A DNA stretch of 64,000 bases from Paraburkholderia sp. (GTDB taxonomy: Bacteria; Pseudomonadota; Gammaproteobacteria; Burkholderiales; Burkholderiaceae): positions 1 to 64,000 of the forward strand of contig SCRN01000041.1 of assembly GCA_004322045.1 (NCBI GenBank). Reading direction: 5' to 3'. How positions within the stretch are numbered: position 1 is the first letter of the stretch; the number at the start of each line of letters is the position of its first letter. A program made the translations under genes and the position numbers. The notes under the pieces were generated by a model. That model did no database searches, had not been told where the DNA came from, and was given only the letters and a program-made list of their open reading frames with translations. Of this stretch, positions 1 through 64,000 are shown piece by piece.

Positions 1-78
1 ATCCAACGACAATCACAAAGAAGGAGCGACAACCATGGCCGAATAACCGCCGACAATCATCCCGGTCGACCGGCCAAG

Positions 79-195
79 ATGATTGTCGGTAAACCGGCCA
101 TTCTGCTTGACGCTATCCAGGCTGACGGATTCGCGATCGCCGGCGAGGCAAGCAACGGCGCATCCTATCGCTGGCACGCGATAACGCGGAGATAA
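79..195 (+). pseudogene. Remnant of a NarL/BvgA-type response regulator receiver domain
   Basis: A 38-codon reading frame begins with MIV, then PAILL, and after a short gap ADGFAIAGEASNG. In NarL/EvgA/BvgA-type response regulators the start of the receiver domain reads roughly IVDDHPAI followed, about 15 residues on, by (D)GF-x-(V/I)-x-GEASNG, so the order and spacing fit. The acidic pair that should follow IV is replaced by GK, several residues are missing before ADGF, and the frame stops after about 38 of the usual 210 residues, before the phosphoacceptor aspartate. This is a relic. An intact gene cannot be ruled out further left of the window only if this is an unrelated coincidence. Confidence 0.5.
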
Positions 196-211
196 CAATC
201 GCCTCGCACAA

Positions 212-1690
212 TCACACATTGCTGTTCTCTTCTCGTACCATTCCCGGCGCGCTATTCACACGGTTCCGTCCCGATCGCTTAGCTTGGTAGAGGGCCGCGT
301 CAGCCGCTTCGATCAGCAAACCCGGTTCGGAACGAGCGCTGCGTCCTCCACTGGCCACGCCAACACTGACCGTCAGCGTGCGATAAGGACTTCCGGCATG
401 AGGTGTTGCAGTCTGCTCTACCGCTTCGCAGATGCGTTCTGCTATGGTCAACGCTTCCCCACAATTTGCCCCGGAGAGAAGGACGACGAATTCCTCGCCG
501 CCGTAACGCGCTGCCACGTCACTCAAGCGCCGCACGCTAGCTCTGATGCAACTCGCGACAGTCACTAACGCCAGGTCGCCGGCGGCATGCCCATATAGGT
601 CATTGAACTCCTTGAAGTAATCAATATCGATCATGATCACGGATAGTGGTCCGCGGGGGTGAGCCCGCTCATGCGCGGTGGCCTGATCGAACGCGTGGCG
701 ATTGGCGAGCTGTGTCAAGCCGTCTGTTTGCGCGAGCCTGCGCAATTCCGCTTCCATTGATCTTCTGCGCTTCAACTGATGAGCGAGCAACGCCGATAGG
801 CTAAGAAGGCCAGCGATGAGCCCGCCCATCGCAGCGCCGAGCGCCCAGGCGCGCCGACGCCACTCGGAATAGATATCGTCGCTCGCCATCGCAACGTCGA
901 GGATCAAGGGGAAATTTCCGATATGGCGGAACGTATACCAGCGCTCGACACTGTCGATCGCCGCAACGCCCAGGAATTCTCCGCTTCGCGTTTGTGCGAA
1001 TCGCGTGTAGTTCGAGGTTCCGGCTAGACGTCGGCCGATGATCTTGTCATCGAACGGCCGGCGCATCAGCAACGTGCCATCGGCGAGCATGAGTGCCATC
1101 GAGCCGCCCCGCCCCAAGTTCATCCCGCCAAACAAGCGGCGAAAGTAGTCGACCTCCATGCTGCCGACCACTACCCCGGCGAAGGAGCCATCCCGATTGG
1201 AAACCCTTCGGCTCAGCACGATTGTCGGACGACCGCCAGCACTAGGAGACGGGCCTCCGACATAAAGACCGACAGTAGCGGAATCGCGGTGAACTGTGAA
1301 ATACCTTTGATCGGCGACATTCATCGTTGCCGGATGCAACGAACGTGAGTCGATAATCACATTGCCTTTGACGTCGGTCACTAAGATTGCGCCGAGGTCC
1401 TGTGCCGTCGCGGCGTGATCGAATAAAATCTTTTGGCGGACCGCCGGATCGAGTTGGCGTGCGGTGGGATCGTTGAGTTCATTTATCACCGCCTGGATCG
1501 ATAAATCGTAGAGCTCGAGGTTCCGTGCGGTGTCACGCTCGACCAGTAGCGATAGGTTAGTCGCGGCTTGCTGCGCGCAGCGTAGAGCGTCCTGCCGCAT
1601 CTGTTGTAAAAGGATCGCCGTCACCGCTGAAATTGCTGCGGCCAATACTACGCTGACGGCAACGATGAGCTTGGGCCGCCGTGTCAACAT
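212..1690 (-). CDS. Membrane diguanylate cyclase with periplasmic Cache-type sensor (GGDEF)
   Basis: This 492-residue protein should condense two GTP into cyclic di-GMP at the inner membrane in response to a periplasmic signal. A first membrane segment lies at residues 8-30, a Cache/dCACHE-like sensory region at about 40-270 (including VTDVKGNVIIDS and LADGTLLMRRPF), and a second membrane segment at 281-305. The GGDEF domain follows from about 315. The active-site motif is GGEEF at 397-401, an accepted variant, and an RxxD product-inhibition site (R388-D391) lies exactly five residues before it, so the enzyme is predicted active and feedback controlled. The start was chosen at ATG 1690 because AAGGA lies six bases upstream; a frame open further upstream lacks a ribosome site and would bury the first membrane segment. 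Confidence 0.9.
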   Translation of the reverse strand: MLTRRPKLIVAVSVVLAAAISAVTAILLQQMRQDALRCAQQAATNLSLLVERDTARNLELYDLSIQAVINELNDPTARQLDPAVRQKILFDHAATAQDLGAILVTDVKGNVIIDSRSLHPATMNVADQRYFTVHRDSATVGLYVGGPSPSAGGRPTIVLSRRVSNRDGSFAGVVVGSMEVDYFRRLFGGMNLGRGGSMALMLADGTLLMRRPFDDKIIGRRLAGTSNYTRFAQTRSGEFLGVAAIDSVERWYTFRHIGNFPLILDVAMASDDIYSEWRRRAWALGAAMGGLIAGLLSLSALLAHQLKRRRSMEAELRRLAQTDGLTQLANRHAFDQATAHERAHPRGPLSVIMIDIDYFKEFNDLYGHAAGDLALVTVASCIRASVRRLSDVAARYGGEEFVVLLSGANCGEALTIAERICEAVEQTATPHAGSPYRTLTVSVGVASGGRSARSEPGLLIEAADAALYQAKRSGRNRVNSAPGMVREENSNV

Positions 1691-2119
1691 GCTATATCCT
1701 TCGCGGCGCCCGCCTCGAAGGCAGACGCACGCCTGGCGTGCCAGCCCCGAAGTTGGACGCCAGTCATCGCCAAGCCCCGTGGGAGTATTTTCAAAGCTCG
1801 CCGCACTGCCCCCTCGGTGTCTCCAGCAGGGATACTGCAAGCGCGATCGAAATGCGTGGGACAGCGGCAACTGTGCGGTCGAGGGTGCTTCACCAGCCCG
1901 GTCTCTCGCGATGCACCTGCTTTACGAGCCGTAATGAAGCCGCTGCCCCGCAGTCAGTGTCCGAGAAAAGCACCGTCACGAGAATCGTCCCTTTCGCTAA
2001 ATCACGTAGGAATTTCGGGCAACCATGTAAGCGCATTCTGACATTGCCCCGTGACGCCGCTGGGAAAACGGGCCGCGATCCGTCTGGCGGTTCCAGCGCA
2101 GCGGCCGACCGCTCGCAAA
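1691..2119. other. Intergenic, nothing recognised
   Basis: About 430 bases between the cyclase start and the end of the lipoprotein gene. Several short overlapping frames exist on both strands, but none has a ribosome site or a recognisable motif. Confidence 0.4.
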
Positions 2120-2752
2120 CTAGTTTTCGGCAGCAAGCGTCTTATTCAAATCCGAGACAAATTTCTGCAGGGCAGATTGCAAGGCCAGCGCCAAGGATCG
2201 GGAATACGATTCGCTCGTCGCCGCAATCGCCAAGCCGGCCGAACCTTCCCCCGCATAGTGCCTGTTCAGCAGCTCTTTTCCGTCTCTATTCAAGCGAATG
2301 ACCAAAGACACCTGTCCTGTGTAGCTCATATACATATCGCAGAAGACGTTCAGTATCTCTCCAGATACGATAACGCTTGTGCTTGGCACATTGTCGCCTT
2401 GCTTACCTTCGATGACGCTATAACCGTTGCTCTCTAGTTCCGCCCGTACCGCGCGGGTCACCCAGTCCGATACGCTGTTGCTCGGTATAACGTCAGCCAT
2501 TCGCATTCCAAATGCATTTCGAGTTGTTCCGACAGTTCTTGTGTTCGAGCGCTCGTCTGCAAAGGGCTTGAGAACGATTTGAACGTTCCTCGACGGGGGC
2601 GTCTCAGCCGCATGAGCGACCGACGTACGACCGGCATCGCTAGCGGGCGGGTAGCTTAGAGTCGGGTTTCTGGTTCCGAGTACACACCCGCTCAAGACGA
2701 AAGCAGACGCAAATGCCGCAAAGACCACCGTACCGCGAAGACCTCTACCCAT
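2120..2752 (-). CDS. YajG-like outer-membrane lipoprotein
   Basis: This 210-residue protein starts with a lipoprotein signal peptide ending in the lipobox LSGC, with the lipidated cysteine at residue 23. The residue after it is Val, not Asp, which favours the outer membrane. The body has an IVLKPFADERSNT stretch, a SVSDWVTRAVRAELESNGY helix and a conserved Y-x-G-E-G-S segment. This pattern is typical of YajG and ABC-transport auxiliary lipoproteins; the exact function of these proteins is unknown. An FNR-type box (2874-2887) lies 121 bases upstream with TAGCGT about 21 bases after it on this strand, so low-oxygen control is plausible. It is monocistronic. Confidence 0.75.
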   Translation of the reverse strand: MGRGLRGTVVFAAFASAFVLSGCVLGTRNPTLSYPPASDAGRTSVAHAAETPPSRNVQIVLKPFADERSNTRTVGTTRNAFGMRMADVIPSNSVSDWVTRAVRAELESNGYSVIEGKQGDNVPSTSVIVSGEILNVFCDMYMSYTGQVSLVIRLNRDGKELLNRHYAGEGSAGLAIAATSESYSRSLALALQSALQKFVSDLNKTLAAEN

Positions 2753-3203
2753 GGTGTCACCCGATCAAGTTAGCTGGAATGCTCGAGCCGATCGTCTACC
2801 GACACGCGGTGACTGATTGCGAGTCCCGCGTTCCGGCATCGCACTAACGCTACGCTCGGCGAGTGCGGAGACTTTGATGCACGTCAATGCGATCCTCGCG
2901 GCTCAGCAGAAGAGGTCCGAGGTATTTCGACTCAGTACTGCATCGGCCAATTGCAGCGCCGTGCATTTTGCAACCAACAGTTGGCGTTTAATGGGGAGCA
3001 ACGTGGGCTACCGAACACTTGCATGCAATCGGCGATTTTTCGCAGAGTCAAGTTCTCGGGTTTCTGACCTGGATCAAGCAAGCTTGCTCAAGGTTCCGAA
3101 TACTTAGTCCCTACGCGAATCAAACGTCAGCGCGACAACATGAACAACGGACAAAACCGACACGATACGCAACTCGCTGCATCACAGGATATCCACCACC
3201 GCG
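2753..3203. other. Intergenic region carrying an FNR-type box
   Basis: About 450 bases with no convincing gene. The only feature seen is the FNR/ANR-like dyad at 2874-2887, annotated separately. Small frames here lack ribosome sites. Confidence 0.4.
2874..2887 (-). promoter_or_regulatory. FNR/ANR-type box upstream of YajG-like lipoprotein gene
   Basis: The dyad reads TTGAT-N4-GTCAA on the plus strand, matching nine of ten bases of the FNR consensus TTGAT-N4-ATCAA. On the minus strand a TAGCGT hexamer follows after 21 bases, the position of a -10 element for a class II FNR promoter. It is one of five such boxes in the first 18 kb. Confidence 0.6.
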
Positions 3204-3602
3204 GTGGCAACGCTCTTCAGCTTCACCTATCGAAGCGCGATACATCGCGATCGACATTACCGAGTGACTATCGAGTTCGATTCGCCTATTCCCGAACGTT
3301 GCCTCCTGCTGATCTCCGACGCCGACGAGCAAGCCGACGACATTCCCTTCTCCTCCGGCCAACTGACAGTGCAGCGGCTGACAGCGGCAGTGCGCCTGCT
3401 TCCGTTGGTAGAGGACATTACCAGCCGCGACCAAGGTCCGCGTGCGCCCGGTCGCTGGCTCTATCGCGGATGGTGCATCACCGCAGACGCAGATGAGAAG
3501 GACAATACGAAGCATCCAGGCCGCGGCGCGCTGTCGATCGTGTCCAGTGCCTCGATCGGAAACTTGACCATGCGGTCCGGCCCCGACCGGGCTGCGGCAT
3601 AG
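3204..3602 (+). CDS. Doubtful hypothetical protein
   Basis: A 132-codon frame opens with GTG and encodes a mixed sequence containing RVTIEFDSPIPERCLLLISD. I recognise no family. There is no good ribosome site, frames of similar length run on the other strand, and the composition is not clearly coding. It is listed because it is the best candidate in a 950-base stretch and sits about 315 bases downstream of an FNR-type box. It may be spurious. Confidence 0.2.
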   Translation: MATLFSFTYRSAIHRDRHYRVTIEFDSPIPERCLLLISDADEQADDIPFSSGQLTVQRLTAAVRLLPLVEDITSRDQGPRAPGRWLYRGWCITADADEKDNTKHPGRGALSIVSSASIGNLTMRSGPDRAAA

Positions 3603-3703
3603 GGAAACAGCACCGCCGAATCTATCGTGATGGGCATCGCCACATGGGGTGATGCTCTCGAATGGATCGTGGCGGCAGGACGGCAATCGGTCTCGTCGAT
3701 GAA

Positions 3704-4417
3704 TTACTGTCTTGTGCCGAGAAAAGCGAAGGCCACCGCCCGCGTGGCATTTACTCCAGCGGCTAACATGCGATTGCCGGAAACCGCCGCGTCGAAGGGA
3801 ACCGATGTCCCCGCAACGACGCCACAAGATGACGAGGTGTACGTTATCGTGCCCTCGAAGACGTTCTTGCCGTCAGATTTTGGTGTGGCAGATCCGGCAA
3901 AAGTACATGCGCCGCTCGTGCCGCTGAACGTGCCGTCTCCCGCGATGTTTAAGGTTGCCGGGTCGGTGCTTCCGATACTTGTACCACTCCAAGTCCCAAC
4001 GACCTCGACGGTCGTCGGCGCATTGTCATAGGACGGATCGTAGCTAGCGGTGAATGAATTGGACACATTGGACTTTGAAACTGTCGCCGAAAGTGTTTGC
4101 TTTTCGATGACTGACCCCGAGAGCGATGCAGCCGCCACTGTTCCCCCAAGTGAAAAATCGATCGATGCCGTATCTGAAATATCATTACCATTGACCGAAA
4201 GCGTTCCCTGAACCATATCCGAGACCGTACCGTTGGCGGAGTAGATCGCAAAATAACGTGTGTCGCCCAATACCAATGTATCGACGCTGCGACCGTCTGA
4301 TCCTGTGTCATGCCAGAAGCCCTGAGGGTCCACATTATTTATTCCGCCATCTCCCCCTCCCCCGCAAGCTGATAGGGTTACTGCCACAACTAATCCGAGA
4401 ATTGCTTTCGTCTTCAT
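3704..4417 (-). CDS. Ser/Thr/Gly-rich secreted lipoprotein, function unknown
   Basis: This 237-residue protein has a short signal peptide with lipobox LSAC (Cys18) followed by GGGGDGG, a linker often found in Burkholderia surface lipoproteins. The mature part is rich in Ser, Thr, Gly and Asn and looks like beta-sandwich: a first half with GTLSVNGND and a second half with TWSGTSIG and TLNIAGDGTFSGTSGACTF. Two later cysteines may form a disulfide. The start is supported by GGGAG five to eight bases upstream. A perfect FNR consensus dyad (4496-4509) lies about 80 bases before the start, followed at 21 bases by TACGCT, so this gene is probably induced at low oxygen. Confidence 0.75.
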   Translation of the reverse strand: MKTKAILGLVVAVTLSACGGGGDGGINNVDPQGFWHDTGSDGRSVDTLVLGDTRYFAIYSANGTVSDMVQGTLSVNGNDISDTASIDFSLGGTVAAASLSGSVIEKQTLSATVSKSNVSNSFTASYDPSYDNAPTTVEVVGTWSGTSIGSTDPATLNIAGDGTFSGTSGACTFAGSATPKSDGKNVFEGTITYTSSSCGVVAGTSVPFDAAVSGNRMLAAGVNATRAVAFAFLGTRQ

Positions 4418-4777
4418 TTAATTTCTCCCTAGACAAAATGCACTCCCAATAAAGCGAAATGCTCTATTAGCGTAGGTGCGGTGAGATGCGCTTATTTGAT
4501 TAGAATCAACGGACGCGGAGAGCGCTCTGCCGCAGAGTCTGCTGAAGGCGTGCTGATTGCATGCGCATCCGTGTTTCAGCACTGAAACATATTTGCATTC
4601 CACAGGCGTCGCGGCGACCGGCGCGCCGCGAATCTCACGCCGGCCGATTTCGGCGCTTGGCCCTCGCTCGCGCCGCCATCGAATGAATGCATACGATGCG
4701 TCGTTCTGACACAGACGCGTCATATAGCGAAGGCGGATAATCATTCGGATTTGCTGCTGCAGGGTTGGAGAAAACGC
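4418..4777. other. Divergent intergenic region with FNR box
   Basis: This 360-base region separates the divergent lipoprotein and DUF3079 genes. It contains the perfect FNR-type dyad at 4496-4509. A 158-codon minus-strand frame runs through it, but it lacks a ribosome site and overlaps the DUF3079 gene, so it was not called. Confidence 0.5.
4496..4509 (-). promoter_or_regulatory. Perfect FNR/ANR consensus box
   Basis: TTGAT-TAGA-ATCAA matches all ten conserved FNR positions. On the minus strand it is followed after 21 bases by TACGCT, then the lipoprotein start at 4417, which fits a class II activated promoter. Confidence 0.75.
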
Positions 4778-5038
4778 ATGGCGAAGGTATTTCCGCTGCA
4801 TCCAATGCATCCCGAACGCGTCTGCTGGGGATGTGACCACTATTGCGCAGCTGACGATATGCGCTGCGGAAATGGGCAAAGCCGGACCCAGCACCCGGCC
4901 GAATTGCTAGGCGATGATTGGTACGAGCAAGGTGATTGGGGCCTCGACGTGCAGCCTGGTGACAAATGCGTAAAACCCGATGGCACGACGTCTAACCGGG
5001 AAGACAACGCGATTGTGACGCCCCCCTCGCTAGGGTAG
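4778..5038 (+). CDS. DUF3079 family protein
   Basis: This 86-residue protein begins MAKVFPLHPMHPERVCWGC and continues with CAADDMRCGNG and HPAELLGDDW. This is the signature of DUF3079, a small cysteine-rich family common in Burkholderiales. Cys pairs (CWGC at about 16-19, then two more Cys) could bind a metal or act as thiols, but function is unknown. The ATG at 4778 has GGAG eight bases upstream, better than the TTG nine codons earlier. The C-terminal third is polar and variable, as usual in the family. Confidence 0.8.
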   Translation: MAKVFPLHPMHPERVCWGCDHYCAADDMRCGNGQSRTQHPAELLGDDWYEQGDWGLDVQPGDKCVKPDGTTSNREDNAIVTPPSLG

Positions 5039-5176
5039 GCTAGTTTGGCTTCCCCCCGCTTCTTCCGAGCGCTACTCCACCGGGAACACGGTAAGTCGAT
5101 GATCCATTAGAGCGCGCCATTGCGTTGGACCTGCGCGCGATTCACTAGGCCGAACACATAGCTTGTGGCGATTACC

Positions 5177-5300
5177 GAGGGCCTTCTTCGGAATTGGATC
5201 ACGTCTTGAGAGCTTCGCGACAACCCGAAGGGCTTTAAGGCGGAAGTTCTCTCGAACCCAACGCCGGGCACCTTCGAGCCCCGCCTCGGCAAGCGACACG
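5177..5300 (-). repeat. Repeat S, copy 1 (coding-like relic)
   Basis: About 125 bases resemble 58935-59060. On the minus strand both copies keep the same open frame, with VRENF-x-LK followed some 12 residues later by RD-x-IPKKA. The differences largely preserve the protein, suggesting a former coding sequence rather than a structural repeat. The family was not identified. The flank at about 5130-5155 also shares roughly 25 bases with 24880-24905. Confidence 0.5.
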
Positions 5301-5470
5301 GACGACAATGACCCGCCCGGCGTCTTTCGCGATTATGAACAAACCTGCAACGATGAGTTATCAAGATAGGTATTAACCCTACCCCTCCAAGTCACTACAC
5401 TGCAGTCATCGGTTCAACGCAACGAACACGATGCAACAGCAAACATAAACAACTCTTGGAGGTAGTTATC

Positions 5471-5779
5471 ATGAAATCGCTCATTCAAGCCGTCGCCATC
5501 GCCGCCGCCTTTGCTGCTCCTGTCGCCGCTTTCGCGCAATCGGGCGCGCCCGTGACGCGCGCCCAAGTGAAGGCTGAACTCGTGCAGTTCGAGCAAGCGG
5601 GTGGTCCGCGCAGCTTCAGCAACGATCCGCGCTACCCGGAAGACGCGCAAATCGCCCAAGCAAAGGTCAATGCCCAAAACGGCAACAATCAAGGTTTCGG
5701 CGGTGTGCAAGCCGGCTCGTCTGCGTCGGGTGCACCCGCCCGAGCCGATGGCGTCAAGCCGATCTTCTTCGGCAATTAA
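5471..5779 (+). CDS. DUF4148 small secreted protein
   Basis: This 102-residue protein has a Sec signal peptide (MKSLIQAVAIAAAFAAPVAAFAQ, here residues 1 to about 23) with cleavage after AFA. The mature part has T-R-A-Q-V-K-A-E-L-V-Q-F-E, the hallmark of DUF4148, a periplasmic family expanded in Burkholderia and Paraburkholderia, followed by DPRYPEDAQIAQAKV and a Gly/Asn/Ser-rich tail. Function is unknown. A strong GGAGG eight bases before the ATG fixes the start. The gene is isolated and ends about 150 bases before a clear terminator. Confidence 0.85.
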   Translation: MKSLIQAVAIAAAFAAPVAAFAQSGAPVTRAQVKAELVQFEQAGGPRSFSNDPRYPEDAQIAQAKVNAQNGNNQGFGGVQAGSSASGAPARADGVKPIFFGN

Positions 5780-5929
5780 TCTCGTCGCATGAAAGCCAGC
5801 GGGCGCGCGAACGGGCTGCCCGCGGTATAACAGTCACCTCGCTGATTCGCAGGGGATACGGCTTGCCTCATCGTCAAAGGGGCAAGCCGCCTTCACATCT
5901 GTACCTCCGCCGCCGATCATCGGCGGTTT

Positions 5930-5961
5930 CGCCTAGCCCTTCACTCGGCTAGGCGCTTTTT
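5930..5961 (+). terminator. Rho-independent terminator after the DUF4148 gene
   Basis: A perfect nine-base stem, CGCCTAGCC with GGCTAGGCG, has an eight-base loop and is followed by CTTTTT. It lies at the end of the convergent gene at 5941 as well. Two more hairpins, at 5860-5888 and about 5908-5925, precede it without T runs. Confidence 0.8.
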
Positions 5962-6279
5962 GCTTATCGTGCGATCGCCGGGTAGATTGAAGCGATCGAC
6001 GCCCTGCCACTCCAATCGCTCTCCCGTAACGTTCGCGTGTGCAGGCCATTCGATCAGCAGCGCCTCGCCGTCCAACGGGTAGCGCGACGGCGCGATCATC
6101 GGCAATCTGCTGAACCTGCGGAATTCGTGCGTTGGGCTCGTTTCCATCAAGAAAATATAGCTCTGCCCGTCACCGACTTGCCCCCATTCTGCTGAACAAA
6201 GCTCCGGATATGCACTGTCCGAACCACGCCTCCACATGCCTTCATTGGCATTGGAATTGGAATTCGCATATGCGTCCAT
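5941..6279 (-). CDS. Hypothetical protein
   Basis: A 112-codon frame convergent with the DUF4148 gene. It contains GDGQSYIFLMETSP and, near the end, LLIEWPAHANVTGERLEWQGVDRF in pieces that look like beta strands; no family was recognised. The N-terminal Asn/Ser/Ala repeat is low complexity and there is no strong ribosome site, so the true start may be a later Met (about residue 15). No signal peptide or membrane segment. Confidence 0.4.
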   Translation of the reverse strand: MDAYANSNSNANEGMWRRGSDSAYPELCSAEWGQVGDGQSYIFLMETSPTHEFRRFSRLPMIAPSRYPLDGEALLIEWPAHANVTGERLEWQGVDRFNLPGDRTISKKRLAE

Positions 6280-6488
6280 TGATTCGCATTGTTGCGTTAT
6301 AGCTCCAGTTCCAAGCGCCTAGGATAGCGCCGCGATTATCGACTCACATGCGGCTGCCTCGCACTGCTAACCCACGGTTTAGTCGCGTACGAAGCAGCAC
6401 GCGGGCTCGGCCTGCGCGTGAGCGAAATCGGAACATTATGCAAACGGAAGGTTGCTGAATACCCCAATTCTCGAGGAGAAAACTTCGC

Positions 6489-8681
6489 ATGCCGATGCAA
6501 AGGTTGTCCAGTCTGCCGACACTGACTATTCCCGAGATTCAGCTTCCTTTCTCCGGTCCCTCGCCACGTTCCGACAGCGATCAGTTGCGAGCGCACGCTC
6601 TCGCTTGGGCGCAACGATACGGCTTGATCAGCCGCCGCGGTGCGCATCGACTGAGCACTACTCCACTGCTGGGGCTGGGGGTAGCGTTGTGCGGAGATGC
6701 TCCCACACACCGGGCCGAGATTCTGGTGTGTTGGTACCTGTGGGCGCTCACGCTAGATGACCGTATCGATGACGGGCCATGGGCGGAAAACGGGGCGTTG
6801 GACCGCTTCATCACAGCCGCGCAAGCAGTGGTCGAGACGGACAGTGCTCGTTCGCGGGGCGAAGCCGGCCAACTCGATGATCCGATGCTCGTTGCCTTGA
6901 CCGATGACCTGTGGCCGCGGACCAAATACTGGGGTAACGAAAGCTGGCGGCATCGACTAGTCCAGCACTTTGTCGGACATCTGCGTGCGCAGGCGACGCT
7001 GGTGCGAATGCGGGAAACTGATACGGTGCCCACATTGGCCGAGTATCTGCCGTTGCGCCGAGATTCGTTCGGTGCGCTATTTTTCTTCGACCTCATCGAT
7101 GCAGCCGAAGCTCTCGACCCGCACCACCATTCACCGGATATCAAATGGTGGAACACGCTGCGCGAACACGGCGCCGATATCATTGCTTGGACGAACGACA
7201 TTCATTCGATTGCTAAAGATCTGGTGTGCGGTGAGCGCTTTAATCTCGTGTCGATACTTGCAGACACGGGCGAGCTCGATTGGCCCACGGCGATTAAATC
7301 GGCCCATCAGATGGTGAATACGGCAGTCGCGGAATTCACTGCGACCTCCTTTCGATATGGGAAGCACCGGCCGAACGCCGCGACTGCCCCGAACCGGCTG
7401 CACCAAGTCATTCGGGCATCGGGCGACTGGCATCGGACCGTTTCCCGCTATCACCTGCATACCGCTGATTCCACGAGGCGGGCTAATCAGCAAGTGGACT
7501 TGAAACTCACCCCGCCGACGCTGAAATCCCCGCAGTTCGAAATCGACCCCTACCCCTTGTACAAGCATTTGAGGACAACCTTGCCGATCGTCTACGACGA
7601 GCCCACCGATGTATGGCTCGTCAGTCGATATGTGGATGTCAAAGCCGCATTGACCCATCGCGGAGCGAGCAACAACAACTACGCTTGGCAGATCGGGCCG
7701 CTGCTGGGGCACACCATTGTCGCCATGGACGGCTGCGAACACGCGCAGCACCGAGCCTTGCTCAACCCGTCGTTCCGCAGCAACGCACTCGCGGTGCTCG
7801 AAGCCTCCATCACCTCCGTGACCACCGACCTGCTGGCGCGCATGCGTGGTCGCCCCCAAGTGGATCTCATTACCGATTTCACCGCCTTGCTGCCGGCGCG
7901 GGTCATGGCTCGCGCGTTGGGTCTCCCGGCAGAAACACCCGAGGAGGTGACGCGCCTTAAGAACTGGTGTGCTGTCGGCCTCGCTTACATGGGCAATTAC
8001 CGACAGGACCCGGCACTGTTAACTGGCGGATTGTCCATCCGAGACAAATTCTACGAATTCATCCAGCCGCACATCGACGCCCGCCGTGCCGAGCCCGCAG
8101 ACGATTTGATATCGCAGCTCCTGGCGGCGCAGATTGACGGCCAACCTTTGGCCGAAACCTACGTCCGGGCTTACTGCGCGATTCTGATGACCGCAGGCGG
8201 CGAGACCAGTCATGGCGCGCTAGCGAACCTCATTGTCAACCTGTTGAGCGAACCCGGCGTCAAAGACGCTGTGATGGCTAATCCAGACTTGATGGACAAC
8301 GCACTCACCGAAACCCTGCGCCGCAATCCTCCCCAGCAACTCGTGCTCCGGGAAGCCCGTGAAACGCTGGAACTACCGTCGGGAGCGGTTCCTTCTGGGG
8401 CAACCCTGGCCTGTCTGATTGGTTCAGCCAACCGTGATCCAGACCGATTCACCGACCCAGACGCCTTCGACATTTCGCGTAACGACCGGGACGCAAGTCA
8501 TTTCGCCTTCGGCGCGGGGCCTCACTTCTGTCTAGGATCCCTGCTGGCGCGGATGGAGATCACGATCAGTGCCCGCATGCTGCTGCAGACGTTTCCGAAT
8601 GTGCGCTGGGCTCCGAGCTTCCAGCCCACCGAACGCGGATTCATCAACCGCTGCCCCGATCGACTGGATGTATTGCTGTGA
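6489..8681 (+). CDS. Terpene synthase-cytochrome P450 fusion
   Basis: One uninterrupted 730-residue frame encodes two complete enzymes. Residues 1-335 form a class I terpene synthase: the metal motif DDRIDD at 90-95, pyrophosphate-sensor R191, NDIHSIAKD at 236-244 (NSE triad N236, S240; the final acidic residue is Asp, K243 kept) and the terminal RY pair at 320-321. Residues about 345-730 form a bacterial P450: I-helix AGGET at 569-573, ExxR at 608-611, DPDRF at 650-654, and heme loop [10 protein letters not shown] at 674-683 with Cys681 as thiolate ligand. The linker is about 15 residues. The start has GAGGAG about 11 bases upstream. The likely role is cyclisation of a prenyl diphosphate, probably farnesyl, followed by oxidation of the hydrocarbon. 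No ferredoxin, reductase or prenyltransferase gene is adjacent, so redox partners must come from elsewhere. Confidence 0.93.
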
Positions 8682-8786
8682 CACCCACTGTGGCGTCATC
8701 TATCCGCCTCAGGTCGCGCTTGTTGGATTCGGTCGTATTACAGAGCGGCCGTGGGCCGAAGACGGCGGACCCATGCCACCTTCCCA

Positions 8787-10859
8787 TCAACGGCAGCAAA
8801 GCATCGCCAGCGCACGTGCATCCAAGGTATAACGCGGCACATTGCCTGTCACAGGTAGCGCCGCGGTGCGGGAAATGTCATCGGGACCGGGTAGGCCGGT
8901 ATCGAATACGAGGCGCCACCCTTGGGGTGGCTCTTCTGGTGGAAAGAATTCAACTGCCGTCTCGCCAGCGTTGAACAGCATACATAGCATCGGCTCCAAG
9001 GGGCGCACTCCGCCGCCGGCTTTGCCATCATCGAAAGTCCTATCGCTCGGCCCCCTCACGAGACATCCTAGTGCGTGCGTGGAGCCATCCCAGTCGGGCG
9101 CGCCGCCTCCGGGTGCGAACCAGCGAACTTCGTCCGGTGAATTAAACACGTCAGCGCTCAGCGCCGAGTAACGTTTGCGGCATTTAATCATTTCTTTCAC
9201 AAAACGAACGATTTGAATATGCCGTTCGACGAATCGCCAGTCGTACCACGAGACCTCATTGTCCTGACAATAAGGGTTGTTGTTGCCATGCTGCGTACGA
9301 CGAAACTCATCGCCGCCAAGCAACATCGGCACCCCGCGCGAAAGCAGGACCGTAGCCAGCAAGTTCTTGATCTGGCGAATCCGTACCCGCTCGATTTCCG
9401 GATCGGCACTCTCCCCCTCGACACCGTAGTTCGCGCTGAAATTCTCCTGCGTGCCGTCCCGATCTCCTTCGCCGTTGGCGAGATTGCGCTTGCCTGCGTA
9501 GCTGACGACATCGCTGAGCGTCAATCCGTCGTGGCAGGTCACGAAGTTAATACTGTTGATCGGTGCCTTACCGCTTCTCTCATAAAGATCGGCACTGCCG
9601 CCCAGGCGCTCGGCGAACGGCTGCGCCATGCCGGCGTCCCCACGCCAGAAGCGCCGCACATCGTCCCTGAACCGGCCATTCCATTCGGCCCAACGCGCCC
9701 CTGCGAACCCACCCACCTGATAGGCGCCGCCGGCATCCCAAGCCTCCGCGATCAGCTTAACGCCCTGCAGCACCGGATCTTGTGCAATACGCTCAAGCAG
9801 TGGAGCATTAGCCGTGAGCTTGCCGTGCTCATCGCGTCCAAGGATCGATGCCAAATCGAAACGGAATCCGTCGACCTGCATATCCGTTGCCCAGTAACGC
9901 AGGCAATCGATAATGTAGTCACGCACGATCGGATGGTTACAGTTCAGCGTATTGCCGCATCCAGAATAATCGGCATAGCTGCGCAAATCGTCGCCGTGCA
10001 AGTAATAGATGCCGTCGTCGAGGCCGCGAAAACCGAAAGTTGGGCCATGCTCGCCGCCTTCTGCCGTATGGTTGAAGACCATATCGAGAATGACCTCGAC
10101 ACCATTGCGATGCAACTCGCGCACCATTGTCTTGAACTCGCGAACCTCGCCACCGCTGTCGCGCTGGGCGGCATAACCCGGGTGCGGCGCGAATAGTGCG
10201 ATCGGGTCGTAGCCCCAATAGTTGTATAGCGGCCGCCCGGTCGTCGGATCTCGCCCCATCGCGCGCAGATCGTCGAATGCCTGGACGGGCATCAGCTCGA
10301 TTGCCGTAACACCAAGCCCGACTAAGTACGGCAGTTTCTCCGCCACGCCCAAGAAGGTACCGGGATGCGCCACACCGGACGAATGATCGATCGTCAATCC
10401 GCGCACGTGCGTTTCGTAGACGATCGTCTCCGACCATGGCCGCTGGGGGCGTACCGTGCCCTGCCAGTCGAAGTTCCGGTCAACTAACAGCGAGCGATAC
10501 CGATGCACGTCCGGGCTCGCGCGCGGATCGATGCGGACCGCGAGTGCGTGAGGATCGAGCAATTCGATGTCGCCGTTGAAGCGTAGCCCCTGTTTTGGCG
10601 CCCACGACCCGAATGCTCGATATGCATATGCCTGGCCCCAGCCGAGGCCACCGACCATGGCATGCCAAACATCGCCCGTCCGATGCTCGGGTGTCCCAAG
10701 GTCGACTACCGCGATTGGGGATTCGCTCGACGCCTTCTCGTAAAGTAGGAGTTCGACTCGTTCGGCATGACGACTGAATAGGGCGAAGTTCAAGCCATCA
10801 CGGCACTCCTGTACGCCAAGCGGCGCAGGCCGCCCAACCCCAACGTACAATCCTGTCAT
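8787..10859 (-). CDS. glgX: Glycogen debranching enzyme GlgX
   Basis: This 690-residue GH13 (isoamylase/GlgX) enzyme hydrolyses alpha-1,6 branches of phosphorylase-trimmed glycogen in the cytoplasm. A CBM48 domain lies at about 12-100, the barrel from about 140. Catalytic residues are visible: nucleophile D335 in GFRFDLAS, acid/base E372 in IAEAWD, and the third Asp in [17 protein letters not shown] (213-219) is the GlgX signature. Its ATG overlaps the stop of the CBS-domain gene (ATGA), so it is the last gene of glgA-CBS-glgX and translationally coupled. Length is normal for the family. Confidence 0.95.
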
Positions 10860-11452
10860 GAGTCGATGCGATCACTGATCACGTCATAGCCGTCCGCGAG
10901 CGCATCCCAGCGATCGATCTGTCGCATCTGCTCGAATTCACGCATCGCAGTGCGAATCGCTTCGTCACGCGGCCCTCGCGCGACTCGGACCCGCATCAGT
11001 TCACTTCGGTGCGTTCGCCCGAAATGATCGACTACCTCCTTGTAAAAGACGACTTCGAACGGTAGAGGCTTCGACTCGCAACCGGCGACATCGCTCGCGC
11101 CGATATCGTTCGCCGAGACGACGCCGACGACGCACGCGTCACGATCGACCACCACCAGTCGCCTGACGTGGGCCTGCCGCATCAAGCAAGCGGCCTGCTC
11201 CACCGTGTCGTCTGGTGCACAACTGAGTGCCTCCGCGCTCATCGCTTCACGTACGGTCATTTCGTACGGCGCGCGGTCCTGCGCTACCGCTCGTATAACG
11301 ATATCGCGATCGGTCAGCATGCCGATCGCCCTCGCGCCCCGACAAACCGGCAGGCAACTGACATTCTCGTCCCTGAGCTTACGTGCCGCGGTCGCGACGC
11401 TCTCCTGCGGATCGATGCAAACGGCCCGGCGCATGACGTCCTTGACTAGCAT
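10856..11452 (-). CDS. Tandem CBS-domain protein in the glycogen operon
   Basis: This 198-residue cytoplasmic protein has two CBS domains: residues 5-58 (MLVKDVM, ending GMLTDRDIVIRAV) and 67-122 (VREAMS, ending GVVSANDIG). A C-terminal segment of about 70 residues (FEVVFYKEVVDHFG, then MREFEQM) is unassigned. CBS pairs usually sense adenine nucleotides, so an energy-charge input to glycogen metabolism is a reasonable inference. The ATG at 11452 overlaps the end of glgA (ATGCTAG) and the stop overlaps the glgX start, so all three are co-translated. A frame 45 codons longer lies wholly within glgA and was rejected. Confidence 0.88.
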   Translation of the reverse strand: MLVKDVMRRAVCIDPQESVATAARKLRDENVSCLPVCRGARAIGMLTDRDIVIRAVAQDRAPYEMTVREAMSAEALSCAPDDTVEQAACLMRQAHVRRLVVVDRDACVVGVVSANDIGASDVAGCESKPLPFEVVFYKEVVDHFGRTHRSELMRVRVARGPRDEAIRTAMREFEQMRQIDRWDALADGYDVISDRIDS

Positions 11453-13044
11453 GGCTTGCCTCTTCGATGGCCGTCGCCGGTAGCGCCAACGTCGCGCGCG
11501 AGCGCCGCATACAACGCAACGTATCGTTCGGCGGGTCGCCGCCAGCGAAAGTCCTGGCTCATGGCACGCATCTGCATGGCTCTCCAATCATCGCGCTGCC
11601 GGTACGCCCCGCACGCTTGCCCAAGTGCACCGGCCAACGCACGGCCCGTCGCTTGCTGGAAGTGAAAACCGGTTGCACAGCGCGCATTCGCTTGACCTGG
11701 ATTGCCGATCACGGTATCTGCCAAGCCGCCGACCGCGCGCACCACCGGAATCGTGCCGAAACGCATTGCATACATCTGAGTTAAACCACACGGTTCGAAT
11801 CGAGCCGGCGCGGCCAGAATGTCCGCACCGGCGAGCACGCGACGCGCAAGCGGTTCTTCGTAACCGACGCGCACCGCCACGCGCTGAGGATGGCTCGCCG
11901 CAAGCGCACGAACCTGCGCTTCGATGGCCGCTCCGCCTGTACCACAGATGGCGAATTGCGCACCTTCGTCGACGAGCATCGGCACGATGTCGGGCAGGAC
12001 GTCCGCCATCTTCTGTTCCGTTAGGCGGCTGACGAATGCCACCAGCGGTGCACTTTCCTTAGGCGCCAGACCTAACTCGTTTTGCAGGGAGGCCTTGCAG
12101 CGCGCTTTACCGGATAGATCGGCAACGTTGTACGGATGAGGCACCACCAGGCTGTCTTCCGGCGTCCATCGTTCGTAGTCCACGCCGTTCAAAATTCCTG
12201 TTAGGTCGTGTTCGCGCGTCCGCAACAACCCGTCGAGCCCGCAACCGAATTCGGGCGTCAAGATCTCTCGCGCGTAGCGCGGGCTTACAGTCGTTATATG
12301 ATCGGCAAAGCGAATTCCGGCCTTGAGAAACGATACGGATCCATAGTATTCGATACCATCGGAGGTAAACCACTCGTTTGGCAGACCTAATCGTCCGAAC
12401 GTTTCGGCGGCGAACACGCCTTGGAAAGCCAGATTGTGAATCGTGAAAACCGAACGAGGGCGCGTTCGAGGCCCAGTTGCCAGCAGCGCGGGAACCAGGC
12501 CCAGGTGCCAGTCGTTCACATGCACGACGTCGGGCGTCCAGTCAACACCTGCGGTGCCCAAAGCGATGCGGGCTACGACATGCGAGAACACAGCAAACCG
12601 CTCCGCGTTGTCCGCCCACGCCTGTCCTTGCTCGTCGAAATAAAGTCCGCCGCCCCGGTCGAATCGTGCGGGGCAATCGACAAGCCATAACGGCAGATCG
12701 ATGTCCGGCATCCGCGCCGGAACGAGCCACGTCTGACCGAAGCCCTGGACATCACCGAGCCCGATCGGCTCTTCCTTTCCATGCACGCGCTCGAGTGCCT
12801 CGGGGTAGCCGGGGACGACGATACGCACGTCCACGCCGAGCTCGGCAAGCGCTCGCGGCAAAGCCGCGCTGACATCAGCAAGCCCGCCGGTCTTGGCGAG
12901 CGGCACGGCTTCGGATGACGCGAACAGCACGCGCAACGGCCACGCCGCGGCGGCCATCTGTTCGAGATCATCGCGCACAGCGGCGGGAAAGGCTCGTTCG
13001 AATTCGTCGGCGCGTTCGACGGCATGACCGGAACAATGAAGCAT
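11446..13044 (-). CDS. glgA: Glycogen synthase GlgA
   Basis: This 532-residue GT5 enzyme extends alpha-1,4-glucan chains from ADP-glucose. The donor-binding motif KTGGLADV lies at 51-58, the HVNDWHLGLVPALL region follows near residue 175, and the C-terminal lobe carries PARFEPCGLTQMYAMRFGTIPVVR. It has an N-terminal extension of about 35 residues compared with E. coli GlgA. The ATG at 13044 was kept because GGAG lies six bases upstream. First gene of the operon with the CBS protein and GlgX. An FNR-type box at 13154-13167 lies 110 bases upstream. Confidence 0.94.
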   Translation of the reverse strand: MLHCSGHAVERADEFERAFPAAVRDDLEQMAAAAWPLRVLFASSEAVPLAKTGGLADVSAALPRALAELGVDVRIVVPGYPEALERVHGKEEPIGLGDVQGFGQTWLVPARMPDIDLPLWLVDCPARFDRGGGLYFDEQGQAWADNAERFAVFSHVVARIALGTAGVDWTPDVVHVNDWHLGLVPALLATGPRTRPRSVFTIHNLAFQGVFAAETFGRLGLPNEWFTSDGIEYYGSVSFLKAGIRFADHITTVSPRYAREILTPEFGCGLDGLLRTREHDLTGILNGVDYERWTPEDSLVVPHPYNVADLSGKARCKASLQNELGLAPKESAPLVAFVSRLTEQKMADVLPDIVPMLVDEGAQFAICGTGGAAIEAQVRALAASHPQRVAVRVGYEEPLARRVLAGADILAAPARFEPCGLTQMYAMRFGTIPVVRAVGGLADTVIGNPGQANARCATGFHFQQATGRALAGALGQACGAYRQRDDWRAMQMRAMSQDFRWRRPAERYVALYAALARDVGATGDGHRRGKPC

Positions 13045-13153
13045 CTAACGCTCCGCAAATGGCATCGGCATTGGCCTGCCGCACGCGCCGCGCCTCAGCG
13101 CCGCGCAATCAGCCAATCGAATATCCACTTTGCGCGGCTCGATGCACGATGCT

Positions 13154-13167
13154 TTGATCTCGGTCAA
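13154..13167. promoter_or_regulatory. FNR/ANR-type box upstream of glgA
   Basis: TTGAT-CTCG-GTCAA matches nine of ten consensus bases. It lies between the divergent glgA operon and the gene at 13406; distance favours glgA, but no good -10 was found at the canonical spacing for either. Confidence 0.6.
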
Positions 13168-13405
13168 TCAATCGGTGCGTGGGTCCCATCATGCGCAGAT
13201 CATCTGCCATTGCCCCGGAAGGAGGCCGTTGATGTGCATCAAGAGTGCGCTAGAGATCAGGCGTAAGTTCTCTTCAAAGAGCATAGCCAGCTTCACTTTG
13301 GCTATCACGCGAACACCGGCGTGTTGAGCGCCGATTATGCGCCCTTCCATCAGTAAGATCATTTCGGCGTTTTCAGCCGGCCAGAGTCCGACTGCGGAGA
13401 CACCC

Positions 13406-13765
13406 ATGCGCATCACTGTTCACCTCGACGATTCCGACTGCGCATCGCCGTGCCCTTACGCAGTCATCTGGCTCGACGGGAGTGCCCGCCAATGGTCGCG
13501 CGAAGGATACGTCGGGCTTGACCTGCCCGAATCCGGCGCGTTACAGGTGGAAGCTGACCGAACGTTTATCTGCGGCCCCCATGACTTGTTGCCATGGTGT
13601 GTACTCGAAGGGCTGAGACTTGATGATCCGGTTCGGACACATGTAGGTACCGCAGGACGCGCGCACTGGTGCGGCAGTCCCAATTTGGAGCCGCGATCCG
13701 GGCATTGGACGGTCACGCGCGTCGAAAGAAGTGAACGGCAGCCGCGTGCTTTGCGAGTGGGTTAA
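13406..13765 (+). CDS. Hypothetical protein in the glycogen region
   Basis: This 119-residue frame starts MRITVHLDDSDC and has a clear GGAG seven bases before the ATG. It includes YAVIWLDGSARQW and VEADRTFICGPHDLLPWC, with five cysteines overall and no membrane segment. I do not recognise the family. It lies between glgA and glgP, convergent with glgP, and the FNR-type box at 13154 is about 240 bases upstream. A frame extending 23 codons upstream lacks a ribosome site. Confidence 0.5.
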   Translation: MRITVHLDDSDCASPCPYAVIWLDGSARQWSREGYVGLDLPESGALQVEADRTFICGPHDLLPWCVLEGLRLDDPVRTHVGTAGRAHWCGSPNLEPRSGHWTVTRVERSERQPRALRVG

Positions 13766-13834
13766 CGCCAAAGCTGCCTCCGTTTAGAGACTGGGCCATC
13801 CTCGATTCGACTAGCCTGCACGTACCTCAAGCCA

Positions 13835-15568
13835 TCAACGCAGATATGCCTCGCTGGCATACCTGCGCATCATGCGCTGGCTGTTGAAGTAGCTGGCGAT
13901 ATTGGCGATTGTCTGCTTCATCATCAAGCACCAACGCCCCGGTTCGTCAAAATAGAGCGGCAAGACGACATCGTCGAGCTTCGAATAAAGACACGCCGCA
14001 TGATCCTGTTCCTGCGCCTCGCCCGTGCCGATCGCCCAACCGGTCACACCTTCGACGCACGCCTCCACCCACCATCCGTCGAGCACGCTCATGTTGAGGA
14101 CGCCGTTGAACGCAGCTTTCATGCCGCTCGTTCCTGATGCTTCGAGCGGAGGCAACGGCGTATTGACCCACACGTCCGAACCCGCTGTAAGCGCCATCGC
14201 AAGCCGGATATCGTAATCGGGCACGAAAACGCACGTGACCTCCTTGCGCAATGCACGAATGAGCCTATGAATCTCCTCGATCGCTCGCTTGCCTTCCGTA
14301 TCTCGAGGGTGCGCCTTTCCTGCGAGTACAACCTGGAACGGGCGTCGCTCGGCGATGCTGGTCAGTCTGGCCAAGTCTTCGAAAAGGAGCAACGGGCGCT
14401 TGTAACCCGTCATGCGGCGAGCAAATCCCAACAGAGGAACGCTCGGGTCGAGTTCGGTGCCGGTGCGATCTTTGACGATTTCCAGTAAGTCGCGTTTGGC
14501 ACCGAGATGGCATTGGGCCACCTCTTCGTCCGAGAACTGAAGCGCTCGCGTGAGCACCTCGGGCTCATGCTGCCATTGCGGGAAACGAGACGAATAGAGT
14601 TGCGCAAACGCCGAATGAGTCCACGTTCCCGGATGTACGCCGTTCGTGATCGCATGGATTCGATAGCCGGGGAACAGATGCGCCGTCGTCTGGGCATGTC
14701 GCCGCGCCACACCGTTGACATAGCCCGCGAGGTTCAGCGCGAGCCTCGTCATATTGAGCGCCGCTTGCCCCGCCAAATGCATCAACTCGTCTCGCTCGAT
14801 GAATCCAGGCAGACATCGCTCGAAAAGCGCGTACGAAAACTGGTCATGGCCGGCCTCGACAGGCGTATGCGTCGTAAAGACACACTGTGCCCTTACCGCC
14901 GCGGCATCGTAGCGCGCTTCCCGTTCGAGCCGATCCGACGCGGCGGCTCGAGTTCGAACGAGCAATTCGAGCGCAAGCAGCGCCGCATGCCCCTCGTTCA
15001 GGTGATAGGTGTGCAACGAAAAGCCAAGCGCACGCAGGATCCGTATTCCACCGATTCCGAGCACGATTTCCTGTTTGAGGCGATAGTTCTCATCGCCGCC
15101 ATAAAGGTAGTGGGTCAGCATGCGGTCGGCCTCGTCGTTTTGATCAAGATCCGTGTCGAGCAGCAGTACCGGCACTTGATGTCCTTGCGGCGACGCGTGC
15201 ACATAGAGCCACGGTCGGATCCAAACCGGCCTTTGTTCGACCTTGACCGCCACCATTGCATCAAGCGGCGTACACCATCGAGCGGGATCCCACCAATCAG
15301 GCTGCTCTGTCTGGCGACCATTGGGGTCGATGCCTTGACGGAAATATCCGGCTCGGCTCGCAAGCGTGACGAAGACGACTGGAAGCTCCAGGTCCGAGCT
15401 GGATCGGACGGTATCTCCCGCAAGCACGCCAAGTCCGCCCGCATACGTCGGTATTTCTGGGCGAAGCGCGATCTCCATCGAGAAATACGCGATGTGCGTG
15501 CGCGAAAGAAACGGCGTAACAGACGCTGTCGTCCTGTCCACGCCCGACTGTTGACTCACGGTGTTCAT
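13835..15568 (-). CDS. glgP: Alpha-glucan (glycogen) phosphorylase, short GlgP type
   Basis: This 577-residue enzyme releases glucose-1-phosphate from alpha-1,4-glucans using pyridoxal phosphate. It belongs to the short phosphorylase type, not the roughly 800-residue GlgP/MalP type. Diagnostic pieces: AYFSMEIAL and YAGGLGVLAGD at the N-terminus, YHLNEGHAA, HTPVEAGHDQF, and ASGTSGMKAAFNG carrying the PLP lysine near residue 485. The neighbouring glgA and glgX complete a storage and mobilisation set. No strong ribosome site was seen at the ATG. An FNR-type box (15622-15635) sits 54 bases upstream. Confidence 0.93.
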   Translation of the reverse strand: MNTVSQQSGVDRTTASVTPFLSRTHIAYFSMEIALRPEIPTYAGGLGVLAGDTVRSSSDLELPVVFVTLASRAGYFRQGIDPNGRQTEQPDWWDPARWCTPLDAMVAVKVEQRPVWIRPWLYVHASPQGHQVPVLLLDTDLDQNDEADRMLTHYLYGGDENYRLKQEIVLGIGGIRILRALGFSLHTYHLNEGHAALLALELLVRTRAAASDRLEREARYDAAAVRAQCVFTTHTPVEAGHDQFSYALFERCLPGFIERDELMHLAGQAALNMTRLALNLAGYVNGVARRHAQTTAHLFPGYRIHAITNGVHPGTWTHSAFAQLYSSRFPQWQHEPEVLTRALQFSDEEVAQCHLGAKRDLLEIVKDRTGTELDPSVPLLGFARRMTGYKRPLLLFEDLARLTSIAERRPFQVVLAGKAHPRDTEGKRAIEEIHRLIRALRKEVTCVFVPDYDIRLAMALTAGSDVWVNTPLPPLEASGTSGMKAAFNGVLNMSVLDGWWVEACVEGVTGWAIGTGEAQEQDHAACLYSKLDDVVLPLYFDEPGRWCLMMKQTIANIASYFNSQRMMRRYASEAYLR

Positions 15569-15621
15569 CGCGCCGATGTGAATGGAGACATCATTTTTTG
15601 ACGACAGCGCTGGCTACACTT

Positions 15622-15635
15622 TGATTCAGGTCAAT
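15622..15635 (-). promoter_or_regulatory. FNR/ANR-type box upstream of glgP
   Basis: TTGAT-TCAG-GTCAA, nine of ten consensus bases, 54 bases before the glgP start. The position where a -10 element would fall is A-rich but not a good hexamer. Confidence 0.6.
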
Positions 15636-15830
15636 CTCGCCGCCGCGCATACACCTGGGCACACACTTACCTACTTTCCGGCTTCCGTTTCGTATGAGCA
15701 GTTGCCCCGTCGCGCGACATTTGCCGTACGCCGCACGGTGTAATCTGCCGTCACTCGCACCACGAGCAGGCGATCGTGTCCGTCTGGGGTCCGGTCAAAT
15801 TCGGCGGGCACTCCGCAGAGCGATAAAATC

Positions 15831-16979
15831 CTATGTTTGTTTCGGATTGTTTTGGCAGCGCTGCCGCAACCAGTTCTGGATCACTGGCCACAGCCGACGA
15901 TGAGCGTTGTGGCCAACGAGCACGCCGACATGCTGGACCGCGACCCCGATGTCACCCTCGTAGTGCAACGCCTGAGCGTCCGCATTCGGAGGTAATGCGT
16001 CGATAAATCGCGCAATTGAGCTTGGCGGAATAACTCGGCTATGTGGATTAAATACGACCAAAACTGGTGCGGTGATGTTAGCTGGCGATGCTAATCGTCC
16101 GCCGACATGCAACGTGCTCCGGATAAAGCGGTCCCCGCGATATAAGTCTTCGACCACCTGCACGAAGAGCCGTCCCGGCAAAGGAAATTCATCAAGCGTC
16201 CAACGCACGATCTGAAGGTGGGTCCTTAAGGCCAATGGATCGTACAGGCTCATCATCGCATCTTGCAACGGCTCCCACTGAAACGCGTCTGGTGCCGCTG
16301 CTACAGTGACTAAATCGAGAAAGGAGCCCGGTACCTGTCCGCCCAGTGCAGCGACGATTTCGTCGGCAGGGGGCGCCGCGCGCAACATTGGCGCGAAAGC
16401 GCCGGCGGCAGGGCCCTCGAAGCTGACTGGGGCTTCGAGCAAGACAAGCGCAAGCACGCGCTCCGGATGCAACGCGGTAAAAATCGCCGCAAGCGTTCCA
16501 CCCAACGAATGCCCCGCGATCACCACCGGCGAGGGGCAACCGCAATCGACCGCTATCGCGTCGAGACTTTGCACAATCAAGCTTTCCGCGTAGGTGGCGA
16601 GCCCGTCGTCCCCTTCCGCGGCGCCGTGCTCCGGCTCTGTCCAGCGCAGCAGATAAACGCGGAGGGCAGCTTCCTGCATACGGCGAACCGCACTCACTTC
16701 GGGGGCAAGATCCCAGACGTATGCCTGCTTGATCGGTGCCGGGACGATAAGCGCGACAGCGGTTGTCGGTAGCTGCTGCGAGGTGCCCCCCGCATCATCG
16801 TAAGCACGAAGCTCGGCGCGGGGCCAAGTACGCACAGTGCGAGAGGGCGTCTCGATCGGACCGAAGCCACACGCGCTCAGCCAGCGGCCGCGGTCCCGCC
16901 GGATCATGTCGACCTGCTCGAGCACGTGCCGGAGCGGACCTAAGGTCTCGCGTATACCGTCGTTCACCGCTCGGCTCAC
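15831..16979 (-). CDS. PhaC-like alpha/beta hydrolase
   Basis: This 382-residue protein resembles the catalytic part of polyhydroxyalkanoate synthases and depolymerases: IVPAPIKQAYVWDLAPEVS, then the nucleophile elbow GHSLGG (Ser at about 158), then a late LVVFNPHSRVIPP segment carrying the likely catalytic Asp/His region. PHA synthases use Cys in a GxCxG elbow; here it is Ser, so a hydrolase or depolymerase is more likely than a synthase. The GTG at 16979 overlaps the stop of the DksA-type gene (GTGA). A longer frame from 17102 would overlap that gene by 127 bases, through its zinc finger end, and was not used. Confidence 0.7.
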   Translation of the reverse strand: MSRAVNDGIRETLGPLRHVLEQVDMIRRDRGRWLSACGFGPIETPSRTVRTWPRAELRAYDDAGGTSQQLPTTAVALIVPAPIKQAYVWDLAPEVSAVRRMQEAALRVYLLRWTEPEHGAAEGDDGLATYAESLIVQSLDAIAVDCGCPSPVVIAGHSLGGTLAAIFTALHPERVLALVLLEAPVSFEGPAAGAFAPMLRAAPPADEIVAALGGQVPGSFLDLVTVAAAPDAFQWEPLQDAMMSLYDPLALRTHLQIVRWTLDEFPLPGRLFVQVVEDLYRGDRFIRSTLHVGGRLASPANITAPVLVVFNPHSRVIPPSSIARFIDALPPNADAQALHYEGDIGVAVQHVGVLVGHNAHRRLWPVIQNWLRQRCQNNPKQT

Positions 16980-17383
16980 AGCACCGAGCCGCGTGCCGAT
17001 GCGTAGGTATGCTCGTGTAGCGCCTGGCAGCGCGCGCACCGCTTGGCGGTTGGATAAGCGCAGAGCCGCTCGAATCCGATCTCCTGACTGCAGTCCGCGC
17101 AAATTCCGTACTGATGCTTTCGCATCCGCTCCCGTGCGGCCTGGATGTCCTTCAATCTTTCGAGTTGCATACCGATGACGGCATGATCGACATCGACGAG
17201 CAAATCGGCCGTTGCCGCGTCGCCTTCATCGGGTGCGACACCGGTGAGCTCTGCGTACGGCTGCTCTGCACGCCTCGCGGCTTCAGTGCGCACGCCGGCC
17301 TCAATCGCAAGCTCGCTTTGGAGAAGCAGGCGTCGAAGCGCCTTTAGTTCGGTCCGATCCAATGGTGAAGAACGCGATCTCAT
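16976..17383 (-). CDS. DksA/TraR-type zinc-finger protein
   Basis: This 135-residue protein has an N-terminal coiled-coil region (residues 8-90, ALRRLLLQSELA and IGMQLERLKDIQAARER) and a C4 zinc finger with C95-x2-C98 and C116-x2-C119. This is the DksA/TraR plan, where the coiled coil enters the RNA polymerase secondary channel. The tip lacks the usual DxxD, so its effect may differ from DksA. It is the first gene of a pair with the PhaC-like hydrolase. An FNR-type box (17481-17494) lies about 98 bases upstream, with TAGGCT 22 bases after it. Confidence 0.85.
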   Translation of the reverse strand: MRSRSSPLDRTELKALRRLLLQSELAIEAGVRTEAARRAEQPYAELTGVAPDEGDAATADLLVDVDHAVIGMQLERLKDIQAARERMRKHQYGICADCSQEIGFERLCAYPTAKRCARCQALHEHTYASARGSVL

Positions 17384-17480
17384 ATCGACCTCGCTAACGT
17401 AGCCAATAAACGCATCCGGTTCACTGGCAGACCTCTTGTCGAGGTACAGCTTAGCCTAAAGGCAATGCCCGTCGATCGCG

Positions 17481-17494
17481 TTGACCTTGATCAA
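17481..17494 (-). promoter_or_regulatory. FNR/ANR-type box upstream of the DksA-type gene
   Basis: TTGAC-CTTG-ATCAA matches nine of ten consensus bases. On the minus strand TAGGCT (17458-17453) lies exactly 22 bases downstream, a class II arrangement. Confidence 0.68.
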
Positions 17495-17591
17495 CGAAGG
17501 ATCGCAGCCATTTTCCTCGCCGCCATTTCCGGAAACGTACGGGAGAGACGCCAAATACCGTCAAGGTTCCACACTCCACGACTCCGCGAGA

Positions 17592-17776
17592 AGATCGGCA
17601 CCTCAAACTCGCCCGCCCAACAACGGTTTGCGAGATTTCCGGGGAGTCGGCGGGACCGCCTGAGAACTGAGAAGCTTGACTAGCGGAGAGAGGGTGAGAC
17701 AAATTTCGGCCGGAAAGCCGCGCCGGATATGGCTTCCACCTTTGCGGCTGTGGCCTACCCACAACTCTACCCACAA
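17592..17776. repeat. Intergenic repeat R, copy 1
   Basis: About 185 bases shared with 25737-25942, 34780-34866 and 59252-59460. Common blocks are AACTCGCCCGCC, GAGAAGCTTGACT, GCGGAGAGAGGGTGAGACAA, CCGGAAAGCC and CTACCCACAA near the right end. Frames through it differ between copies, so it is not a gene. Confidence 0.7.
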
Positions 17777-17889
17777 GCGCGATCTTGCCGCCGCGAACCC
17801 GGCCACCTCCAGGCGCCGCAAGTCCAGCGGCTCGGCCCGCTGTAAATTGCCAGACTCCGCGATCGCGATAGGGGAGCCTCGATCGTGAC

Positions 17890-17903
17890 GTGACGTGAAT
17901 CAA
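17890..17903 (+). promoter_or_regulatory. FNR-like box upstream of thiolase gene
   Basis: GTGAC-GTGA-ATCAA matches eight of ten consensus bases. TAGCCT (17926-17931) follows after 22 bases, the same spacing as at the DksA-type gene, and the thiolase ATG is at 17990. Confidence 0.5.
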
Positions 17904-17989
17904 CCCATCCCGGCGATCGATGCTTTAGCCTGAAGTCGAGTCCCATCGCGCCGCACAATTCATGCGTCGCTCACGTCAGGAGCAATGTA

Positions 17990-19174
17990 ATGAGCAAAAT
18001 CGAAGTCGTCTTATGCCATCCGGTACGCACTGCGATAGGCACCTACGGAGGCGCGCTCAAAGATATGCCCGCGCCCGCGCTTGGCGCTGCAGTGGTAAGC
18101 GAAAGCCTCAAGCGCGCCACGCTGCCCGCCGCCAAGGTTCAATCGCTGGTGATGGGCAATGTGATTCAGGCTGGGGTGAAAATGAATCCCGCACGACAAG
18201 CCGGGGTTGGCGCGGGATTGCCGGTCGAAGTCCCTGCCCTGACGGTGAATCGAGTCTGCGGGTCTGGCGCGCAGGCGATCGCCAGCGCGGCGACCGAAAT
18301 CTGGGCGGCCATGATCGATTGCGCGATCGCGGGCGGCATGGAAAATATGGACCGCAGTCCCTATCTGCTGCCGCAAGGGCGCTGGGGCGCCCGAATGGGC
18401 GATGTGACATTGTTCGACAGCATGCTGCTCGATGGGCTCAACGATGCCTTCAGCGGTCAGCATTCCGGTTGGCACACCGAAGATCTCGTGGCGAAGTGCG
18501 GCATCTCGCGGGAGGACCAGGATCGTTGGGCGCTGCGCTCTCAGCAACGCTTTGCACAGGCTCAAGCTGCCGGCCGCTTCGACGCCGAGATCGTGCCGCT
18601 GGAGGTACCCGGCCGCAAGGGCCCAACCGTCTTTAGCCGCGACGAGCACAATCGGCCTGACACCAGCGCCGAATCGCTTGCCAAGCTCAAACCAGCCTTT
18701 CGCAAGGACGGGACGATCACCGCAGGCAATGCGCCCGGCCTGAACAGTGGAGCAGCCGCGATGGTCGTTGCCGAGCGCGGCTGGGCGGAACGCAACGGTC
18801 TTACCCCAATGGCACGCCTGGTCAGCTATGGCGTGGGCGCCGTGGAGCCGGGTTTGTTTGGCCTAGGGCCGATTCCCGCCGTGCGCCAAGCCCTCGCGCG
18901 CGCTAGCTGGTCCGTGAACGACGTGGACCGCGTGGAAATCAACGAGGCGTTCGCGGCGATCGCCTTGGCGTGCCTACGCGAGTTGGGTTTCGCGGAAGAT
19001 ATCGTCAATGCGGAAGGCGGAGCCATCGCGCATGGACATCCGATCGGCGCAAGCGGCGCGGTATTGACCACTCGCCTACTGCACCAGTTGACGCGCATCG
19101 GTGCCCGACGTGGCATCGTCACGCTCTGCATTGGAGGCGGCCAGGGCATCGCGCTGGCGCTCGAGATGCTCTGA
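17990..19174 (+). CDS. Acetyl-CoA acetyltransferase (thiolase)
   Basis: This 394-residue thiolase joins two acetyl-CoA to acetoacetyl-CoA, or runs in reverse. Catalytic residues are all present: C90 in NRVCGSGAQ, H350 in GHPIGASGA and C380 in TLCIGGGQG. Length is standard. In this setting it could feed acetoacetyl-CoA to PHA synthesis or drain it during degradation; the nearby PhaC-like hydrolase and glycogen genes make a storage-related role likely, but no phaB or phaC is present. The ATG has GGAG about eight bases upstream. An FNR-like box with a well-spaced TAGCCT precedes it. Confidence 0.92.
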   Translation: MSKIEVVLCHPVRTAIGTYGGALKDMPAPALGAAVVSESLKRATLPAAKVQSLVMGNVIQAGVKMNPARQAGVGAGLPVEVPALTVNRVCGSGAQAIASAATEIWAAMIDCAIAGGMENMDRSPYLLPQGRWGARMGDVTLFDSMLLDGLNDAFSGQHSGWHTEDLVAKCGISREDQDRWALRSQQRFAQAQAAGRFDAEIVPLEVPGRKGPTVFSRDEHNRPDTSAESLAKLKPAFRKDGTITAGNAPGLNSGAAAMVVAERGWAERNGLTPMARLVSYGVGAVEPGLFGLGPIPAVRQALARASWSVNDVDRVEINEAFAAIALACLRELGFAEDIVNAEGGAIAHGHPIGASGAVLTTRLLHQLTRIGARRGIVTLCIGGGQGIALALEML

Positions 19175-19221
19175 TGTCCGCATACGGCGCAACAACGGAG
19201 CGCCCTTCCCCTAACCCGCGA

Positions 19222-20331
19222 TTACGCCGTCGTGTCCCCGGCACTGCGCGACGCGGGAGCAACGCCCGCGCGGATTGCCTGGAGAAATTGCACGATATCC
19301 TGCGCAGTGTCACGGGCGCCGCGCATCACGCCAATCAGAGTAGCCGACGCGGCGCCACACCACTCGCCATAGCCAACAAGCCACAGACGCGCCTCGTCTC
19401 GGGACCGGGTTGTCCCATCAGTCCTCGGCGCGCCGTCGACGACTCGTAGTCGCAATGGGCCCAAATGGTTGAGTGCGGGACGGAATCCGGTACACCAGAT
19501 CACGACATCCACGTGGGAATGGGTTCCGTCATCCCATACGACGCCGTCTGAATCGAAGTGGATAAACGGACGTCGCGACGTCAAAACGCCGCGCTTACGC
19601 GCCTCTCGCACGGGCGGCACCATGACGATGTCGCCTAAGCCACCCACCGGGACAGGCGGCGACAACCCATCGCGTAGGGCCTTCCATCTGGCCGTTGCGC
19701 GTTCGAACAGCACTTGACCATCGACGTCGTCTGGAAGAAACACCGGTTCGTGCAACGTCACCCACGTTGCATGGCACACCTCGGATGCCTCAGCCAAGAT
19801 CTGGGCGCCCGAGTTGCCGCCTCCAACCACGAGCACATCCTGCCCGTGCAGTTCGTGAGGACTGCGATACTGCGCCGAGTGAATCTGGCGACCGCGAAAG
19901 AGCTCACGTCCCAGGTAGTCGGGGATGTAGGGTGCGCTCCAGGTGCCGGTCGCGCTGACAACGGCCTTGGCAAGCCATTGCCCGCGGTCGGTCGTGACCA
20001 GCAAACCGTCTTGAGCGTGTGACACGGATTCCACATGGACCGGGCGCTGGACCGGAATGTGATAGCGGTCCTCGTATCTCGCCAGGTAGTCGATGACCTC
20101 ATTGCGCGACGGGTAGCCTCCCTGCAATGCGGGCATCTGCCACCCCGGCAACGAACTCCATTGCGCAGGTGAGAACAGGTGCAGCGAGTCCCACGTATGC
20201 CGCCATGCGCCTCCAGCTGCGCTTTGGTCGTCCAATACAACGTAGTCGATCGCGGCCCGACGGAGGAAGTACGCGGTAGCGAGCCCAGCCTGACCGCCCC
20301 CGATCACCACGACATCAATCTGCGTAGGCAT
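19222..20331 (-). CDS. arsO: ArsO-type flavin-containing monooxygenase
   Basis: This 369-residue FAD/NADPH enzyme has an FAD motif GGGQAG at 11-16, the FMO-like [21 protein letters not shown] region in pieces near residue 40, and a second dinucleotide fold GGGNSGAQ at about 170. [16 protein letters not shown] and [12 protein letters not shown] are characteristic of ArsO, found in arsenic resistance operons; the chemistry is not firmly established. It lies downstream of arsN2 and an acr3 fragment on the same strand. The ATG at 20331 was chosen because the FAD motif begins ten residues later. A diverged relic of its 3' end occurs at 58148-58335. Confidence 0.82.
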
Positions 20332-20435
20332 AAACGATTGTCCCGTCCGCAATCGCGGAGCTTGCTTGCCACCTAGGGCCTCGGCCGCAAAAGTGGCGGT
20401 CCGACTCAGTCGTGCCGCGCTATCTGCGCCTCGTC

Positions 20436-20900
20436 TTACTGAGAGCGACCCGAACTCAACGATCTCCACAGGCACGGATGGGTTTGCGGGCAGAGATGCG
20501 TAAATTCCGGCAGACAGCGCACTGCTCGAGGGACGCTGTCTCGCTCGATGCGTGTGAACCCGCGCCGCGCGAAGAAGGCATATGCGGATTCATCATTGGG
20601 AATAAGGTACAGCGCACGGATGGATCTCGTTTGCGCCAGCGCAATGGTCGCGTCGACAAGGCAACCACCCAGCCCCGATCCGCGCAGTTGCGGATCGACG
20701 GCAACCGAACGCAGCAGAGCCTCATCGCCGACCTGCTCGAGGCCGGCAACACTGACGATCCCGGCGTCGCCTACCGCGACCTGAAAACCGTCCAATCTTT
20801 CCGCTGTCAGGTCGCTCGAAGGCAGTCCGCATGACTCCAGCAACGCAAGGATACCGTCGAAATCGGCGACGGTTGCGGGTCGAATAGCAGCCCTGATCAT
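20436..20900 (-). CDS. arsN2: ArsN2-type GNAT N-acetyltransferase
   Basis: This 154-residue single GNAT domain has the acetyl-CoA loop LRGSGLGG near residue 77 after SVAVDP, then YLIPND and a terminal [32 protein letters not shown] near the N-terminus and the RxxxEFxxLCP ending are typical of ArsN2, known from arsenic operons; ArsN1 relatives acetylate organoarsenicals, the ArsN2 substrate is less certain. It sits 104 bases before arsO and immediately after a truncated acr3. The ATG at 20900 overlaps the acr3 remnant. Confidence 0.8.
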
Positions 20901-21039
20901 AGGAACCTTTAGATGTATTGACGATTTTCACGACCAGCAGCATCACCGGCACTTCGATCAGAACGCCCACTACCGTGGCCAACGCCGCGCCCGACTCAAA
21001 ACCGAAGAGGCCGATAGCCGACTTCTCGATTGCCTGCAC
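20896..21039 (-). pseudogene. acr3: Truncated arsenite efflux permease Acr3 (C-terminal end only)
   Basis: The frame encodes [18 protein letters not shown], then [16 protein letters not shown] and SKGSYDQG. This is the final transmembrane helix and tail of Acr3-type arsenite/H+ antiporters. All upstream helices are missing: homology begins within about 30 bases of 21039, and the tnaA gene follows. The usual stop after the tail is also lost, the frame running on into arsN2. The pump is not functional from this copy. Confidence 0.75.
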
Positions 21040-21084
21040 GCGGCATAATAGACGACGATAAGGATTTAGGCTGTGAGCCGGCGC

Positions 21085-22473
21085 CTAGCGCGCTAGTTCG
21101 AGATGAGCCTGGAAGTGCCGCAGGATGGGCGGTTCCCACTTGATCCGATAGCCACGGGTAATTGATGCGGCCCGCTGTTTGACCTCGATGAGAGCGTCGG
21201 CCATGAGGTCAACGTGTGCCTGGGTGTAGACCCGCCTGGGGATCGCCAGCCGGGTGAACTCGAAGTCGGCGCGCAACTGCTCGCCGGTGTCAGGATGATT
21301 GCCCAACATGTAGGAACCGATGTCACAGGTCCGGATGCCTGCCTCCCGGTACAGTTCGACCGCCAGCACCTGGCCGGGGAATTCGTGATAGGGAATCTGT
21401 GGGAACAGCGCGGCGGCATCAACGAAGACACCGTGCCCGCCAACCGGCGACTGATAGGCGATCCCGGCATCGTCCAACCGCGAAGCCAGGTACTCGACCT
21501 GCCCTATGCGATAGCGAAGGTAGTTCTCGTCGACGCCCTCGTACAGACCGATCGACAGAGCCTCCAGGTCTCGTCCGGCCAGCCCTCCATACGTGTAGAA
21601 GCCTTCGTAGGAAATGCAGTTCGCCTTGATTTTCAGCACCAGCGGCGATTCGGCTTCCTTGACCCCGATGAGGCCACCCATGTTCACTATGGCGTCTTTC
21701 TTGGCCGACATCGTGAACGTATCGCCATACCTGAACATCTCGCGCACGATTTCCTTGATCGACTTATTTTGGAACTCCGGCTCGTCACGCTGGATGAAGA
21801 AAGCGTTCTCCGCATAGCGGGCCGCGTCAATGTTCACCGGGATGCCGTAGCGCCTGGCGACGGCCGCCACCTCACGGATGTTCTGGATCGACACCGGCTG
21901 CCCGCCGGCCGAGTTGTTCGTGATCGTGATGACGATCAACCCAACGTTTTGCGCGCCGTGCTCGGCGATGGCGCGCTCCAGTTTGGAGATATCCATATTG
22001 CCCTTGAAGCGCACTCGCCGTGAGGGATGCTTCGCATCCTCGACCACGCAATCGACGCAGCGCGCGCCCGCCAGTTCGACGTGGGCGCGCGTGGTGTCGA
22101 AGAACATGTTCGAGATCGCAACCTGGCCTTTCTTCAACAGCAGTGGGAACAGCACCTTCTCGCCGGCACGGCCCTGATGCACCGGCTGGATATAGGCATG
22201 GCCGAAGATGTCCTGCCCGGCCTCGATCAGCTTGAAATACGACGACGCGCCTGCATACGCCTCATCACCACGCACGACACCTGCCCACTGGGACTGGCTC
22301 ATGGCATTCGTGCCGGAATCTGTCAGCAGGTCGATGTAGCAGTCCTCGCTTCGAAGATAGAAAAGGTTGAAGTTCGCTTCCTGTATCTTGCGGCTACGCT
22401 CATCCGCCGAGAGCACGCGGATCGGCTCTACCGCCTTGATACGAAAAGGTTCAGGAATGTATTTGATGGCCAT
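21085..22473 (-). CDS. tnaA: Tryptophanase
   Basis: This 462-residue PLP enzyme cleaves L-tryptophan to indole, pyruvate and ammonia. The PLP lysine is K259 in MSAKKDA. Tyrosine phenol-lyase is the close alternative, but two discriminating positions favour tryptophanase: D126 in FFDTTRAH (Thr124 in the lyase, Asp137 in E. coli TnaA), and Ile in IRTCDIGSY where the lyase has Arg381. [11 protein letters not shown] and the [10 protein letters not shown] ending are family features. The start at 22473 has AAGGAA six bases upstream. It is divergent from a YheO-like regulator with a CRP-like site between them. No TnaC-type leader peptide was found. Confidence 0.88.
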
Positions 22474-22788
22474 GACAGGTTTCCTTGAGCAACAGTCATG
22501 ACACCCCGGTCGTCGAACTGACTGGCGGACAGCGTCGCGCGAGCGCGTGCTGCGAAGGTCTGTTTGCACGACCTCACCGCAAACGCCATGCAAATTTTCA
22601 TCTCAATATGCATAACAAGTCAACGCACGCATGCAATCCAAGGCATAATTGCGACGTTACATATCATTTATGGCGCGAAAGTGAGAAATTTCACGAAAAT
22701 CGTTGCATCTGCGCTCCTACTTGACGACGCTAGCAACTTCCCTCTCGAACTCACACCCAGGCTTTAGCCTGCACTCTTTCGAAGAAAC
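22474..22788. other. Divergent promoter region tnaA/regulator
   Basis: These 315 bases are AT-richer than the surroundings and contain the CRP-like dyad at 22681-22694. No leader peptide with a critical Trp was seen on the tnaA side. Confidence 0.5.
22681..22694. promoter_or_regulatory. CRP-like site
   Basis: GTGA-GAAATT-TCAC is a perfect CRP core (GTGA-N6-TCAC). It lies about 95 bases before the regulator start and 208 before tnaA. E. coli tnaA is CRP-activated, but which gene is controlled here is unknown. Confidence 0.5.
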
Positions 22789-23523
22789 ATGAACCACCTG
22801 CGTACTCGCGCCCCTTGGGTTTCCGCCTATGTCAAGCTGGCCGAATTTCTGGGTCGAGTTCTTGGACCCGACTATGAGGTCGTTTTGCATGATTTGAGCG
22901 AACCCAACAAGTCGATCATTGCCATCGCCAACGGTCAGATCAGCGGAAGGACCGTTGGCGCACCGATGACCTCTATGGCCTTGCAGGCGATCGTCAACCA
23001 TAGTCATGAAACAGAGGACTACCGGCTCAACTACGCGGGGCTTACCTCTGGCAAGTTAATGCGTTCGTCCACATTGTTTATCCGCGACGAAGCTGGCGCC
23101 GTAGTCGGCCTGCTGTGCATTAACTTTGACGACAGCCGGTACAGAGAGTTGAGCGATCGCATCCTGAAACTGCGGCACCCCGACATATTTGTCGACAGCA
23201 ACTTCGCCTATGACGAGACTGCGGGTGCGTTGGCCGTAGTTGCAACTGATCAAGCATCCGAACAGTTCCCCAGTTCGCTGGCTTCCCTCGCCGACGAAGT
23301 GCTCCACAATGCATTGGACGCCTCGCCGGACACTGACGGTCGGCTCTCACGCCACCATCGTTACGAAATAGTGAGGAAATTGGACGCCAAAGGATTCTTC
23401 CGCGTGCGGGGCGCCGTCAAGGAAGTTGCACACCGGCTGGGCTGCTCGTCGGCAACCATTTACCGATACCTTGCCAAAATCGCGGAGGATGGCGATTCTC
23501 CGAAGCCAGGCCGTGAGCAATAG
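22789..23523 (+). CDS. YheO-like PAS/HTH transcriptional regulator
   Basis: This 244-residue protein has a YheO-type PAS domain at about 10-125 (FLGRVLGPDYEVVLHDL, IAIANGQISGR, GLLCINFD) and a C-terminal helix-turn-helix at about 185-235 (GAVKEVAHRLGCSSATIYRY). This is the YheO/DauR/TtcR plan: cytoplasmic regulators that often control an adjacent catabolic gene. It is transcribed divergently from tnaA across 315 bases, so it is the best candidate regulator of tryptophan breakdown here. The ATG lies soon after GAAGAAAC, a modest ribosome site. Confidence 0.85.
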   Translation: MNHLRTRAPWVSAYVKLAEFLGRVLGPDYEVVLHDLSEPNKSIIAIANGQISGRTVGAPMTSMALQAIVNHSHETEDYRLNYAGLTSGKLMRSSTLFIRDEAGAVVGLLCINFDDSRYRELSDRILKLRHPDIFVDSNFAYDETAGALAVVATDQASEQFPSSLASLADEVLHNALDASPDTDGRLSRHHRYEIVRKLDAKGFFRVRGAVKEVAHRLGCSSATIYRYLAKIAEDGDSPKPGREQ

Positions 23524-23715
23524 CCAACTCATGCGGATCAGCCGGCGAACATCACGACGGCGGGGAAGCGCGATAGCTGTGATAGAGCCATTTTGCATTC
23601 CTTGGTCGCGTCAGTTCACGAACGCCTTTGCGCCAACTTGACAATGCCATTCGGCCTCAATGGCGCAAGTGTGCGCGATAGAATTGTGACTTTCATCCTT
23701 CAAAGGAATCATGCC

Positions 23716-24756
23716 GTGCCTACTATGTCCCCCGCACCGATGCATATCGCGATCAACGGATACGGTCGCGTCGGCCGTTGCTTCCTGCGGGCGATATATG
23801 AGTCGGGCTTCCGTGATGCGTTCAGGATTTCGGGCATCAACGAACCCGCCGATCTGTCGAGCATGGCGTACCTGACGCGCTTTGATTCTACTCACGGACG
23901 CTTCCCGGGAAAGATCGAGGTCGGGGAAGGCGCGTTGCTCCTAGACGGCGATGCGATCCCGGTATTTCACGAGACCACACCCGAGGGCGTCGACTGGCGA
24001 GACCTCGAAATCGATCTACTCGTCGAGTGTTCGGGTCGTTACGGCGATCGGGCATCGCTGACTCGTTTTCTCGACGCCGGCTGCGCGCGGCTACTGCTTT
24101 CGCATCCGGGCGACAGCGCTGCGGATGTCGACGCGACTGTCGTATTCGGCACAAATCACAGCACCCTCTCGGGCAAGGAGCGCCTGGTGTCGAACGCGTC
24201 GTGCACGACCAACGCGGTCGTGCCGGTACTTTCTCTGCTGCACCGAGAGTTGAATATAGAGCAGGTGCAGCTCACTACGCTGCATTCGGTAATGAACGAC
24301 CAGCCGCTGATCGACGGCTATCACCATTCCGACCTGCGCAGAACGCGTTCGGCGATGCAATCGATCGTGCCAGTTTCAACGGGCCTTGCTCGCGGCGTGG
24401 AACGCCTGCTTCCGGAACTCAAGGGCCGCGTGCATGCCAAGGCGATACGCGTGCCGACACACAATGTGTCGTCGATCGACATCGTGTTGTCGGTAGGACG
24501 AGACGTGAGTGCCGCCAGCATCAACGACCTTCTGAAAAGCGCAGCGGCCGGCCCCTATGCAGGCCTCATCGCGTATTCGAACGAACCGCATGCTTCCATC
24601 GACTTCAATCACGACCCGCATTCCGCGATCATCGACGGCACGCAGACTCACGTCAGCGGTCATCGTCTGGTGAATCTGATGCTGTGGTTCGACAATGAGT
24701 GGGGCTTTGTAAGCCGTTTATTGGATGTGGCGCGCCACTGGCTCAAAGCAACTTGA
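23716..24756 (+). CDS. epd: D-erythrose-4-phosphate dehydrogenase (GapA family)
   Basis: A protein of about 346 residues of the phosphorylating GAPDH superfamily. The nucleotide fold NGYGRVGR is at the N-terminus and the catalytic cysteine in SNASCTTN. RRTRSAMQSIVPVSTGLARG, VNLMLWFDNEWGF and SIDFNHDPHSAIIDGTQT resemble Epd more than GapA; the product would be 4-phosphoerythronate for pyridoxal phosphate synthesis. GapA-type activity cannot be excluded. The start is uncertain: GTG 23716 has AAAGGAA seven bases upstream, while ATG 23725 and ATG 23740 are also in frame. Confidence 0.8.
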   Translation: MPTMSPAPMHIAINGYGRVGRCFLRAIYESGFRDAFRISGINEPADLSSMAYLTRFDSTHGRFPGKIEVGEGALLLDGDAIPVFHETTPEGVDWRDLEIDLLVECSGRYGDRASLTRFLDAGCARLLLSHPGDSAADVDATVVFGTNHSTLSGKERLVSNASCTTNAVVPVLSLLHRELNIEQVQLTTLHSVMNDQPLIDGYHHSDLRRTRSAMQSIVPVSTGLARGVERLLPELKGRVHAKAIRVPTHNVSSIDIVLSVGRDVSAASINDLLKSAAAGPYAGLIAYSNEPHASIDFNHDPHSAIIDGTQTHVSGHRLVNLMLWFDNEWGFVSRLLDVARHWLKAT

Positions 24757-24949
24757 TCCTGTCATCAATACCTTACCGATCCGGTTAATACGAATGCTAA
24801 GGAGTGCAGCCTGGAATCCAGGATCACCGCCTTGAAGTTGCCGACGATCGTCGGACGCACGTCCACAACTCCCCCAACCCCGCGCGATTCATTAGGCCGA
24901 ATACGGTTACATCCAAGTCTTGCACGCCCGGTGACTTCGGCCTGTGCAA

Positions 24950-25312
24950 CTATTCGCAAATCGCGATGATCTGATTCAACTGCTCGCATGCAGCCGCGAA
25001 CACCTCGTCGGGCGCGCGCTTCCAAGGATGCGCTTTCGCGCCCCGCGCGCGCCAGTCGAACGACTTCGGCTGATGGCCGAGCACATAGCTTGCGACGTTT
25101 CTCGGCCCTTTGAACTTGATGGCAAACGGGTTGGTGTCGTTAAACTCGGCGGTCGTCATCGGGAGTCCGATGACAATGCCTGTCCGCTCGTTGAACACCT
25201 TGGGCGACAAGACCAGCATGGGATTCACATCTTTCATCTCGCGGCCCACGCGGGGGTTACAGTCGATCCAAATGATGTCGCGACGATCGGGCGCCCACAA
25301 AGCTCCCGCCAT
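24950..25312 (-). CDS. mazF: MazF/PemK-family toxin (endoribonuclease)
   Basis: This 120-residue protein starts with RRDIIWIDCNPRVGREMKD and has MLVLSPKVFNERTGIVIGLPMT, the core beta strands of MazF/PemK ribonucleases. The usual G-x-E-x-x-x-x-RP-x-hydrophobic pattern is modified to GREMKDVNPMLVLSP. It ends with HPWKRAPDEVFAAACEQLNQII. Its ATG overlaps the antitoxin stop by one base (TGATG), so the two are coupled. It should cleave RNA and be held inactive by the partner. A complete, intact pair. Confidence 0.85.
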   Translation of the reverse strand: MAGALWAPDRRDIIWIDCNPRVGREMKDVNPMLVLSPKVFNERTGIVIGLPMTTAEFNDTNPFAIKFKGPRNVASYVLGHQPKSFDWRARGAKAHPWKRAPDEVFAAACEQLNQIIAICE

Positions 25313-25566
25313 CAGAACACCTCCGCACCGATGCGGCCCGCGGCCATCGCATCGCCCCCGTGCTTCACAGGGTCGAATTTCGCCAGCTTTTCCTCGAGCG
25401 TCAGCTTGCGCGGACCCACCGGACGCACCGTCACGCCAATCTCATCCGCCGAAACCTCGACCTCCTGATCCACCTCGAAATGCGCCGACCGCGCGACTGC
25501 CGCCGGAATGCGGACAGCCAGGCTGTTCCCCCATTTCTGGATCGTGAGCGTTGCTGTTTTTGCCAT
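25312..25566 (-). CDS. mazE: MazE-family antitoxin (AbrB type)
   Basis: This 84-residue protein starts TLTIQKWGNSLAVRIP, the SpoVT/AbrB swapped-hairpin DNA-binding fold (about residues 5-48). A polar tail (EEKLAKFDPVKHGG) should wrap the toxin. The ATG at 25566 has AAGGAGG about eight bases upstream; a 14-codon extension was rejected. Autorepression by the pair is expected for this family, but I did not find an obvious operator. Confidence 0.87.
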   Translation of the reverse strand: MAKTATLTIQKWGNSLAVRIPAAVARSAHFEVDQEVEVSADEIGVTVRPVGPRKLTLEEKLAKFDPVKHGGDAMAAGRIGAEVF

Positions 25567-25736
25567 GATGCAAACCTCCTTGTAACGTATAAACGAGTCT
25601 ATACACAATTCTTGTTTGTATCAACACGTCTAAACATGACCGGTAGGGGCGTCGCGACCATGGCGGACGTCTGCCGCCTCGCGTCCGCACTCATGGCCCG
25701 AGGCCGCACCCCAACCCTACCGACAAATGACAGGCC

Positions 25737-25942
25737 GAATGTCACGGAGCGCTGAAGGACGCGAGGGGATCGACACCCATAGCTCGCCCGCCGAATAAGG
25801 GCCTGGAGGATCTACTAAGACTTGGCGAGAACGCCTGAGAAGCTTGACTGCGGAGAGAGGGTGAGACAACTGTCGGCCGGAAAGCCGCGCCGGATATGGA
25901 TTCCACATCGGCCGTTGCGGGCTATCCACAAGTCTACCCACA
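25737..25942. repeat. Intergenic repeat R, copy 2
   Basis: A 206-base copy of repeat R, closest in extent to copy 4. Its right end directly precedes the truncated DUF4336 gene, suggesting that the repeat or an element using it removed that gene's 5' end. Confidence 0.7.
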
Positions 25943-26595
25943 ACTGGGACGACCGACCGTATCGTTCCACGCTTTCCCGTACCCCACCCGAATGGCGGTT
26001 GCGCGGCTATCTTCCGGAAAAGCTTGGGTATGGTCGCCGATCGAGTTGACGGAGGACTTGGCCGATGCCGTCGAGGCGATCGGGCCGGTCGGCCATATCG
26101 TCTCGCCCAATAAGCTGCATCATCTTGCGCTGCCGGCGTGGCATCGCCGTTGGCCAGAGGCGCGCCTGTATGCGCCCCCGGGCTTGCGCGTCAAGTCGAA
26201 GCCATTCGCTTCGATGCCGAACTCGATGACGAAGCGGACCCACACTGTGCCGGCGACATCGATCAGGTCGTGTTTCGCGGTTCGTTTGCGATGGAGGAAG
26301 TGGTGTTCTTTCATCGTGCATCGCGCACGGCCATCTTCGGCGACCTCATCCAACGCTTTCCCGAGACGGCGGCTGCCGGGTGGAAAGGCGCGGTGATGCG
26401 GCTCAACGACCTCGTCGGAGAGCACCGCAGTACCCCGCGCGAGTGGCATCTGAGTTTTCTGTCACGCGACGCGGCGCGCGCGGCGCGTCGAACCGTGCTG
26501 GATTGGAACCCGAGCAGCTTCTGATCGCTCATGAGGAATGCGTACGCGGCGGGGCTAAGCCTGTCATTGCCGAGGCGTTGCGCTGGACCGGATAG
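25943..26595 (+). pseudogene. DUF4336 (metallo-hydrolase-like) gene, truncated with two frameshifts
   Basis: Three frames together encode a DUF4336 protein. The first carries WSPIELTEDLADAVEAIG and GHIVSPNKLHHLALPAW with HRRWPEARLYAPPGLR; the second, from about 26190, IRFDAELDDEADPHC, IDQVVFRGS and MEEVVFFHRASRTAIFGDL; the third, from about 26515, LLIAHEECVRGGAKP. A frameshift near 26186-26195 and another near 26517 break the gene. The N-terminus is also missing: coding similarity begins a few codons after repeat R2. DUF4336 proteins resemble metallo-beta-lactamase folds. Confidence 0.75.
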
Positions 26596-26606
26596 TCGAA
26601 GCTCAT

Positions 26607-28271
26607 CTAGGCTCCGGCAGCCTGCTCGCGCATACGGCGGGCTTCGTCGAGCAGGAACTGCTGGTAATCGTCGAGATCGCCGTCGAAGAGCTCGACGCCG
26701 CCCTTGGTGACGAGCCAGAACTCGTCGCATACAGCGCGCAACAGAGCCCGATCGTGACTGACGAGCATCACCGTGCCCTCGAATTCGTTGAGCGCCATGG
26801 CCAGCGCTTCGCGAGTGGCCAAATCCAGGTGGTTGGTAGGCTCGTCGAGCAGCAGCAGGTTCGGGCGCTGCCACACGATCATGCACAACACGAGCCGCGC
26901 CTTTTCGCCGCCGCTCATCGTGCCGACCGCCTGATGGACCGTGTCGCCACTGAAGTTGAAGGTACCGAGGAAGGTGCGAAGCGATTGTTCGGTGCCGCTC
27001 TGGCCGGGGGCGCGCATCTGTGCCGGCGTGTCCTTGGCCAAGCGGATCATGTGTTCCATCGGCGTGTCGAGAGGACGCAGCACGTCGAGTTCCTGCTGCG
27101 CGAAGTAGCCGATGTTCAGGCCCTTGCCTTCGCTGATTTCGCCGGCAATCGGCTTCAGTGCGTGCGCCACCGTCTTCACCAGCGTGGACTTGCCTTGGCC
27201 GTTTGCCCCGAGGATGCCGATGCGCTGCCCGGCCAGCACAGATCGGTTGACGCTCCGGACGATGACCGTGGGTGGCGTGCCCGGCAGCGCGCCGGCCGGT
27301 GCCGGGTAGCCGAAGCTCGTGTCCAGCATCGATAACAGGGGGCTCGGGACGTTGAGCGGCTCCTTGAACTCGAACGTGAACTCTGCGTCGGCAAGCACGG
27401 GGGCGATCTTTTCCATGCGTTCGAGCGCCTTGACCCGGCTCTGCGCCTGCTTCGCCTTCGAGGCCTTGGCCTTGAAACGGTCGATGAATTTTTGCAGGTG
27501 GGCGATCTTGTCCATCTGCTTGGCCATCGCGGCCTGCTGCAACACGAGTTGCTCGGCGCGCATATCTTCGAACTTGCTGTAGTTGCCGCCATAACGCACG
27601 AGTTTGGCGTTGTCGACATGCACCGTCACCTGCGTCACCGCGTCGAGAAACTCGCGGTCGTGGCTAATCACTACCAACGTTCCTTGATAGCGCTTGAGCC
27701 ACGCTTCCAGCCAGACGAGTGCGTCGAGATCTAAGTGATTGGTCGGCTCATCGAGCAACAGCAAGTCGGACGGACACATGAGCGCGCGCGCCAGTTGCAG
27801 CCGCATGCGCCAGCCCCCGGAGAAACTGTTGACCGGGTGGCTAAGCTGCACGGCACTGAAGCCAAGGCCCAGGATCAGTGCTTGGGCACGTGCGGGGGCA
27901 TCGTGCGCGCCGGCGTCGTGCAGGGCCATGTAGGCGTGGGCCATGCGCATGCCATCGTCGCTGGCCTCGGCGGCGGCTACTTCAACCTGCGCGGCGAGCA
28001 GTACGGTATCGCCATCGATGACGAAGTCGGTCGCACTCTGCTCGGTCTCAGGCATATCCTGCGCGACCTGCCCCATCTTCCACCCAGCGGGAATCGAGAA
28101 CTCGCCGCTGTCTTCGTGCAGCGTGCCGTTGAGAAGACCGAAGAAGGATGACTTGCCGGCGCCATTGCGGCCGACCAGACCGATCTTTTCGCCGGGGGTG
28201 AAGGTGACAGACGCGCGATCGAGTACGACATTGACGCCGCGGCGCAGCGTGACATTACGGACGGAAATCAT
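26607..28271 (-). CDS. ABC-F family ATPase (YheS-like)
   Basis: This 554-residue cytoplasmic protein has two ABC ATPase domains and no membrane segments, the ABC-F plan; members act on ribosomes as translation factors or resistance proteins. Domain 1 has Walker A GRNGAGKSS (34-42), SFSGGWRMRLQLARAL and LLLLDEPTNHLDL; domain 2 has GANGQGKST, TMSGGEKARLVL and a second LLLLDEPTNHLDL. The interdomain linker (FKAKASKAKQAQSRVKALER) resembles YheS/Uup. The C-terminus ends soon after domain 2, shorter than E. coli YheS by about 80 residues, lacking the coiled-coil tail. Confidence 0.92.
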   Translation of the reverse strand: MISVRNVTLRRGVNVVLDRASVTFTPGEKIGLVGRNGAGKSSFFGLLNGTLHEDSGEFSIPAGWKMGQVAQDMPETEQSATDFVIDGDTVLLAAQVEVAAAEASDDGMRMAHAYMALHDAGAHDAPARAQALILGLGFSAVQLSHPVNSFSGGWRMRLQLARALMCPSDLLLLDEPTNHLDLDALVWLEAWLKRYQGTLVVISHDREFLDAVTQVTVHVDNAKLVRYGGNYSKFEDMRAEQLVLQQAAMAKQMDKIAHLQKFIDRFKAKASKAKQAQSRVKALERMEKIAPVLADAEFTFEFKEPLNVPSPLLSMLDTSFGYPAPAGALPGTPPTVIVRSVNRSVLAGQRIGILGANGQGKSTLVKTVAHALKPIAGEISEGKGLNIGYFAQQELDVLRPLDTPMEHMIRLAKDTPAQMRAPGQSGTEQSLRTFLGTFNFSGDTVHQAVGTMSGGEKARLVLCMIVWQRPNLLLLDEPTNHLDLATREALAMALNEFEGTVMLVSHDRALLRAVCDEFWLVTKGGVELFDGDLDDYQQFLLDEARRMREQAAGA

Positions 28272-28383
28272 GGGGAGCTACTATCGGGGAGGACAGGCAT
28301 GATAGCCGAGCGACGTGCGCGGCTATCTTTTTCCCCGCGTTACCGTGCTGCGTGCTCGGCACTCAGTTCCTGCTGGCGCCGGG

Positions 28384-28650
<267 letters not shown>

Positions 28651-28737
28651 TCATCGGGATAGGCAGCTGTATTTCAAAAACGAATACACCTACCTCACAA
28701 AGCGCGGCAACGAATAGTCAGGGAAAGCGCTGAAGAG

Positions 28738-29559
28738 TCAGGCGTGCGCCAGCGCCCGCTCCATGCCTGCAATAGCGGTTTCGACGTATGTCCTGAAGCT
28801 GGAGTCCATGGCCGCGTCTGTGCCGTTCTGCCAGCGAACGATAAACGACCGATTGGCCATCGCCGGCAGGTACCTCGCCAGCGTCGGAAACTCGAGCGCC
28901 GGGATTGAGCGCACCTTCTCCTGCAGTTGCGCAGCCCATCCAGCAGGATCGTCCGTCGGCATGGATGCGAATTCCAGCGTCGAAAAGCCGACCATCGTGG
29001 CGATCACCACGTTATACATGTCAACAATCTGATCATCCTTGAACCCCGCCGCAACAAGCACGGTAAGAATCCTGTCGATCATGCCGGGGCTCAAGCTTGC
29101 ATTGGCGACGAGGTGCCCGCCGAGGAGCGGCGCAACGTTCGGGTGTCGCCGGATCATCTCGCGGCACCGGGAAAACAAATCCCTGAGCCAGTCTTGCCAC
29201 GATAGGTTGCCGGGTTCGGGCGCCACGTCGGCCATAGTAGCTTCGACAACCGACGCGAGCAGGTCGTCACGCGTCGCAACGTGCCAGTAGACCGCGGACG
29301 GATAGACCCCAAGCGATCGCGCCACGTCGCGCAAGCTGAATCCCATGAGCCCGTTGCGATCGATCTGCTCGATCGCTGCAGCAATGATTCTTTCCTTGCT
29401 GAGCCTGGAACCGGTAGTCCCCTCTTTCTTCGTGCGCGTGCGCGATGCCGGGGAAGTCTCGCCAGCACGAGCTCGACCGGCACCTTCGCCAGTGCCGCGG
29501 TCCTTTCTGACAGTGGCCGTTTTCTCAACGCGGGCCGCCTTGCGAGCTGATGTCGTCAT
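28738..29559 (-). CDS. TetR-family transcriptional regulator
   Basis: This 273-residue regulator has an unusual low-complexity, Lys/Arg/Gly-rich N-terminal tail of about 50 residues before the TetR DNA-binding domain (52-100, with MGFSLRDVARSLGV and PSAVYWHVATRDDL). The ligand domain (about 110-273) is all-helical. Divergent from two class III aminotransferase genes; a perfect inverted repeat at 29699-29715 lies between and is the likely operator. The ATG at 29559 is preferred over a 40-codon upstream extension, but has only a weak ribosome site. Confidence 0.85.
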   Translation of the reverse strand: MTTSARKAARVEKTATVRKDRGTGEGAGRARAGETSPASRTRTKKEGTTGSRLSKERIIAAAIEQIDRNGLMGFSLRDVARSLGVYPSAVYWHVATRDDLLASVVEATMADVAPEPGNLSWQDWLRDLFSRCREMIRRHPNVAPLLGGHLVANASLSPGMIDRILTVLVAAGFKDDQIVDMYNVVIATMVGFSTLEFASMPTDDPAGWAAQLQEKVRSIPALEFPTLARYLPAMANRSFIVRWQNGTDAAMDSSFRTYVETAIAGMERALAHA

Positions 29560-29698
29560 TTGCCAGTTCGTTGCCTGAATGGGCTGTGTGGTGAACAAGG
29601 CGTCATTGTAGACCGGGCAATGAATCCGCCGCCTTTTGCCGCCGGCGACTCGCAACCGCCCTGTTCTCGCCCTACGCACATCGAAATTTGCATTTCCA

Positions 29699-29715
29699 AT
29701 TGTACGTCGTACAAT
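29699..29715. promoter_or_regulatory. TetR-type operator
   Basis: ATTGTACG-T-CGTACAAT is a perfect inverted repeat with eight-base arms and a single central base. It lies between the divergent TetR gene and the aminotransferase operon, 140 and 78 bases from their starts. Confidence 0.7.
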
Positions 29716-29792
29716 GAATCACAGTTTGTCGTTCTGGCCGAATTTGTCGTGGTTCGTCCGAGGGCCGCGATGCCATGTACGGGGATATCTCG

Positions 29793-31109
29793 ATGGAACA
29801 CTCCAATACGTCAGCCTTTTCCACGCTTGCCGAGGCGATCGATCGCGCGGTCGAGCGTTACACCGAACGCAATCCACGAAGCGCGCTTCAGCACGAGCGG
29901 GCCGCCCAGGTCATGCCTGGCGGCAATACGCGGTCCGTACTCTTTTACAGTCCCTTTCCGCTCGCCATCGCCCGCGGTGAGGGTTGCCGTCTGTGGGATG
30001 CGGACGGTCACGAATACATCGACTTCATTGGGGAGTTCACGGCGGGTCTCTATGGGCATTCGAACCCTGTCATCCGGGAGGCCATCGATCGTGCGCTCGA
30101 TACCGGTATCAATCTGAGCGGACATAACCTGCTGGAGTCGGAGCTTGCGCGTCTGATCTGCGATCGCTTTGCAGCGGTCGACGCGGTGCGATTCACAAAC
30201 TCCGGTACCGAAGCGAATCTGATGGCGATCGCAGCTGCACGGGTCCATACCCGCCGTGACAAGGTCGTGGTCTTTGCCGGCGGGTACCACGGCGGCGTGC
30301 TGACGTTCGCGAACGGCCACAGCCCGGTCAACGTCCCGCACGACTTGTTGATCGCCCACTACAACGATTTGGCGAGCGCGCAGCGCCTTTTCGAATCACA
30401 TCCCGACGAGGTAGCCGCCCTCGTCGTCGAGCCGATGCAGGGAGCGGCCGGTTGCATCCGCGGTGAACCCGAATTTCTGGCGGGGTTGCGCTCGCTTGCG
30501 TCGAAGCACGGCGCGCTGCTGATTTTTGACGAGGTCATGACTTCACGGCTGGCGCCCGGTGGACTTCAGGAGGCGTTGGGGATCGAGCCGGATCTCACGA
30601 CGCTCGGCAAGTACATCGGAGGCGGCATGTCTTTCGGTGCGTTCGGCGGGCGCAAATCCATCATGGATCAATTCGATCCGCGCAAGCCCGGCGCCACGCC
30701 GCATGCCGGCACGTTCAACAACAACGTGCTAAGTATGGCTGCGGGCGCGGCAGGTCTATCCAGGCTGTACACCGCGAATGTCGCGCGAGAAATGAACGCC
30801 GGTGGCGATCGCCTGCGCGAGCAACTGAACGCGATCTGCGTACAGCGCAATGTCCCTCTCCAGTTCACCGGCAGGGGGTCACTCATGAATCTTCAAGCCG
30901 GCAGGCACGCAATACGGTCGGTCAAAGACCTGCTACCCGAGGGCGATCGCGTCAAGGATCTCTTCTTCTTTCACATGCTTGAACATGGCATCTATCTCGC
31001 GCTCCGTGGCTTTATCGTTTTGAGCATGCCCATTACCGAGAAGGAAATCGGGCGACTACTGTCGGCCTTCGATGAGTTTGTCGAGCGCTACGCAAGCGTC
31101 CTCGCCTGA
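29793..31109 (+). CDS. Class III aminotransferase (glutamate-1-semialdehyde aminomutase-like)
   Basis: A 438-residue PLP enzyme of fold type I. Cofactor motifs: SGTEANL, AGGYHGG, LLIFDEVMTSR and the PLP lysine in TTLGKYIGGGMSFGAFGG. It resembles HemL-like aminotransferases, but biosynthetic hemL would not be paired with a TetR regulator and a second aminotransferase, so a catabolic amine or amino-acid substrate is likely. The start is uncertain: ATG 29793 follows GGGGA by nine bases; ATG 29775 is also in frame. The next gene begins 51 bases later, same strand. Confidence 0.85.
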   Translation: MEHSNTSAFSTLAEAIDRAVERYTERNPRSALQHERAAQVMPGGNTRSVLFYSPFPLAIARGEGCRLWDADGHEYIDFIGEFTAGLYGHSNPVIREAIDRALDTGINLSGHNLLESELARLICDRFAAVDAVRFTNSGTEANLMAIAAARVHTRRDKVVVFAGGYHGGVLTFANGHSPVNVPHDLLIAHYNDLASAQRLFESHPDEVAALVVEPMQGAAGCIRGEPEFLAGLRSLASKHGALLIFDEVMTSRLAPGGLQEALGIEPDLTTLGKYIGGGMSFGAFGGRKSIMDQFDPRKPGATPHAGTFNNNVLSMAAGAAGLSRLYTANVAREMNAGGDRLREQLNAICVQRNVPLQFTGRGSLMNLQAGRHAIRSVKDLLPEGDRVKDLFFFHMLEHGIYLALRGFIVLSMPITEKEIGRLLSAFDEFVERYASVLA

Positions 31110-31160
31110 AGACAATTGTTTCGCCGCACGAGGCAGTGCGTTTTTGTGAGGAGCATTGGA

Positions 31161-32558
31161 ATGGAAGATACGGTCGGAAAGCGTCTCGTCGGAGACACGC
31201 CGCGCGGCGGAAGCGTCATGAGTTTCTACCTCCCGAAGGGTGCAGCGCGACCGCCGCGCATCGCACGCGGCGAAGGGATCCACCTTTACGACGAGCATGG
31301 CGCCCGATACCTGGACGCCACCTCGGGGGCGGTCGTGAGCAACCTTGGCCATTCCAATCGGCGTGTCGTCGCTGCGATGGCGGAACAGGCACACCGCGTC
31401 ACCTTTGCGTACCCGCGCTTCTTCGAGAGTGAACAGAACGTCCGGCTGGCCGGCAAGCTCACTGATCTTGCCGGCGAGGGGTTCGATCGTGCGTTCTTCG
31501 TCTCGGGCGGCTCAGAGGCTAACGAGGCAGCACTGAAGCTCGCACGGCAATACGCGGTCGCCTGTGGGCAGGCCACGCGCTGGAAAGTGATCTCCCGCGA
31601 TCCGAGCTACCACGGTTCGACACTGGGCGCCATGGCCGTCACCGGCGACTCGGCTACCGAGTCGATCTACGGCCCGATGATGCGGCAGATGCCCAAGATT
31701 CCCGCGCCGCTCACCTACCGGTTGCCACCCGGCGTGACGGAGCAGGAGCACGCCGCCGCTTGTGCCGAGGCGCTTGAGCAACGGATCGTCGATGAAGGAG
31801 CGGAAACAGTACTCGCGTTCATTATCGAACCGATCGGTGGCCTCTCGAGCGGTGCGCTCGTGTCGCCTCCGTCGTACTACCGGCGGATCCGCGATATCTG
31901 CACCCGGCACGGCGTGCTGCTCATTCACGATGAGATCATGTGTGGTGCGGGACGCACCGGCGCCTTTCTGTCCTCGCACCATTGGGAAGGCTCACGTCCG
32001 GACATCGTGACGTTGGCGAAAGGTCTTGCCGCGGGCTATACGCCTTTTGGGGCGCTGCTCGCGCCCAACCGGATCGTCGAGACGATCGGCGCGCAAGGCG
32101 GTTTCGTGCACGGTCACACTTACTTTTCGAACCCGTTCTCGTGCGCGGTTGCCGAAGCCGTTATCGACGAGGTAGTGGAACAGGGTCTCGTCGAACGCGC
32201 CGCGAGGATGGGACAGTATCTCGAGCGGCGACTTCGCGAGCTGCAGCAGACCAGCCGTCTCGTCGGCGACGTGCGCGGCAAGGGATTGCTGATGGCGATC
32301 GAACTCGTCGCGGGCAAGGAGACGCGGCGTCAATTGCCGCCGGCGATGAATGCGCCGGCCCGTCTTACGAAATACGGACTCGCGCACGGCATCGCGCTTT
32401 ACAACCGGCGTGCCAACCGCGGCCAGTTCGGCGATATCCAGCTGATTGCGCCGCCGCTGATCATCACGGAGCCAGAAATTGACGATCTTGTCGAACGGCT
32501 CGGGCGAGCGCTCATCGATTTCGAACGCGATCTCGAGCGTGAAGGCGTGCTTGACTGA
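31161..32558 (+). CDS. Class III omega-aminotransferase
   Basis: A 465-residue PLP enzyme of the aspartate aminotransferase superfamily class III. Motifs: VSGGSEANEAALKLARQ, SYHGST, LLIHDEIMCGAGRTG and PLP lysine in TLAKGLAAGYTPFGA. FIIEPIGGLSSGALVSP is typical of omega-amino-acid or polyamine transaminases. It forms a two-gene operon with the preceding aminotransferase, under the divergent TetR. The ATG at 31161 with GAGGAG nine bases upstream was preferred over a 15-codon extension. Confidence 0.88.
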   Translation: MEDTVGKRLVGDTPRGGSVMSFYLPKGAARPPRIARGEGIHLYDEHGARYLDATSGAVVSNLGHSNRRVVAAMAEQAHRVTFAYPRFFESEQNVRLAGKLTDLAGEGFDRAFFVSGGSEANEAALKLARQYAVACGQATRWKVISRDPSYHGSTLGAMAVTGDSATESIYGPMMRQMPKIPAPLTYRLPPGVTEQEHAAACAEALEQRIVDEGAETVLAFIIEPIGGLSSGALVSPPSYYRRIRDICTRHGVLLIHDEIMCGAGRTGAFLSSHHWEGSRPDIVTLAKGLAAGYTPFGALLAPNRIVETIGAQGGFVHGHTYFSNPFSCAVAEAVIDEVVEQGLVERAARMGQYLERRLRELQQTSRLVGDVRGKGLLMAIELVAGKETRRQLPPAMNAPARLTKYGLAHGIALYNRRANRGQFGDIQLIAPPLIITEPEIDDLVERLGRALIDFERDLEREGVLD

Positions 32559-32980
32559 TAGACAACCGGCGCTTCACGCGTTGAGGCGCCGTTCGCTCGC
32601 AGCGTTCGACGGTGACGCGCTGCGCGTGCAGGTTCAGCAGACGATCGTCCTGTTCTCGCTCGAGCGGCGCAAATCGGTCGCGATTCCCGATCATCTTCGC
32701 CAGCGCCTCTCGCTGTTTCTGGCCGAAGCGCCCACGCAGTAGCACGACTCCTTGTGACCGGCGGCTCATGGCGACATGGTGCGGCAGATCGACGGGGGGA
32801 TGTGGGATACGGTCTGGGAAACCAGCAGAGGTTGACAAGGTGGTCGCTAAAACGTCTCTGAATCGTGGCTCAGCGGGCCCGAAGTGAGGCGGGTGATTCG
32901 CCCACTGGGCGAATTGCCGGGGATGCCTACCATCGGCATCCCCGAAGAGGCGGCACTCATTGACCGCCTGTCTCACTCGG
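32559..32980. other. Convergent intergenic region with two adjacent hairpins
   Basis: About 420 bases between convergent genes. Two strong stems stand side by side: 32896-32914 (eight-base arms ATTCGCCC/GGGCGAAT, three-base loop) and 32919-32943 (nine-base arms GGGGATGCC/GGCATCCCC). Neither has a T run on either side, so they may be Rho-related structures or repeats rather than classical terminators. A short frame at about 32545-32742 has no ribosome site. Confidence 0.5.
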
Positions 32981-34228
32981 TTACGGAAATGCCTTCGCAC
33001 CAAGCAGAGCAGCGACCGCGAAGCCGGAAACGTTCGTCTCCTCGTCAGGCGAACCGGGATAATCGCGCAAGCCGTACGTTGTCGTGTCCAACACGTTGTT
33101 GACGATCCACGGCAAGGTCGTTGACGCCGGTTGGATCCCCTGCGTACCGGCACCCAGTAGCAAGATCACATTGCTTAGCGCGTAGGCGGGGTCGGTTGAA
33201 GGCGAATTGATGCTACCGTCGGCATGCGTCTGGTTGATGAGCCACTGGACCGAGCTTGCACTTTGTGTGTTCGAGCCGAACACCCACGGCAGGTAACCTT
33301 GCGGGAAGATGGTGTCGATACCCAAGTCCGTATCCAGAGGGCTGTCTGGATCGCGCCCAACTGCATACCGCTGCTCGCTCGTCAGATAGAACTGCGTCGG
33401 TGCGTTCGCTCGGAGGAACTGCGCCTTTGCTGCGTACTGCGGGTTGTCAGGGAACAGCAACGCCCCGCCATTCATGCCAAGGTACACGTCGCCTTGATCG
33501 GCCGCGTACTCGTAAGGCCAGAATGTCCAGGTCGTACTTCCTGTTGCCTGTTGCCACGAGCTACCCGAAAAACCGCTGGGGTTGATGTTGTGAGTCAGAA
33601 CAAAATCAAGCGCTGCCCGAGCGTTGGCCCCGTACTGGGTGACGAGAGCTGTGCTGCCGGTCAGTTGGCGGTCTCGGTACAGGAGATAGACAAACAGGGC
33701 AGAGGTTGCATCCACACCACGAACATCCGCGACGCCCGCGCCCGGGGAGGTGGGCACTGGATCATACGGCGGGGTCATCGAATAGACGTAACGCCAGCTT
33801 CCCTTCCATGTGGGGTCCACCATCTCTTCGCGGGCAGCGAGCCATGCGATACCTTTTTCCAGGCCGGTCAGGTATTTCCCGTCCCGCGTCGCCTCGTATG
33901 CCGCAGCAAGACCGATCAATGCATACTCCATATTGGAGTCTTCGTTCGCAGTGTCGCTGCCGGCTTCATCCGGAATTGCGCCGTTCACGTCTTGCTGCGC
34001 CAGGATGAAATCCGCTATGTGCAAAGCCAAGGTGCGTTGCTGATCGGCTGAAGTCGTTGAAGCTGTCGAAGTCGAGGGGGAAGTCGTGCCATGTTTGCCA
34101 CCTTGTGCGTGCTGAGTCGCTCCCAGCGAATCGGTGCCCGAACCGCCTCCGCAACCTGCAACCGTTATTGCACCCGCGGCGAATAAAACCGACGATATGA
34201 TATTTCGATTCCTTCTTAAGAATGTCAT
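32981..34228 (-). CDS. Secreted lipoprotein with alpha/alpha-toroid-like domain
   Basis: This 415-residue protein has a signal peptide with lipobox VAGC (Cys26) and a long Gly/Ser/Thr/His-rich linker to about residue 65. The rest is helical with repeated elements: MEYALIGLAAAYEATRDGKY, IAWLAAREEM, ATSALFVYLLYRDRQL and YALSNVILLLGAG. This looks like an (alpha/alpha) toroid, as in some glycoside hydrolases and squalene-cyclase-like proteins. The exact family was not recognised and no catalytic residues could be assigned. The ATG at 34228 fixes a good signal peptide; a 31-codon upstream extension was rejected. Confidence 0.7.
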   Translation of the reverse strand: MTFLRRNRNIISSVLFAAGAITVAGCGGGSGTDSLGATQHAQGGKHGTTSPSTSTASTTSADQQRTLALHIADFILAQQDVNGAIPDEAGSDTANEDSNMEYALIGLAAAYEATRDGKYLTGLEKGIAWLAAREEMVDPTWKGSWRYVYSMTPPYDPVPTSPGAGVADVRGVDATSALFVYLLYRDRQLTGSTALVTQYGANARAALDFVLTHNINPSGFSGSSWQQATGSTTWTFWPYEYAADQGDVYLGMNGGALLFPDNPQYAAKAQFLRANAPTQFYLTSEQRYAVGRDPDSPLDTDLGIDTIFPQGYLPWVFGSNTQSASSVQWLINQTHADGSINSPSTDPAYALSNVILLLGAGTQGIQPASTTLPWIVNNVLDTTTYGLRDYPGSPDEETNVSGFAVAALLGAKAFP

Positions 34229-34750
34229 GGTATTAAGTAGGTTGATCTTTAACAAAAAACAAGATAAACAAATCCCCCACCAGGGCGCGACTTGATGGCG
34301 CTCTGTAGTTGCATTTGGCACGGCGGGGCCGCCCGATGATTCGAGCCCGACCGTTGCCCACGCGGCACAACGAGATGGGAACGCTAGGAAATTAAATGAA
34401 TACTGCTAAGTGAGCGCCCTTTTAAGGGCTTATTCAGACCTTGTGAGGGGGCTTTGGTGCATCGGCGTACCGTTGTTTCGTATGACAACCGCGCACCGGC
34501 GAATTGAACGTTCATTTGCGCCGGTAATATTAACCGTTTGAATTTTCTCAGTCCCGTAAGAATTTGTAACGCTCGCTTAGAACACCAGTGCGTCGCACGC
34601 TGATTATGTTCACACGAAATAGCGCTGAAAAACTGGCCAATGATTTGGTCGTCGGCGTTATCTGTTTTACGCAAGCCCACAGGTAGCGATTCTCAGGCGG
34701 CTGATGCGGAAGCAAATCCACGTGACGGGCCGGCGGGTAGAAACGAGAAG
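34229..34750. other. AT-richer intergenic region, no gene recognised
   Basis: About 520 bases of lower GC than the surroundings. A small stem GCCCTT-TT-AAGGGC lies near 34408-34421. A 98-codon minus-strand frame (34384-34680) has no ribosome site or motif and was not called. Confidence 0.4.
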
Positions 34751-34770
34751 CGGGCCGAGAGGCCCGTTTT
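34751..34770 (+). terminator. Rho-independent terminator-like hairpin
   Basis: CGGGCC-GAGA-GGCCCG followed by TTTT: perfect six-base stem, four-base loop. No clear plus-strand gene ends just upstream, so it may be a leftover of a lost transcript. It lies ten bases before repeat R3. Confidence 0.6.
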
Positions 34771-34779
34771 CATCGATGT

Positions 34780-34866
34780 GCTGGCGGAGAGAGGCGCCGC
34801 CAAAACACGCCCGGAAAGCCACGCCGGGTATGGATTCCACTTCGGCCGTTGCAAGCTACCCACAAC
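34780..34866. repeat. Intergenic repeat R, copy 3 (partial)
   Basis: About 87 bases corresponding to the right-hand half of the repeat, from the CTGGCGGAGAGAGG block to CTACCCACAA. The left half is absent. The remaining 260 bases to the efflux gene show nothing recognisable. Confidence 0.6.
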
Positions 34867-35125
34867 CAGCATCTGCCGGTAGCCGGCGCGCGCCTGACCA
34901 CCCTGCTCGCTGCTGACAATCCGCCGGGCGATCTCCCAGTAGGCGGCCGTCATCACCGCATTGACGTTGCGTGCCGCCGTACCTCCCTAAGCGAGTCAAT
35001 GGGAGTCATCTTCTCAGATGCGTTATCGCTTCGGTCACTACCATGCTTTTTGGCATCGACAATCCGGAAATATTGCACGCCAAGTTGAGGGCAAGCCCTG
35101 GCAAGCGTCGGTCTTGGTTGTCGCC

Positions 35126-36625
35126 TCAGCTAGCTCCCCCGATAGCCTGATACAAAGACGAACTATCGACTAGGCGCTGCGCTTGAGCCGCCGTCACGGC
35201 AATCCTGCTCCGCTGCGCTTGCTGCAGGGCGATCAACACCTCTGTGTAACCAACGGTCCCCAACTGATACTGGCGCTCCACCGATTGCAGTGATTGCCGG
35301 GCCGCCGTGTCGGCGGCGGCGAGCGCGGCCAGCCCCCGTGCATCGTTTTCAATGGCGCGAAGGGTGTCGGCAATATTGCGCAAGGCCTCCAACACAACGC
35401 CCTGATAATTTGCTGCAGCGGCGTCGAAGGCGGCAAGCGCGGCCCGCTTCTCGGCGGGTAATCCAGGGTTAAATAGCGGCTGAGTCAGCTGTCCAATCAA
35501 ACTCCATACCGCCGAGCCGCTACCGAACAAAGCGCCGGCTGTCAGGGCCTGGCTGCCAAGGCTGCCGCTGAGCGTGATCTGCGGATAGAGTTTCGCCACG
35601 GCCACGCCATATTCTGCGTTGGCGGCATGAAGCAGCGCTTCGGCGGCCTGGATGTCGGGGCGACGGCGAACGAGTTCGGACGGTACCACCAGTGGCAGTT
35701 TGGCCGGCAAGGTAAAGTCGGTCAAGGTGAAGCTCGGGCCGGCGCTTGCACCCGGTGCTCGGCCCGCGAGCACGGCCAGGAGGTGCTTGGACTGCTGCAG
35801 TTGCTTGCGCAGTGCGGGCAACTCAGCCCGAGTTTGCTCGACCTGGGCCACTAGCGCCTGCACCTCGTCCGGTGCGGCCTGGCCGAGGCGCAGGCGTTCG
35901 CGCGCAACACCCAATTGCTCTTCCTGCGCCCGAAGGATGGCGCCGGTCGCCTCGAGTTGAGCGGCAAGCCGTGCTTGGGCGATTGCCGTGTTGACGATGT
36001 TTCCAGCCAGCGTCAGACGGGCCGCTTCCAGTTCGAAGCGGCGGTAGTCGGCGCGCGCGGCCAGGGCCTCCAGCGCGCGGCGGTTTGCGCCGGCCAAATC
36101 CAGGTTGTAGTGGACGCTCACGCTCGCATCGTATAGGTTGAACTCGCGTGCGCCGCCGGCCAGTCCAACGGCATCGGGGTTGAAGCGCTGCCGTTGAGCG
36201 CCGAATCCGGCATTGATTTGCGCGTATTCCGTTGCCCCGGCCTTGGCTGCGTAGGTTTCCTGAGCCTGGCGCAGTGTTGCGCTGGCGGATGCCAGCGTGG
36301 GGTTAGCCTCGAAGGCTTGGGCGATGAGCGAATCGAGCGCCGGCGATCGCAGACTGTGCCACCACTGCACGTCGGTCGGCAAGCCAACCATTACCTCTTG
36401 TGCCTGTCCCAACTGCGTTGGCGCAGATTCGGTTTGCGCGGTAATGGGCGTCGCCGTGTAGTTCTCCGTTTCAGGAGCGGCCGGTCGCCTGAAGTCGGGC
36501 CCGACCGCACATCCTGCGAGCAGACCGGCAAGCACCAACGTGATAAGTCTCCGTTTGCAGCGTTGCGGCGCCGCGTTCGTGTGAATGGCGCCGCGGCCGA
36601 GCCACGCCACCTTAACGTAGGCCAT
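35126..36625 (-). CDS. Outer-membrane efflux lipoprotein, NodT family
   Basis: This 499-residue TolC-like channel has a signal peptide with lipobox LAGC (Cys39) and two outer membrane efflux protein domains. Family segments: AVGPDFRRPAAPE, WWHSLRSPALDSLIAQA, VPSELVRRRPDIQAAEALLHAAN and QYQLGTVGYTEVLIALQQA. It should be the outer-membrane exit of the exporter encoded upstream. The ATG at 36625 has GGAG eight bases upstream. It is the last gene of tetR-hlyD-permease-ATPase-channel. Confidence 0.92.
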   Translation of the reverse strand: MAYVKVAWLGRGAIHTNAAPQRCKRRLITLVLAGLLAGCAVGPDFRRPAAPETENYTATPITAQTESAPTQLGQAQEVMVGLPTDVQWWHSLRSPALDSLIAQAFEANPTLASASATLRQAQETYAAKAGATEYAQINAGFGAQRQRFNPDAVGLAGGAREFNLYDASVSVHYNLDLAGANRRALEALAARADYRRFELEAARLTLAGNIVNTAIAQARLAAQLEATGAILRAQEEQLGVARERLRLGQAAPDEVQALVAQVEQTRAELPALRKQLQQSKHLLAVLAGRAPGASAGPSFTLTDFTLPAKLPLVVPSELVRRRPDIQAAEALLHAANAEYGVAVAKLYPQITLSGSLGSQALTAGALFGSGSAVWSLIGQLTQPLFNPGLPAEKRAALAAFDAAAANYQGVVLEALRNIADTLRAIENDARGLAALAAADTAARQSLQSVERQYQLGTVGYTEVLIALQQAQRSRIAVTAAQAQRLVDSSSLYQAIGGAS

Positions 36626-36682
36626 AGAAATGCTCCACAAACGGCTTGCGGAAAGCCTGATGACAGGCCAAACGGCCTGGTT

Positions 36683-37393
36683 TCATTCGAACCCCCTTCC
36701 TTCACCGGCTTCCTCATGGGTTACCCCATCGCGGATGTGATAGATGCGCCTGAAGGTGGGGATGATCTTTTCGTCGTGGGTGACCACGATGATCGCCGTC
36801 TCGAATCGGCGTGCCATGTCGTTGAGAATGCGCACGACGGCCATGGCGCGCTGACTGTCCAGCGGCGCGGTTGGCTCGTCCGCCAGGATGATGGGTGGGC
36901 GGTTGACGAGGCCGCGCGCGATGGCAACGCGCTGCTGTTCACCACCCGACAGCCGTGAAGGCATGGCCTTCGCGCGGTGCTGCACATCGAGCGCGGTCAA
37001 CAACTCCAGCGCTTTCGCGCGTGCCTGCGCGTCTGGCACACCAGCCAGCATCGGCAGCAACGCGACGTTATCGATAATATCCAGAAATGGAATCAGGTAA
37101 GGCGCCTGGAACACAAAGCCGATCTTGTCGCGCCGCAGGGCGCGCAGGTCGTGCACCTTCCAGCCGTCGTCGTAGATGACTTCATCGCCCAGCATCATGC
37201 GGCCGGCCGTCGGGTCGACTACGGCGCCCAGGCATTTGAGCAGGGTGCTCTTTCCCGAGCCGGAAGGGCCGATCAGCCCGACCACCTCGCCGGGAGCCAC
37301 GTGCAGATCGACACGCTTTAGGGCATCGACAGCAGTATCGCCCTCACCATAGCGCTTTCTCAAACCTTCGATGCGGATACCTTTGCCCTGCAT
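36683..37393 (-). CDS. ABC exporter ATP-binding subunit (DevA/LolD/MacB type)
   Basis: This 236-residue ATPase powers the neighbouring FtsX-type permease. Walker [10 protein letters not shown] at 42-50, Q-loop [11 protein letters not shown], signature [15 protein letters not shown], Walker [13 protein letters not shown] and switch VVTHD are intact. It begins two bases after the permease stop. The ATG at 37393 (residue Met of [11 protein letters not shown]) matches family length; an upstream extension of 18 codons was rejected. Confidence 0.93.
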
Positions 37394-37394
37394 G

Positions 37395-38600
37395 TCATCC
37401 TCCGATAGCTTCGGCCGGATCGACCTTGAGGGCGGTGCGGATTGCAACGAGACTCGCGAGAACGCAGAGCATCAGCACAGCAAGGAAGCCCGCGGCAGAA
37501 TCGAACGGCACGAGCAGTACGTATTTCGGGAACAGCGGGGCAGAGAACGTCGCTGTGATCTTGCCCACCACGAACCCGATCACGCCTAGTGCGAGCGCCT
37601 GCTGCATGATCATGGCGGCGATGGTCCGGTTGCGCGTACCGATGAGCTTGAGCACCGCGATCTCGCGAATCTTGTCCATCGTCAGCGTATAGATGATGAA
37701 GGCAACGATGGCGGCACAAACGACGGCCAGGATCACCAGGAACATGCCGATCTGCTCGGCCGACGTGGCGATCAGCTTGCCGATCAGAATGTCTTCCATC
37801 TGGGTCCGAGCATAGGCCGTCAGGCGTTTCCACCGACGGATGGACTGCGCCACCTCATCCGGTGAGTAACCGGGCTTCAGCCTGACGAGGATGCCATTGA
37901 CATAGCGATCGGTGCCTTGTGTCGCGATCACGGTATCCAGCAAGCCGGGGACGTAGGGGCGATTTATCGCCGGGTTGGCTTCAGCGCGCCGGCGGTCCTG
38001 CCAGATGGCGTCGTTGTCTTTGAGGAATTGTGCTTCCTGTGCGTCCTTGAGCGGGATGAAGACCATCGGGTCACCGCTAGATGACACCATGCGCTGTGTT
38101 AGTCCCACCACGGTGTAATGATTGCGACGGATCGCCAGACGGTCTCCGAGCTTAAAACCGGTGGCGATGTCAGCCACCGCCTCGTAATGGCTGCGTGTGA
38201 TTTGGCGTCCTGCTACCAGATAGGGCGGCCATCCAGGCGTGGCTCCCAACTCGCCGGGGGCAATGCCAACCACCATCGCCCGCGTGTCGCTTCCGCCCTT
38301 GCGCACCTGCATGGTCAGGTAAGTGACATTTGCGGCTTGAGCAACGCCCGGCATGATGCGGATGGAGCGATACAGGTCCTCGTCGAGGCTGGACGATTCC
38401 GCATAAGGACCGAGGGTGTCCTTCTGCACCACCCAGAGATCCGCGCCACTGTTGTCTAGCAACGCCTTGCCGTCATCCACCATGCCCCGATAGACGCCGG
38501 CCATGACCAAAGTCACGCCGATCAACAGCCCCAGGCCGACGCCCGTAAAGACAAACTTTCCCCAGGTATGGAGAATATCGCGACCAGCCAGGCTGATCAT
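37395..38600 (-). CDS. ABC exporter permease, DevC/MacB (FtsX) type
   Basis: This 401-residue inner-membrane protein has an N-terminal membrane segment (about 17-37), a large periplasmic MacB-PCD-like domain, and three C-terminal segments at about 280-300, 330-350 and 365-385, the FtsX plan. EIAVLKLIGTRNRTIAAMIMQQALALG is the characteristic cytoplasmic loop. It overlaps the adaptor gene by four bases (ATGA). With the ATPase, HlyD adaptor and NodT channel it makes a full tripartite exporter. The DevBCA system of cyanobacteria exports glycolipids; the substrate here is unknown. Confidence 0.9.
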   Translation of the reverse strand: MISLAGRDILHTWGKFVFTGVGLGLLIGVTLVMAGVYRGMVDDGKALLDNSGADLWVVQKDTLGPYAESSSLDEDLYRSIRIMPGVAQAANVTYLTMQVRKGGSDTRAMVVGIAPGELGATPGWPPYLVAGRQITRSHYEAVADIATGFKLGDRLAIRRNHYTVVGLTQRMVSSSGDPMVFIPLKDAQEAQFLKDNDAIWQDRRRAEANPAINRPYVPGLLDTVIATQGTDRYVNGILVRLKPGYSPDEVAQSIRRWKRLTAYARTQMEDILIGKLIATSAEQIGMFLVILAVVCAAIVAFIIYTLTMDKIREIAVLKLIGTRNRTIAAMIMQQALALGVIGFVVGKITATFSAPLFPKYVLLVPFDSAAGFLAVLMLCVLASLVAIRTALKVDPAEAIGG

Positions 38601-39748
38601 CGTGATACCTCCGGCAGGCGGTCGACCACATGGATTCGGCTGTGCGCTGTCAGCGCCTTCTCGCTGTAGACCACGACCCGGTCACCGTCCTTGAGCCCCT
38701 CTTGTACCTGTACGTCGCCGTTCAGGTCACCTACGCCTAACTTGATGGGCGTAAAGCGCAGATCACCATCCGTGATCCGCCAGATACCGACCTTGTCACC
38801 CTCGCGTTGGACGGCTGCGTTGGGTATCACCGGAGCGGCAGAATGCGTGTGCAAGTCCACAGTGACTTCAGCCAGTTCTCCGACCGGAGGCATCGGCCTT
38901 GGGATGACGTCGAATATGACTTTGGACAGCGTTTCCTCGGTCACAGCGTCGGCTTTTGGTTCCACTCGAAGCACGCGTCCAGCCATCATCTGGTCGCCGC
39001 GCGAACGCAAAGCAATGTGAGCAGCCAACCCGGCGGCCAATCCGCGCGCGCTGATTTGGTCAAAGCGCACGTTGATCCACAGGCTCTTCGGGTCAATGAC
39101 CTCCACCACCGACTGCCCGGCAACGATGGTGGTGCCGGGGTCGGCGTCCCGAGCGGAAACCACGCCGTCGGAAGGCGCGACCAGCCTCAGGTTGCTTCTT
39201 TGCGCGACCAGTGCTTCAAGGTCATATCGTGTCCGCTCGACCTCTTGCCGAGCCGCAACCCGATCGGCATCCGCAACCTGCAATTCTTGTCGCTTCGTTG
39301 CGAAGATTTCCTCACTGGTCGAGCGTGCCGCGAACAATTGCTCATAACGACGGGCTTGCGTCTGCGCAAAGGCTTGTCGAGCTTGCGCTTCGCGCAACGT
39401 CGCTTGCGCACGTGCGTAGGCGGACTGTTGCGATCGGACACGATCATCGAGATCAACAGGATCCATCTCGCCGAGCTCCTGGCCGGCCTTGATCTGGTCT
39501 CCCACATGCACGTCCAGACGTTTGATCCGACCGGCGTATGTTGGTCCGATCTTGTAGGTGTAACGTGCCTCCACAGTGCCAATCCCAAAAAGCGCCGGCC
39601 TGATGGTGCGCGACTGCACCTTGATAACGGTCACGGCGACGGGTGCCAAGGGGCCGGAGCGCAAAGCAACAAAGATGAAGAGTGCCAGCAGTGGGACGGC
39701 AACTCCAAGCAGCGCCAGGGTGCGGCCTTGGAAGCGGAAGCGTTTCAT
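38597..39748 (-). CDS. Periplasmic adaptor (HlyD/DevB type)
   Basis: This 383-residue membrane fusion protein has one N-terminal membrane anchor (9-29), a lipoyl-type half (YAGRIKRLDVHVGDQIKAG), a coiled-coil hairpin rich in Gln/Ala/Arg (about 105-185), the second lipoyl half (LRLVAPSDGVVSARDADPG) and beta-barrel and membrane-proximal domains. It links the inner-membrane permease to the outer-membrane channel. The ATG overlaps the TetR stop (ATGA), so it is coupled to the regulator. Confidence 0.92.
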   Translation of the reverse strand: MKRFRFQGRTLALLGVAVPLLALFIFVALRSGPLAPVAVTVIKVQSRTIRPALFGIGTVEARYTYKIGPTYAGRIKRLDVHVGDQIKAGQELGEMDPVDLDDRVRSQQSAYARAQATLREAQARQAFAQTQARRYEQLFAARSTSEEIFATKRQELQVADADRVAARQEVERTRYDLEALVAQRSNLRLVAPSDGVVSARDADPGTTIVAGQSVVEVIDPKSLWINVRFDQISARGLAAGLAAHIALRSRGDQMMAGRVLRVEPKADAVTEETLSKVIFDVIPRPMPPVGELAEVTVDLHTHSAAPVIPNAAVQREGDKVGIWRITDGDLRFTPIKLGVGDLNGDVQVQEGLKDGDRVVVYSEKALTAHSRIHVVDRLPEVSR

Positions 39749-40353
39749 TGATCGCCCCCGATACCGCGTCGGAATATCGCGAAAACACGCGGTGCCTCGC
39801 CGCGCATGTGCCCAACATCCCCAGCCAGCAATGACTTGATGACCAAGCCCTGAATCGCGCCCAGGAACAACGCGGCTGCCGCCTCATCGTCCACCGATGG
39901 CGCCAACTCGCCAATTACCTTGCCCTTTGCGATCAGTTCGCGCAAGCGACTCGCGTACCTCTGGATCAGCGTATGCGCCATACGCTTTGCGGCTGTCGAC
40001 TCGGCGCGCTGAAGCTCGCCAAACATCATCCTGGGCACGCCTGGGTGTTCGGCGACGAATTCGACATTGGCCATGAATATCGCTTCCATGGCTGCCAGCG
40101 GCGAATCGATCCCTTGCGCCGCCAGTTCGACCCGCTTCAGAAGTCGCTCCGCCACCCACTCCATGACGGCCTGCCAGATGGCGTCCTTGGTGGGGAAGTG
40201 GCGGAATAGCGCGCCTTGCGTCAGGTTCATATGCCTGGCGATGGCGGCGGTCGTGATCTCGCTGGGGTTCTGCGATCCAGCGAGCTCGATCACCGCCTCC
40301 ACTGTCACAGCGCGCCGCTCGTCGGCAGGAAGGTGTTTCGGATGGTTGTCCAT
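39745..40353 (-). CDS. TetR-family repressor of the exporter operon
   Basis: This 202-residue regulator has an HTH at about 10-58 (TTAAIARHMNLTQGALFRHF) and a ligand domain with PRMMFGELQRAES. It heads the exporter operon and is presumably autoregulatory, because a perfect inverted repeat (40367-40390) lies 14 bases before its start. The ATG at 40353 has AGG seven bases upstream; a GTG two codons earlier is possible. Confidence 0.9.
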   Translation of the reverse strand: MDNHPKHLPADERRAVTVEAVIELAGSQNPSEITTAAIARHMNLTQGALFRHFPTKDAIWQAVMEWVAERLLKRVELAAQGIDSPLAAMEAIFMANVEFVAEHPGVPRMMFGELQRAESTAAKRMAHTLIQRYASRLRELIAKGKVIGELAPSVDDEAAAALFLGAIQGLVIKSLLAGDVGHMRGEAPRVFAIFRRGIGGDQ

Positions 40354-40366
40354 GGGCACCTATCGA

Positions 40367-40390
40367 AAGATAGTAATTAAATACTATCTT
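40367..40390. promoter_or_regulatory. TetR operator of the exporter operon
   Basis: Perfect nine-base arms AAGATAGTA and TACTATCTT are separated by the six-base spacer ATTAAA. It sits directly upstream of the tetR gene in an AT-rich stretch, likely over the promoter. Confidence 0.82.
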
Positions 40391-40661
40391 GTCGCCAAGA
40401 CACAAATAAAGCAAGTCCTCGGTTTCTCGTCAGCCAAGTAGCCGCGTTGAACGCTTGCACCAGACTTGGGGACTACCTGCGGTAGCGGCGAGTGCCCCTG
40501 CTCGATCCGACGATCGATTTCGCGTTCAAATCAGCAGATTAGGCCGAGACGTGGCGGATTTTTTGCGAATCCGGGCATGGCCGTTCACGTGTCGGCCATC
40601 GGCTCGGGGGCCGTCGGCACGGACTATGCGACATCCGTCACGGAGCTTTTGGGAGAGATAA

Positions 40662-41083
40662 ATGGACGATATTTCAGCTTCCGATCGGGTGGTGAGAAAT
40701 ACCGCGCCGAATGTCAACGACCGCCTCACCAACGAACTCAGGGGCCGGCTGGAGCACTACCGGCAACCCTCGGAGCAGATTGAGGCTCGCCTCTCCGAGC
40801 TGAACGAGAGTGGGACAAAGAGCGGGTACTCGAGACCAATGCATCGGCCCTCGCATTCACCGGCGTCGCATTAGGAGCCACCGTAAGCCGTCGCTACCTT
40901 TGGCTCCCCGCCGTCGTCACGGCGTTCCGGTTTCAACACGCATTGCAGGGCTGGTGTCCGCCATTACCAATCTTTCGTGGCATGGGCTACCGGACCTCCC
41001 GGGAAATCGAAAACGAGCGGAAATTGCTCGAACGGTTGCAGGCATCGGCGGCAAAAGGAGAAGAAGATCAGCAGGCTGCTTGA
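40662..41083 (+). pseudogene. DUF2892/YgaP-like membrane protein gene with one-base deletion
   Basis: The first frame runs MDDISASDRVVRNTAPNVND to about residue 48 (QIEARLSELNE). The second frame continues EWDKERVLETNASALAFTG, then RRYLWLPAVVTAFRFQHALQ and GWCPPLPIFRGMGYRTSRE. Together they form a normal-length member of a Burkholderia family with a DUF2892-like hydrophobic region. Loss of one A in the junction GAAGAG near 40807 explains the shift. The start has GGGAGA. Either a recent inactivation or a sequencing error. Confidence 0.7.
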
Positions 41084-41134
41084 GGCCATGGGCGACGCAA
41101 CGCAATCGAGACTGCGCGCGGCGACATGCCGCGG

Positions 41135-41521
41135 CTACAGGCGGTCCACTACCTTCTTCAAACTCGCCCGAGCCTGCTCCCCGATGTGAGCCAATGAAGC
41201 ATTCGAAATCCCTTGCATCGATGCGATCGGATCGACCGCCGCCACCTCGACTCGGCCGGGCTGTATTTCTTGTACGACTACGTTGCAGGGCAACATCGTG
41301 CCTATTTTGTCTTCTGCTTGAAGTGCCTGGTGGGCCAGCCCGGGATTGCAGGCACCGAGAATGCGATAGCGCCGGAAATCGACGCCGATCTTTGCCTTGA
41401 GCGCATGCTGGACGTCGATGTCCGACAGGACGCCGAATCCCTCGCGCTTTAGCGAGTCGATGGTGCGTGCGAGGGCGTCGTCGAATGATGTGTCGAGCGT
41501 TTTTGCAAAATAGTAGGTCAT
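41135..41521 (-). CDS. DUF302 family protein
   Basis: This 128-residue protein begins MTYYFAKTLDTSFDDALART and has GFGVLSDIDVQHALKAKIG, FRRYRILGACNPGLAHQAL and MLPCNVVVQEI, all diagnostic of DUF302. The conserved GACNP and PCNVVV cysteines are present. Function is unknown; members are frequent beside sulfur, thiol and redox genes, which fits the DsbG/DsbD neighbours and the sulfide locus nearby. It is transcribed on the same strand as dsbG, 200 bases further on. Confidence 0.88.
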   Translation of the reverse strand: MTYYFAKTLDTSFDDALARTIDSLKREGFGVLSDIDVQHALKAKIGVDFRRYRILGACNPGLAHQALQAEDKIGTMLPCNVVVQEIQPGRVEVAAVDPIASMQGISNASLAHIGEQARASLKKVVDRL

Positions 41522-41722
41522 TGCAGGCCTCCAAAGAATTCAATTTAACGCATAGCATGTGCCTGCCGCACCGCCGGACGCAATGCCGGTCAAATCCTAC
41601 CGATAGTGAAGCTGGCATGCGGCTCCATTGCACTGGCGCGCGCAAATGTCCTCGGTTTCATCGGTCTCGACAGGCGCGTCATCATGCTGGTGGACTCCGG
41701 AAAGCGAAATCCTCGGCAACCG

Positions 41723-42577
41723 CTACCGCGGTCCGAACACAGCCGATAAGTTGGAAGACGGCTCGCCCAGAGACGACTGCAGCAGACCGTTCGGATCCTT
41801 CCAATAGACTGCAGGCGTGGCCTCGACGCCGAGTGAGGACATCAGTTGCATGTTCTCGTCCAGCTTGCGCTTCGTTGCCGCATCTATGGCGGCGAGCGGC
41901 GCAATCCCGGTCGAATCGAGCGACTTCAAATGCCCCGGACCGTTGTTCGCATTGACGCTGTACTGCGTCGCCTCGTGGTCTTGGAATGCCTTCTGCGGAT
42001 CCGGCGCGGCCAATAGCGCTGCGGCCTTCCCGTAGCTCGTCGGTGTCAAGATCCCGACGATGATATTGCGCACCTGCACTTTGCCTGTCTTCACCCAGGG
42101 CTGAACATCGCCCCACAAGCGACTGCAGTAGGGACAATTGGGATCGGTAAAGACGTAAACGATACGCCTGGCAGCCGGATTACCGTCGGCAATCCAATGA
42201 CTGCGTTCGAGCTGCTTCCATATGCCGCCGCTCAATTGGCTTCCCACAGCCTTCTCCAGCGCAGACTTCGTCAAATCGTTGGCTCGCGCATCGATCATCG
42301 TACCGACGATCACATATTTTCCATCGTCGGTGCTGTAGAACGCGAGTGGTTGCTGGCCTTTGAACGCAGCCCATCCTTTCATTCCAGGCGGCGCCGGTAA
42401 GGTGGGTCCAACGATCTGCATGCCGGTTTCCCTGCTCAGCGCCTGCAACGCTGGAGGAATCGGCGTTCGGTCCGCAGCTCCGCTGTTGGCGGACTCCGCA
42501 GCTGTTGCCACCAGGGCTGCAGCCGCTACGGTTAGCGTCAGCACACCCGACGCATACACGATGAACTTACTTCGCAA
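41723..42577 (-). CDS. dsbG: Thiol:disulfide interchange protein DsbG/DsbC type
   Basis: This 284-residue periplasmic isomerase or sulfenic-acid reductase has a signal peptide (to about residue 28), a dimerisation region and a thioredoxin domain with active site C148-P-Y-C151 in FTDPNCPYC. GWAAFKGQQPLAFYSTDDGKY and VRNIIVGILTPTSYGKAAALL are DsbG-like. It needs reduction by DsbD, whose gene lies just upstream but is broken here, so another reductant must serve or the protein may be poorly maintained in the reduced state. Confidence 0.88.
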   Translation of the reverse strand: MRSKFIVYASGVLTLTVAAAALVATAAESANSGAADRTPIPPALQALSRETGMQIVGPTLPAPPGMKGWAAFKGQQPLAFYSTDDGKYVIVGTMIDARANDLTKSALEKAVGSQLSGGIWKQLERSHWIADGNPAARRIVYVFTDPNCPYCSRLWGDVQPWVKTGKVQVRNIIVGILTPTSYGKAAALLAAPDPQKAFQDHEATQYSVNANNGPGHLKSLDSTGIAPLAAIDAATKRKLDENMQLMSSLGVEATPAVYWKDPNGLLQSSLGEPSSNLSAVFGPR

Positions 42578-42656
42578 GTTGTAGCTCCCATTCGATTTTT
42601 AGTGGTGGGGCGTTGAGCGGCTCCGCCATCTCGCTGGAGAAAGCGGACGAGGCCGC

Positions 42657-44026
42657 TCACGCACCTGGATAAAGCGCTGAAAGCAGTTGCGCGACATCGG
42701 CTTCGCCGACGAGCCTTGACTGGCGCCGCTCCTTCCCGTCAGCATTGAAAAATGCCAAGGTCGGCGGCCCGACAACGTCGAATGCCTTCAGCAGCGCTCG
42801 CGCATCGGCATCGGGTCGTGTCACATCGGCCCTGATCATCGTGACTGATCGGAGCGCATCGATTGCCTTGGGATCGGTGAAGACAGTGCGATCCATGGTC
42901 TTGCACGAAGTACACCAGTCCGCTGTGAAATCGACCATGGCTACTCTCCCATTCGTCCGAGCGTCGGCGAGCGGCGCCGTCATGCACGGCCCCACGAGCA
43001 ACGCAGAAAATATGCCGCTGACCGCGGCACCGACTGCGGTGCCCGATTTCGCGCTACCGCCCAGCACGATCAACCTGTCGCGAACCCGCTGCGGCAATTG
43101 CAGCGTGTAAAAGCCGAACATCGATAACGCCAGCGCGGCCAGCACCGCAGCAGAAATCACATTGATCCACCACTGTTGCAGGAGAATCTGGACGCTGTGC
43201 CCCCCCAATGCGGCGACCAGCCCGAGCCCGGCATAGACGAGCGCCATCGCTGCCACGAAGATCGAACACAGCACCAATCCCCTGCCCCGCGTTGCTCGCG
43301 TCCCAACCACCAGCGAAGTGACGATAGGAAGCATCGGCAGCGTGCAAGGCGTAAACGCCATCGCTAACCCGAGCACGAAAAAGACGACGAGGGCAGCGCC
43401 GGGACTAAGGTGATGAATTGCGTTATCGATCGAGCTATCCGTCGCGCCCATCGTCGATCGCAATGTGGACATGAACGCGATATCCGGCGCCGATCGCGCT
43501 TCGCCCGGAGAGTCGACCTTCGAAATCGGGTGGCCAGCGCCGCTCTCGTTGGCGGTATTCATTGGTCGCGCACTTCGCGCCTCCGTCACGTCGACTTCAC
43601 GGCTCTGCGGCGGAAAGCAGACGCCAGCTTCGGCACAGCCTTGCCAGCTTATCTTCACACGGGATGCGGTGCCCATATCTACTTGCGCTTGCTTCGCGCC
43701 GTGGTAGATCTCGACGACCCCGAAATTCGGGTCGTCTTCTTCTCGCCGGGTGGGGACTCGATCTTTATGGCCACGCCGTTCGCGACATCTACTGCCGTGA
43801 CACGGCCCCTATACAAGTAGTAGCCCGGTGCGATATCGAAATGAAGCGCAAGTGAGGATACGTGCGCGGCATCCAAGGACGTTGACAAAGCAAACGCTTC
43901 ATCAGCAGGCAAAAGCGTGCCCGGATCCACAGCATAAGTCGCATCGGGCGCCAAGACGGCACAGCCGATCACACCAGCCAAGAGCCCACGAGTGCATACC
44001 ATGCGCAGCGTTACAGCGATTTTCAT
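42657..44026 (-). pseudogene. dsbD: dsbD pseudogene: frameshift plus internal deletion
   Basis: The N-terminal periplasmic domain (43679-44026) starts MKIAVTLRMVCTRG and reaches SPPGEKK; the downstream frame resumes DPNFGVVEIYHGAKQAQVD. Loss of one G between 43736 and 43737 explains the shift. The membrane part then has only about three helices (LAMAFTPCTLPMLP, LLVGPCMTAPL) before jumping to RVAMVDFTADWCTSCKTMD, the C-terminal thioredoxin domain. DsbD normally has eight helices, so about five plus the linker, around 200 residues, are deleted. The three redox cysteine pairs mostly survive. Confidence 0.8.
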
Positions 44027-44137
44027 CGGGTGTCGTCAGTCCAGAATCAGGTAGAGCGATCGTGAGGCCCCGAGCGGAACCACGTACGCGTAGTCGGTCG
44101 GCGCGAGCTCCAGCCGGTCAGACGATACCGCGACAGC

Positions 44138-44154
44138 GTTAACTGTGCGTTAAC
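44138..44154 (+). promoter_or_regulatory. Direct-repeat binding site for OmpR-type regulator
   Basis: GTTAAC-N5-GTTAAC, an eleven-base direct repeat, lies 57 bases before the response regulator start. OmpR-class regulators bind such tandem half sites, for example PmrA and QseB boxes of the CTTAA type, so autoregulation is likely. Confidence 0.55.
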
Positions 44155-44210
44155 GCGCAATCCGTTACCATGGCGGCTACCATTTAGTGCCGCCGCCTCA
44201 TACGCGTTCG

Positions 44211-44876
44211 ATGTACCGCATTCTCCTGGTCGAAGACGACCATTCGCTCGCCATCGGCATCACATCCGGATTGCGCATGGCGGGCTTTACCGTAGAACGC
44301 GCGGGCTCTGGCGCGCGTGCGAATATCGCCATGGGCGAGAAGCATTTCGATCTCGTGCTGCTCGATCTCGGCCTGCCGGACCAAGACGGACTGGACGTGC
44401 TGAAGACTTGGCGCGTGCGGGAAATCGGCACTCCGATTCTCGTCGTAACGGCGCGCGACTCGATCGAGCATCGCATCGAAGGCTTGACGTCCGGCGCCGA
44501 TGACTACGTCGTCAAACCTTTTGACCTTGGCGAACTCATTGCCCGCGTGCACGCGCTGATTCGACGGGCGACAGCCATCGGAATGGATACGTTGCAGCAC
44601 GGGCGCCTGCGGTTTTCGCTTTCGGCCGGTTCAGCCTGGCTAGACGACGAGCCCCTGGTGCTGTCGCGCCGTGAGACGGTGCTCCTTAGCGTGCTTTTGA
44701 GACAACCTCAAACCGTATTCAGCGCAGACCAGTTGCGCACCTATCTTTATGGTTCCGACGACGGCATCGAAAGCAATGCGCTCAGCGTTCACATTCATCA
44801 TCTAAGGCGCAAGCTTGGCCCGCAAATCGTAGAGACGGTTCGCGGTATGGGTTATCGCTTGGGAAAAATCGACTGA
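44211..44876 (+). CDS. OmpR/QseB-type response regulator
   Basis: This 221-residue regulator has a receiver domain (1-115: acidic E8 D9 D10, phosphoacceptor D52, K102 in VKPFDLGEL) and a winged-helix domain (about 125-220, LSRRETVLLSVLLR, ESNALSVHIHHLRRKLG). GMGYRLGKID ends the protein, QseB-like. Its TGA overlaps the kinase ATG (TGATG). The ATG at 44211 has no clear ribosome site; GTG 44187 is an alternative. Confidence 0.9.
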   Translation: MYRILLVEDDHSLAIGITSGLRMAGFTVERAGSGARANIAMGEKHFDLVLLDLGLPDQDGLDVLKTWRVREIGTPILVVTARDSIEHRIEGLTSGADDYVVKPFDLGELIARVHALIRRATAIGMDTLQHGRLRFSLSAGSAWLDDEPLVLSRRETVLLSVLLRQPQTVFSADQLRTYLYGSDDGIESNALSVHIHHLRRKLGPQIVETVRGMGYRLGKID

Positions 44877-46279
44877 TGCCCATCCGCGGAAGTTTGCGAT
44901 TCAGATTGCTCGCCACGATCGGCATCTCAACTGTGTTGCTGAGCGGCGCGACGAGTCTTTGGATGTTCCGCGCCGTACAGTCCGAACTGACTCACACCCT
45001 CGATCAGCGGCTGACCGCGTCGGCACGCATGGTTGCAGACATGCTGGCCCCGCGCCCGCAAAGCGCTGACAGCCAGTTTGCCGACGCAGTGGCCGGAGCA
45101 CTGCCGGCTGTCGCGCCCGGCACCGATGGTTTGGCCTGCGAAATACGCTTAATGAGTGGCGGAAAAGCGCTACGTACCATCGCGCGAACCGTCGATAGTC
45201 CGCGCTGGAACGACATCGCTCCGGGATTCTCGACACAAACATTGTCCGGCGAACGCTGGCGCACCTATTCGCTACTTCTCGGCAATTTGCGCGTCACGAC
45301 GGCCGATCGTGTGTCGGTCCGCTCAATGCTGGTGCGCGATCTCGCGTTTACGGCGCTCTTGCCGTTCTCGATAGCGTTCCTCGGCGTTATGGCGATGATC
45401 TGGTTTGGCGTTTCTCACGGTTTGGCTCCACTCGAACGAGTCCGCAAAATCGTGGCGGCGCGCAGCCCTGGGGACGATCATCCAATCTCGTTTCCCGATG
45501 TGCCTTCGGAACTGCTGCCGTTGACCAGCACCATCGAGCAATTGGTTTCGAGAACGTCTGCTGCCGTGGCGCGGGAGCGTCAGTTCACCGACGCGGCGGC
45601 ACATGAGCTTCGTACGCCGCTTGCTGGCGTCAAGCTGCATTTGCAGGTTTTGCGAATGGCCATCGACCTTCAGTCGAGCCCTTTGGAAGTCAGCACTTCG
45701 CTTGACCTCGCGCAGTCCGATGTCGGACGTATGCAGCATGTCTTGGATCAACTGCTTTGGCTCGCTCGCGTGGAAACGTCCGCAAGCTCCGCGGGCGAGG
45801 ATCGATGCGACGCACGCGGAACCGCTACGAGAGTGTTGAACGAGCTCAGTAGCGGGGATGGGAAGCGAGATCGGGTGGCCTCGCACGACACGCTCATTGA
45901 CCGCGTCGAGGCCGCCATCCCTGAAACGCTGCTCGCAATGGCGCTGCGCAACTTGTTGGACAATGCGTTGCGCTACTCGCCTGCAGGGTCACCCGTTGTT
46001 CTCACTCTAGCGCGATGCGACCGCGACACTGTCTCCTTTTCGATCGAAGACAACGGGCCAGGCATGACTGACGCTCAGATCGCTGAAGCACCTCGGAGGT
46101 TTTGGCGCGGACATAACGACTCCGAAGGCAGCGGTCTTGGGCTCGCGATCGTCGCAGCAATCGCGCAGCGCGTACAGGGCCGGCTCGTGCTTGCGAGCCG
46201 CGCCGATCGCGCCGGCCTATGCGCGACCCTTCATGTGCCGTGCGCTCATCCTCCCGCCAAAATCGAGACGTCGACGTAA
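44876..46279 (+). CDS. QseC-type sensor histidine kinase
   Basis: This 467-residue kinase has two membrane segments (about 12-32 and 156-178) around a periplasmic domain of about 120 residues, a short HAMP-like linker, an H-box HELRTP with H243, an N-box NLLDNALRYSP near 355, and G-boxes DNGPGM and GSGLGLAIVAA. It should phosphorylate the preceding regulator. The signal is unknown; neighbouring thiol genes suggest envelope redox or metal stress, which is inference only. Confidence 0.9.
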   Translation: MPIRGSLRFRLLATIGISTVLLSGATSLWMFRAVQSELTHTLDQRLTASARMVADMLAPRPQSADSQFADAVAGALPAVAPGTDGLACEIRLMSGGKALRTIARTVDSPRWNDIAPGFSTQTLSGERWRTYSLLLGNLRVTTADRVSVRSMLVRDLAFTALLPFSIAFLGVMAMIWFGVSHGLAPLERVRKIVAARSPGDDHPISFPDVPSELLPLTSTIEQLVSRTSAAVARERQFTDAAAHELRTPLAGVKLHLQVLRMAIDLQSSPLEVSTSLDLAQSDVGRMQHVLDQLLWLARVETSASSAGEDRCDARGTATRVLNELSSGDGKRDRVASHDTLIDRVEAAIPETLLAMALRNLLDNALRYSPAGSPVVLTLARCDRDTVSFSIEDNGPGMTDAQIAEAPRRFWRGHNDSEGSGLGLAIVAAIAQRVQGRLVLASRADRAGLCATLHVPCAHPPAKIETST

Positions 46280-46319
46280 TTGGCTTGCCCATTTCACACA
46301 CAAAGTTGATTGCATTCAT

Positions 46320-47123
46320 ATGTCGATCGGTTCACTCGCCTTTCCCGTCCCGACGCTCATCTTTATGTTCGCCGTCGCGGTTGCACTGTTGGTTGGTTGG
46401 TTAGCGATGAAACGCCGCGGCGCTATCGACTCGGACCTGTTTGCCATCGTCGTTGGCGGTCTACTCGCCGCGCGCTTCGCATTCGTTATCCAATATCTTC
46501 CGTTGTATCACCACGACTTCGCTGCAATCCTCGATGTCCGAGATCTGGGCTTTGATCCACTTGTCGGCATGACCGCCGGTTCGTTCATCGCCGCTTGGCG
46601 GCTCGTTCGGAACAATGCATCGAGAGTGCCGCTCGCGCTCTCTTTGACTGCAGGCCTGATCTCCTACGCGTCCGCTCGGGCATTTATCGAACATCAGCAT
46701 GTCCCGTCTAACATCCCGCCGATTGCTCTGCGCTCTCTCGATGGTGCACCGGAAACGTTAGGCACCAGCGGCATGCCCACCGTCGTGAACCTTTGGGCAA
46801 CTTGGTGCCCGCCGTGTCAGGCCGAACTGCCAACGTTCGCCCAAGCTCAAGTGGAGTATCCGGGTGTCCATTTCGTTTTCGTCGATGAAGGGGAAACGCA
46901 AGAGACGGTTCGGCATTACTTCGATCAGCACTCGCTGCTGCTCGGCAACACGTGGCTAGATCAGTCTTCGGCGCTAGCGGCCCGCGTCGGAACGGCCGGT
47001 TTTCCGACGACTCTCTTTTACGACCGCAATGGCCGTTTGCTAGCAACCCATCTCGGCCAATTTTCCGCAGCGACGTTGCACGACGCCCTGGCTCAGCACT
47101 TCGAGTCGGCAACCACGAGGTAG
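46320..47123 (+). CDS. Membrane-anchored TlpA-like thiol:disulfide redoxin
   Basis: This 267-residue protein has three to four N-terminal membrane segments (about 10-28, 40-60, 78-95 and 105-120) resembling part of an Lgt-like membrane domain, followed by a periplasmic TlpA domain with active site C163-P-P-C166 in WATWCPPCQAEL and GTAGFPTTLFYDRNG carrying the cis-Pro. It starts 40 bases after the kinase gene and is probably co-transcribed with the two-component pair. It may supply reducing power or respond to envelope thiol stress. Confidence 0.85.
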   Translation: MSIGSLAFPVPTLIFMFAVAVALLVGWLAMKRRGAIDSDLFAIVVGGLLAARFAFVIQYLPLYHHDFAAILDVRDLGFDPLVGMTAGSFIAAWRLVRNNASRVPLALSLTAGLISYASARAFIEHQHVPSNIPPIALRSLDGAPETLGTSGMPTVVNLWATWCPPCQAELPTFAQAQVEYPGVHFVFVDEGETQETVRHYFDQHSLLLGNTWLDQSSALAARVGTAGFPTTLFYDRNGRLLATHLGQFSAATLHDALAQHFESATTR

Positions 47124-47342
47124 AGTAGTAGCGCTCGAGGCCCCTGACTAGCGGTTTCACCATGCCGTTCGTCGGCGCACTGGATTCAGCCTGAGCGGGT
47201 ACAAGTCTTCGCTGCTTTTATGGCGCATCAGGCAGCGCGTGGCTAGCGCAACGTCTGGTTTTCGACGACTCAATGATTCGCTCAGCCACCGGGTCTCCTT
47301 TCTCCAACGGCTGATCCCATTTCGAACCCCGGCTGCAAGAAC

Positions 47343-47512
47343 GCGATTCGGCCATTTACCCGCCGCCAGAAAACACTGGATCTTCTTCGATACGGTCGCC
47401 GGCGCGAACGCGGCGGCTAATCTGTATTCGCTAATCGAACCCCGCGGGTAAACAACGTCGAACCGAACCGTTACGTGCTCGCGTTGTTCAAGGCGCTGCC
47501 ACTTGCTCAGAG
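47343..47512 (+). mobile_element. IS66-family transposase remnant
   Basis: Pieces of the IS66 TnpC C-terminus appear in two or three frames: AIRPFTRRQK, then IFFDTVAGANAAANLYSLIE, then VNNVEPNRYVLALFKALPL. IS66 transposases carry (N/D)T-x-AGA-x-A-S-A-x-(L/I)-YSL(V/I)E at this point. No inverted repeats or other IS66 genes were seen. The 515-base gap 47124-47638 holds nothing else recognisable. Confidence 0.65.
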
Positions 47513-47638
47513 CGGACTTCCTGCAAAGCTTTACAGCACAGCAGGTCTCAAAATTCGAAGAGCTCTTCGTACCCCAAGCCTTCAGAACTCCCCGAATCGG
47601 TGGCGCCAACATGCTCACGATCCGCGCGCGGAGTTGCG

Positions 47639-48010
47639 TCAACGCTGACCTGCATTCCGTGTCACGCCTCCGCAGAATAGCTCGGAAAGGGTTTCCATGA
47701 TGGAGATGACCGCGGGGTTCGCAAGGCTGTAGTACATGTATTTCCCATCGCGCCGCGCCGCAATCAGGCCCTCCTCCCGCAAGACCCCAAGTTGCTGGGA
47801 AAGACTCGGCTGATGCAGGCCCACCCGCTCTTCGAGTTCTCCGACGTTGAACTCGCCTTCCGTCAACTGGCAAAGAAGCAGCAGCCGGTCTTCGTGCGCC
47901 ATCGCCTTGAGCATCGTGCTGCATTGCAACGCAGACTTGCGCAGCGCGCTCAACGCTTGTGTCGGTATGGAGCTTGGCATCTCTTTCATGACGTCCTGTC
48001 CGGTCATCAT
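47639..48010 (-). CDS. bigR: BigR/SqrR-type ArsR-family persulfide-sensing repressor
   Basis: This 123-residue winged-helix regulator has FNVGELEERVGLHQPSLSQQL as recognition region and LREEGLIAARRDGKYMYYSL as wing. Cysteines lie at 30, 47 and 113. The C47-C113 spacing of 66 residues is exactly that of BigR (C42/C108) and SqrR (C41/C107), which form a tetrasulfide on sensing persulfide. It is divergent from the blh dioxygenase gene, with a palindrome between. An alternative start at ATG 47989 has AGGA just upstream and would renumber the pair C40/C106. Confidence 0.88.
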   Translation of the reverse strand: MMTGQDVMKEMPSSIPTQALSALRKSALQCSTMLKAMAHEDRLLLLCQLTEGEFNVGELEERVGLHQPSLSQQLGVLREEGLIAARRDGKYMYYSLANPAVISIMETLSELFCGGVTRNAGQR

Positions 48011-48018
48011 TGACTAAC

Positions 48019-48038
48019 AATATATGAAAGTATATATT
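48019..48038. promoter_or_regulatory. BigR-type operator
   Basis: AATATAT-GAAAGT-ATATATT: perfect seven-base arms around a six-base spacer, centred between bigR and blh. BigR and SqrR operators are AT-rich palindromes in this position. Confidence 0.7.
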
Positions 48039-48067
48039 ATTATTATGTATATCGAAAGGAGCCCGGA

Positions 48068-48928
48068 ATGGATCCCAAGGTAGCGCCCTTTTTCGATCCC
48101 GTTACGGCAACGATCAGCTACGTCGTGCATGCTGGCGAGGATTCGGCCTGCGCGGTGATTGATCCGGTGCTTGACTACGATGCGAAGTCAGGACGCACCC
48201 GCACGACGTCGGCGGACCAGATCGTGGACTTTGTGAGCACGCACCGGTTGCGCGTCGAATGGCTGCTCGAGACTCACGCGCATGCCGACCATCTGTCCGC
48301 TTCGGATTACCTGAAGAGCGTACTGGGCGGCAAAACGGCGATTGGGGAAAGAATACGCGCGGTCCAGGAAACCTTCGTGCGACTTTTCAACCTTGGCTCC
48401 GCAGTTGCCGTGGACGGGAGCCAGTTTGATCACCTCTTCGTGCCCGACGAAACCTTCAGCATCGGTCCACTCCACGCACGGGCTCTTCACGTGCCGGGCC
48501 ATACAGCTGCCGACATGGCCTACCAGATCGGGGATTGCGTCTTCGTGGGCGACACCCTTTTTATGCCGGACGCCGGTTCGGCGAGGTGCGACTTTCCAGG
48601 CGGCAACGCGGGCGCATTGTACCGTTCCGCGAGAAAGCTTCTCGCGTTGCCACCTGCCACGCGTCTATTCATGTGTCACGACTATCCGCCGCAGACGCGC
48701 GAGCCTCGCTGGGTAACGACTGTTGCAGAGCAGCGCAGCAGCAACATCCATTTGCACGACGGCATCTCCGAAAGCGAATTCGTTGCAATTCGCACCGACC
48801 GCGACAGCACGCTGGACACGCCGGTACTGATTCTCCCTGCGATCCAGGTGAACATCCGCGGGGGAGCGCTGCCGTCGCCGGAGGGCAATGGAGTGAGCTA
48901 TCTGAAGATTCCACTGAATGTGCTCTAG
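48068..48928 (+). CDS. blh: Blh/ETHE1-type persulfide dioxygenase (MBL fold)
   Basis: This 286-residue metallo-beta-lactamase-fold enzyme should oxidise glutathione persulfide to sulfite. It carries THAHADH (H70, H72, D74, H75), H145 in HVPGHTAAD, D162 in VFVGDTLF and the ETHE1-type CDFPGG at 174-179. MCHDYPP near residue 200 is characteristic of Blh. It lies divergent from bigR and 79 bases before the RND adaptor gene, on the same strand. The ATG follows AAAGGAG. Confidence 0.9.
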   Translation: MDPKVAPFFDPVTATISYVVHAGEDSACAVIDPVLDYDAKSGRTRTTSADQIVDFVSTHRLRVEWLLETHAHADHLSASDYLKSVLGGKTAIGERIRAVQETFVRLFNLGSAVAVDGSQFDHLFVPDETFSIGPLHARALHVPGHTAADMAYQIGDCVFVGDTLFMPDAGSARCDFPGGNAGALYRSARKLLALPPATRLFMCHDYPPQTREPRWVTTVAEQRSSNIHLHDGISESEFVAIRTDRDSTLDTPVLILPAIQVNIRGGALPSPEGNGVSYLKIPLNVL

Positions 48929-49007
48929 GCGAGCCCCTAAACGGCAACCGTTGGCTTGAATAGCCTGCGCCGAAAACCAGTATCTGCATCGTAGATGGTT
49001 TCACACC

Positions 49008-50171
49008 ATGAACAGTGAACAACAAAAACAGGCATCGAAACCAGTCGGACTGCCTGCGCAGGCGAGAAACACGACTCTTGCTCAGCGCAACGTCCTGATG
49101 CGGGAAACCCCTCTTCGCATAACATTGGGCAGACGTAGGGCCGCTTCATCGTTGCGGGTGTGGGCGCTTGCCGCGGCATTGGGCATCGCCATCCCGGCTG
49201 CCAAGGCGGAAAAGCTGGCGACGATCGTGGTCGAACCAACACCGGTTGCAGACGAAATCGTCACAGACGCTGTCGTGGAATCTGCGCGTCAAACCGACAT
49301 CGCCGCCCAGGTCTCCGGCCGTATCACCGGCCTCTTCGTCAAGGCGGGCGATCGCGTGGGCGCAGGGCAAAAATTGCTCGCCGTCGACCAGCGAGCGGCT
49401 GACCAGCAGCTGGCCGCCGTCCAGGCGCAGGCAGCGGCCGCGCAGGCCGAACAGGAGGTCGCACGGCGCGAACTGGAACGCACGCAGATCCTGTACGACC
49501 GGAAGTACGTGAGCCAGGCCGCGCTCGATCGTGCCAAAGCACGTTACCAGACGGCTTCGTCCATGAGGTTGTCCCGGCAGGCCGACGCTGGCGCGGCAGC
49601 TGTCGGCCCCACGCTGCACAACATCGTCGCACCATATGCCGGCATCGTCGCCGGTGTGGACGTCGAACTGGGTTCGATGGCAATGCCGGGCATGCCGCTC
49701 GTCGCACTGTTCGATCCCGCTGCCCTGCGCGCCGTGGCCACCGTGCCGCAATCGCGCGCGGCGGCGCTGCGTACGGATCTGCCCGTGCGCATCGAGCTGC
49801 CCGATGTGCCGGGCGCACAGCACTGGCAAACTGCTGCGGCGGTCACCGTGCTGCCCGTCACCGATCCGCTCAGCGACTCCGTCAAGGTACGGCTTGCGTT
49901 GCCTGCATCGGCAGGGGAAGCTGCCCGCCCCGGCATGTTTGCGCGCGCCCATTTCCTTGCGGGCTCGCCCCGCCCGAGGCTGATGGTTCCGCTTGCAGCC
50001 ATGATCCGCCGCACCGAGGTCACAGCGGTCTACATCGTGGCGAACGACGGCAGCACGTCGCTGCGGCAGGTGCGCCCTGGCGAGACGCGCGCGGGGCAGA
50101 TCGAGATTCTCGCGGGACTGTCGGCAGGGGAGCGCATTGCGCTCGACCCGCTGGCTGCCGCAAGGCATTGA
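49008..50171 (+). CDS. RND efflux periplasmic adaptor
   Basis: This 387-residue membrane fusion protein has a signal sequence near 48-68 (LRVWALAAALGIAIPAAKA) preceded by an unusual 45-residue tail, so the real start may be ATG 49098. Domains: lipoyl half SGRITGLFVKAGDRVGAG, an Ala/Gln/Glu-rich coiled coil (about 130-185), second half NIVAPYAGIVAGVDVELG, then beta-barrel LPVRIELPDVPGAQHW. First gene of the pump, 16 bases before the RND gene. Confidence 0.9.
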   Translation: MNSEQQKQASKPVGLPAQARNTTLAQRNVLMRETPLRITLGRRRAASSLRVWALAAALGIAIPAAKAEKLATIVVEPTPVADEIVTDAVVESARQTDIAAQVSGRITGLFVKAGDRVGAGQKLLAVDQRAADQQLAAVQAQAAAAQAEQEVARRELERTQILYDRKYVSQAALDRAKARYQTASSMRLSRQADAGAAAVGPTLHNIVAPYAGIVAGVDVELGSMAMPGMPLVALFDPAALRAVATVPQSRAAALRTDLPVRIELPDVPGAQHWQTAAAVTVLPVTDPLSDSVKVRLALPASAGEAARPGMFARAHFLAGSPRPRLMVPLAAMIRRTEVTAVYIVANDGSTSLRQVRPGETRAGQIEILAGLSAGERIALDPLAAARH

Positions 50172-50187
50172 AGGGCGAGGCCTCGTC

Positions 50188-53100
50188 ATGACGATGGACA
50201 CGCCCAAGCTCGGCATTTCCGGCCGGATCGCCGCATTTTTCCTCGAAAACCGCATCACGCCGCTCATTGCGCTCGTCGCCCTTCTGCTCGGCCTCTTCGC
50301 GATGATCATGACGCCGCGCGAAGAGGAACCGCAGATCAACGTCACGATGGCCAACGTGCTAGTGCCCTTTCCCGGCGCAAGTGCGCGCGACGTAGAGCGG
50401 ATGGTGGCGGGGCCTGCCGAACAGGTGCTTTCGCAAATCAGCGGCATCGAGCACGTCATGTCGGTGTCGCGTCCCGGGCTGGCCGTGCTGACCGTGCAGT
50501 TCAAGGTCGGCGTGCCGCGCACGGAAGCGCTCGTGCGGCTCTACGACACGGTGTTTTCCAAGCAGGACTGGCTGCCGAAGAACCTCGGTGTGCTGCCGCC
50601 GCTCATCAAACCCAAAGGCATCGACGACGTGCCCATTGTCGTGCTCACGCTCTACTCCACACGCCCGGATGGCAATGCATACGATCTGGAACGCGTGGGC
50701 CATTCCATCGAGTCTGAACTGAAGCGCGTGCCCGGCACACGGGAAGTGACAACCGTGGGCGGCCCGCAACGAGCCGTCAATGTGTTGCTGGACCCCGCCC
50801 GCATGCGCGCGGCAGGCGTCACTGTAGATGACCTGAAGCGAGTACTCGTCGCCGCCAATGCGGGGGCCACGGTGGGCGACCTCGTGAGGGAAAACAGCGC
50901 CATCCATATCGAAAGCGGGCCTGTACTGGACAACGCGCGCGATGTCGGCGACGTGATCGTCGCGGTTCACAATGGTCATCCCGTATCCGTATCGGACGTG
51001 ACGACCGTAGTGGAAGGCGCGCCCGCCCCTACGCACTATGTGTGGGAAGGAGTTGCCGGTACGCATCCGGCTGAATATCCGGCCGTCTCGGTCGCAGTGA
51101 CCAAGAAGGCCGGCGAGAACGCCGTCACGGTTGCGAGGAATGTGTTGCAACGGGTCGACACGCTGCGCAACACCGTGATTCCCGCCGACGTAAAGGTGGA
51201 GGTGGCGCGCGACTACGGCGTTACGGCCAACGCGAAGGCGATGAAGCTGATCGAGAAGCTCGCTTTCGCGACCACGTCGGTCGTGGTGCTCGTACTGCTC
51301 GCGCTCGGCTGGCGTGAGGCCTCGGTCGTCGGCGTGGCAGTGATTCTTACGCTCACCGCGACGCTGTTCGCTTCATGGGCGTGGGGTTTCACACTAAATC
51401 GCGTTTCGCTGTTCGCGTTGATCCTCTCCATCGGCATTCTGGTGGACGATGCGATCGTCGTCGTCGAAAACATTCATCGCCACCGGCAACTGGAACCCCA
51501 TGCACCGGCAGCTTCCGTGATTCCGCGTGCGGTGGACGAGGTGGGTGGCCCCACCATTCTCGCCACGCTCACGGTGATTGCAGCGCTGCTCCCCATGGCA
51601 TTTGTCACCGGTCTGATGGGGCCGTACATGAGCCCCATTCCGATCAACGCAAGCATGGGCATGGCCATCTCCCTGTCCGTCGCATTCATCGTCACACCCT
51701 GGCTGTCGCGGATGTGGCTGGCACGCACCCATCACGGCGCAGACAGCGCCAGGGGTGAGGGAACCCAAAGCAAGCTGCGGGCGAAGCTCCAGCCGTTTTT
51801 TGCCCGCGTATTCGCGCCGTTTCTCGACGAGGCGCGCGGCTCGCGCAACCGTAAGCTCCTGTGGCTCGGCGTGGCGGGCGCCATTGCACTGTCGCTCGTA
51901 CTGCCCATGCTCCAGTTGGTGGTGTTGAAAATGCTGCCCTTCGACAACAAATCGGAATTCCAGGTAGTCGTCGACATGCCGGAGGGCACTCCGCTCGAGC
52001 GGACCGCCGGCGTACTGCACGAGATGGGGGCCCTGCTTGCAACAGTGCCGGAAACGGCCACATGGCAGGCTTATGCCGGACTCTCCGCGCCCATCAACTT
52101 CAACGGACTCGTGCGCCAGTATTACCTGCGCTCGGGCAGTAACGTGGGCGACATCCAGGTCAATCTCGTCGAGCAGTCGAAGCGCCACCGGCAAAGCCAC
52201 GCCATCGCGACATCGGTCCGGCCCGCGCTGGAGCGGATTGCGCAGCGCAATGGCGCGCGCGTGAAGGTGGTGGAAGTGCCCCCCGGACCGCCAGTGCTCG
52301 CGCCCATCGTAGCCGAGGTGTACGGCACCGATGCGCCAGCGCGCAATGCCGTTGCCCACGCGGTGCGCGGCGTGTTCGCCTCGACGCCGGGCGTGGTGGA
52401 TATTGACGACAGCACTGTGGCGCCCGCTGCCCAACGCGACTTCGAGCTAGACCGGCGCAAGGCCGGGCTGCTTGGCGTATCGCAGCAGGACGTCGCGCAG
52501 ACATTGCGCACGGGTCTCACCGGAAACAACATCACCTATGTTCGCGACGGCAGCAAGTACCCCACGCCGGTACGTCTCGCATTGCCCGCTACGCTGGGCG
52601 GCGACGCGTCGGGCCTGCTCGCGCTGACTGTGCGCGGCAGCCAGGGGCAGCTCGTGCCGCTTTCCGAACTGATCCGGCAGCGCGACACTCGCATCGAACA
52701 ACCCATCTATCACAAGGATCTGCTACCCGTCACCTACGTGATCGGCGATATGGCCGGCAAGGTGGACAGTCCCCTCTACGGTATGTTCGAAATGCGCGGC
52801 CGCCTCGCAAAGCTATCCATACCGGGCGGTGGCACACTCGGAGAATGGTTCGTCAGCCAGCCCGACGACCCGTATCGCGGCTTCTCCATCAAATGGGACG
52901 GCGAATGGCAGGTCACCTACGAAACGTTCCGCGACATGGGCATTGCCTACGCGGTCGGGCTCGTGCTGATCTACCTGCTCGTGGTGGCAGAGTTCGGCTC
53001 CTATCTCACTCCGCTCATCATCATGGCTCCGATTCCGCTCACCATCATCGGCGTGATGCCTGGTCACGCGCTGCTCGGCGCGCAGTTCACCGCCACTTCG

Positions 53101-53433
53101 ATGATTGGCATGATCGCGCTCGCAGGCATCATCGTCCGTAACTCGATCCTGCTGGTCGACTTCATCAACCTGCAGGTGGCGGACGGCATACCGTTCCGAG
53201 ACGCCGTCGTGCAGTCGGCCGCCACGCGCGCGCAGCCCATCCTGCTCACGGCGGTGGCTGCAATGATCGGCGCGCTTTTTATCCTCGATGACCCGATCTT
53301 CAACGGCCTCGCCGTTTCGCTGATCTTCGGGGTGCTGGTCTCGACGCTGCTCACGCTCGTCGTCATCCCACTGCTCTACTACACCGCATACCGGCGCCGT
53401 TTCGCCGCCTCCCATTCCAATTCCACTTCATGA
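50188..53433 (+). CDS. RND-family efflux transporter
   Basis: A 1081-residue inner-membrane pump with the usual twelve-helix, two-repeat plan and two large periplasmic loops. Recognised pieces: ENRITPLIALVALLLGLFA (TM1), VPFPGASARDVERMVAGP, GILVDDAIVVVENIHRH in TM4 with its essential acidic pair, and FTATSMIGMIALAGIIVRNS in the second half. It belongs to the broad HAE-type group near MdtB/C and VexF. The ATG at 50188 has GAGG eight bases upstream. Co-transcribed with DUF2892 (nine bases later) and TolC genes. The substrate is unknown; clustering with bigR and blh suggests a sulfur-stress compound. Confidence 0.93.
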   Translation: MTMDTPKLGISGRIAAFFLENRITPLIALVALLLGLFAMIMTPREEEPQINVTMANVLVPFPGASARDVERMVAGPAEQVLSQISGIEHVMSVSRPGLAVLTVQFKVGVPRTEALVRLYDTVFSKQDWLPKNLGVLPPLIKPKGIDDVPIVVLTLYSTRPDGNAYDLERVGHSIESELKRVPGTREVTTVGGPQRAVNVLLDPARMRAAGVTVDDLKRVLVAANAGATVGDLVRENSAIHIESGPVLDNARDVGDVIVAVHNGHPVSVSDVTTVVEGAPAPTHYVWEGVAGTHPAEYPAVSVAVTKKAGENAVTVARNVLQRVDTLRNTVIPADVKVEVARDYGVTANAKAMKLIEKLAFATTSVVVLVLLALGWREASVVGVAVILTLTATLFASWAWGFTLNRVSLFALILSIGILVDDAIVVVENIHRHRQLEPHAPAASVIPRAVDEVGGPTILATLTVIAALLPMAFVTGLMGPYMSPIPINASMGMAISLSVAFIVTPWLSRMWLARTHHGADSARGEGTQSKLRAKLQPFFARVFAPFLDEARGSRNRKLLWLGVAGAIALSLVLPMLQLVVLKMLPFDNKSEFQVVVDMPEGTPLERTAGVLHEMGALLATVPETATWQAYAGLSAPINFNGLVRQYYLRSGSNVGDIQVNLVEQSKRHRQSHAIATSVRPALERIAQRNGARVKVVEVPPGPPVLAPIVAEVYGTDAPARNAVAHAVRGVFASTPGVVDIDDSTVAPAAQRDFELDRRKAGLLGVSQQDVAQTLRTGLTGNNITYVRDGSKYPTPVRLALPATLGGDASGLLALTVRGSQGQLVPLSELIRQRDTRIEQPIYHKDLLPVTYVIGDMAGKVDSPLYGMFEMRGRLAKLSIPGGGTLGEWFVSQPDDPYRGFSIKWDGEWQVTYETFRDMGIAYAVGLVLIYLLVVAEFGSYLTPLIIMAPIPLTIIGVMPGHALLGAQFTATSMIGMIALAGIIVRNSILLVDFINLQVADGIPFRDAVVQSAATRAQPILLTAVAAMIGALFILDDPIFNGLAVSLIFGVLVSTLLTLVVIPLLYYTAYRRRFAASHSNSTS

Positions 53434-53442
53434 GGGTCCATC

Positions 53443-53652
53443 ATGACATCCTGGCAAATCACGCGCGTTTTCGCGGGCATCGTGATCCTCGTTTCGCTTG
53501 CGTTCGGCGCCCCGGCAGGTCCACTTTTCATGAGCAGCTGGTGGCTCTGGGTCACCGCATTCGTAGGCGCCAACCTGCTCCAGAGTGGCTTTACGCGGTG
53601 GTGTCCGATGGAAATCCTGCTGCGCAAGCTCGGTGCGCGCAGCGGTGCATGA
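53443..53652 (+). CDS. DUF2892 (YgaP-like) small membrane protein
   Basis: This 69-residue protein has two hydrophobic segments (about 5-25 and 30-48) and ends FTRWCPMEILLRKLGARSG. This is the DUF2892 membrane module that in YgaP follows a rhodanese domain and is common in sulfur loci. The RWCPM cysteine is conserved in the family. It begins nine bases after the RND gene and is part of the same transcription unit. Confidence 0.88.
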   Translation: MTSWQITRVFAGIVILVSLAFGAPAGPLFMSSWWLWVTAFVGANLLQSGFTRWCPMEILLRKLGARSGA

Positions 53653-53693
53653 AGCATGGGGCCGAAGATGTCTCGTTCCGAACGGTGGCTGCC

Positions 53694-55064
53694 ATGAAGT
53701 TTGGACTTTATGCCTCAGCAATCGCTGTCGCGGCGGTCTGTTCAGTGGCGCACGCCGAAACCGACCTGCTCGCCGCAGCCCACGATGCGTTGATGCACGA
53801 TCCGGTGTATGCCGCCGCGGTCGCTCAGAACCAGGCTGACGCAACGCGGCGCAAGCAGGGGCGTTCCGGCTTCCTACCCCAGGTCCTCGCAACGGGGAAC
53901 ATGCGCTACGGGACGCTGGATCAGGAAACCACCGGGGCGCACTTCGCCGGCGGAGGCTTCGGCTCGAGCAACGGCATCGCATTCGACACGCGCGCCGCAG
54001 GCGCCACGGGGGCAGGCTGGGCCGTCACGATCAAGGAAAACCTGTACAGCGCGGCAAAAAACGCCGACGCCCGCCAAATGAACAATGCAGCCGATGCGGG
54101 TGACGCCTCCTTGCGCCTCGCACGGCAGACGTTGCTGCTTCAGGTCGCCCAGGCGTACTTCGCCGTGCTCGCTGCCGAAGACGACGTAGCCGCGCTGAAG
54201 TCCACCCGGGAAGCGGCGCTCGAAGCAAGCCGCATCGCGCAAGGCCGCTTCGAAGCAGGCGAAGCCGCGATCACCGACGTCAACGACGCCAGGGCGCGCG
54301 CCGATCTCGCCCGGGCGCAAAAGCTGGCTGCAGAAACAGCGCTCGACCTCCGGCGCGCGGAACTGCGCGACCTCACGGGCAACGCCGACACTGCGCTGCG
54401 CCGCCCCGGGAATGCGGCAGCGGTGGAGTCGATCCCCGCGGGCGACCTGGCCGACTGGCAGTCGCGCGCCATGACGGGCAATCCCCTGATCGAGCTCCGC
54501 CGTCTCGGCGTGGACAGCGCGAAGGCGGAGACATCGCGCTACCGGCCCGGCGCCGGTACGACCGTCGACGCTTTCGCCTCGTACATCGGGGACCGGATGA
54601 ATGGCGCGGGCTACGGCGGCAACAGCTCAATGCGGAGCAACAGCGCCGTGGTCGGCATCATGGTCACCATCCCGCTCTACACGGGTGGCCTGCGCAGTGC
54701 GAAGGCCGAGGAAAGCGCCGCGCTGCTCAACCGTGCTGGACTGGATGAAGATGCCGCGCGCGTCGCTGTTGCTCGCGAAGTGCGTCAGGCGTTTCTTGGT
54801 CTGCAAAGTTCGAAGGTCCAGGTCACGGCGCTCACACAGGCACTGCGCTCAGCCGAACTTCAACTCGATGCCAATCGTACCGGCTTCGAAGCCGGCGACC
54901 GGCCGTCAATCGACGTTCTCAACGCCGGCCAGGCATTGTTCGCCACCCGGCGCGACCTCGCCGCAGCACGCTATCAGGTCGCGCTCAACCGACTTCGCCT
55001 TTCCGCGGCGGCCGGAGAACTCGATGAGGAACAGTTGGCCCGGATCAACGCACTTCTGCGCTGA
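53694..55064 (+). CDS. TolC-family outer-membrane channel
   Basis: This 456-residue protein has a cleavable signal peptide (cut near residue 21, VAHA-ET) and is not a lipoprotein. Two outer-membrane efflux domains: AHDALMHDPVYAAAVAQNQA and LLLQVAQAYFAVLAAEDDV in the first; NPLIELRRLGVDSAKAE and GIMVTIPLYTGGL in the second. The coding frame is open upstream of the ATG at 53694, but the signal peptide places the start there. Last intact gene of the RND operon. Confidence 0.9.
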   Translation: MKFGLYASAIAVAAVCSVAHAETDLLAAAHDALMHDPVYAAAVAQNQADATRRKQGRSGFLPQVLATGNMRYGTLDQETTGAHFAGGGFGSSNGIAFDTRAAGATGAGWAVTIKENLYSAAKNADARQMNNAADAGDASLRLARQTLLLQVAQAYFAVLAAEDDVAALKSTREAALEASRIAQGRFEAGEAAITDVNDARARADLARAQKLAAETALDLRRAELRDLTGNADTALRRPGNAAAVESIPAGDLADWQSRAMTGNPLIELRRLGVDSAKAETSRYRPGAGTTVDAFASYIGDRMNGAGYGGNSSMRSNSAVVGIMVTIPLYTGGLRSAKAEESAALLNRAGLDEDAARVAVAREVRQAFLGLQSSKVQVTALTQALRSAELQLDANRTGFEAGDRPSIDVLNAGQALFATRRDLAAARYQVALNRLRLSAAAGELDEEQLARINALLR

Positions 55065-55153
55065 TCGCAGATAACGCTCACGTCCCATGGAGGCAGAGAC
55101 CGCAACAGCGACGAATTCGATGCGCCATGTGGCGCATCCAAGGAGGAGACAGC

Positions 55154-55393
55154 ATGGCTCATGTCGTGATTCTAGGGGCCTGGCTCGGCGGCCTGTCGAT
55201 CGCCTATTCGATGCGCAAGGCGGCACGCTATGACGACCGCGTGACTGTAGTCTCGGACTTTTGGCCGATCGCCGACGAATGGCGACGCATCCCAGCGCCC
55301 AGGAGGCGGCCCCGCGTCAACGACTACGGAGCCATATGCGTGCGAGATCTCGTTAAATTAAGCCAATGCGTAACCGCCCCTCTCGCACGATAG
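55154..55393 (+). pseudogene. sqr: Sulfide:quinone oxidoreductase N-terminal fragment
   Basis: The frame starts MAHVVILGAWLGGLSIAYSM and continues RKAARYDDRVTVVSD, matching the FAD-binding start of sulfide:quinone reductases, except that GAGLGG is GAWLGG. From about residue 41 homology stops and the rest is unrelated until the stop. The start has a strong GGAGGAG. The gene is truncated after some 40 of about 420 residues and also mutated in the FAD loop. It extends the bigR/blh operon in the same direction. Confidence 0.7.
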
Positions 55394-55625
55394 GGAGGTC
55401 TATGGGATCGCCAATCCAGAGCACAGGCCATGTCGACGAGTCGTCGATGCCAAGAAAAATCCAGAGCATTTCACCACGTGCGCTCCAGCCGTCAAAACGG
55501 GACGGCTGTATCTCATCTTGCCAGCCCATTCGGGGCCCGCTTTGTCGCGGCACGGTTTCGTCATGTTCTGGTGCGGGGATGACCCAGTAATAGCGGCCAA
55601 TGACGAGTTCTCGATGCGTTTCCAT
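55353..55625 (-). CDS. Hypothetical protein
   Basis: This 90-residue frame has AGAGGA six bases before the ATG. It starts METHRELVIGRYYWVIPAPE and includes WQDEIQPSRFDGWSARGEML and IDDSSTWPVLWIGDPIDLP. The many Trp and Tyr and compact beta pattern look like a real small cytoplasmic protein; the family was not recognised. It overlaps the 3' end of the sqr fragment by about 40 bases on the opposite strand. Confidence 0.55.
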   Translation of the reverse strand: METHRELVIGRYYWVIPAPEHDETVPRQSGPRMGWQDEIQPSRFDGWSARGEMLWIFLGIDDSSTWPVLWIGDPIDLPIVREGRLRIGLI

Positions 55626-56135
55626 GGAGTCCTCTCAGTTCGGCTGCCTGCTCACTGACGAAGCATATCGTGTCAGGGGAGCCCTGAAGCGCCCGATCTG
55701 TTCGCGCGCCAGGTCTTCATCCCCCACGTTCCTCATTCTGTGAGAACGTGTCGCCTAGATGGGGTAGTGACCACATAGCTGTTGAGAATGCCATCTGTGG
55801 CTGTAAGCTGTGTGATAGCGCTTTTCCGGGGAGCGGCTTACGCTGCCTTCGCAGCGTCTCGGTCCCCTCCGCCCCGCACATATCTATGGATTCAACGACG
55901 CGGGCTGCGCGTGACGGGAGAGCGCCTCTCTTAACCATTCAGGCGCGTCGGACGAGGCTATCGCAGCACCAGCGCATGACCGTGACACACGAGGAGGTCG
56001 AGCGCGGCACACATCGGTACAAAAACGCCGGGGAGTGCCATAAAATGTGATGGAAGCCCGCACGCCCGGCGCGTGCGTCCTTGATCATGGGAGATTCCGG
56101 CACGTCAGCGCCGAAATCGCCCACTGCTGTCGGCT
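55626..56135. other. Intergenic, nothing recognised
   Basis: About 510 bases with several overlapping frames on both strands and no ribosome site or motif. Possibly further gene relics. Confidence 0.4.
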
Positions 56136-57833
56136 TTAGTTATCGGCGCTATCGCCCACGTCGCCCGCCTTCATAAGCGGGTTCTCCGAGACCACGAAAG
56201 CCCCGTTGGCCGTGGCGGTGGCGAAAACGATCGACCGCGAACCCATGACGTAGTAGCCCGTACCGCTGACGGGTGCAACACTTCCGGCATTCAGCGCCAA
56301 GCTCGCCGAAGCGTCCGTCAGAATGAAGGCAGCCGACGTCGCCGGGATCCATGTCGTCGCCGTCAACGTCGGTGTTGCGCTAGGCATGTCTTTCGTCGCG
56401 AAGTCGAAGTCGAACTCGCCTCGCACCGACGCCGGGCTCGACATCGTCCATCCCCCCGCCGTGGGCACAACGCATTCGCCCAGCACGCCACCTCCCACCC
56501 CCGGCACAAAGCCGCTCAAACGAATCGGCTGGCCCGCCGTGCAAGATACGCCCGCGTCGTTGCTGCTTCCAGCGGGCACGGCGACGCCGTTCCAGACAGG
56601 AACCGCGCCGCTCGCGGCCAGCACTGCCGAAAAATTCGTCAAGACGTTCGTGCCGGCGTTGACTCCGCCTCCTTGCACGGCAAATGCGCTGCCGCCCGTC
56701 ACGAGCGCGCTCGGCACCGTGCCGAGTTTGCCGCGCAACCGATACGTCTGCGCACCCGACTTTACGGACAGCTTGATCAAACTGCCGCGGATGGCGCCCG
56801 TCACGTTGCCGTCCGTCGAGGTAATCGTTCCATCGCTCGCTACCGTCAGCGCGGTATCGGCTACGACGCTCGCGGCCGCGACGTTAGCCGGCGTAGAACC
56901 GACGTTCCCCACCGTCAGGCTGGTGCTCAGCCCCGTTTCGGCGACGAGCGCCTGCAGTTGATATGCGCCGGGCGGCACGGCCGATGCGCCCGACTCCAGC
57001 GCATCGCCCGTGGACAACTGCGGACCGAACACATCGTCGGACGTTATGGCTTGTTGTAACGTCGTCAGCGCGGTCGCGCAATCGCCTCCCAAGGCAGCGG
57101 CAGCAGCGGCAAGCGTCGTCGAATTGCCCGAGGTCAAATTCGACGCGGCCGCGATGGCAGCCGCCAGATTCGTCGTCGACGTAATGCTGGCCGATGGAGT
57201 ACACAGCTTGTCGCCCACTGCCTTGATCGCCGCGGCGATGACGAGAATGTCGCCGCGGTACGTCCGCAACGTCGTCCGATAGCCGCTGTGCGTCAAATTC
57301 GAATACGCTCTGCCGTTCACCTGGGCATAGACCGCCAAGGCAGCGGTCGTCACAGGGGTGATGTCGAGGTCGGGCAGCTCGTTCGCACTGAGCGTCCCCG
57401 CGGACGTGATTGCCGACCCTACGCCAAGATAACTCGACAGAACAAGGGAGGTCTGATTCGGATCGGTCGCGTTCGCAAAGATCGGCGTGCTGATGGGCGG
57501 AACCGTCACACTGCCGGTGAACGAGCCGTCGGCGCCGGCCGTCACCGTGCCGATCACGGTCGCGCCGACGACACCTTGTGGCGCGCCCGCGGTGAAGACT
57601 ATTTGCGCGTTCGCGATCGGACTGTCGATTGCCGTACCGGATAGCGACGCAACTGCGGCAACGGGAGAAGTCGCCGATGCGCTCCCTGACGAACTTGCGC
57701 CGCCCCCACATGCCGCAAGCGTGATCATCATTGAAGCAAGCGGCGCCCACCCCATGCGCCGTAAAGCCTTGCGCTGGTGCAATTGCATTGCCAAACGCTT
57801 GCGCAATCCTGCACGTTGATTTGTCGTAGTCAT
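56136..57833 (-). CDS. Large Ala/Ser/Thr-rich secreted lipoprotein
   Basis: This 565-residue protein has a signal peptide with lipobox LAAC (Cys42) followed by GGGASSSG. The mature part begins with an Ig-like or carboxypeptidase-regulatory-like repeat (LSGTAIDSPIANAQIVFT, VTAGADGSFTGSVTVPP), then a helical Ala-rich region (about 205-275) and a C-terminal beta-rich half with paired cysteines. The opening pattern of TAIDSPIANA and DGSFTG is common in Burkholderia surface lipoproteins. Function unknown. No neighbour suggests one. Confidence 0.7.
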   Translation of the reverse strand: MTTTNQRAGLRKRLAMQLHQRKALRRMGWAPLASMMITLAACGGGASSSGSASATSPVAAVASLSGTAIDSPIANAQIVFTAGAPQGVVGATVIGTVTAGADGSFTGSVTVPPISTPIFANATDPNQTSLVLSSYLGVGSAITSAGTLSANELPDLDITPVTTAALAVYAQVNGRAYSNLTHSGYRTTLRTYRGDILVIAAAIKAVGDKLCTPSASITSTTNLAAAIAAASNLTSGNSTTLAAAAAALGGDCATALTTLQQAITSDDVFGPQLSTGDALESGASAVPPGAYQLQALVAETGLSTSLTVGNVGSTPANVAAASVVADTALTVASDGTITSTDGNVTGAIRGSLIKLSVKSGAQTYRLRGKLGTVPSALVTGGSAFAVQGGGVNAGTNVLTNFSAVLAASGAVPVWNGVAVPAGSSNDAGVSCTAGQPIRLSGFVPGVGGGVLGECVVPTAGGWTMSSPASVRGEFDFDFATKDMPSATPTLTATTWIPATSAAFILTDASASLALNAGSVAPVSGTGYYVMGSRSIVFATATANGAFVVSENPLMKAGDVGDSADN

Positions 57834-58147
57834 AAGGCCGCCCTCCTTGGTGCGGTTATGAGGGGTAACGGCACTTACGTCAAATTCTTCAATTCAACTG
57901 ATATAAAACTTGCAATAGAATCCGACGAACCGTGCGCGACTGTGCGCGAAGCAGAATTCTTAAGCTTATCTTAAGCTCCGCCGAATTATTATTCGACGAT
58001 TTGCGCTTCGTTGTGTGAATCAGCCTATGGTGCCGCCACCTATGGCAAAACAGTATTGACGCGCAATTGACGCTGCAGCATTGGGCTTATTGCGCTTTTT
58101 CCGTATCGGTCAATTGCTCTTGTTGTTTCCATCGAAAGGAATCAGGA
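57834..58147. other. Intergenic upstream of the lipoprotein gene
   Basis: About 310 bases, AT-rich near 57885-57970, presumably the lipoprotein promoter region. No gene or clear operator was seen. Confidence 0.4.
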
Positions 58148-58335
58148 TTGCACCCGCTCGCCGGCTGCACCCAGAAATTGCGTGATCTCTCTAGCCGTGT
58201 CGCGAGCGCCGCGCATCACTCCGATCAGAGTCGCCGACGCCGCACCACACCATTCACCATAGCGACCAGCCATAAGCGCCTCCCGTCTCTGGCCCGTGCC
58301 CCGTCAGTGCTCGGCACACCGTCGACATCGCGGAT
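58148..58335 (-). pseudogene. arsO: Relic of arsO 3' end
   Basis: Frames encode DGVPSTDGARARDGRRLWLV and then [20 protein letters not shown] followed by DTAREITQFLGAA, matching the ArsO C-terminus at 19262-19450 with roughly three quarters of bases identical. A one-base loss near the middle (about 58258) shifts frame. The divergence shows this is an old remnant, not a recent copy of the arsO at 19.2 kb. Confidence 0.75.
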
Positions 58336-58549
58336 ATTTCATCGAACGCTGTAATGCTCCGCTGCGCTCGGCATAAAACGATCGCGCCTTCGAGACTCGC
58401 GATGATGAGTGTCGCTAGCCCCGACGACGAGGCGTGATCCCGCTCTTCGGCCTCCAACGACGCAGCGAGCCTGCGTTTCCAGTCGCCGAACGCACGCGCA
58501 GCGGCTTGCAAGACCTCTTCCGCGATGTCCTCCACAGGTTCCTCGACGG
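58336..58549 (-). pseudogene. Relic of a TetR regulator (LmrA/YxaF-type C-terminal domain)
   Basis: The frame encodes EDIAEEVLQAAARAFGDWKR, then LAASLEAE and LATLIIASLEGAIVLCRAQR, ending ITAFDEIS before running into the arsO relic. This is the ligand domain of LmrA/YxaF-like TetR regulators. The DNA-binding domain is gone. Confidence 0.6.
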
Positions 58550-58554
58550 CCGCC

Positions 58555-58850
58555 GGGTGCCGGTTTCCGCGCTATTCTTTCGATGACCCCGCTGTGCGCG
58601 CAATAGAGCAAGGTTACGCAAAGGTGAGGACGCCCATCGTGGCGGCCAACGCGCTTGACGATCTGTGGGCGCCACCCTCGTCTCGCGATGCTTTCATGCA
58701 GGGATACGTCAAAACAACCGTGACGCGCGAGGACGTCGACCCACGGCATACTGGCAGCGACATCGGGCACATGGGTTATTTTCGTCAAGCCGCCGAACTT
58801 TATGGGAGCGCGCACTCGACTGGTTTTCCCGTCTTCGCTGCTGATTCGAC
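58555..58850 (+). pseudogene. Relic of an alpha/beta hydrolase
   Basis: The frame encodes YSFDDPAVRAIEQGYAKVRT, then PIVAANALDDLWAPPSSRDA and GSDIGHMGYFRQAAELYGSA. The pattern T-P-x-x-A-x-x-x-x-D-D-x-W-A and IGHMGYFR marks the C-terminal third of a serine-hydrolase-like alpha/beta hydrolase, with its catalytic Asp and His. The nucleophile half is missing. Confidence 0.55.
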
Positions 58851-58934
58851 GGACGCTGTCGAAGGTCGATCTACCCTTCGACGTCATCTGAATTTATCAG
58901 CAAGGGCATCGCGACCATGGCGGCCACATGAGTA

Positions 58935-59060
58935 GCAAAGGCCTTCTTCGGAATCGCATCACGTTTTGAGATTGTCGTGACGCCGCCAAGGATCTTAAGG
59001 CAGAAATTCTCCCGAACGCGGCAGTTGGCAGCTTCGGCAGCGCCTCGGCGATCGACAACG
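58935..59060 (-). repeat. Repeat S, copy 2
   Basis: Second copy of the coding-like relic at 5177-5300, in the same minus-strand frame (VRENFCLK, then SKRDAIPKKAFAT). The sequence just before it also shares a block with 25645-25670, next to repeat R2. Confidence 0.5.
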
Positions 59061-59251
59061 CCCCAAGGCCCCTATCACGAGAGCACTCGGCTAGTTGATA
59101 CCGGAAAATCCACGAGCGAGAATCGCTCGGGGCGACCGCCGCCATCGGTGAATAACCGTGATCGACTTCACGCGCCATCTGCGGGGCGTTCAGCCGACGC
59201 CCCCATAAGCGCCCGCTCTCTACCGTCAATTGTACCCACAACTGAGGGTAC

Positions 59252-59460
59252 GAATGTCAGGCAGCGCGGAAAGGAAGCATGGAGATCAACACCCCCAACT
59301 CGCCCGCCGAACAGGGGCTTACGAGATTTGCTGAGAATCGGCGAGACCACCTGAGAAGCTTGACTGGCGGAGAGAGGGTGAGACAAACGCTGCCCGGAAA
59401 CCCGCACCAGATATGGATTCCACCTTGTCGGTTGCGGGCTACCCCCAATCCTACCCCCAA
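59252..59460. repeat. Intergenic repeat R, copy 4
   Basis: A 209-base copy spanning the full repeat, including the left block GAATGTCA and the right block CTACCCCCAA. Bases 59061-59251 and 59461-59612 around it show nothing recognisable. Confidence 0.7.
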
Positions 59461-59612
59461 GACTCGAATCGTCCATGAGCGCGCACCAGCGCGGCGTCTC
59501 GACATGTTCACGACGCACGGGTCAACGTTGGCTAGGTTGCGTTGAGACGCAGAGACCGACGTTCACGGCGCCATACGAGCGGGCACCCTGTCGATCCGTC
59601 AGCACCAGCCGT

Positions 59613-61055
59613 TCAGACCTCGTTCAATACGCGCCCGAGGTTGTTATACAACATGGGCCGAGCATTCTTGAGCCATACGGCGAAGATCGCCCCGGCAACG
59701 CCGCCGCCGAGCGTCGCCCAGGGCACCACCGCAGACCAGACCGATTTGCTGCCGCTCAAGAGATCGACATGGACGATGATCTGCCACAGGCAAAGGAACA
59801 GCCCGAGAGAAGCGAGTGTCGGTGCAATCGCTCGTTGCCAGACCGAAACTCCGCGCGTGTCCTTTCTGAAGAAGCCGACAACCGACAGCGAAGCAAACGC
59901 CTGCACAGCGACCATGCCCACTGCCGCGACGACGCTCGCCCACGGCAGGAGCCCTTGCAAAGGATCCACGCCCTCGAGCCCCGACACGACAATGACGGTC
60001 AGACCGAGCAGCGTTTGCACAATACTCGCCACGAAGGGCGTCCCTTGCACCTTATGAATCTTCGCTAATCCACGCCAGAGTATTCCCTCACGAGCCAGAG
60101 AAAAGAAATACCGGGAGATGGTGTTATGAAAACTGACTAAGGCCGCCAAAAGGCTCGTAATCATTAAAACGCTCATGGCATCCGCCGCCCACTTCCCCAC
60201 CAGCCTGGACGTCATAATGAACCACATGTTTCCGGGGTCCTTACTGGCCACCGCCAATGCGCCATTCTCACCGTATGCCACGATGATCATCCAAACGGAG
60301 ACGGCATACAGCACCATGATCGCGGTGATTGCACAATACGTTGCCCGTGGGATCGTCTTACGCGGGTTTTTCGCCTCTTCCGAATAGATCGCCGTAGTTT
60401 CAAATCCCATGTAGGAGCCCACCACAAAAACGAGCGACGGCCCGAAGCCACTCGTGAACACGGTGGATGGCTTGAACGACGCAAGCGTGAAGCCCGATGG
60501 GCCCCCACCATGCAGCACCACGGCCGCATCAAAAACAACGATGATGGCGATTTCACACAGCATCAAGAACCCGAGGAACCGCCCGCTGAATTCGACATTG
60601 CGATAGCCAAAATAGTGGACCAACAAGCCGATGCCCGCGGCGCTGACCCACCACGGCACCGCCACGCCGACCTTGGCCGCCAACTCTTGGCTCAGGAAGA
60701 AGCCCACCATGGCATAGCATGCGAGTTGTATCGCGTTATAGGCAAGCAGCGCGAGAAATGCGCCGCCTACGCCTGCTGGCCGGCCCAGACCCGCAGCGAT
60801 ATAGGCGTAAAAAGCCCCCGCGTTCCTGATATGTCGACTCATCGCCGCATAGCCAATACTGAACAACAAGTAGACGATTCCAGCGACGATGAACGAGCCA
60901 GGCACGCCCACGCCGTTCCCCATTGAAATACTGACTGGCACCGCCCCGACGAGCGCAGTCAACGGCCCGTTGGTCGCGATCACCAGAAAAACGATGGAGA
61001 GCAGCCCCAACGCGTTCTTGCGCAATGCTTGCTGCTCGCTTTGTATGCTCGTCAT
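59613..61055 (-). CDS. APC-family amino acid/amine permease
   Basis: A 480-residue transporter with about twelve hydrophobic segments. APC pieces: GLLSIVFLVIATNGPLTAL, NAGAFYAYIAAGLGRPAG, VVGSYMGFETTAIYSEEAKN and NPRKTIPRATY. FETTAIYSEEAKNP is the central consensus of amine/amino acid permeases. It lies divergent from the reductase and Rieske oxygenase genes, so it may bring in the same quaternary amine or amino acid substrate; that link is inference. The ATG at 61055 was chosen to begin just before the first conserved segment. Confidence 0.88.
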   Translation of the reverse strand: MTSIQSEQQALRKNALGLLSIVFLVIATNGPLTALVGAVPVSISMGNGVGVPGSFIVAGIVYLLFSIGYAAMSRHIRNAGAFYAYIAAGLGRPAGVGGAFLALLAYNAIQLACYAMVGFFLSQELAAKVGVAVPWWVSAAGIGLLVHYFGYRNVEFSGRFLGFLMLCEIAIIVVFDAAVVLHGGGPSGFTLASFKPSTVFTSGFGPSLVFVVGSYMGFETTAIYSEEAKNPRKTIPRATYCAITAIMVLYAVSVWMIIVAYGENGALAVASKDPGNMWFIMTSRLVGKWAADAMSVLMITSLLAALVSFHNTISRYFFSLAREGILWRGLAKIHKVQGTPFVASIVQTLLGLTVIVVSGLEGVDPLQGLLPWASVVAAVGMVAVQAFASLSVVGFFRKDTRGVSVWQRAIAPTLASLGLFLCLWQIIVHVDLLSGSKSVWSAVVPWATLGGGVAGAIFAVWLKNARPMLYNNLGRVLNEV

Positions 61056-61333
61056 AGCCGCCGTCTCACACCATGGAATTCGTCGCACACAACGCGCGAC
61101 GAGTTATTTGACCTTGATTGTTCGCCGCTGAAAAAAACACCTCAACCATCCTTTAGGCTGATTCTTCCTTTCGGTCGGCCTGCACCCGGCGCCACCGAGC
61201 ATTTCGTCGGATCAATAGGAGCCTCATGGGAAGCGGATAGACAAAGCGCAGGCCAGGTATCCACCGAAAGGCTGATGCGGCCATAGACGGTGCCATTTAC
61301 GATGGGAGGCGAGAACGTACATGTGACATCCCC

Positions 61334-61813
61334 ATGCTGTCAGATCAACAGACCTCCGACCTAATTTTCTTGCACGACGTAGAAGTCGAAGGCGAAGCGT
61401 TCTTCGATGAGATGCTTCGCGAAACCGCCTGGGCTACAGATCAGTGCTACAAACTCGCGCTGATGCTGCAAATCGAGACCGAAACAAAGGCACGTATCAG
61501 ATCTTGCCTGATTAAACATCGCGTCTTTCATGAGGTCGATCAGGGCGCACCCCATCGCGGACGCGAAAAAGCCAAGTCTTTAGCCAGTATCCCATGGACG
61601 GACTTCATAGGCGCTCTACGGCAGGAGGTGTCCGCATACGAGCGCATCTGCATCGACATGCGCAGCCGCTGTGCGGCCAGCGCCATGCCCACGTTGTCGG
61701 CAGTCGTCGCGCACGAACACGCGTTCGCCACCTTTTGCACGCTCGAGACGTCGGGTGATAGCGGCAGCATCGCGCCGCTGATCCGTTGTTTGCGATTTTC
61801 TCCGCTCGACTGA
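61334..61813 (+). CDS. Hypothetical protein upstream of the Rieske genes
   Basis: This 159-residue frame begins MLSDQQTSDLIFLHDVEVEG and is helical, with ATDQCYKLALMLQIETETKA and FIGALRQEVSAYERICIDM and six cysteines. There is no signal peptide or membrane segment. I do not recognise the family; a small regulatory or four-helix protein is possible. It ends 73 bases before the reductase gene on the same strand, but the strong palindrome between suggests a separate promoter. Confidence 0.5.
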   Translation: MLSDQQTSDLIFLHDVEVEGEAFFDEMLRETAWATDQCYKLALMLQIETETKARIRSCLIKHRVFHEVDQGAPHRGREKAKSLASIPWTDFIGALRQEVSAYERICIDMRSRCAASAMPTLSAVVAHEHAFATFCTLETSGDSGSIAPLIRCLRFSPLD

Positions 61814-61848
61814 GGTTTGAACCGCTTGACGGTCAATGTGCATTGAGT

Positions 61849-61874
61849 AAGTATACCGGCTAGCCGGTATACTT
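61849..61874. promoter_or_regulatory. Perfect 26-base palindrome upstream of the reductase gene
   Basis: Arms AAGTATACCGGCT and AGCCGGTATACTT meet with no spacer. TTGACG lies 17 bases upstream, a plausible -35, so the palindrome would cover the -10 and start region, an ideal repressor position. It ends 12 bases before the ATG. Confidence 0.75.
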
Positions 61875-61886
61875 TGAGAGACATAG

Positions 61887-62825
61887 ATGAAAGCGCTGAT
61901 CACGTCGATTCGAGCCATAGGTCCGGACCTGAAGCTCTTCGCATTGGCTTCATGTGAACGCCCCCTGTTCCCCTCGTATGAACCGGGCGCTCACATCGAC
62001 GTACTCACGCCCGCGGGGGTGACCCGCCAGTACTCGCTTTGCGGCGATCCGTGCGATCGCCGTACACAGTCGATCCTCGTCAAGAGGCAAGCCGCCTCAC
62101 GCGGCGGGTCCGATTCCATGCACTCGCTCAGCAGCGGGCAAACGCTGGAAATCGGGCAGCCACGCAATGCCTTTGCATTGCGCGACGATCCGGGAAAACA
62201 CCTGCTCTTTTCGGCGGGAGTCGGCATCACACCGATCGTATCGATGGCGCACGCGCTGACTGCCTCCGGCCGCGATTTCAGCTGGCACCACTTCGCGCAC
62301 GCCTCGGACTTCGCTCAATTGCACGACGCGCTCTCACTCGATAAGTTCGACGCGGCGCTGACGGTGGGCACCGACCAAAGCCGCGATCAGATTGCCAGGA
62401 CAATTGAGTGCGCCTTATCGGCAAACATCGCTTGCCGCTCTGTGTATGCCTGCGGCCCAGCAGGTTTCATGGCAGCCGTCGCCAAATACTCAGAGCAGAC
62501 ACTTCCCGACGCGATAGTCAGGACCGAGGGATTCGCGCCCGCGCCGGCCGATCCGGCCTCTCGTTCCTTCCCCGTCCACTTGGCAAGATCGAATAAGACG
62601 CTCGATGTCGGCCAACAGGAAACGTTGTTGGACGCCCTTCGCCGCAACGGTGTTGTGATCGCAAGCGGCTGCGAGCAAGGCGTATGCGGTTCATGCGTGA
62701 TCGAAGTGCTCGAAGGCACAGTCTTGCACAACGACGAAGTGCTCTCCGACGAAGAACGTGATGGTCAACGTCTGATGTGCCCCTGCGTGTCGAGAGCACA
62801 AGGCCGCTTGACATTGAATCTCTAA
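61887..62825 (+). CDS. Rieske oxygenase reductase (PDR/VanB type)
   Basis: This 312-residue electron-transfer protein has an FMN/ferredoxin-NADP reductase domain (RQYSL at 47-51, GVGITP at 111-116, YACGPAGFM at 187-195) followed by a plant-type [2Fe-2S] domain with C262, C267, C270 and a fourth Cys near 300. This order is the phthalate dioxygenase reductase/VanB type. It should pass electrons from NAD(P)H to the Rieske oxygenase encoded 37 bases downstream. A perfect palindrome precedes the gene. Confidence 0.92.
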   Translation: MKALITSIRAIGPDLKLFALASCERPLFPSYEPGAHIDVLTPAGVTRQYSLCGDPCDRRTQSILVKRQAASRGGSDSMHSLSSGQTLEIGQPRNAFALRDDPGKHLLFSAGVGITPIVSMAHALTASGRDFSWHHFAHASDFAQLHDALSLDKFDAALTVGTDQSRDQIARTIECALSANIACRSVYACGPAGFMAAVAKYSEQTLPDAIVRTEGFAPAPADPASRSFPVHLARSNKTLDVGQQETLLDALRRNGVVIASGCEQGVCGSCVIEVLEGTVLHNDEVLSDEERDGQRLMCPCVSRAQGRLTLNL

Positions 62826-62862
62826 ACAACCCTCCCCACGACCACTCCCCGACGAGGAAATC

Positions 62863-64000
62863 ATGTCGACCCTGGAACTACCCTCCCCGAAGTCCGAATG
62901 GCGTAATGGCTTCTCCCTTCCCCAACATCTCTATTGCGACCCCGATGTGCTTGCGCGGGACATCGAGGCGCTAGCGACGAGCCAATGGTTGCTCATCGAC
63001 CATGAAAGTCGAATTGCGCGCCCCGGAGACTATTTCACAGTGGACGTGGGCAGCGAAAGCATCATCGTCGTCCGCGATAAGAATAACGCTATTCATGCAC
63101 ACTACAATGTGTGCCGGCACAGAGGGTCGCGCATTTGCCTGGAAAAGCAAGGAAGCGTTCGCGCCCTGACCTGCCCTTACCACGCTTGGACCTACGAGCT
63201 CTCCGGCGAACTCAAATATGCACGCCACATGGCGCAAGACTTTGCCACTGGGGACTACAGCCTCAGGCCATGTCATCTGCGCACCTTTGCCGGGCTGATA
63301 TTCATCAACCTCGCGACAAACAACGCCCCCTGCTTCGACACTTTCATTGCCAGGTTTCGACCGATGCTGGCGCGCTATGACCTGGCCAATGCAAAGGTCG
63401 CCGTGCGCCAGGTCTTTCCAACCAATGCGAATTGGAAGCTCGTCGTCGAAAATTTCTTCGAGTGCTATCACTGCAAGCCGGCTCACCCAACGTATTGCTC
63501 CGTGCATGACGAAATGAAGATGCTTGCGTTCGGCGCGGGCCCCGGATCGTCGGATGGACTTGCGTCTGCCTATTTGGAAACCTTCGCAGCTTGGGAACAC
63601 GCAGAGAAAGAGGCGGGACGGCAGACCGATATGTTCGCGGACGGACCCGGCTCGCCCCATTTCCAATCAGCTGGCAGGATGCCGATCGGTAAAGGCAATG
63701 TCACCGAGTCACTGGACGGCAAACCAGTTGCGCCGCTGATTGTCTCGGACGGCGAATACGACGGTGCTCAGACCGGTTGCGTATTCAATCCCGTGAGCGT
63801 TCTGCTTGCCAACAGCGACCACGCCATCGGGTTCCGGTTTAACCCTCGCGGCCCTCTCGCGACCGATGTCGAAGTTTTCTGGCTGGTGGCTCGCGATGCC
63901 GTCGAAGGCGTCGACCACGATCCGGAGCAAGTCAAGGCCCTCTGGACCATCACCCTGCTCGAGGACAAGACCATCACCGAAAACAACCAGGCTGGCGTCA
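62863..64000 (+). CDS. Rieske-type oxygenase alpha subunit (partial, runs off the window)
   Basis: The first 379 codons are present. The Rieske cluster is C84-x-H86 and C104-x2-H107; the mononuclear iron site is E200-x2-H203-x4-H208 in the ENFFECYHCKPAH stretch, the pattern of quaternary-amine oxygenases such as glycine betaine (GbcA), carnitine and stachydrine demethylases more than of benzoate types. A role in demethylating a betaine is therefore favoured. The ATG at 62863 follows GAGGA. The gene pairs with the reductase upstream. The C-terminus lies outside the window. Confidence 0.88.
   Translation, partial: MSTLELPSPKSEWRNGFSLPQHLYCDPDVLARDIEALATSQWLLIDHESRIARPGDYFTVDVGSESIIVVRDKNNAIHAHYNVCRHRGSRICLEKQGSVRALTCPYHAWTYELSGELKYARHMAQDFATGDYSLRPCHLRTFAGLIFINLATNNAPCFDTFIARFRPMLARYDLANAKVAVRQVFPTNANWKLVVENFFECYHCKPAHPTYCSVHDEMKMLAFGAGPGSSDGLASAYLETFAAWEHAEKEAGRQTDMFADGPGSPHFQSAGRMPIGKGNVTESLDGKPVAPLIVSDGEYDGAQTGCVFNPVSVLLANSDHAIGFRFNPRGPLATDVEVFWLVARDAVEGVDHDPEQVKALWTITLLEDKTITENNQAGV

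Follow-up and report, generated by a model that had tools for sequence, protein, structure and literature searches.

The nearest described counterpart of the gene reported here comes from Pseudomonas strain Ps706 and is called 'Unknown terpene 2', which is listed with a fused terpene synthase (TPS)/cytochrome P450, a methyltransferase, and an isopentenyl-diphosphate (IPP) isomerase under 'Terpenes' in eLife 2021;10:e71900 (PMC8719888), where it occupies a one-line entry without sequence comparison, product, or distribution. The first-pass annotation of the DNA analysed here had known of no well-described natural protein with this order of enzymes, yet the architecture is already on record in that entry. 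Likened by described gene content, the 'Unknown terpene 2' gene set is present in all 17 intact Pseudomonas loci examined here, whereas our Burkholderiaceae locus has the fusion alone, and the fusion family also extends to Burkholderiaceae, Enterobacterales, and Actinomycetota. The albaflavenone P450 CYP170A1 carries a moonlighting terpene synthase site in one polypeptide (PMC10992849), but that site lies within the P450 fold, whereas the fusion has a separate Terpene_syn_C_2 domain (residues 82 to 281) with the TPS placed first. Other natural bacterial terpene cyclase fusions are EutB, in which a cyclase is joined to a truncated HMBPP reductase (PMC11574762), and the HAD-TC-beta drimenol synthase (PMC12365925), and fungi code for chimeric prenyltransferase-TPS enzymes such as TvTS and MpMS (PMC10563020). 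EutB and HAD-TC-beta have a truncated reductase or a phosphatase-like domain where the fusion has a P450, and the partner in the fungal chimeras acts upstream of the TPS, as a prenyltransferase, whereas the P450 would act downstream, by oxidation. HAD-TC-beta also has a different cyclase fold. A characterised bacterial TPS-P450 fusion was not found in the open-access literature searched, with subscription papers mostly outside this scope; the terpene literature examined included parts of PMC10881772, and the terms fused, fusion, and P450 occur 0 times in PMC7192455 and PMC4690342.

The window, a stretch of 64,000 nucleotides from Paraburkholderia sp. (contig SCRN01000041.1), codes for a TPS-P450 fusion of 730 residues in a single open frame on the forward strand (6489..8681). 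As read from the sequence, the frame runs from an ATG at 6489 to a stop codon ending at 8681 with no internal stops, the nearest upstream in-frame stop lies 10 codons 5' of the ATG, and a Shine-Dalgarno-like GAGGAG is located 10 nt 5' of it (6473..6478, forward strand). A chance reading frame is excluded: among 500 sequences of 4380 nt simulated from a first-order Markov model of the gene, the longest stop-free run per sequence had a median of 192 and a maximum of 493 codons, versus the 730 observed. The best-matching Pfam stretches are Terpene_syn_C_2 (residues 82 to 281, E 2.9e-29) and p450 (residues 520 to 702, E 2.5e-29), both far above their gathering cut-offs, whereas all 18 NCBIfam matches, among them various P450 and sesquiterpene synthase models, fall below theirs, so the product cannot be named from them. 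The coordinates, strand, length, and both Pfam domains agree with the first-pass annotation, which had proposed one frame with a complete TPS followed by a P450, and the homologue search that it had suggested recovered 25 other full-length loci with both domains in the same order. The window ORF is a genuine natural two-enzyme fusion with the order TPS-P450, and an assembly or sequencing artefact joining two genes can be discounted almost entirely, since the same join occurs at 25 other loci in separate genomes or records. An AlphaFold model of the fusion (pLDDT 72.4, pTM 0.52) represents the P450 half poorly and is too weak for judging how the domains dock.

Full length was verified at 26 loci, comprising the window, 17 Pseudomonas (six of them from a sample of that genus), Proteus, Pantoea, and six Actinomycetota (Actinomadura xylanilytica and five others), so that the first-pass annotation was right in seeing a real fusion, which is not isolated but belongs to a conserved family across two phyla. 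A scan of GTDB species genomes, with 80 loci kept of 113 relatives, gave 15 best loci (14 Pseudomonas and one Proteus myxofaciens) in which both halves are matched at 65 to 81% identity. In 12 of them the fusion is one unbroken frame, and the other three are broken: L034 and L035, in Pseudomonas cedrina subsp. fulgida and Pseudomonas sp. W4I3, are split inside the P450, and L038, in Pseudomonas orientalis, is without the middle part and has a truncated methyltransferase. These three were left out of the alignment of 26 fusions, which holds found, intact loci only. Some match to the fusion query is present in 1298 of 72,556 plasmid records, but a single plasmid among them, Pantoea sp. At-9b pPAT9B01, carries the fusion as one piece (74.8% identity), and in two further records with at least 80% query coverage the TPS and the P450 are unfused genes that lie next to each other. 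The pPAT9B01 fusion is annotated merely as 'cytochrome P450'.

The fusion is rare, being matched in 12 of 398 sampled Pseudomonas genomes (11 intact and one broken; E<=1e-60) and in one of 396 genomes sampled from the phylum of A. xylanilytica. That phylum sample had three matching genomes in all (E<=1e-20), A. xylanilytica and two with unfused TPSs of only 26 to 27% identity, and an unfused TPS with close similarity to the TPS half was not found among its 396 genomes. The TPS half matched six of 250 genomes in the family of A. xylanilytica, all six matches sitting in frames of 758 to 817 aa, and one of 295 from the order that includes Proteus (E<=1e-25 in both), and within the window's own family the one match among 398 genomes (E<=1e-60) is its own genome. 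In another sample, of 61 genomes with the window's genome as one of them, 31 had some match, mostly to P450s, and the window's genome was alone in matching both halves at one place. The fusion is absent from all 10 same-genus genomes sampled; one of these (G010) has an adjoining but separate TPS and P450 on opposite strands (L020, C6:45939-48248), each with 29% identity.

The TPS half (residues 13 to 325; 6525..7463, forward strand) is a class I domain matching Pfam PF19086 at 102.7 bits (cut-off, 23.7) and NCBIfam models of isoafricanol, 4-epi-cubebol, and delta-cadinene synthases, each below its own cut-off, and its best relatives by phmmer in the PDB are 9m25 ('terpene synthase'), 9hqd, and 7zrn, which include a T-muurolol synthase and a 10-epi-cubebol synthase. 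Foldseek gave P450s only among the matches listed (50 of 1834), and the assignment of the TPS fold therefore rests on sequence. Catalytic residues of both halves are invariant across the 26 fusions, down to 41 to 51% identity per half, with the exception of the I-helix acid in Pantoea. In the TPS these are the metal-binding motif DDRIDD at residues 90 to 95 (D90 D91 xx D94 D95; 6756..6773), Arg190-Arg191 (7056..7061), and the RY pair Arg320-Tyr321 (7446..7451), all on the forward strand and conserved in 26 of 26. The Arg190-Arg191 position, which we take to be that of the pyrophosphate-sensor arginine, is also RR in four of five stand-alone TPSs and R-P in the fifth. The NSE-type motif NDxxSxxKD (N236, S240, K243, D244; 7194..7220, forward strand) departs from the NDxxSxxxE pattern in that N236 and S240, like K243, are kept but the third residue is Asp244 in all 26 fusions, versus Glu in all five aligned stand-alone TPSs and in four PDB alignments inspected (three enzymes); the first-pass annotation had remarked on Asp as the last acid of the triad, and this holds throughout the aligned fusions. 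Aspartate is in general able to bind a metal ion as well.

The P450 half (residues 342 to 730; 7512..8678, forward strand) is recognised by Pfam (PF00067), by phmmer against the PDB (4rm4, CYP109B1; E 2.5e-53 over residues 346 to 717), and by Foldseek, with P450BioI, CYP134A1, and CYP109 among the matches listed. Its I-helix motif AGGETS (residues 569 to 574; 8193..8210, forward strand) has invariant A569, G570, and T573 and has E572 in 25 of 26 fusions, so that the acid-alcohol pair E572/T573 is present in the window. The ExxR motif (Glu608-Arg611; 8310..8321, forward strand) is invariant in all 26, as is the thiolate Cys681 of the haem loop (FxxGxxxCxG; F674..C681..G683; 8508..8537, forward strand), within which position 678 is occupied by Pro in the window and by Lys in Proteus, the remaining 24 fusions having Arg. 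Every motif named in the first-pass annotation (DDRIDD, R191, N236/S240/K243, RY, AGGET, ExxR, and Cys681) was found. The Pantoea pPAT9B01 fusion (L104:11935-14148) reads AGSVTS in the I-helix, with Val in place of the usual acid, so that P450 function may be impaired or changed there.

Compared with the 19 other gammaproteobacterial fusions, the window protein has 62.0 to 75.7% identity in the TPS and 69.4 to 85.5% in the P450, and compared with the six Actinomycetota these values are 41.4 to 48.1% and 50.0 to 51.3%; in every one of the 25 comparisons with the window protein, identity is higher in the P450 half than in the TPS half. Pairwise dN/dS between the window and five of the 17 Pseudomonas plus Pantoea is 0.12 to 0.26 for the TPS and 0.12 to 0.14 for the P450; it is 0.35 to 0.44 against two of the six Actinomycetota (dS 1.1 to 1.6), and dS is saturated against Proteus. 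Both halves of the window fusion are under purifying selection. It is quite unlikely that one half is catalytically dead, with the P450 serving as a scaffold or activator in the manner of P450-derived glycosyltransferase activators, or with Asp244 inactivating the TPS: NCBIfam TIGR04515, the model of those activators, is among the matches to the P450 half but scores 133 bits against a cut-off of 343, Asp244 is unusual but itself invariant, and the lack of the I-helix acid in Pantoea stands against a thiolate Cys and an ExxR that all 26 fusions keep and a P450 that is closer to the window than the TPS in every comparison, with dN/dS of 0.12 to 0.14 against the five Pseudomonas and Pantoea. The fusion family is real and conserved, and probably functional.

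Between the halves lies a short linker (about residues 322 to 341; 7452..7511, forward strand) that varies in both length and sequence, and this variability would suit cleavage of the polypeptide, or an internal start giving a separate P450, with the fusion serving co-expression only. Such an outcome is very unlikely, given that the linker frame is open in 26 of 26 aligned fusions from two phyla. These fusions were picked as intact, but none of the three broken genes is split at the linker alone, the breaks in L034 and L035 falling inside the P450 and L038 missing its middle. A stop or frameshift between residues 325 and 345, which by the first-pass annotation would refute its reading, is present in none of the 26 aligned fusions.

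Midpoint-rooted FastTree phylogenies place the fusions in one clade for each half. In the P450 tree (109 leaves, of which the 83 that are not fusions are P450s from the fetched loci), the 26 fusions form a clade with support of 0.999, whose sister group, under a parent node with support of 0.959, consists of unfused Streptomyces, Rhodococcus, and Herbidospora P450s. In the TPS tree (31 leaves, with five outgroups only) the fusion clade has support of 1.0, and two subclades within it have lower support (0.79 and 0.81). The stand-alone actinobacterial P450s (Herbidospora L039-L041; Streptomyces and Rhodococcus L105-L107) are 37 to 42% identical to the window P450 half, and their ∼17-kb stretches contain no TPS (TPS half, E<=1e-8); the Herbidospora P450s, at 42% identity, are among the nearest unfused relatives. 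From these trees we infer that the two halves were joined once, perhaps in Actinomycetota, and that the gene then spread by horizontal transfer. Unfused plasmid-borne TPS and P450 pairs were rejected as the direct source of the fusion, as they are merely 24 to 25% identical to it. One of these records (H4) has the pair in the order opposite to that of the fusion, whereas a Streptomyces sp. NBC_01304 plasmid (L108) codes for a TPS-like ORF (annotated 'lyase') and then a P450 in the fusion's order with a 1-base overlap, although these are two genes and are 24% identical to the window protein.

The gammaproteobacterial relatives share a compact gene order. At all 19 intact loci other than the window (17 Pseudomonas, Pantoea, and Proteus), the start codon (ATG or GTG) of a class I SAM methyltransferase gene overlaps the fusion stop by 4 bases (ATGA or GTGA), and at all 17 intact Pseudomonas loci the next gene codes for a type I IPP isomerase, identified as an NCBIfam equivalog in Pseudomonas sp. 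GM74 (L024; 173.3 bits, cut-off 127) and by tblastn at 79 to 89% identity at the other Pseudomonas loci. Among the broken loci, L034 and L035 also have the isomerase, and L038 has remnants of both partner genes. There is no isomerase within the 26-kb Pantoea stretch, the end of the Proteus contig is too near for its presence to be judged, and the six Actinomycetota stretches (14 to 17 kb) contain neither methyltransferase nor isomerase. The operon methyltransferase falls in generic families of the Methyltransf_11 type, and its nearest relatives in the PDB are phosphoethanolamine methyltransferases. Streptomyces plasmids carry relatives with 30 to 39% identity among the matches listed (12 of 29 records); of three records inspected for context, one has a P450 at ∼3 kb and a TPS at ∼5 kb from the gene, another has a P450 at ∼5 kb, and the third is unannotated, and these contexts are not decisive.

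This operon recalls sodABCD of Serratia plymuthica, in which isomerase, DXS, C-methyltransferase, and cyclase are encoded together (PMC6366047), and the two share an IPP isomerase, a SAM methyltransferase, and a TPS in one small cluster, although the sodorifen cluster as described there has the TPS as its own gene, SodC before SodD, and an extra DXS gene. The likeness gives rise to what we regard as the main rival to the reading developed below, that methylation comes first, as for sodorifen or chlororaphen: the methyltransferase would C-methylate farnesyl diphosphate (FPP), and the fusion would cyclise and oxidise the resulting C16 non-canonical diphosphate. A sod-like cluster has been reported in Pseudomonas grimontii, a species that also has the fusion (Duell et al., PMC6366047), and beyond its fusion a P. 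grimontii strain has a second locus with two TPS-like ORFs and an isomerase-like fragment. This order of steps is nonetheless unlikely, if deserving of attention, as the methyltransferase gene is placed after the fusion, all six actinobacterial stretches and the window are without such a methyltransferase yet have the same TPS motifs, and a phmmer search of the PDB with the Pantoea methyltransferase turned up no prenyl-diphosphate methyltransferase by name at E-values up to 10, some chains being named just 'methyltransferase'. The second P. grimontii locus, in strain DSM 17515 (L150:6702-9611), consists of two ORFs side by side, both interpreted as unfused TPSs, together with a short isomerase-like ORF, and its 17-kb stretch has no match to the operon methyltransferase; it may be related to the sod-like cluster of that species.

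The window copy has neither a methyltransferase nor an isomerase match beside the fusion. DNA similarity to Pseudomonas sp. GM74 (82%) spans 6522-8690 and ends ∼9 bases beyond the fusion stop, and the interval 8678..8690 (forward strand) is a putative vestige of the lost methyltransferase start, so that only the GTGA overlap and a few methyltransferase codons seem to be left. Elsewhere in its own genome the operon methyltransferase finds weak generic matches only, the best with E 2.2e-4 and 34% identity over 100 residues. The window copy may be a remnant without partners, even though both its reading frame and its motifs have been preserved. Its neighbours, read by eye, are small ORFs upstream and a glgX-like ORF downstream (8787-10859, reverse strand), in keeping with the first-pass annotation, which had seen no prenyltransferase or redox partner adjacent to the gene. 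The latter opens a run of glgX-, glgA-, and phosphorylase-like ORFs (8787-15568, also read by eye). The glgX-like protein is at best 61% and otherwise 43 to 48% identical to its matches in all 10 same-genus genomes, which suggests that this side is an accessory region, and because this flanking ORF is itself variable within the genus, insertion of the fusion is not datable by empty-site comparison. Plasmid DNA matches to 10000-34000 of the window comprise 41 records, the best from Cupriavidus, Caballeronia, Paraburkholderia, and Burkholderia, in line with a Burkholderiaceae host, with others from Acinetobacter, Salmonella, and Escherichia. An ABC-ATPase region (∼26607-28333) has 87 to 92% DNA identity to Caballeronia, Cupriavidus, and Paraburkholderia plasmids, and a MazF/MazE-like toxin-antitoxin region (∼24950-25605) is 91.5% identical to a plasmid of Burkholderia vietnamiensis G4.

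The reading that we favour, and consider probable with good confidence, is that of a bifunctional TPS-P450 that cyclises a prenyl diphosphate and oxidises the product, and that reached its host, where it stands without its operon partners, by horizontal transfer. The N-terminal class I TPS would ionise and cyclise a prenyl diphosphate, most likely FPP, to a sesquiterpene, FPP being suggested by the sesquiterpene synthases among the nearest TPS models and structures, and the C-terminal P450 would oxidise that sesquiterpene. Its electrons would come from a host ferredoxin and reductase, as expected because the P450 is of a bacterial class and has no fused reductase. In Pseudomonas, where the fusion heads the operon, the isomerase would raise precursor supply, and the overlapping methyltransferase would most likely methylate the oxidised product; it is placed last on two grounds: seven of the 26 loci retain the fusion with no such gene next to it, and within the operon it comes after the fusion. 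The window gene would have arrived in its Burkholderiaceae host by horizontal transfer and, because the partner genes are absent there, probably yields an oxidised, unmethylated compound. As a hypothesis, put forward in the first-pass annotation, channelling of the hydrocarbon from the TPS to the attached P450 is plausible. More tentative, with a little less than an even chance of holding in all its parts, is the fuller proposal of a first natural cyclase-oxygenase polypeptide with two complete domains, of single origin and spread over two phyla, with an N/S/D metal site, a hydrocarbon passed on to the P450, and an oxidised, methylated sesquiterpenoid made in Gammaproteobacteria.

In the TPS-P450 fusion two known enzyme families are combined into a new domain architecture, to which the literature searched devotes one line in one paper. 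Surveys of terpene synthases may miss it, as at least one public record, that of Pantoea, names the P450 alone. Natural fusions reveal the pathway steps that evolution found worth joining, and if this reading is true, a cyclase with its own oxygenase attached would be a natural test of proximity or channelling for a volatile, poorly soluble intermediate. Terpenoid engineering makes such cyclase-oxygenase fusions artificially, and the natural one would be a starting point for that work, while the conserved Pseudomonas operon offers a concrete target in the search for a new terpenoid.
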